From Gemmatimonadota bacterium (GTDB taxonomy: Bacteria; Latescibacterota; UBA2968; UBA8231): a stretch of 20,717 nucleotides of DNA. This document shows, one piece after another, positions 1 through 20,717 of this stretch (positions are counted from its first letter, which is position 1; each line of letters begins with the position of its first letter). Made by a program: the position numbers and the translations under genes. The stretch is from contig PATE01000117.1 of the NCBI GenBank assembly GCA_002712305.1, positions 1-20,717 on the forward strand. The letters run 5' to 3'. Below the pieces are notes generated by a model. That model saw only the letters and a program-made list of their open reading frames with translations, did not search any database and had not been told where the DNA came from.

Positions 1-152
1 CGTGTGTCCTGGGCTTATCGGTTGCCCGGCGTCACACCCATCGTCAACAAGATATACCGTGTCGTCAGCAGCAGGCGACGCACCAATCGACCCTGTCTCA
101 ACTGTGGCGAGAAATGGATGCCCTCGATGAAATGGAGTCGGCGAGGACGGCG

Positions 153-1214
153 ATGAGCGAGGCCGCGTCTTTTCTCCTGACCGAAACAGAAGCACGCCGC
201 TTCTGTGACGAGTTGCTCGCACAGCTTCAGGTTCCAACTCGCGAAATCGAGGATTGCACATCGGTGATGGTCGAGGCGAGTTTGCGTGGCGTGGACAGCC
301 ATGGAATCGCGATGGTCGCAACCTTTGCCGAACGCATTCGCAGCGGTCAGATGCGACCGGGACGCACATTGTATGTACGGCGAGAGAGCCCCACGTCCAT
401 CTGGGCCGATGGCCAACAGGGGATGGGACCGCCCCTGGCGCGACAGTGCGTGCAGCTGGCTGTGGACAAGGCCCGTCAGCACGGTATGGTCGCCGTATCG
501 CTCGTCGATGGGAACTACTTGGGAGCCCTGGCACCCTACCTCTTGCCCGTCGGCGAGGCGGGCTTCTTTGCACTGGCCGTGGCCAACTCGACGCCTCGTG
601 TGGCGCCCCACGGAGGAACAGCTGGCCTCCACGGCACCAACCCAATCGCCTGGATCGCGCCCGTAGCAGGCGGTGAGCCCTTGTTGTTTGATGCGGCTAC
701 AGGGAATGCCGCTGCCCGCATCTCCCAGGCCGCCGACGAGGGGCGCCCTCTGGCACCCGGTGTCGCGCTCAACAGCCAGGGAGAGCCGACGACGGATCCT
801 GCAGAAGCTGCGGCAGGCACCCTGCTCCCCGTGGGGGGCGCTCTGGGCTACGGTCTGAGTCTGCTGGTGGACGTGCTCAGTGGCGGTTTTGCCGATGCAC
901 CCATCGGAACCCAGATCCCCCCGGTGAGTGACTGGGGCTCACCCTATGGCTCGTCCTTCTTCATCTGGGTCGTCGATCCATCGCGATTCGGCGGGGCAGA
1001 TGCCCTCGCTCAGCGGTGCGCAACGCTCGTCAACAGCGCTCATCAGGTGTCTCCTGCTGCCGGACACGACGCGGTTCGTGTCCCTGGCGAGCGCGCGAAT
1101 GCGACACGTCGTGAGCGGGTTGTCCACGGGATTCCGGTGAATCTTCGCCACTGGGAAGCCATCCTTCGTCGCCTGGGCGATTGTGAACTCGACGTCTCCC
1201 GGTGGCTGCGCTAA
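153..1214 (+). CDS. Ldh2/malate-lactate dehydrogenase family oxidoreductase, divergent
   Basis: This 353-residue protein matches the Ldh2 family of NAD(P)H-dependent 2-hydroxyacid/2-oxoacid oxidoreductases (malate, L-lactate, ureidoglycolate, 2,3-diketogulonate) in overall pattern. It has RGVDSHGI with the family's catalytic His (His50), the GTNPIAWIAP stretch, a TTDP segment, and VPGERAN near the C terminus. I chose ATG 153 because GAGGA lies 5 nt upstream; in-frame ATGs at 114 and 132 lack a ribosome site. Two positions are odd. Four residues after the His, where the family usually has a substrate-binding Arg (SHGxxR), there is Met54. The usual GGxKGYGL motif reads GGALGYGL, with Leu231 for Lys. 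The fold is therefore confident but the activity and substrate are not. It is followed by a possible promoter and zapA, so it probably forms its own transcript. Confidence 0.85.
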   Translation: MSEAASFLLTETEARRFCDELLAQLQVPTREIEDCTSVMVEASLRGVDSHGIAMVATFAERIRSGQMRPGRTLYVRRESPTSIWADGQQGMGPPLARQCVQLAVDKARQHGMVAVSLVDGNYLGALAPYLLPVGEAGFFALAVANSTPRVAPHGGTAGLHGTNPIAWIAPVAGGEPLLFDAATGNAAARISQAADEGRPLAPGVALNSQGEPTTDPAEAAAGTLLPVGGALGYGLSLLVDVLSGGFADAPIGTQIPPVSDWGSPYGSSFFIWVVDPSRFGGADALAQRCATLVNSAHQVSPAAGHDAVRVPGERANATRRERVVHGIPVNLRHWEAILRRLGDCELDVSRWLR

Positions 1215-1239
1215 GGGGCGGTTGCACCCGGTTTTCCGC

Positions 1240-1268
1240 TTGCTGAGGCACTACGCAAGCGGTATATT
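1240..1268 (+). promoter_or_regulatory. Candidate sigma-70 promoter for zapA
   Basis: TTGCTG (1240-1245) and TATATT (1263-1268) are separated by 17 nt, giving 3/6 and 5/6 matches to consensus. A start near 1275 would leave a leader of about 54 nt before zapA. The spacer overlaps an 8-bp perfect inverted repeat (CCGCTTGC 1236-1243 with GCAAGCGG 1255-1262, 11-nt loop), which could be a regulator site or an end-of-transcript hairpin for the upstream gene. Confidence 0.45.
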
Positions 1269-1328
1269 GGCGAGCCACTTACGGCATTTTTGGCCATGTC
1301 GGTTTCTCGCTTCAAGTGATGGGTTCCC

Positions 1329-1748
1329 ATGAGCACATCTGATCGTCAAGTCGAAGGCGTCACCGTTGAGATCTTCGGTGAGCAGTATCGCATTGGGGGT
1401 GATCCCAAGCAGGTACAGCAAGTCGCCGAGTACGTCGACAAGAAGATGGAAGAGGTCGCTGGATCCCAGAAAGGGCGGATGCCGAAGGCTCAGGTCGCCA
1501 TGCTCGCGGCGATGGAGATCACAGCCGAGTTGTTCCGCGTTATGTCCGAACGCAAGGCGTTTACCGATCGGGCGCACGATAGTATCGAACGCCTGACTCA
1601 GCTGGTCGAAGACCGAGGGCGTATCACCAACGAGGCCATCGCTGACGCCGACGCTCGTCTCCAGGAGCGGATCGCCGAGCGCCAGGAAGTGGTCGTTCCT
1701 GAGCGTGTGCAAGAACGCCAGCAGGTCACTTCGCCGACCACCACCTGA
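1329..1748 (+). CDS. zapA: Cell division protein ZapA
   Basis: This 139-residue protein has the ZapA layout. A short beta-hairpin N-terminal domain (VTVEIFGEQYRIGG, about residues 11-24) is followed by the QQVAEYVDKKMEEVA helix (about 29-43). A long charged coiled-coil then runs to the C terminus. ZapA is a cytoplasmic protein that bundles and cross-links FtsZ filaments and stabilises the Z-ring. At 139 residues it is longer than typical ZapA (about 90-110); the extra length is a Glu/Arg/Gln-rich tail ending in TSPTTT. The ATG at 1329 has only a weak purine-rich sequence upstream. The FliL-like gene starts 8 nt after its stop, so the two are probably co-transcribed. Confidence 0.9.
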   Translation: MSTSDRQVEGVTVEIFGEQYRIGGDPKQVQQVAEYVDKKMEEVAGSQKGRMPKAQVAMLAAMEITAELFRVMSERKAFTDRAHDSIERLTQLVEDRGRITNEAIADADARLQERIAERQEVVVPERVQERQQVTSPTTT

Positions 1749-1756
1749 GTCTGCTG

Positions 1757-2179
1757 ATGCTGCGGCGTCTGACTCTGTGGTTCCTTTCTGCCGCCCTGCT
1801 GACACTCGTGGGCGGCATGCCAAGCGTGCTCCTCAGTAGTTGCGCACCCACTCCTGCATATATCGAAGACGACTGTCACGTGTACGAAGATCTCGGTCTT
1901 CTGCGCGTCAACCCTGCTGGGGCGCTCAAACGCCACCTACGCATTCAGGCAGCCTTCAAGGTTTGCCCACCCGAGCAAGGTCTGGCCGAGATCACGCGCA
2001 AGCGCATTGAGCTGAAGCACCACGCCATCAGTCTGCTGAGTGCTCAAACGGTGGAGCAGCTCCAGCATCCTTTGCGGGCCGAGCACCTGCGTGAGAAGCT
2101 GTTGATCACGGTGAATGAACACGTGCTGAAAAAGAGCCGCGTCACGGACGTCTTCATCACAGAGATGGAGCTGGAGTAG
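1757..2179 (+). CDS. FliL-like putative lipoprotein
   Basis: This 140-residue protein starts with a basic n-region (MLRRL) and a long hydrophobic stretch ending in LLSSC, a good lipobox with Cys29 as lipidated residue. The C-terminal half (about residues 75-140) resembles the FliL domain: IELKHHAISLLSAQTVEQL, then LREKLLITVNEHVL, then a final VTDVFITEMELE strand matching the FliL ending (v.dVyFTef..). Classical FliL is a single-pass inner-membrane protein at the flagellar stator and has a transmembrane segment rather than a lipid anchor. No flagellar genes are present here and the gene sits 8 nt behind zapA. A flagellar role is therefore not supported; an envelope role linked to division is only a guess. 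Function unknown. Confidence 0.75.
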   Translation: MLRRLTLWFLSAALLTLVGGMPSVLLSSCAPTPAYIEDDCHVYEDLGLLRVNPAGALKRHLRIQAAFKVCPPEQGLAEITRKRIELKHHAISLLSAQTVEQLQHPLRAEHLREKLLITVNEHVLKKSRVTDVFITEMELE

Positions 2180-2191
2180 CAAACACGAGAG

Positions 2192-2220
2192 GGCGAGCCG
2201 TCGCCCGTCTCTGGCTCGCC
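2192..2220. terminator. Hairpin between convergent genes
   Basis: GGCGAGCC (2192-2199) pairs with GGCTCGCC (2213-2220) around a 13-nt loop in the 40-nt gap between the convergent FliL-like and phosphohexomutase genes. The right arm reaches into the stop codon of the minus-strand gene. It could act as a bidirectional terminator, but neither side has a T-run, so the call is tentative. Confidence 0.4.
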
Positions 2221-3587
2221 TACCCCTGCAGTCCCTTCGCAGCCAGGTCGCACAACTGCCGCGCCTGATCAGCTGAAGCGCTCTCGGCGATGATTCGCAC
2301 CACCGGTTCGGTATTGGACGGACGGAGGTGGATCCAGGGGCACTTTCGTCCTCCCTCGATATACAACTTCACGCCATCCTCGACGGGATGGCGCTCGGCC
2401 CCAGGATAGTGCTCGATCAGCTGGCGAATCGCCCGTTGCAGATCGTCATCATCGACATCGCTGACTTTGCGTTTCTCAATCGTATACTGCGGCAGTCTGC
2501 CTACGATCCGAGCCAGCGGCTGGCGCGACCGAGCCATCGTCTCAAGAACGAGCGCGATGCCGAGTGCCGCATCTCGTCCCGGGTCGACCTCGGTAAGGAT
2601 AACCCCACCATTGCCCTCACCGCCGATGACGGCCCCTTCGGCCACCATGGCATCCACCACGTTCACCTCTCCCACAGGAGTGAGCAGAACAGGGCAGCCA
2701 TTGACCGCAGCCGCATCACTGACGATCTGCGACGTGGACAATGTGGTGACCACCGGTCCGCGTCGACGAGCGGTCACCGATTGCACGGCCAGGGCCAGGG
2801 TCAGATCCTCGCCGAGAGGTTCGCCATTCTCGCCCACCAGGGCCACGCGATCCGCATCTGGATCGATGGCGAAACCGATATTGCACTGGGCCGAGGTCAC
2901 TGCGCGGCCCAGATCTACCAGATTCTCCGGGGTGGGTTCCGGATCATGGGCGAAATCACCATTCGGTTCGTCGTGGATCAGGTGTGCTTCCACACCGAGT
3001 GCTTCCAGCAACTGATGGGCGTAGAGACCACCCGTCCCATTACACGGGTCGATGGCGGCGCGCAATCGGGCACCTCGGATCAGATCGACGTCCACCGCTG
3101 CCAACAATCGGTCGAAGTAGATGTCACGCACGCGGTCGGCATCGATCGACTCGGAGCCGCCCTCCGTCGCTGAGGTGCGCTGCTGCTGTTGGTGATAGGC
3201 CTCTTCCACGAGGGCACCATCCCTCGCATTGAGAAAGATGCCATCATCGCGAATCAGCTTCAGCCCATTCCACGGCGCCGGATTGTGACTGGCCGTCAGG
3301 ATCAGCGCACCTTGAGCCTGGGTTTCCAGGACCATCAGTTTGGCCACCGGTGTGGCGCACAGGCCCAGATCGATCACATGGCAACCGGCGGCCCGTAGGG
3401 CGCTGCTGACGACGTCGGCGAATTCCTCACCTGATGGTCGAGTGTCCCGGGCCAACACCACCCGCGCATGCTCAGGCAGCCAGGTAGCAAAAGCGTCGGT
3501 GAAGCGTCGCACCGTCTCGTGGGTCAGCGATGCGCCGACGATTCCACGAATGCCGGAGACGGAGACGATGAGAGGGGCGTCGCTCAC
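2220..3587 (-). CDS. glmM: Phosphoglucosamine mutase / phosphohexomutase (archaeal GlmM-like)
   Basis: This 455-residue alpha-D-phosphohexomutase has all four family loops. The active-site phosphoserine loop is TASHNP (Ser100). The metal loop is DPDADR, in FAIDPDADRVALVGENG. The sugar-binding loop is GEGNGGVI, and the C-terminal phosphate-binding loop is RPSNTEPVVRI. The N terminus VSGIRGIVG and the TASHNPAPWNGLK form are more like archaeal-type GlmM than the usual bacterial GlmM. It most likely interconverts glucosamine-6-P and glucosamine-1-P for UDP-GlcNAc synthesis; phosphomannomutase or phosphoglucomutase activity is not excluded. The start is GTG 3587, overlapping the TGA of the upstream SAM-hydrolase gene (GTGA), which suggests translational coupling. 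The frame stays open further upstream but only through that gene. Confidence 0.85.
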   Translation of the reverse strand: MSDAPLIVSVSGIRGIVGASLTHETVRRFTDAFATWLPEHARVVLARDTRPSGEEFADVVSSALRAAGCHVIDLGLCATPVAKLMVLETQAQGALILTASHNPAPWNGLKLIRDDGIFLNARDGALVEEAYHQQQQRTSATEGGSESIDADRVRDIYFDRLLAAVDVDLIRGARLRAAIDPCNGTGGLYAHQLLEALGVEAHLIHDEPNGDFAHDPEPTPENLVDLGRAVTSAQCNIGFAIDPDADRVALVGENGEPLGEDLTLALAVQSVTARRRGPVVTTLSTSQIVSDAAAVNGCPVLLTPVGEVNVVDAMVAEGAVIGGEGNGGVILTEVDPGRDAALGIALVLETMARSRQPLARIVGRLPQYTIEKRKVSDVDDDDLQRAIRQLIEHYPGAERHPVEDGVKLYIEGGRKCPWIHLRPSNTEPVVRIIAESASADQARQLCDLAAKGLQG

Positions 3588-4393
3588 GCGGGTCCTGTGC
3601 CCGTGATGGTGACGGTAGCTCCGACCCCGACGTCCAGTTCGCGCGCTGCATGGCCACCGCGAACCGAGACTTCCAGATGACCCCCACTGCCGATCAGCCC
3701 CATAGGCTGGCCTGGATCCGCATCCGTATAGGTCACCGACAGACCCGTGATCGTGGTCCGGCCAATGACGATCTGTGCTACGGCGCCCAGGGCCTGCACA
3801 TCTTGTGTCGTGACGCTGGTGATGAGATTGCCGAAGTGATCTACATGCAGGACGCTGCCCACCAATTCGTTTCCCTGTCGCTGACAAGTGATCTGGGCAA
3901 GACAGATGGCATCGTCCACGACGGGGCCCACGGCACTCACGTCGAGCCCGGTGGCTAGATGAGCCGCGGCGGGTGCGAAGATATCTCGTCCGTGGAAGGT
4001 AGGACTCACCACCTTGGCTTGCAGATCGGGGTTGGTCAGCTGATGGACTCGCGCAGCCCGCTGTCGCAGGACGTGACTGAACAGACCATTGTCGGGTCCC
4101 ACCCATCGGTGCCGGCCGTCATCGATGGCGATACCACGGCGTTCGCTGCCGACGCCGGGATCGACGACAGCAAGATGCACGGTGTCCGGTGGAAACCTGT
4201 CCGTGCCCTGGCGTAATGCATAACTGCCGCCAAGAATGTCCTGGGCTGGAATGTGGTGGGTCAGGTCGATGAGGCTGAGACTGGCGTCGATGGAGAGAAG
4301 GGCTCCCTTCATGGCGCCTACGTATGTGTCTCGTGTACCGAAATCAGAGGTGAGCGTAACGATGGCCACGGGCGCGTCAGCCCGTGGTGCCAT
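3584..4393 (-). CDS. SAM hydroxide adenosyltransferase (SAM hydrolase, DUF62 family)
   Basis: This 269-residue protein belongs to the DUF62 family, which hydrolyses S-adenosylmethionine to adenosine and L-methionine. The N terminus VTLTSDFGTRDTYVGAMKG is diagnostic. The catalytic Asp-Arg-His set known for the family is present: DPGVGSER (Asp78, Arg85) and FHGRDIFAP (His134). The C-terminal beta-barrel part contains VDHFGNLITS. I chose ATG 4393, which gives the usual family length; it lies 17 nt inside the end of the upstream lipoprotein gene. GTG 4369 is an alternative start. Neither has a clear ribosome site, which fits coupled translation. Its stop overlaps the start of the phosphohexomutase. 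The biological role of this family is not settled. Confidence 0.88.
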   Translation of the reverse strand: MAPRADAPVAIVTLTSDFGTRDTYVGAMKGALLSIDASLSLIDLTHHIPAQDILGGSYALRQGTDRFPPDTVHLAVVDPGVGSERRGIAIDDGRHRWVGPDNGLFSHVLRQRAARVHQLTNPDLQAKVVSPTFHGRDIFAPAAAHLATGLDVSAVGPVVDDAICLAQITCQRQGNELVGSVLHVDHFGNLITSVTTQDVQALGAVAQIVIGRTTITGLSVTYTDADPGQPMGLIGSGGHLEVSVRGGHAARELDVGVGATVTITGTGPA

Positions 4394-4508
4394 CGCCGGT
4401 GTCTGTACCGCCTGTGTCACCGGTATCAGTGCCATCCGTACCACCCGTGTCCTCACCACCGGTGTCGCCTCCGCCTGTATCCCCACCTGTCGGATCCCCA
4501 CCCGTGTC
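4377..4508. repeat. Degenerate GDT-coding low-complexity repeat
   Basis: About 130 bp of short, degenerate 9-12 nt units built on CCACCxGTGTC (plus-strand view) encode the Gly-Asp-Thr tail of the minus-strand lipoprotein. The proposed start codon of the SAM hydrolase (4393) lies inside this tract in another frame. Confidence 0.7.
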
Positions 4509-4925
4509 GAGTTCGTCAAGAGGGATGGCCAGCCTGAGATCGATGCTGATCCGTGTTGTGTCATCGGCGACGATGATGATATCCGTCTGGGTACCGGAGA
4601 GGATCAGTCGGCCATCGAGATCAAACCCCTCGATGGTGAGGGTAACCCCCGTGCTCGGCGACAGGGCCCCGATGGTCAGCAAGGCTGGCCCGAGTGGTGT
4701 GTCGTAGCTGAGCTCTTTGACGACCGTCGGTGCGTCGGGAATCTCCAACGTTGCCACGAGACTGTCCACGACGGTGGCCAGGATTTTCGGTAAGGGCACG
4801 GCGAGGGACAGAGTCGACGTCTCGCTCTGCTCTGCAGACGAGGAGGGATCGAGGGGATTGTCCCGTTCGAGTCCCGTGCATGCCCAACCGGCCACAAGGA
4901 TGCCCAACAGGGCACACCTGCGCAT
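4377..4925 (-). CDS. Putative lipoprotein with Gly-Asp-Thr repeat tail
   Basis: I do not recognise a named family. From ATG 4925 the 182-residue product has a basic start (MRR), a hydrophobic core and a cysteine at residue 16 (LVAGWAC, an imperfect lipobox). RDNPLDP follows soon after, a motif common just after the lipid cysteine in FCB-type lipoproteins. The middle part (about 35-140) alternates beta-like segments such as LSLAVPLPKIL and GVTLTIEGFDLDGRLIL, suggesting a beta-sandwich. The last ~43 residues are a low-complexity tail of GGDTGG/TGGTD units. ATG 4973 would add 16 residues before the signal peptide and is equally possible; a start at 5027 would lie upstream of the putative -10 box. 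It is the first gene of the unit with the SAM hydrolase and phosphohexomutase. Confidence 0.65.
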   Translation of the reverse strand: MRRCALLGILVAGWACTGLERDNPLDPSSSAEQSETSTLSLAVPLPKILATVVDSLVATLEIPDAPTVVKELSYDTPLGPALLTIGALSPSTGVTLTIEGFDLDGRLILSGTQTDIIIVADDTTRISIDLRLAIPLDELDTGGDPTGGDTGGGDTGGEDTGGTDGTDTGDTGGTDTGDGTTG

Positions 4926-4997
4926 CACGTGCACGGGGTTATGGTCTGGGAGATAGTCTGGGATCTTGTTCATAGTTGAGTTTTCGGGTTGCCGCCA

Positions 4998-5003
4998 AGT
5001 ATA
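4998..5003 (-). promoter_or_regulatory. Candidate -10 box for the lipoprotein unit
   Basis: On the minus strand TATACT (5003 to 4998) is a 5/6 match to the -10 consensus, 25 nt before ATG 4973. No convincing -35 lies 16-18 nt upstream. Its place in the divergent gap between the lipoprotein and the FN3/NHL gene supports it as the start of the minus-strand transcript. Confidence 0.35.
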
Positions 5004-5052
5004 CACAGGCAACAGACCCTCTACCATAGGATCGGCGCCGAGACCCCTCTGC

Positions 5053-5080
5053 TTGACACCCTCGTCGCCTGCTGTATCGT
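5053..5080 (+). promoter_or_regulatory. Candidate sigma-70 promoter for the FN3/NHL gene
   Basis: A perfect TTGACA (5053-5058) is followed after 16 nt by TATCGT (5075-5080, 4/6). Transcription from about 5087 would give a leader of nearly 40 nt before ATG 5125. It sits back to back with the minus-strand -10 candidate at 4998-5003. Confidence 0.5.
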
Positions 5081-5124
5081 AGGCCGGTCTGTCTCCACTC
5101 CTTCGAATCGGTCACACCACGACG

Positions 5125-6444
5125 ATGGCTGCACCACAACGCCGCATTGGACTCCTCCTCGCGCTCCTGCTGCAGGGGGCCTCCTGTGCACTGCTTGGAC
5201 CGCGATCCCCTGGGCTCGACGGCCCACCACGGGTCACGGCCCACTTCGACAGCGAGCTCGCGAGCGCTCGACTGACGTGGAATCGCGTGCGCGGTCACGA
5301 TTTCCTCCGCTATACCGTGGAACGTTTACATGTAGACGCCTTTGATCCGGCTTTCGAGGCGATCGCCGAACTGACCGATCCCAAGGACACGATCTTCGTC
5401 GACAAGGGGATCACGGCCGATCGTCACTATCAGTACCGGGTTCTGGCCTATTACGCGATCGGCAAAGAGGGAGACAAGGAAGCGCATCTGGCCAGCGAAC
5501 TGGTCGAGGGCGGCATCCATCCTTTCGAGCGAGAATGGGATCTGCCCCCCGGTTTTCTGCCGACCCGCGTGCTCGTGGCAGACGATGTGATCAGCGTCCT
5601 GGGAGCTGGTGCCGGTTTCGTTGTGCGGTTTGATCGCGAGGGTCAAGAGGTCGGCCGTTGGCGATTCACATCAGGACTCAATGCCTGTCTCGAAACGGCA
5701 ACCCTCGACGGCCCCTCTGCGGCTGTCGATGACGACGGCAATCTATTCGTTGTTCACAATGTGTTCGAGGAAGGCAGTACACCCCTGCCGCGATGGACGA
5801 AGTTCGATCGGCAAGGCCAACTGTTGTGGACCAAACCGCTGGAGACCGTCTTTGTTCGTCACATCGTCATCAACGACGAACGGATCTTTATCGAAAGTGT
5901 CAGTCAGCTTCAGCAGTTCGATCAGGACGGGAACTTCGTCGCGCGCTTCCCGGTGCCTCCCCTCATGGTTTCCAGTCTGCGCTGGTGGCAGGGATCGCTG
6001 GCAGCGCTCGTGGAACCTCTCGGTGTGGACAACTCTGGTTGGCTGGCACCGCGTCTAGTGACCTACGCCGGATTCGAGCGTGCGCAGACTCGCTCGGTTC
6101 TGGGTCGCGATCCCCTGTCTGAGGACGACCGTGGAGCCGGCCTTCTGCGTCGGCCGAGTGACTTCGCCGTGGACGATGCCAGCGAGCGCGTGTTCATCGT
6201 CAATGCAGGTCACGACCGGATCGAGGTGTTCCTGGACACCCGCTTTCTCACTCGTTGGGGGCAACGGGGAGCCGAAGACGGTGGACACTTCCGGTTTCGT
6301 GGAAAAGCGTGGGTCATCGATGATCTCACCTCGGGTACGCGTCATCAACGAGAGGTCGTTGCCGGTGGCATCGCCCTGGATCGAGATGGTTCGATCTACG
6401 TGGCAGATACGTTCAACAATCGCATTCAGGTGTTCGCGCCCTGA
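5125..6444 (+). CDS. Secreted/lipoprotein with FN3-like domain and NHL beta-propeller
   Basis: This 439-residue protein begins with MAAPQRRIGLLLALLLQGASC, a signal peptide with a likely lipidated Cys21. Residues about 35-125 look like a fibronectin type III domain (ARLTWNRV, YTVERL, YQYRVLAYYAI). The rest is a beta-propeller of NHL-like blades; the clearest are PSDFAVDDASERVFIVNAGHDRIEVFL and, at the C terminus, GGIALDRDGSIYVADTFNNRIQVF. Such proteins are surface or periplasmic and usually bind proteins or glycans; no catalytic residues are evident. The ATG at 5125 lacks a strong ribosome site but is followed directly by the signal peptide. It is upstream of a secreted TPR gene on the same strand, separated by two small hairpins. 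Confidence 0.8.
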   Translation: MAAPQRRIGLLLALLLQGASCALLGPRSPGLDGPPRVTAHFDSELASARLTWNRVRGHDFLRYTVERLHVDAFDPAFEAIAELTDPKDTIFVDKGITADRHYQYRVLAYYAIGKEGDKEAHLASELVEGGIHPFEREWDLPPGFLPTRVLVADDVISVLGAGAGFVVRFDREGQEVGRWRFTSGLNACLETATLDGPSAAVDDDGNLFVVHNVFEEGSTPLPRWTKFDRQGQLLWTKPLETVFVRHIVINDERIFIESVSQLQQFDQDGNFVARFPVPPLMVSSLRWWQGSLAALVEPLGVDNSGWLAPRLVTYAGFERAQTRSVLGRDPLSEDDRGAGLLRRPSDFAVDDASERVFIVNAGHDRIEVFLDTRFLTRWGQRGAEDGGHFRFRGKAWVIDDLTSGTRHQREVVAGGIALDRDGSIYVADTFNNRIQVFAP

Positions 6445-6490
6445 ACCCACGCCTTGAGTGGGTCTATCTTACCCACGCCTTGAGCCGTGG
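6445..6490 (+). repeat. Tandem hairpin repeat between FN3/NHL and TPR genes
   Basis: The 14-nt sequence ACCCACGCCTTGAG occurs at 6445-6458 and again at 6471-6484. Each copy starts a small hairpin: ACCCAC (6445-6450) with GTGGGT (6458-6463), and CCACG (6473-6477) with CGTGG (6486-6490). It begins right after the FN3/NHL stop codon. It may be a weak terminator, an RNA-processing site or a binding site. Confidence 0.55.
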
Positions 6491-6508
6491 ATAGTACTTT
6501 ACCGAGTC

Positions 6509-7441
6509 ATGCACAATGTCTCTCGATACATCTTCCTGGTCCTGCTGATCACCCTCGTCCATTCACCGACCGGGGCAAAGACGCGCTACAACGTGTGGGC
6601 CAAGGAGAAGGTCCGGTATCACCATGAGCGAGTGCAGAAGGACCCGTACAATGCGGAACTGCGGGTTCTGTTGGGCAACGCTTACTTCGCTGATGGGGAT
6701 TACATTCGAGCCTCTGCAGAGATGGGGCATGCCATCGAGCTCGATAGTCTGTATGCGGAGGCGTACTGCAATCTGGGCATAGTCCTCCAAGCGCAGTCCC
6801 GACGTACCGAGGCGGAAAGGGCGTATCGGCGGGCCCTCGATCTCGACTCCTCCCTGGTCGAAGCCATGGCAGGATTGGGAACCCTGCTCTGTAGAAGCTT
6901 GCGACACGGCGAGGGCATCGACTATCTGGCCAAGACCATCGAACTGGACGGGCGCCGAGACGACGCCCGGTTCAATCTTGGTGTCGCCTATCACCGGGTC
7001 GGTGACTATCGCCGCGCCGTAGCACAACTCGAGATCCTTCGTGAGCGTCATTTCGAGTTTCCCGGATCAGCGCGTGCTCTAAGTCAGGCCTACTTCGCCA
7101 GGGGGCTTGTACTGTTCGACGCGGAACTCATCAAGCAGGCGCTCACTTTCTTCGACAAGTCATCTGATCTGCGCGAACACGCCGACGTCCGCTACGCCAT
7201 GGGATTGGCGCATCTGAAACAGGAAGACCTGGTAGCGGCAGAGTACTCATTTGCACGGGCCATCGAACTGGAACCAGACCACGTGCCGGCCCTGCACAAT
7301 CTCGCCGTTGTGTATGAGCAAACCGATCGACCGCACATGGCGACACCTCTGCTGAATCAGGTAGTCCAACTTACACCTCATCTGGCCACGATCGATGCGG
7401 CACGCAATGCCACCTACGACGAAACCGTCCTGATGGAGTAG
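6509..7441 (+). CDS. Secreted tetratricopeptide-repeat protein
   Basis: This 310-residue protein has an N-terminal signal sequence ([23 protein letters not shown]) followed by about six or seven TPR units covering the rest. Clear units include [104 protein letters not shown] and [25 protein letters not shown] arrays form helical scaffolds for protein contacts; here it would act in the periplasm or on the cell surface. I chose ATG 6509 because it places the signal sequence at the N terminus; a GTG at 6458 would add 17 residues and overlap the hairpin repeat. No enzymatic domain is visible and the partner is unknown, though the adjacent FN3/NHL lipoprotein is a candidate. Confidence 0.85.
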
Positions 7442-7463
7442 GATCCATCGTCCTGATGGAGTA
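7426..7463 (+). repeat. 15-nt direct repeat at the end of the TPR gene
   Basis: CGTCCTGATGGAGTA occurs at 7426-7440, spanning the last codons and part of the stop of the TPR gene, and again at 7449-7463 just after it. It looks like a short local duplication. A small hairpin follows (AGTCGC 7471-7476 with GCGACT 7482-7487) without a T-run. Confidence 0.6.
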
Positions 7464-7521
7464 CGGCTCGAGTCGCCGCAAGCGACTGGGGCACAAGGGG
7501 CCAGACGCGTTGCCCTGCGCG

Positions 7522-7550
7522 TTGACTTTCACTATACGTCCGCCTACATT
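7522..7550 (+). promoter_or_regulatory. Candidate sigma-70 promoter for infA
   Basis: TTGACT (7522-7527, 5/6) and TACATT (7545-7550, 4/6) are separated by exactly 17 nt. Transcription from about 7557 would give a leader of roughly 93 nt before the infA ATG. It is among the best promoter-like sequences in the window. Confidence 0.55.
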
Positions 7551-7649
7551 TTGAGGCTAACCAGACGGCGGTTCGACACGATCGTTTGGCACCAAAATCC
7601 CCTTCTGAGATCCCAGTCTGGGGATATCAATCCTTACTGCAAGGGAAGT

Positions 7650-7868
7650 ATGGCTAAGGAAGAGTCCATTGAAGTACAGGCGGTCGTGAAGGAGGCGTTG
7701 CCCAACGGCTTCTTCAAGGTCGAAATGGAGAACGGACACGAGGTCTTGGCTCATATCTCCGGCAAGATGCGCAAATACTACATTCGCGTATTGCCGGGTG
7801 ATCAGGTTACCGTGGCGTTATCTCCTTACGATCTGACGCGCGGACGCATTACGTTCCGCAACCGCTGA
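7650..7868 (+). CDS. infA: Translation initiation factor IF-1
   Basis: This 72-residue protein is a standard bacterial IF-1: a single OB-fold starting [20 protein letters not shown], with [30 protein letters not shown] and ending [11 protein letters not shown]. It binds the 30S A site and helps IF-2 and IF-3 during initiation. ATG 7650 is supported by AAGGGA at 7641-7646 and by the exact family start and length; an upstream in-frame start would add 33 unrelated residues. In many bacteria infA lies in the ribosomal-protein or secY region. Here it is alone, with its own promoter and a strong hairpin after it, so it appears to be a single-gene transcript ahead of lysK. Confidence 0.97.
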
Positions 7869-7878
7869 GACAAGAACT

Positions 7879-7917
7879 GAGCACGGCCGGCCCAAAGGGC
7901 CGGCCACGATGGTGCTC
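7879..7917 (+). terminator. Strong GC hairpin after infA
   Basis: GGCCGGCCC (7885-7893), a 3-nt AAA loop and GGGCCGGCC (7897-7905) form a perfect 9-bp stem 17 nt after the infA stop. Flanking GAGCAC (7879-7884) and GTGCTC (7912-7917) can extend the stem across a 6-nt one-sided bulge. There is no T-run, so it may be a partial terminator or an RNA-stability element. Confidence 0.6.
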
Positions 7918-8034
7918 GCTACGATTTTCGGTGCGTGGTCGGGGTCCCGCCCGCACTTCGGTGTGTTACGAGTTTCCTGACTGTTTCTGGCGCGACCCGC
8001 GCCGCCTCCTCCACTCTCATCTGGCTGACGAACC

Positions 8035-9612
8035 ATGGGGCAGAAGCGTTCATGGCCCTTTGCCGAAGCGACGCAGATTCAGCAGCGTCGTTCACGGCCG
8101 GGCGCTAACGACAAACCCGTCCTGTTTCAGACGGGCTACGGTCCCAGTGGTTTGCCGCACATCGGCACCTTCGCTGAGGTCGCGCGGTCGAGCTTTGTAC
8201 GCACCGCCTACGAAAAGCTGACGGGCGAAGAGACACGCCTCCAAGCCTTCTCCGATGACATGGACGGCCTGGTCAAAATACCGGGGAATATCCCCAATGG
8301 GGAGCAGGCTCTCCGGCCCCATCTGGGCAAGCCCCTCAGTGTCATTCCCGATCCCTTCGGATGTTGCGACAGCTTCTCGGGTCACAACAACAACAAGCTG
8401 CAGCAGTTCCTCGATGCGTATGGCTTTGACTACGAGTTCAAGAGTTCACGTCAGGCCTATGAGGACAGTGAGTTCGACGAAGGACTCGTCGTGTTGCTGC
8501 AAAAGGTCGAGGAGGTTCTCCAGGTCATTCTGCCGACGCTGCGTGAAGAGAATCGCGACGGCTGGTCACCTTTCTTTCCAATCTGCCCCGAGTGCGGATC
8601 CGTCTATGCCACGAGAGTAACCGGATACCATCCTGAGCGGGAGAGTCTGTCCTTCACCTGCGACCGGCAAGGCGATGGTTTCGGAGGCTGTGGGGCCGAG
8701 GGCGAGCTGTCAATCCGCGGTGGCAATGTGAAGGTGGGCTGGAAGGTCGACTGGGCGCTTCGATGGTTTACGTATGATGTGGACTACGAGATGTCGGGGA
8801 AGGATCTGATCGACTCCGTCAAGCTGTCGAGTCGTATCGTCCGAGTCATGGGCAAGCAGCCTCCGGCAACGATGATCTACGAGTTGTTCCTCGATGAAGA
8901 GGGCAAGAAGATCTCCAAGAGTGTCGGCAAGGGGTTGAGTGTCGATCACTGGGTCGACTTCGCACCGATCGAGTCGCTGCTCTACTACATCCTGCAGAAT
9001 CCGCAGCGTGCAAAACGTCTCTACTGGGATGTCGTGCCCAAAGCCGTCGACGACTACCTAGAGGCGCTGCGACAATGGCCAGATGTGGAGGAAGAGAAGC
9101 GTGAAGACACCGATGTATGGCACATCTATGCAGGTGGCAAGGACGTGCCGACGTACGATGCGAGTGTCAACTTCACCGTCGTCAACAATCTGATTTCCGC
9201 ACTGGGAACCGACGATGCCGGCGTGCTGAGAGATTTCCTGCTGCGATATGATCAAGAGGTGAGCAAATACCCGGATGTCCTCGACGATCTTGTGCAAAAG
9301 GGCCTGACCTACTATCGGGAGCAGGTGCTGCCCCACAAGGTGTATCGCGATCCGAGCGAGGCTGAACGGGGAATGTTTCAGCAGATCTGTGACCGGCTCG
9401 ACGCCAGTCAGATCGATGGGGACGACGCCGAGAAGCAACTACAGGGGATTCCCTTCGATGTGGCGCGTGAAGTGGGCGTCGAACCGCGGGAGTTGTTCAC
9501 CAGTTTCTACGAGGTCGTGCTCGGTCAGGAACAGGGACCACGATTCGGCACCATGGTGCTGCTCGTCGGCAAGGAGCGGGTGCTGGAAATGCTGCGTGAC
9601 AAGGTCGGATGA
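8035..9612 (+). CDS. lysK: Lysyl-tRNA synthetase, class I
   Basis: This 525-residue protein is a class I LysRS, the Rossmann-fold enzyme common in archaea and found in alphaproteobacteria, spirochaetes and some other bacteria; most bacteria use an unrelated class II enzyme. It attaches lysine to tRNA-Lys. The HIGH-type motif is HIGT (residues 42-45, in GYGPSGLPHIGT) and the KMSKS motif is KISKS (292-296). A zinc-ribbon-like insertion has Cys184, Cys187, Cys209 and Cys219. The C-terminal third is the helical anticodon-binding region. The start at 8035 fits the family (WPF near the N terminus) though no strong ribosome site precedes it. It follows infA and its hairpin and ends 28 nt before a strong terminator. 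No class II lysS is visible here. Confidence 0.95.
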   Translation: MGQKRSWPFAEATQIQQRRSRPGANDKPVLFQTGYGPSGLPHIGTFAEVARSSFVRTAYEKLTGEETRLQAFSDDMDGLVKIPGNIPNGEQALRPHLGKPLSVIPDPFGCCDSFSGHNNNKLQQFLDAYGFDYEFKSSRQAYEDSEFDEGLVVLLQKVEEVLQVILPTLREENRDGWSPFFPICPECGSVYATRVTGYHPERESLSFTCDRQGDGFGGCGAEGELSIRGGNVKVGWKVDWALRWFTYDVDYEMSGKDLIDSVKLSSRIVRVMGKQPPATMIYELFLDEEGKKISKSVGKGLSVDHWVDFAPIESLLYYILQNPQRAKRLYWDVVPKAVDDYLEALRQWPDVEEEKREDTDVWHIYAGGKDVPTYDASVNFTVVNNLISALGTDDAGVLRDFLLRYDQEVSKYPDVLDDLVQKGLTYYREQVLPHKVYRDPSEAERGMFQQICDRLDASQIDGDDAEKQLQGIPFDVAREVGVEPRELFTSFYEVVLGQEQGPRFGTMVLLVGKERVLEMLRDKVG

Positions 9613-9640
9613 TCGACTGACAACTCACCGGTGAATGAGA

Positions 9641-9677
9641 AACGGCCCGACAAGACTTCTGTCGGGCCGTTTTTTTT
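9641..9677 (+). terminator. Rho-independent terminator after lysK
   Basis: AACGGCCCGACA (9641-9652) pairs perfectly with TGTCGGGCCGTT (9660-9671) around a 7-nt loop. An unbroken run of eight T (9670-9677) follows. It terminates lysK. In the opposite direction only a short T-run follows, but the hairpin could also serve the converging minus-strand operon whose last gene stops at 9701. Confidence 0.92.
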
Positions 9678-9700
9678 CTCGAAGCGGGCTGTGAGTCGGA

Positions 9701-10450
9701 CTAGGAGTCGTCGTTCTCTTGAGCCCTGAGCCAGATCTCGTATTCCTTCTGCCCCTCAGCGTTGAGGGGATAATACTTCTCGATGTCGCCCGTTTCTTCC
9801 AGCTTCTGCCGTTCGAAGGTTTCACGGCCTTCGCGTGTGCCGCAATACTCGATCACCTGGTCAGCAAGTTTGGGTGGCACGACGACGACGCCGTCATCGT
9901 CACCGACGATGATATCTCCGGGAAACACAAGAGCACCCCCACAGGCGACGGGCACGTTGTAATCCCACGGATACATTTCGAAGTGACCAGCGTTGTGAGG
10001 CGTACCGCCGCGCAGGAAGAGGGGCAGTCCGATCTCTCGCGCCAGGGGCAGGTCGCGCACGCAGCCATCAACGACGAGGCCTCGGGCGCCTTTGGCGTGG
10101 ATGGCGGTCATGAGCATTTCGCCGAGGCAACCTGTCTGCATGTTGCCTCTCGCGTCTACGACAAGTACATCGCCGTCCTGGACGGCGATCACTGCCGACC
10201 AGAGAGCAGATCGTTTTTCCTGACTCTCCTCGGCGTGGCCTTCGACGATGTCTTCCCGCTTGGGCATGAAGCTCAGCGTGACCGCTGTACCCACCGTCTT
10301 GCGTCCCATCGTGAAAGGCACGGGGCCACAGGCATAGGCTCGAAGGACGCCACAGACTTCTCGCAAGGCTGAGCTGATCGTCGCCGTACCGAATTCCTGG
10401 AAGGCTGTCAGGGTGTCAGGATCGGGTCGGTCGAACTGGGCCGGAGCCAT
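9701..10450 (-). CDS. RraA-family protein (HMG/CHA aldolase-like)
   Basis: This 249-residue protein belongs to the RraA / 4-hydroxy-4-methyl-2-oxoglutarate aldolase family, often misnamed dimethylmenaquinone methyltransferase. The core runs VQDGDVLVVDARGN, then GCLGEMLMTAIHAKGARGLVVDG, then CVRD. Arg132-Asp133 corresponds to the substrate- and metal-binding pair of the aldolases. The C terminus (GDIIVGDDDGVVVVP) is also typical. Family members cleave or decarboxylate 2-oxo acids such as HMG or oxaloacetate, and a few inhibit RNase E. Its place in a catabolic operon favours an enzyme. ATG 10450 is preceded by GGAGAG. It is the last gene of the minus-strand operon, 63 nt after the TIM-barrel gene. 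The natural substrate cannot be read from the sequence. Confidence 0.85.
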   Translation of the reverse strand: MAPAQFDRPDPDTLTAFQEFGTATISSALREVCGVLRAYACGPVPFTMGRKTVGTAVTLSFMPKREDIVEGHAEESQEKRSALWSAVIAVQDGDVLVVDARGNMQTGCLGEMLMTAIHAKGARGLVVDGCVRDLPLAREIGLPLFLRGGTPHNAGHFEMYPWDYNVPVACGGALVFPGDIIVGDDDGVVVVPPKLADQVIEYCGTREGRETFERQKLEETGDIEKYYPLNAEGQKEYEIWLRAQENDDS

Positions 10451-10513
10451 TGGCTCTCCTCACGTCGCAGTGGGCAAGGTATCGTTCACCGTCGTGCGCA
10501 CGATCCACAACAC

Positions 10514-11353
10514 TCACAAAGTGGCCAGGGCTTCGTCGAGAATCTGCTTCAGGCGTGCCGTCTCTGTTTTGAAGTCCCAGCCCGCCTCGAGCAGGGGTTC
10601 CTGGGTCACGAATTCGACACAGACCACGCCCTCGTAGTCGTCGGCATCGAGCTTCCGCATCAGACGAGGAAAGTCGATCACTCCTTCGTCGGGTCGGGCC
10701 TGGAAAGACTCGGGAGAGGACTGCTTGGCGTGGAAGTGGCGCGCATGGGGATGGAGGGGCTCGATTTGTTCAGGCCCCAGACCCAACTGTACCTGATGCG
10801 CATAGTCGACGGTCAATCCGAGGCCTGGCACCGCGTCGATGAGGCGGATCGCGTCGGCGGGCTGTTCAGCGATCGAACCGATACAGGGCTCAACATTGCA
10901 CTGCAGCTCTCGCTGCTGCGCCACATCGACCATGAAGCGAAGCTCTTCTACGGAAAGATCGAAAGCTTCCTGCGCCGACTGCCCCTCTTCCTCGTGCACA
11001 TGACCGGGAATCATCATCACACTCTCAAATCCCGACTTCTGCGCAAAGTGGGTGATCCCCTCAAACATGCCGCGGGTCCATTCTCGAATCTGCGCAGCCG
11101 GATGATTGATGGGATGTCCAAAATGCATGATGAACAACTCGGACACGGCCAACTGATGGGCATCGAGCACGCGACGCAGGCGATCCGCCTGCCCGTCGGG
11201 GTCGTCCACCGCTTCCTGGGGCAGGATCTGATGATAGTTGGACCATCCAGCGCCGACGTCGACCAGATCGAAGCCGAGTTCGTCGACAACGATGGTAGCT
11301 TGCTCGATCGTCAGATCACCAAAGCTGAAGGTGGCACCGGCTATTCGAATCAA
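10514..11353 (-). CDS. Sugar phosphate isomerase/epimerase-type TIM-barrel protein
   Basis: This 279-residue protein is an AP-endonuclease-2/xylose-isomerase-like TIM barrel, a family that includes sugar epimerases, hydroxypyruvate isomerase and inosose dehydratase. It starts IRIAGATFSFGDL. Candidate metal or catalytic residues at strand ends are Glu155 (CNVEPC), Asp183 and His186 (LTVDYAHQ), His208 (HFHAKQ) and Glu247 (VVCVEF). The start is a TTG at 11353, 8 nt after the gmaS stop; no in-frame ATG fits the family N terminus. It is read together with gmaS upstream and the RraA-family gene downstream. No such step is needed in the known N-methylglutamate pathway, so it probably handles a linked sugar-like or 2-oxo-acid substrate. 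That is inference. Confidence 0.82.
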   Translation of the reverse strand: MIRIAGATFSFGDLTIEQATIVVDELGFDLVDVGAGWSNYHQILPQEAVDDPDGQADRLRRVLDAHQLAVSELFIMHFGHPINHPAAQIREWTRGMFEGITHFAQKSGFESVMMIPGHVHEEEGQSAQEAFDLSVEELRFMVDVAQQRELQCNVEPCIGSIAEQPADAIRLIDAVPGLGLTVDYAHQVQLGLGPEQIEPLHPHARHFHAKQSSPESFQARPDEGVIDFPRLMRKLDADDYEGVVCVEFVTQEPLLEAGWDFKTETARLKQILDEALATL

Positions 11354-11361
11354 GAGGGAAC

Positions 11362-12669
11362 CTAACAGTCGAGAGTGTGTGAACGTTCCCAGTCGGACAG
11401 GTCGGTGGCATAGTCATTCCACTCGGCCGTCTTGAGCTTCACATAGGCGTCCATCGTTTCGGAGCCAAAACCTTCGGAGAAGGTCTTGTTGCTCTTCAGT
11501 TCACGGATCGCATCGAGAAGATTCAAGGGAAGCTTCTTCGCACGTTTCGCCTTTTCGGGCTCGGCATACACGTTGATATCGAGACGTTTCCCCGGGTCTC
11601 GTTCCTTGTCGATTCCATCCAGACCAGCCACAGCGATCGCTGTGGGTAGCAGATAGGGGTTGGTCGACCCGTCGGCCAAGCGCAGTTCTATCCGCCCGGC
11701 ATCAGGAATGCGCACCATGTGGGTGCGATTGTTGCCGCCATAGGTGACGATGTTCGGAGACCACGTGGCACCCGAGTTGGTGACGGGCGCATTGATGCGC
11801 TTGTAGGAGTTCACCGTGGGGTTCGTGATGGCGCACATGGAGGTTGCGTGCTCCATGATTCCACCGAGGAAGTTGTATCCCAGCTTCGACACACCCAGTT
11901 CGCCGTCTGCATCGGCGAACAGATTCGTTTCGCCATCGGCCGACCAGAGACTGACGTGGGTGTGACACCCATTACCGGTTAGTTCGGCGAAGGGCTTGGG
12001 CATAAACGTCGCCCGAATGCCGTGGCTCTCGGCGATGGACTTCACCATGTATTTGAAGAACGCGTGACGGTCGGCAGTGACGAGGGCATCGGCGTAGTTC
12101 CAGTTCATTTCAAACTGGCCGTTGGCATCTTCGTGGTCGTTTTGATAAGGCCCCCAACCGAGGGACAACATGGCGTCGCAGATCTCGCTGATGACATCGT
12201 ATCTGCGCATCAGGGCAGCCACGTCGTAGCAGGGCTTGCTCTGTGTGTCAGACGGATCGGCAAGTCCCTCACCGTCAGCGGAGATCAGGAAATACTCGCA
12301 CTCAACACCGTGTTTGAGGCGGTATCCCTTCTCCGAGGCTCTCCTCAGCACCCGCTTGAGCGCGTTTCGCGGTGCATGATCGACTTCCTTGCCATCCATG
12401 TAGAGATCGGCGGCCAGCCAACCCACATTCGGCTTCCACGGCAGTTGAATGAGACTCGAGGGGTCGGGAATGGCGAACATGTCGCTGTCGGCAGGCGTCA
12501 TATCGAGCCACGCCGCAAATCCTGCGAATCCGGCACCTTCTTCGGCCATGTCGGCGATGGCGGAGGCGGGAACCAGCTTCGCTCGCATCACGCCGAACAA
12601 GTCGACGAAGGAGATGAGGAAGTATTCGATTCCCTTATCGCGTGCTTCCTTTGCCAGATCGATCGTCAT
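11362..12669 (-). CDS. gmaS: Gamma-glutamylmethylamide synthetase (GlnT/glutamine synthetase-like)
   Basis: This 435-residue member of the glutamine synthetase superfamily is best read as GmaS, which joins methylamine to glutamate using ATP to give gamma-glutamylmethylamide. Superfamily residues are in place: ECEYFL (Glu123, Glu125), NDHEDANGQFEMNW (178-190), GNGCHTHVSLW (about 232-242), NSYKRINAP, and NNRTHMVRIP followed by GRIELR. The EDANGQFE and GGNNRTH stretches are, as I recall, the conserved sites targeted by gmaS-specific PCR primers. Close homologues are often named GlnT. The choice of GmaS rests mainly on the neighbouring complete mgs and mgd gene sets. ATG 12669 has a clear GGAGG ribosome site 6 nt upstream. 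It follows mgsC after 20 nt and precedes the TIM-barrel gene by 8 nt. Confidence 0.85.
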   Translation of the reverse strand: MTIDLAKEARDKGIEYFLISFVDLFGVMRAKLVPASAIADMAEEGAGFAGFAAWLDMTPADSDMFAIPDPSSLIQLPWKPNVGWLAADLYMDGKEVDHAPRNALKRVLRRASEKGYRLKHGVECEYFLISADGEGLADPSDTQSKPCYDVAALMRRYDVISEICDAMLSLGWGPYQNDHEDANGQFEMNWNYADALVTADRHAFFKYMVKSIAESHGIRATFMPKPFAELTGNGCHTHVSLWSADGETNLFADADGELGVSKLGYNFLGGIMEHATSMCAITNPTVNSYKRINAPVTNSGATWSPNIVTYGGNNRTHMVRIPDAGRIELRLADGSTNPYLLPTAIAVAGLDGIDKERDPGKRLDINVYAEPEKAKRAKKLPLNLLDAIRELKSNKTFSEGFGSETMDAYVKLKTAEWNDYATDLSDWERSHTLDC

Positions 12670-12689
12670 CTACATCCTCCAGGGATGGT

Positions 12690-14063
12690 TCAGTCCAGGG
12701 TCGGTCCAGACCCGGGCCGGTCTCGGTTTTCGTTGCCCGGAATCCAGGTGGTACCTGCCAGCGGGACCCTCGCCATGGCCGCCGCTTCGACGGTCAGGGC
12801 GACGAGATCCTCCGGCTCGAGGCTCAAAACGTTGCTCTTTCCGTTTGCTCGCGCAAGCGTCTGCAGTTCCATCGTCAGCACGGCCAGATAGTTGGCCAGG
12901 CGTCGCCCGCCCCTGATCGGGTCGAGGCGCTGGGCCAACTCGGGCCGCTGCGTGGTGATTCCCGCCGGATCATTGCCCTCATGCCAATCGTCGTAGGCGC
13001 CGGCGGTGGTGTCCATCTTCTGATATTCCTCTTCGAGGGCAGGATCATTGTCGCCCAGGGCGACGAGGGCAGCGGTCCCAATCGACACGGCATCTGCTCC
13101 CAGGGCGAGAGCTTTCGCCACATCTGCCCCTGAACGGATCCCGCCAGAGATGACCAACTGCACCTTCCGGTGCATATCCAGCTCCTGGAGGGCACGCACC
13201 GCCTCTGGTATGGCGGCCAGCGTGGGGATTCCCACATGCTCGATGAAGACCTCCTGTGTCGCCGCCGTGCCGCCCTGCATGCCGTCGACGACGACCACAT
13301 CTGCACCTGCTTTGACACTCAGCGCCGTGTCATAGTAAGGGCGAGCGGCGCCGATTTTGACGTAGATCGGCTTCTCCCACGATGTGATCTCACGCAGTTC
13401 CTGAATCTTGATGGCCAGATCATCGGGGCCGGTCCAGTCCGGATGTCGGCAAGCGGACCGCTGGTCGATGCCCTCAGGCAGTGTGCGCATCTCGGCAACA
13501 CGTTCGGTGATCTTCTGTCCCAGAAGCATACCGCCGCCACCGGGCTTGGCGCCCTGGCCGACGACGACTTCGACAGCGTCTGCCCTGCGCAGGTCGTCTG
13601 GATTCATCCCGTACCGAGAAGGCAGCACCTGATAGACGAGTTTGTCTGAGTGGCCGCGCTCCTCCTCGGTCATGCCGCCATCGCCAGTGGTCGTGGAGGT
13701 GCCCATGGCCGAAGCACCACGACCCAATGCCTCCTTCGCCTGTGCCGACAGCGAGCCAAAGCTCATCCCTGCGATGGTGATGGGGATCTTCAGTTCGATC
13801 GGTTTGGTGGCGAATCGAGTGCCCAGTGTGACCGCTGTATCGCAGCGTTCGCGATATCCTTCGAGAGGGTAGCGTGACATGGAGGCGCCGAGAAAAACGA
13901 GATCATCAAAGTGGGGGACCCGGCGCTTGGTCCCTCCTCCGCGGATATCGTAGATCCCCGTCGCTGCGGCCCGGCGGATCTCCGAAAGGGTGTAGTCGTC
14001 GAAGGTGGCCGACTTGCGGGGTACCGTAGGTGGGATGTGATGTTCGTCCGCTTGATCTGCCAT
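12690..14063 (-). CDS. mgsC: N-methylglutamate synthase subunit C, FMN-binding glutamate-synthase domain
   Basis: This 457-residue protein is the FMN-binding, glutamate-synthase-like subunit (GlxD/MgsC). Motifs in order: IPITIAGMSFGSLSAQAKEALGRGA, TTTGDGGMTEEER, QGAKPGGGGMLLGQKI, SACRHPDWTGPDDLAIKI, YVKIGAARPYYDTALSVKAGADVVVVDGMQGG, and LVISGGIRSGADVAKALALGADAVSIGTAAL. In the complex it would condense 2-oxoglutarate with the methylamine released from gamma-glutamylmethylamide to form N-methylglutamate. Between IGTAALVALG and GITTQ (about residues 338-369), where glutamate synthases carry [3Fe-4S] cysteines, there is no cysteine; the stretch contains AYDDWHEGNDPA. The only cysteines are near residue 74 and in SACRHPD. 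The start ATG shares one base with the mgsB stop (TGATG). Confidence 0.88.
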   Translation of the reverse strand: MADQADEHHIPPTVPRKSATFDDYTLSEIRRAAATGIYDIRGGGTKRRVPHFDDLVFLGASMSRYPLEGYRERCDTAVTLGTRFATKPIELKIPITIAGMSFGSLSAQAKEALGRGASAMGTSTTTGDGGMTEEERGHSDKLVYQVLPSRYGMNPDDLRRADAVEVVVGQGAKPGGGGMLLGQKITERVAEMRTLPEGIDQRSACRHPDWTGPDDLAIKIQELREITSWEKPIYVKIGAARPYYDTALSVKAGADVVVVDGMQGGTAATQEVFIEHVGIPTLAAIPEAVRALQELDMHRKVQLVISGGIRSGADVAKALALGADAVSIGTAALVALGDNDPALEEEYQKMDTTAGAYDDWHEGNDPAGITTQRPELAQRLDPIRGGRRLANYLAVLTMELQTLARANGKSNVLSLEPEDLVALTVEAAAMARVPLAGTTWIPGNENRDRPGSGPTLD

Positions 14064-14734
14064 CAGTATTCATCCATGTGGTCGATGGAGAAGTGGTAGA
14101 GCCGCCGTGCAGATCCAAAACGGGTGAAGTCCTTCGGGTTCGCATCGAGATTCGCGCGCTTCAGAAGCTGATCGATCGTTGCCAGGTGATCGGTCTCCAT
14201 CGGCTTTTCGATGCAGTCCGCGCCCAGGCCAGCCACCGCTCCACGCACGTAGATTTCTGCTTCGTAGATCGAGTCTCCCAGATCTGTGCCCGCGTCGCCG
14301 AGCACGACCAGGTGCCCCGCCTGGGCCATGAAGGCAGACATGTGGCCCACATCGCCACCGACGACGATGTCCACCCCTTTCATCGAAATCCCGGCCCGCG
14401 CCGATGCCGATCCTTCGACAACGACGAGTCCACCGTGCCCACTGGCGGCAAGAGACTGGCTCACATCGCCACGAACGTGGACCTCGCCAGACATGATATT
14501 CTCTGCGCAGCCGGTGCCGGCATTCCCGGTGACTGTCACGCTGGCGTGTTTGTTCATGCCGGCGCAGTAGTAGCCGGCGTGGCCCTCCACGGTGACTGAA
14601 ATCTCCGCATTGAGTCCACACGCCAGGGCATGGGCGCCACCTGGGTTCAGCAGATGAAAGGTGTCCTGCGACACCTGATGCAGCGCGGCATTGACGTCGC
14701 GCACGCTGAGGGTGGTCAGATCCAACTGCGTCAT
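14063..14734 (-). CDS. mgsB: N-methylglutamate synthase subunit B (GltB C-terminal GXGXG domain)
   Basis: This 223-residue protein matches the stand-alone C-terminal domain of glutamate synthase large subunit (GlxC/MgsB). It is a right-handed beta-helix of Gly-rich turns, seen in repeats such as ISVTVEGHAGYYCAGMNKH, ASVTVTGNAGTGCAENIMSG, EVHVRGDVSQSLAASGHGG, DIVVGGDVGHMSAFMAQAGH and EIYVRGAVAGLGADC. In glutamate synthase this domain is structural and helps hold the ammonia channel between glutaminase and FMN sites. The best start is ATG 14734, overlapping the mgsA stop as ATGA; a GTG at 14749 is a less likely alternative. The stop overlaps the mgsC start by one base. It is intact and of usual length. 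Confidence 0.88.
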   Translation of the reverse strand: MTQLDLTTLSVRDVNAALHQVSQDTFHLLNPGGAHALACGLNAEISVTVEGHAGYYCAGMNKHASVTVTGNAGTGCAENIMSGEVHVRGDVSQSLAASGHGGLVVVEGSASARAGISMKGVDIVVGGDVGHMSAFMAQAGHLVVLGDAGTDLGDSIYEAEIYVRGAVAGLGADCIEKPMETDHLATIDQLLKRANLDANPKDFTRFGSARRLYHFSIDHMDEY

Positions 14735-15627
14735 GCTGCGTGACTCCACGCATAGACCGTCGCCGGCTTTGGTTCCCAGATATCGGCGTGCGTGACGCCG
14801 GGCAACTGAGCAATGGCTCGGAACTCGGAAGACATGGCGACCCAGTCTTCGGTTTCGGCGATCACGGCAGGTTTGCAGGCGATGGGATCGCGGACGACGG
14901 CAAAACCATCTCGAGTACCGATGGCGAGGGTATAGAACCCATCGAGATCCCGCAGCGCATGTTCGATCGCCCCTTCGAGGGGATCGCCCTGACGCATGCG
15001 CCAGGCCAGATAACCGGCTGCCACTTCGGAGTCATTCTCGGTCTGAAAGGTCTCCCCATTGCGACGAAGTGTCTCACGCAGGCGATTGTGATTAGAGAGC
15101 GACCCGTTGTGCACGAGACACGTATCGGCACCCGTGGAGAAAGGATGAGATCCGGCAATCACCACGGCCGATTCGGTGGCCATGCGTGTATGGGCGATCG
15201 CATGTCGACCTGCACGCTCGGCAAGACCGAATCGACTCGTCATCGCATCGGGGTCACCGATACCCTTGAACAGCTCGATGGCGTGACCTACGGAAAGCAC
15301 AGTCACGTCAGGTGCAATCTCGATGATGCGATTGCGTGCCCGTGCACCATCTCCCTGGGTGTGGAGAATCGCGTGATCTTCTATCTCCACAACCTCGACG
15401 GCATCATCGATGGTCTGTGCAATGTCGGCACTGAGGGCAGCCCAGTCGGTGTCACCGGTCAGTGACAGGCAGCTGATCTTCGTGGCCGCCGCGGGGGCCT
15501 CGTAGATGGCAAAACCCGCCGAGTCAGGGCCACGATCCACCATCTCGTGCACCATGAGCGTGGTGAGGGTGCCCAGCTCTGGTTGCAGAGCTTCGTTCTT
15601 TAGGAACAGTCCAACAATGCCGCACAT
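14731..15627 (-). CDS. mgsA: N-methylglutamate synthase subunit A (class II glutamine amidotransferase)
   Basis: This 298-residue protein is an Ntn-hydrolase glutamine amidotransferase (GlxB/MgsA). It starts MCGIVGLF; Cys2 becomes the N-terminal nucleophile after Met removal. Other active-site segments are RGPDSAGFA, AHTRMATES, LVHNGSLSNHNRL and ENDSEVAAGYLAW. In this complex it would hydrolyse gamma-glutamylmethylamide, releasing methylamine into a channel to the FMN subunit, instead of releasing ammonia from glutamine. Family ends (FAVVRDPIACKPAVIAE) are present. It starts 15 nt after the mgdD stop with a weak GAGGG upstream, and ends in an ATGA overlap with mgsB. That the substrate is the methylamide and not glutamine is inferred from gmaS and mgd in the same operon. 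Confidence 0.87.
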   Translation of the reverse strand: MCGIVGLFLKNEALQPELGTLTTLMVHEMVDRGPDSAGFAIYEAPAAATKISCLSLTGDTDWAALSADIAQTIDDAVEVVEIEDHAILHTQGDGARARNRIIEIAPDVTVLSVGHAIELFKGIGDPDAMTSRFGLAERAGRHAIAHTRMATESAVVIAGSHPFSTGADTCLVHNGSLSNHNRLRETLRRNGETFQTENDSEVAAGYLAWRMRQGDPLEGAIEHALRDLDGFYTLAIGTRDGFAVVRDPIACKPAVIAETEDWVAMSSEFRAIAQLPGVTHADIWEPKPATVYAWSHAA

Positions 15628-15642
15628 CGAATCAGTCCACCC

Positions 15643-16374
15643 TCACGGTTTCGTTGTCTCCGTCAACATCCCCAGGCCCTGGGCGCCGATCGGTTCGACC
15701 CCCAATTCCTGTCCCGCCTCCATCAGCGTGTCCCACACGTAGGCACCCAGTGCGCGTCCTCCGACCAATCGATAGGCGGGTAGTTCACCCAGATCCGAAC
15801 GAATCACCAACTGGGCTGTCTTCGCGACGCTCGTCTGCATGGCTGTCCCCGACGGGAAGGCCCTCGAATCAACATCGAGGCCGCAGACCTTGCTCAGCAG
15901 TACGGGCGCCGCAGGACCCACGACGCGCAACTCAAATCGTCCATGCGTGACATCGGTCACAGTAGTATCCGAGTCGCCGACGGACTGAGTCAGCACCTCG
16001 AGGACCTGGGTCTGCCCATCCATTTCGCAACCCACGTGGCACAGATCAGGTCGCAGCAGCACGCCCTCAACCTGGAGTATGCGATCGGCGTCTTCTCTGT
16101 CGGCCACCCTCGCCTCGCAGACGACGCCGGTGCCTGTCACGGCGACGCCGATCGCATCACTTGCCTGCTGCTGAGCACCATCGCCCTGCAGGCGGAACTT
16201 GCCACGCGGCGTATCATCGCCGATGACGACGGCACGGCGAGCGATGCGCATCTCTGCGTCGTGGCCCGCGAAGGAATCCGGCACACGCCATCCGTGACCG
16301 GCTTCGACGATGGTCGCCCCCAATCTTGTCCAGCACGCTTCCAGCGGCGAGGTGAGGAAAGGAGTCGTCGTCAA
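15643..16374 (-). CDS. mgdD: N-methylglutamate dehydrogenase subunit D (sarcosine oxidase gamma-like)
   Basis: This 243-residue protein resembles the gamma subunit of heterotetrameric sarcosine oxidase (SoxG), which has a fold related to aminomethyltransferase GcvT and packs against the alpha subunit's folate-binding part. Visible traits are FELRVVGPAAPVLLSKVCGLDVDSRAFPSGTAMQTSVAKT and the C-terminal YVWDTLMEAGQELGVEPIG. The start is a TTG at 16374 that overlaps the mgdC stop (TTGA), so translation is probably coupled. Gamma subunits are the least conserved of the four, and this assignment relies partly on position. It ends 15 nt before mgsA, joining the dehydrogenase and synthase halves of the operon. 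Confidence 0.8.
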   Translation of the reverse strand: MTTTPFLTSPLEACWTRLGATIVEAGHGWRVPDSFAGHDAEMRIARRAVVIGDDTPRGKFRLQGDGAQQQASDAIGVAVTGTGVVCEARVADREDADRILQVEGVLLRPDLCHVGCEMDGQTQVLEVLTQSVGDSDTTVTDVTHGRFELRVVGPAAPVLLSKVCGLDVDSRAFPSGTAMQTSVAKTAQLVIRSDLGELPAYRLVGGRALGAYVWDTLMEAGQELGVEPIGAQGLGMLTETTKP

Positions 16375-19232
16375 CTTCGTAACCTTTCGCCCTGCGGGTC
16401 ATAGAAGGGGCCGTGATGCACGTGAGCGAGCTCAAGCTGGCCTTCAACGTGTATATGGAAAGGTGTATCCTGCTGTTCGGCCAATTCTGTCGGCAGCCAG
16501 CAAAGCCCGATCGTTTCCTGCAGGGTCGGTGAGTATCTGCACGAACTGATCCACCCGATGATCTCGGGTGCACCACGGTCTGCAGGCCTCACGACCTGCA
16601 AGCCCTCGACAAGGGCATCGGCCCTGCGCCTTGTGCGGAATCCGACGAGACGTTGCCGGGGTCCCTCCTCGGAGATCCGGGTGAGCGCCCGGCGTCCCAG
16701 AAAATCCTCATCCTTGTCCAGGCGGACTGCCCAGGGCGCATCGGCGGCGAGGGGATCGGTCAAGGCGTCGGTGTCCTGGCCGACGATGAAGTGTCCCTTC
16801 TCCAGCCGCAGGACTCGCTGCGCCTCGACGCCGAAGGGAAGAAGACCGTGGGGGATGCCTGCCTCGATCAAGGTTTCCCAGAGGTATCGGGCATATCCTG
16901 CGGGACAGTGGATCTCATACCCCAGTTCTCCCGTGAACCCAATGCGCAGCAGAAGACAGGGCACACCGGCAACCTTTGCTCGGCGGGCGCGCATGTAGGG
17001 GAACTTGCCATGGCTCAAGTCACGGGACGTCAGGGGCTGCAGGATCTGTCGCGACAGGGGGCCGGCCAAGTTGAAGGCCGCGTGCGTTTCCGTCATGTCC
17101 GTGATATGGACACCATCACCCCATCCGGACTGGCGCCACCATTCCATCCACTCCACCGCACCGCTTGCACCGGTAGACGTGGTCGACACATACCATTCGT
17201 GATCACTTATCCTAGCGCAGACACCGTCGTCAAGAATAATGCCTTCGTCATTGCACATGATGCCATAACGAACGCGACCACGGCGCAGGTCTTTCCATGG
17301 ATTCACATACAGACGTTCGAGCAACGTCGCCACGCCGGGGCCCGTGAGTTTGAGCTTGCCGAGTGGGCTGACATCGATGAGCCCCGCCGCTTCGCGCACG
17401 GCGCGCACTTCGTCTTCCGGTGTCCCATAGTGCTCGGGGCGCATCCATGGGCCGGCCACCATCAAACGCGCCTCGTGGCCGACGTGCCAGTCGTGGATCG
17501 CAGAGAGTTGGACAGGTTCCATCTTCTGGCCAGCGAGTGCACCCAACGACACGGGGGTCACGGGAGGGCGACCGGTGGTGCGCCCTGTTTCCTGCACGCT
17601 TTGGCCCGTGTTCTGAGCGCAGAGCCGGATGCTGTTGAGTCCGCACATCCGACCCTGGCAGGGTCCCATACCGACGGTGCTGTATCGCTTCAGCAATTCG
17701 ATCCGGTCATATCCCTCGGCTACGGCTGTTTCGATATCCGTGTCGGTCACGTCTTCGCAAAAACACACGAATCGTTTGTCACCGGCTGACCCCGGGGAGA
17801 CGACGATCTGTGACGAACGCGGGATCGGCGTTGTGCCTGTTGTTGAATCGTGGCTGGGACCTCCCGCCGCCGCGGCTGTTCCTGCTGCCGATCCCTGAAT
17901 CCACTCCTGCTCTGCCGTGCAAGGCCCAGCGACCCGACCCGCCAGAAAGATCCCCTCTGGCAGGTCTTCCAACGTCATCTCGGCCAGCGTCTCGTCGTAG
18001 TGACTACGGGCGCCTGCCATGGTCGCCAATTCAGCCGAAGGGATCCACGACGTACTCAGGGCGACGAAATCGCAACGGATGGTCTGTTTAGCGGCCGTGC
18101 CGTCCACGGGGACGAGGTCGACCTCATCCACACCTCGTGCGCCCCGCGCGGCGCTGATCGTGTAGCCCTGATGGATGACCACACCCGCCGTCGTCAGGGT
18201 CTCGTGTTGTTCTGGCGGACCGGGCTCAGGACGCTCGTCGGCGATGGCGACGATGTCGACACCCGCCTCGATCAGATCGACGGCCACCGCCCATCCCGCG
18301 TCGCTGGCGGTGACGATGACTCCTCTCTGTCCGGGAATCACGCCATGCAGGTGCAGGAGTCGTTGGGCGGCCGAAGCGAGCAGGACACCCGGCCGGTCGT
18401 TGCCGGCGAAGATCGGCGGCGCTTCGAACGCGCCACTGGCCACAACGACAGCACCGGCTCGGATCTTGTACAGACGGTTACCCCTCACCGCCGACAACCA
18501 GTGGTCCTGATACCAGCCGACAACGGACGTCCTGGTCAGGATCGTGGCTCCCGCCTGATCCAACGCCTTTCGACACTGGGCGATTCGTTCGGTCACCGTC
18601 TCGTCAGGGCGATCGAAGCGAAGGTGACCGCCCACGTCGGCATTTTCATCGATCAACAAGACTCGCGAACCGTGATCCGCCGCCGCCACAGCGGCGCTCA
18701 ACCCCGCCGGCCCACCGCCAACGACGACAACATCGGCGTGGAGATACTGTTTGTCGTAACTGCCTTCAGGGGTCTGCGGATCGATGACACCGAGGCCTGC
18801 CGCGTTGCGTAACAGATGTTCGAAGGCTGGCCAAAGGAATCGTGGTCGATGGAAGATCTTGTAGTAGAAGCCGACGGGGAGGAAGCGGGACACAGACTCT
18901 GTGAGCTGCATCAAATCATTGTCGAGAGAAGGCCAGGCGTTCTGAGATCGAATGTCCATCCCCTGCTCAAGCGGGCGCGTGCAGGAGCGCACACTCGGCT
19001 CGTCACCGATCTGCACCAGGCAATTGGGACAGTGTCCGGCGCCGCACAACAGACCTCGTGGTCGATGGTACTTGAAGGATCGACTCAGAATGCCTACGCC
19101 CGCGGCTGTGAGCGCCGACGCAATCGTGTCGCCTGCGTATCCGGTATACGAACGTCCATCGAACTGGAAGGAGAGCGGTTCGGCCCGGTCGACAACCTGC
19201 CCCGGACGTGCTTCGATGCGGCGACCTTTCAC
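16371..19232 (-). CDS. mgdC: N-methylglutamate dehydrogenase subunit C (sarcosine oxidase alpha-like)
   Basis: This 953-residue protein has the SoxA layout. An N-terminal ferredoxin-like domain has Cys63, Cys68, Cys71 and Cys84 (C-x4-C-x2-C-x12-C, in GLLCGAGHCPNCL), an intact [2Fe-2S] pattern. A Rossmann dinucleotide site follows (VVVVGGGPAGLSAAVAAADHG) with a large FAD/NAD region. Near residues 488-530 a second cysteine set occurs: CFCEDVT and GPCQGRMC. The C-terminal ~380 residues are GcvT-like, expected to bind tetrahydrofolate and capture the methyl carbon as methylene-THF. As far as I recall, classical sarcosine oxidase alpha lacks the first cysteine set, so this favours a dehydrogenase passing electrons on rather than an oxidase. 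The start is GTG 19232, overlapping the mgdB stop (GTGA); the open frame upstream is only mgdB in another frame. Confidence 0.88.
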   Translation of the reverse strand: MKGRRIEARPGQVVDRAEPLSFQFDGRSYTGYAGDTIASALTAAGVGILSRSFKYHRPRGLLCGAGHCPNCLVQIGDEPSVRSCTRPLEQGMDIRSQNAWPSLDNDLMQLTESVSRFLPVGFYYKIFHRPRFLWPAFEHLLRNAAGLGVIDPQTPEGSYDKQYLHADVVVVGGGPAGLSAAVAAADHGSRVLLIDENADVGGHLRFDRPDETVTERIAQCRKALDQAGATILTRTSVVGWYQDHWLSAVRGNRLYKIRAGAVVVASGAFEAPPIFAGNDRPGVLLASAAQRLLHLHGVIPGQRGVIVTASDAGWAVAVDLIEAGVDIVAIADERPEPGPPEQHETLTTAGVVIHQGYTISAARGARGVDEVDLVPVDGTAAKQTIRCDFVALSTSWIPSAELATMAGARSHYDETLAEMTLEDLPEGIFLAGRVAGPCTAEQEWIQGSAAGTAAAAGGPSHDSTTGTTPIPRSSQIVVSPGSAGDKRFVCFCEDVTDTDIETAVAEGYDRIELLKRYSTVGMGPCQGRMCGLNSIRLCAQNTGQSVQETGRTTGRPPVTPVSLGALAGQKMEPVQLSAIHDWHVGHEARLMVAGPWMRPEHYGTPEDEVRAVREAAGLIDVSPLGKLKLTGPGVATLLERLYVNPWKDLRRGRVRYGIMCNDEGIILDDGVCARISDHEWYVSTTSTGASGAVEWMEWWRQSGWGDGVHITDMTETHAAFNLAGPLSRQILQPLTSRDLSHGKFPYMRARRAKVAGVPCLLLRIGFTGELGYEIHCPAGYARYLWETLIEAGIPHGLLPFGVEAQRVLRLEKGHFIVGQDTDALTDPLAADAPWAVRLDKDEDFLGRRALTRISEEGPRQRLVGFRTRRRADALVEGLQVVRPADRGAPEIIGWISSCRYSPTLQETIGLCWLPTELAEQQDTPFHIHVEGQLELAHVHHGPFYDPQGERLRS

Positions 19233-19519
19233 GTCGTCTCCTGTCGGGCGTCGTCGTCCATGTCGACAGTCCACTGCCAGCTTCTGGTCACCTGATTGGT
19301 GCGTCGATCCCGCTCGACGAGGAACCACATTCCGCACCCGGATCGATGGTACCACCACTCAGTCTGCACACCCATCGAGTTCTGCCGCAGATAGAGATAT
19401 CGAGTCCATTCGTTGTCCGTGGCCGACGACGACGGTGCCGGCCGAGGGTTGTATTCCCCGCCATAGCGGAACTCGGCGGCATTGCGAGGGCCACAGCTGG
19501 GGCATTCGAGACGCAGCAT
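19229..19519 (-). CDS. mgdB: N-methylglutamate dehydrogenase subunit B (sarcosine oxidase delta-like)
   Basis: This 96-residue protein matches the small zinc-binding delta subunit of sarcosine oxidase (SoxD). The zinc ligands known in that subunit are present at nearly the same positions: Cys6 and Cys9 (LECPSCGPR), His58 and Cys62 (WYHRSGCGMWF). The tract FRYGGEYNPRP and the YLYLRQNSMG...EWWYH block are family hallmarks. It is a structural subunit, not catalytic. The start ATG 19519 shares its last base with the mgdA stop (TGATG). Starting upstream would only translate mgdA in the wrong frame. The stop is within the mgdC start (GTGA). Confidence 0.92.
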   Translation of the reverse strand: MLRLECPSCGPRNAAEFRYGGEYNPRPAPSSSATDNEWTRYLYLRQNSMGVQTEWWYHRSGCGMWFLVERDRRTNQVTRSWQWTVDMDDDARQETT

Positions 19520-20703
19520 CAGTGGCCCACCGACGCGGCGCCTTTTTCGCCAACCTGGTCGAATTCGGCAAAACGGGACAACCGAAAGGGTCGTAGCAGA
19601 TCCGGTGTGCGACGCGTGGCGATGAGCTCCGCCATCGTCTTTCCACAGATGGGCGAGGCCTTGAATCCGTAGGTACCCCATCCGGCGTCGATGAGAAAGT
19701 TCTCCACCGGAGTGATTCCCATGAGAGGAGAGAAGTCTGGTGGCATCTCACAGAGTCCGGCCCACTGACGCAGAATTCGCGCCTTGGACAGGAAGGGGAA
19801 CAGCTCCAGGACATGCCCGGAGAGTCCCTCCAGGAAATCGAGAGATCCAGCCATCGAGTACGAGGTGAATGGGTCGACGCTGGCACCCATCACCAGTTCG
19901 CCACGATCGGATTGACTGACATACACATGCAGACTACCGGAGACCACCACCACGTCGAGGAAGGGCTTCAGCGGTTCCGTCACACAGGCCTGCAAGGGGA
20001 AGGTGTCGAGGGGCAACTCCAAGCCGGCCATAGAGGCCACATTCGACGCCCAACCGGCTGTGGCAGACAGGACGAGTCCGGCCGACACGTTGCCACGCAA
20101 TGTCTGCACACCGGTGACTGCACCATTGCTGAGGTTGAGCCCCGTCACCTCCGTGTACTGGTGAATGTCTACACCCGCCTGGTCCGCTCCGCGGGCATAC
20201 CCCCAAACGACCGCATCGTGACGAATGATGCCACCCGGTGGGTGATAGAGGGCAGCCAGAATCGGAAAGCGGGGATGATCGCTCACGTCGAGCTGAGGGC
20301 AGATTCGAGACAGTTCATCCGGGTACACGAGGCGTGAATCAACCCCTTCAAGCCGGTTGACTTCGGCACGGCGTCGCATGGTTCGGACCGAGCCATCGTT
20401 GTGTGCCAGCGTGAGGTGTCCCCGCTGGCTGAACATGACGTTGAAGTCGAGGTCTTTCGCCAACCCCTCGTAGAGCTTGACGCTGGCATCGTAGAAACGG
20501 ACACCCTCCGGTGTGAGATAGTTCGACCGGATGATGGCTGTATTGCGCCCGGAGCCACCGGCCCCGATGTAACTCTTGTCGATGACGGCCACGTCCGTGA
20601 TGCCGTGATCCTTCGCCAGATAGTAGGCGCAGGCCAGCCCATGGGCGCCGCCACCGATGATGACGACGTCATAGTGGTCCTTCAGCGGCCGGTCGTGCCA
20701 CAT
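19519..20703 (-). CDS. mgdA: N-methylglutamate dehydrogenase subunit A (sarcosine oxidase beta-like), possibly 5'-partial
   Basis: At least 394 residues of a DAO-family flavoprotein like SoxB, which oxidises the N-methyl amine. The FAD site is YDVVIIGGGAHGLACAYYLA. It continues with GGSGRNTAIIRSNYLTPEGVRFYD, FSQRGHLTLAH, ALYHPPGGIIRHDAVVWGYARGAD, LQACVTEPLKPFLDVVVVSG, HVYVSQSDRGELVMGASVD and RQWAGLCEMPPDFSPLMG, and ends with a GWGTYGFKASPICGKTMAELIA tail. His162 (IIRHDA) likely aligns with the His carrying covalent FMN in SoxB. ATG 20703 is only 14 nt from the window edge; AAGG lies directly against it and no stop precedes it. SoxB proteins often have some 20-30 more N-terminal residues, so the true start may lie outside. 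The operon promoter is not in this window. Confidence 0.88.
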   Translation of the reverse strand: MWHDRPLKDHYDVVIIGGGAHGLACAYYLAKDHGITDVAVIDKSYIGAGGSGRNTAIIRSNYLTPEGVRFYDASVKLYEGLAKDLDFNVMFSQRGHLTLAHNDGSVRTMRRRAEVNRLEGVDSRLVYPDELSRICPQLDVSDHPRFPILAALYHPPGGIIRHDAVVWGYARGADQAGVDIHQYTEVTGLNLSNGAVTGVQTLRGNVSAGLVLSATAGWASNVASMAGLELPLDTFPLQACVTEPLKPFLDVVVVSGSLHVYVSQSDRGELVMGASVDPFTSYSMAGSLDFLEGLSGHVLELFPFLSKARILRQWAGLCEMPPDFSPLMGITPVENFLIDAGWGTYGFKASPICGKTMAELIATRRTPDLLRPFRLSRFAEFDQVGEKGAASVGH

Positions 20704-20717
20704 CCTTGATGGTCGAC

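Follow-up and report, generated by a model that had tools for sequence, protein, structure and literature searches.

Methylamine is a widespread marine source of carbon and nitrogen, and gmaS serves as an environmental marker for its use. Alphaproteobacterial methylotrophs (Methylopila, Xanthobacter, Methylobacterium) process it through the N-methylglutamate (NMG) pathway with three enzymes, the gamma-glutamylmethylamide synthetase GmaS, the N-methylglutamate synthase MgsABC and the N-methylglutamate dehydrogenase MgdABCD. The marine SAR11 bacteria, in which methylamine oxidation has been measured in culture, follow the same three-enzyme logic with glnT, glxBCD and soxBDAG (PMC3160333). Plasmid mpAca1.1 of Acidithiobacillus caldus carries the cluster purU-mgdABCD-glnT-mgsABC-folD, whose GmaS is 71% identical to a glutamate-methylamine ligase (PDB 9qur). 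Outside the Proteobacteria, a full indirect glutamate (NMG) pathway was reported earlier for uncultured Binatota, in extracts of a report that describe neither a chimera nor an Fe-S MgdC (PMC8262859). Two groups of known enzymes bear on the dehydrogenase. Heterotetrameric sarcosine oxidase (PDB 1vrq, 2gag) has the subunit plan and domain order of Mgd. Opine dehydrogenase, D-hydroxyproline dehydrogenase, HCN synthase and archaeal L-proline dehydrogenase (PMC4575208; PDB 1y56) have FAD/FMN subunits along with [2Fe-2S] motifs of two kinds, and are dehydrogenases, not oxidases; opine dehydrogenase accepts dyes and cytochrome c, not oxygen (PMC4575208).

The locus described here represents a known pathway in a new version, a chimeric NMG operon whose MgdC carries Fe-S motifs. 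It lies in a window of 20,717 nucleotides, the whole stretch of DNA that was analysed, with the following features:

mgdA, 19519..20703, minus strand: SoxB-like beta subunit of N-methylglutamate dehydrogenase, 394 aa; TIGR01373 5e-148, DAO 2e-69
mgdB, 19229..19519, minus strand: SoxD-like delta subunit of 96 aa, for which a Cys-rich zinc-type fold is expected; PF04267 1e-28
mgdC, 16371..19232, minus strand: SoxA-like alpha subunit, 953 aa, GTG start; TIGR01372 5e-250; PF13510, PF17806, PF04324, PF01571
MgdC predicted [2Fe-2S] motif 1 (Cys63, 68, 71, 84), 18981..19046, minus strand: from alignment; weak match to the complex I [2Fe-2S] subunit
MgdC predicted [2Fe-2S] motif 2, BFD-type (Cys490, 492, 525, 530), 17643..17765, minus strand: from alignment; best solved match 1y56_A / PH1363
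mgdD, 15643..16374, minus strand: SoxG/GcvT-like gamma subunit, TTG start, 243 aa; PF01571 6e-18, PF04268 6e-5
mgd/mgs junction, native half against alphaproteobacterial-type half, 15628..15642, minus strand: switch of identity profile and discordant trees
mgsA, 14731..15627, minus strand: 298-aa subunit of N-methylglutamate synthase, of class II glutamine-amidotransferase type; PF13522, PF13537
mgsB, 14063..14734, minus strand: GXGXG subunit, like GltB domain 3; PF01493
mgsC, 12690..14063, minus strand: FMN/Fe-S glutamate-synthase-like subunit (Glu_synthase), 457 aa; PF01645 1e-91
gmaS, 11362..12669, minus strand: gamma-glutamylmethylamide synthetase, 435 aa; type III glutamate-ammonia ligase TIGR03105
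xylose-isomerase-like TIM barrel gene, 10514..11353, minus strand: PF01261; same place in congener L005
RraA-like aldolase-family gene, 9701..10450, minus strand: PF03737; same place in congener L005

An earlier note on this DNA had read a complete, tightly spaced NMG operon here. All eight genes are indeed present on the minus strand with the expected Pfam and NCBIfam names, comprising the four SoxBDAG-like subunits of an N-methylglutamate dehydrogenase and the GATase II, GXGXG and FMN glutamate-synthase domains of an N-methylglutamate synthase, the latter also recognised by tree and identities. Neighbours overlap by 1 nt (mgdA/B, mgsB/C) or 4 nt (mgdB/C, mgdC/D and, if mgsB starts at the ATG at 14734, mgsA/B), or are separated by 15 nt (mgdD/mgsA) and 20 nt (mgsC/gmaS). 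mgdC probably starts at the GTG at 19232; its longest open reading frame includes 42 further upstream codons that are not likely to belong to the gene. Only 14 nt lie between the start of mgdA and the end of the window, which leaves the promoter outside.

The host, a marine bacterium not yet cultured, belongs to class UBA2968 of the phylum Latescibacterota (GTDB). The suspicion that the contig came from a phylum other than the Proteobacteria is thus borne out; the contig falls outside the Alphaproteobacteria, and a record of the same genus agrees. The source assembly is a metagenome-assembled genome (MAG) of 4,765,829 bases in 146 contigs, 91% complete, in which a search for an SSU rRNA gene for 16S placement found none. 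The congener MAG L005 holds, on a 311-kb contig, the whole operon together with the same left-hand housekeeping genes, and its LysRS, IF-1, TPR, mutase and ZapA are 57-97% identical to those of the window. Since the identical eight-gene order and identical flanks recur in this congener, the single cluster is more than a chance arrangement.

MgdA has the RHD motif (GGIIRHDAVVWG), aligned in 38 of 41 rows, which in SoxB proteins is the covalent FMN site. MgdC is composed of Fer2 (Fer2_4), FAD/NAD, BFD-type (Fer2_BFD), SO_alpha_A3 and GcvT-type folate (GCV_T) domains by Pfam, and the eight cysteines of its two predicted sites are complete in all 16 Latescibacterota type I/II-clade sequences spanning both sites, that of the window included. 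They occur in no proteobacterial MgdC/SoxA row with adequate coverage of both sites, nor in A. caldus or SAR11 MgdC, and in solved sarcosine oxidase they are absent, having been replaced. MgdC therefore differs from the alpha subunit of a cluster-free sarcosine oxidase, which has no Fer2 or BFD cysteines, and agrees with the dye-linked [2Fe-2S] dehydrogenases in having cysteine motifs for two sites, Fer2_4 and Fer2_BFD in Pfam terms. The opine dehydrogenase group lacks a folate-binding GcvT domain, however, carries Fer2 on a separate gamma subunit and acts on other substrates.

Since MgdC has the cysteines of two [2Fe-2S] sites, MgdABCD most likely acts as a dehydrogenase that delivers electrons to the respiratory chain, not as an O2-using oxidase. 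We tentatively go one step further, and consider it possible that the Latescibacterota MgdABCD is a distinct, respiratory-chain-linked Fe-S N-methylglutamate dehydrogenase in the ancestral state of both the cluster-free sarcosine oxidases and the proteobacterial NMG dehydrogenases, the lineage having exchanged its synthetase half; methylamine use would then need no O2 as direct oxidant and could proceed in low-oxygen waters. Alternatively, the eight cysteines might hold no clusters and the enzyme might be an oxidase like tetrameric sarcosine oxidase, which provides the nearest solved full-length relatives of MgdC (best match 395 bits), all cluster-free. We regard this as unlikely, given that all eight cysteines are retained across a clade of 45-77% overall identity and that their spacing matches both kinds of [2Fe-2S] motif of opine dehydrogenase (PMC4575208). 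Through the cysteine pattern, the evolutionary origin of cluster-free sarcosine oxidases from Fe-S dehydrogenases becomes open to experiment with expressed proteins.

The reading of the operon as a complete NMG pathway for monomethylamine, assembled from two sources and with MgdABCD most likely linked to the respiratory chain, is one that we hold with good confidence. GmaS would join methylamine to glutamate at the expense of ATP, giving gamma-glutamylmethylamide; MgsABC would then move the methylamine onto 2-oxoglutarate, yielding N-methylglutamate and glutamate; and MgdABCD would oxidise the N-methylglutamate to regenerate glutamate, its GcvT-like domain loading the methyl carbon onto tetrahydrofolate to form 5,10-methylene-THF, for a net yield of a C1 unit and assimilated nitrogen. 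GmaS scores 671 bits against NCBIfam TIGR03105 (cut-off 470) and shares 69% identity with RhGmaS of Rhodovulum 12E13, whose structure is known (PDB 7cql). All ten residues compared are conserved (K30, A48, Y147, Q175, D177, E179, E186, N188, W300, R312), their catalytic and monomethylamine (MMA)-pocket roles being those assigned in RhGmaS (PMC7948447). Ala48 replaces an Asp and Trp300 a Glu of glutamine synthetase, so that the ammonium site of the latter is absent, whereas a GlnA-like protein of the same genome has H48, F175 and K177 at GmaS positions. The concern that GmaS might branch with ordinary GlnT proved unfounded, since it groups with alphaproteobacterial GmaS and is separate from the glutamine synthetases of the host genome.

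A different substrate appears improbable. The SoxBDAG family does include enzymes for several substrates, and MgdABCD could be a sarcosine or dimethylglycine dehydrogenase, with GmaS and Mgs serving ethylamine or another short amine; moreover, plasmid-borne MgdC homologues adjoin folD/purU, with neither mgs nor gmaS in the stretches examined. Against this, in A. caldus as in the Latescibacterota cluster types, mgd adjoins mgs and a GmaS-type synthetase, and the MMA-pocket residues of GmaS are intact. Judged from its sequence, the methylamine gene set is complete and probably working. Among possible C1 outlets, neither FolD, PurU nor formate-THF ligase scored above cut-off in the source assembly; FolD is present in the congener and in most relatives, so assembly incompleteness is the likely cause. 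The same 91% complete genome yielded neither a TMAO demethylase scoring over cut-off nor any protein of PF11927 (HODM/DUF3445, dimethylamine-monooxygenase-like), and thus no evidence that methylamine is made from TMAO or dimethylamine.

By its trees and identity profiles, the operon is a chimera that switches between mgdD and mgsA, with mgdABCD of the lineage's own clade and mgsABC-gmaS of an alphaproteobacterial clade. Median identities to alphaproteobacterial NMG proteins and to Latescibacterota type II, respectively, are 45 and 80% for MgdA, 41 and 60% for MgdB and 35 and 56% for MgdC, as against 53 and 34% for MgsA, 56 and 37% for MgsB, 81 and 55% for MgsC and 68 and 47% for GmaS. MgdA and MgdC nest within the Latescibacterota type II clade, beside a MAG of genus g5 (G015) of the same family, while MgsC and GmaS branch with Alphaproteobacteria, the MgsC clade of the window being sister to, rather than within, the alphaproteobacterial set. 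AU tests, with rival groups named after the trees had been seen, rejected a type I+II clade for MgsC (p 9e-8) and for GmaS (2e-5), a type I+III clade for GmaS (7e-5) and, weakly, a joint MgsC clade with type III (p 0.045). The trees, built by short searches with SH-aLRT support, are unrooted for transfer direction. The operon halves are alike in GC and GC3, so composition lends no support to recent transfer. The earlier suggestion of horizontal transfer holds for mgsABC-gmaS, which look acquired, and fails for mgdABCD; the alphaproteobacterial-type cassette occupies the place of the relatives' own GmaS-like gene, a clear case of module swapping within one pathway.

Transfer of all eight genes together from an alphaproteobacterium would account for the alphaproteobacterial likeness of mgsABC and gmaS, and Alphaproteobacteria do have mgs-gmaS-mgd neighbourhoods, but this is very improbable given the position of MgdA and MgdC inside the type II clade and the rejection of a joint type I and alphaproteobacterial MgdC clade (p 3e-4). 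The alphaproteobacterial loci also have another gene order; the window operon begins with mgd. The catalytic residues of its GmaS are identical to theirs. The A. caldus plasmid, like the window, places mgd before gmaS and mgs in one block, with MgdA at 59% and GmaS at about 42% identity, yet has folD and purU; SAR11 proteins belong to other subfamilies, and SAR11 has TMAO genes too. That an alphaproteobacterial contig was binned or assembled into a Latescibacterota genome is scarcely credible, although the source is a MAG and mgs/gmaS are alphaproteobacterial-like, because the contig also carries housekeeping genes that keep synteny with the 311-kb contig of the congener, three further MAGs, of genus g5, have the same operon version, and both operon halves share the GC of the remaining contig. 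A mis-assembled mgdD-mgsA join is likewise unlikely, since independent MAGs have the same join.

MgsC was found in 27 of the 47 UBA2968-class genomes examined and in none of 17 other Latescibacterota, and the class has at least three types of NMG cluster. No earlier report of the pathway in Latescibacterota was found in the literature. With several versions of it in the class, Latescibacterota may be an overlooked consumer of methylamine, and a GmaS survey would count this operon of an uncultured member as alphaproteobacterial. The several versions across the class, like the two Fe-S motifs and the chimera, are features that the earlier note did not mention. Two further co-directional genes follow the operon, the first 8 nt downstream of gmaS and the second 63 nt after it. 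The former, xylose-isomerase-like and not recognised beside the genus-g5 NMG clusters, is possibly a tail of the operon transcript in this genus only, and the RraA-like gene may likewise be a tail of the transcript that carries gmaS.

The eight N-methylglutamate (NMG) pathway genes, mgdABCD, mgsABC and gmaS, are all found where the earlier note had placed them, tightly packed on the minus strand, and profile searches match every one of the eight assignments. For mgdC, the longest frame in a mechanical ORF list begins 42 codons too far upstream; the start that fits the family is a GTG at 19232, overlapping mgdB by 4 nt. The contig ends 14 nt upstream of mgdA, which probably opens the operon, because at L005, the locus of a congeneric MAG, the preceding gene (competence-type) lies on the opposite strand about 1 kb away. 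Following the established NMG pathway, GmaS would convert glutamate, methylamine and ATP to gamma-glutamylmethylamide, MgsABC would carry out the transfer from this compound to 2-oxoglutarate, yielding N-methylglutamate, and MgdABCD would oxidise the latter to glutamate, with the methyl carbon passing to THF.

The window, which has a GC content of 60.8%, represents contig 117 in an assembly that is 90.9% complete and comprises 146 contigs with a total of 4,765,829 bases. Evidence that this genome is 'Gemmatimonadetes bacterium SAT162' is very strong but indirect; a study of Gulf of Mexico MAGs gives SAT162 a GC of 60.21%, an equatorial Pacific origin (Tara Oceans sample) and the GTDB place Latescibacterota;UBA2968;UBA2968;UBA2968 (PMC9874027). 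Eight of the nine Latescibacterota in that study were originally classed as Gemmatimonadetes, the NCBI label likewise carried by the congener, SI074_bin69; a search of its text found no mention of methylamine. In the congener the complete operon, in the same gene order, is followed as in the window by an isomerase, an RraA-like protein, class I LysRS, IF-1, TPR, NHL, SAM-hydroxide adenosyltransferase, mutase, FliL-like and ZapA genes. The same operon version occurs in G005, G009 and G012, MAGs that belong to a different genus within the family, in surroundings that differ from the window's where flanks are readable. We rejected an artefact, since L005 carries both operon and flanking genes on a 311-kb contig and the three further MAGs share the operon version. 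Two minor features were seen in this genome: a small NPLDP-type lipoprotein (window 4377-5027) with a C-terminal Gly/Asp/Thr repeat tail and no Pfam match, 66% identical to the congener's over 148 residues; and a glutamine synthetase match (G000:C128:13971-15068), adjoining a second such match, whose in-frame TAA may reflect assembly error or decay.

With MgsC as marker, 27 of the 64 Latescibacterota genomes compared were positive, all within the window's class (27/47), with none among the 17 outside it. At least three cluster types exist, given here with our genus (g) and family (f) groups.

NMG cluster types in Latescibacterota
Type I (the window's), g1 and g5: mgdABCD-mgsABC-gmaS
Type II, g4, g10, one g5 member and f4 genera: divergent mgsABC (MgsC 55%) beside mgdABCD; several clusters also with a GmaS-like gene of about 50%
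Type III, g7: mgsABC-gmaS-mgdABC; MgsC 78%, GmaS 42%

The two halves of the type I operon have different affinities. Median identities of the window's proteins to alphaproteobacterial versus type II loci are 45 versus 80% for MgdA, 41 versus 60% for MgdB and 35 versus 56% for MgdC, whereas they are 53 versus 34% for MgsA, 56 versus 37% for MgsB, 81 versus 55% for MgsC and 68 versus 47% for GmaS, a sharp switch at the mgdD/mgsA border. In trees, type I MgdA and MgdC nest within the Latescibacterota type II clade, beside the g5 genome G015, while MgsC and GmaS group with Alphaproteobacteria. AU tests, whose p-values are indicative because the groups were picked after the trees were seen, rejected a union of types I and II both for MgsC (p 9e-8) and for GmaS (p 2e-5), one of type I with alphaproteobacterial MgdC (p 3e-4) and, marginally, one of type I with type III MgsC (p 0.045); type I GmaS as sister to cyanobacterial GmaS was not rejected (p 0.54). 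G015, with a GmaS-like gene of ~50% directly after mgdABCD, seems to show the arrangement that preceded the replacement. The event was probably not recent, because GC3 shows no shift between the operon halves. Another module swap is possible on a short Hyphomicrobiales contig (L013:1-3107), where alphaproteobacterial mgsC-gmaS is joined to an mgdA sharing 64% identity with that of the window and clustering with proteobacterial plasmid genes.

Judged by sequence, the gmaS product is GmaS. It is 69% identical to the solved enzyme of Rhodovulum 12E13 (RhGmaS, PDB 7cql), whose methylamine-site and catalytic residues are named in a mechanism paper (PMC7948447), and it matches RhGmaS at each of the ten positions compared. 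Among these are Ala48 and Trp300, where glutamine synthetase has its ammonium-binding Asp and its flap Glu. The GlnA-like protein of the same genome (contig C101) differs at three of the ten and has the same Trp at 300 in this alignment, and type II GmaS-like proteins have Ala for Q175. Cyanobacterial GmaS from Pseudanabaena, Leptolyngbyaceae and Hyella (L033, L046, L054) is 65-67% identical to the window's, and the flanking DNA retrieved with the gene contains neither mgs nor mgd. A second, ~33% identical GmaS-like protein with Val at position 48 and its own mgs-like set (L130:8410-9831, L142 near 12081, L055, L065, L068) is common to family f4, SAR324 and SAR11, forms one starred clade and looks to have moved among marine lineages by transfer.

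Window MgdC carries Cys63/68/71/84 in its Fer2 domain and Cys490/492/525/530 in a BFD-like A3 domain. In the alignment all eight are kept in 16 of 16 type I/II-clade Latescibacterota sequences covering both regions (the window and 15 relatives, 45-77% overall identity), and three incomplete sequences retain the four that fall within them. Not one of the proteobacterial, cyanobacterial-plasmid or Latescibacterota type III sequences that span these positions carries them; in a partial SAR324 protein (L209), the second site's four cysteines are present. The solved sarcosine oxidase alpha subunit lacks these cysteines. Opine dehydrogenases, which have the same two motif kinds, act as dehydrogenases and make no use of oxygen (PMC4575208). 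We infer that the Latescibacterota enzyme is an iron-sulfur dehydrogenase.

The NMG pathway itself is already known, and in full form it had been reported outside Proteobacteria for a few Binatota genomes (PMC8262859). Full-text searches of open-access papers gave no report of it in Latescibacterota, an absence that is not proof; new, as far as we found, are the chimeric operon, the predicted iron-sulfur version of MgdC and the occurrence of the pathway throughout class UBA2968.

As for the C1 outlet, FolD, PurU and formate-THF ligase gave no match over cut-off in the window's assembly, a gap probably due to incompleteness, because the congener has FolD and 51 of the 60 genomes searched have a FolD match above cut-off. 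Non-methylotrophic proteobacteria with the NMG pathway take nitrogen from methylamine (PMC5023228). PF11927 (HODM/DUF3445, dimethylamine-monooxygenase-like) was not found in the window's genome and is present in several relatives (G005:C157, G009:C564, G004, G008, G011, G017, G025), which suggests that these, not the window's organism, may oxidise dimethylamine. Another Latescibacterota family has a methylated-amine island (L130/L131, G044:C234:1-26542) with two mgs sets, mgdABCD, an ammonium-transporter-like gene, formate-THF ligase, a GmaS-like gene and a TMAO demethylase (1263 bits against a curated cut-off of 1100), the last also found in four related genomes.
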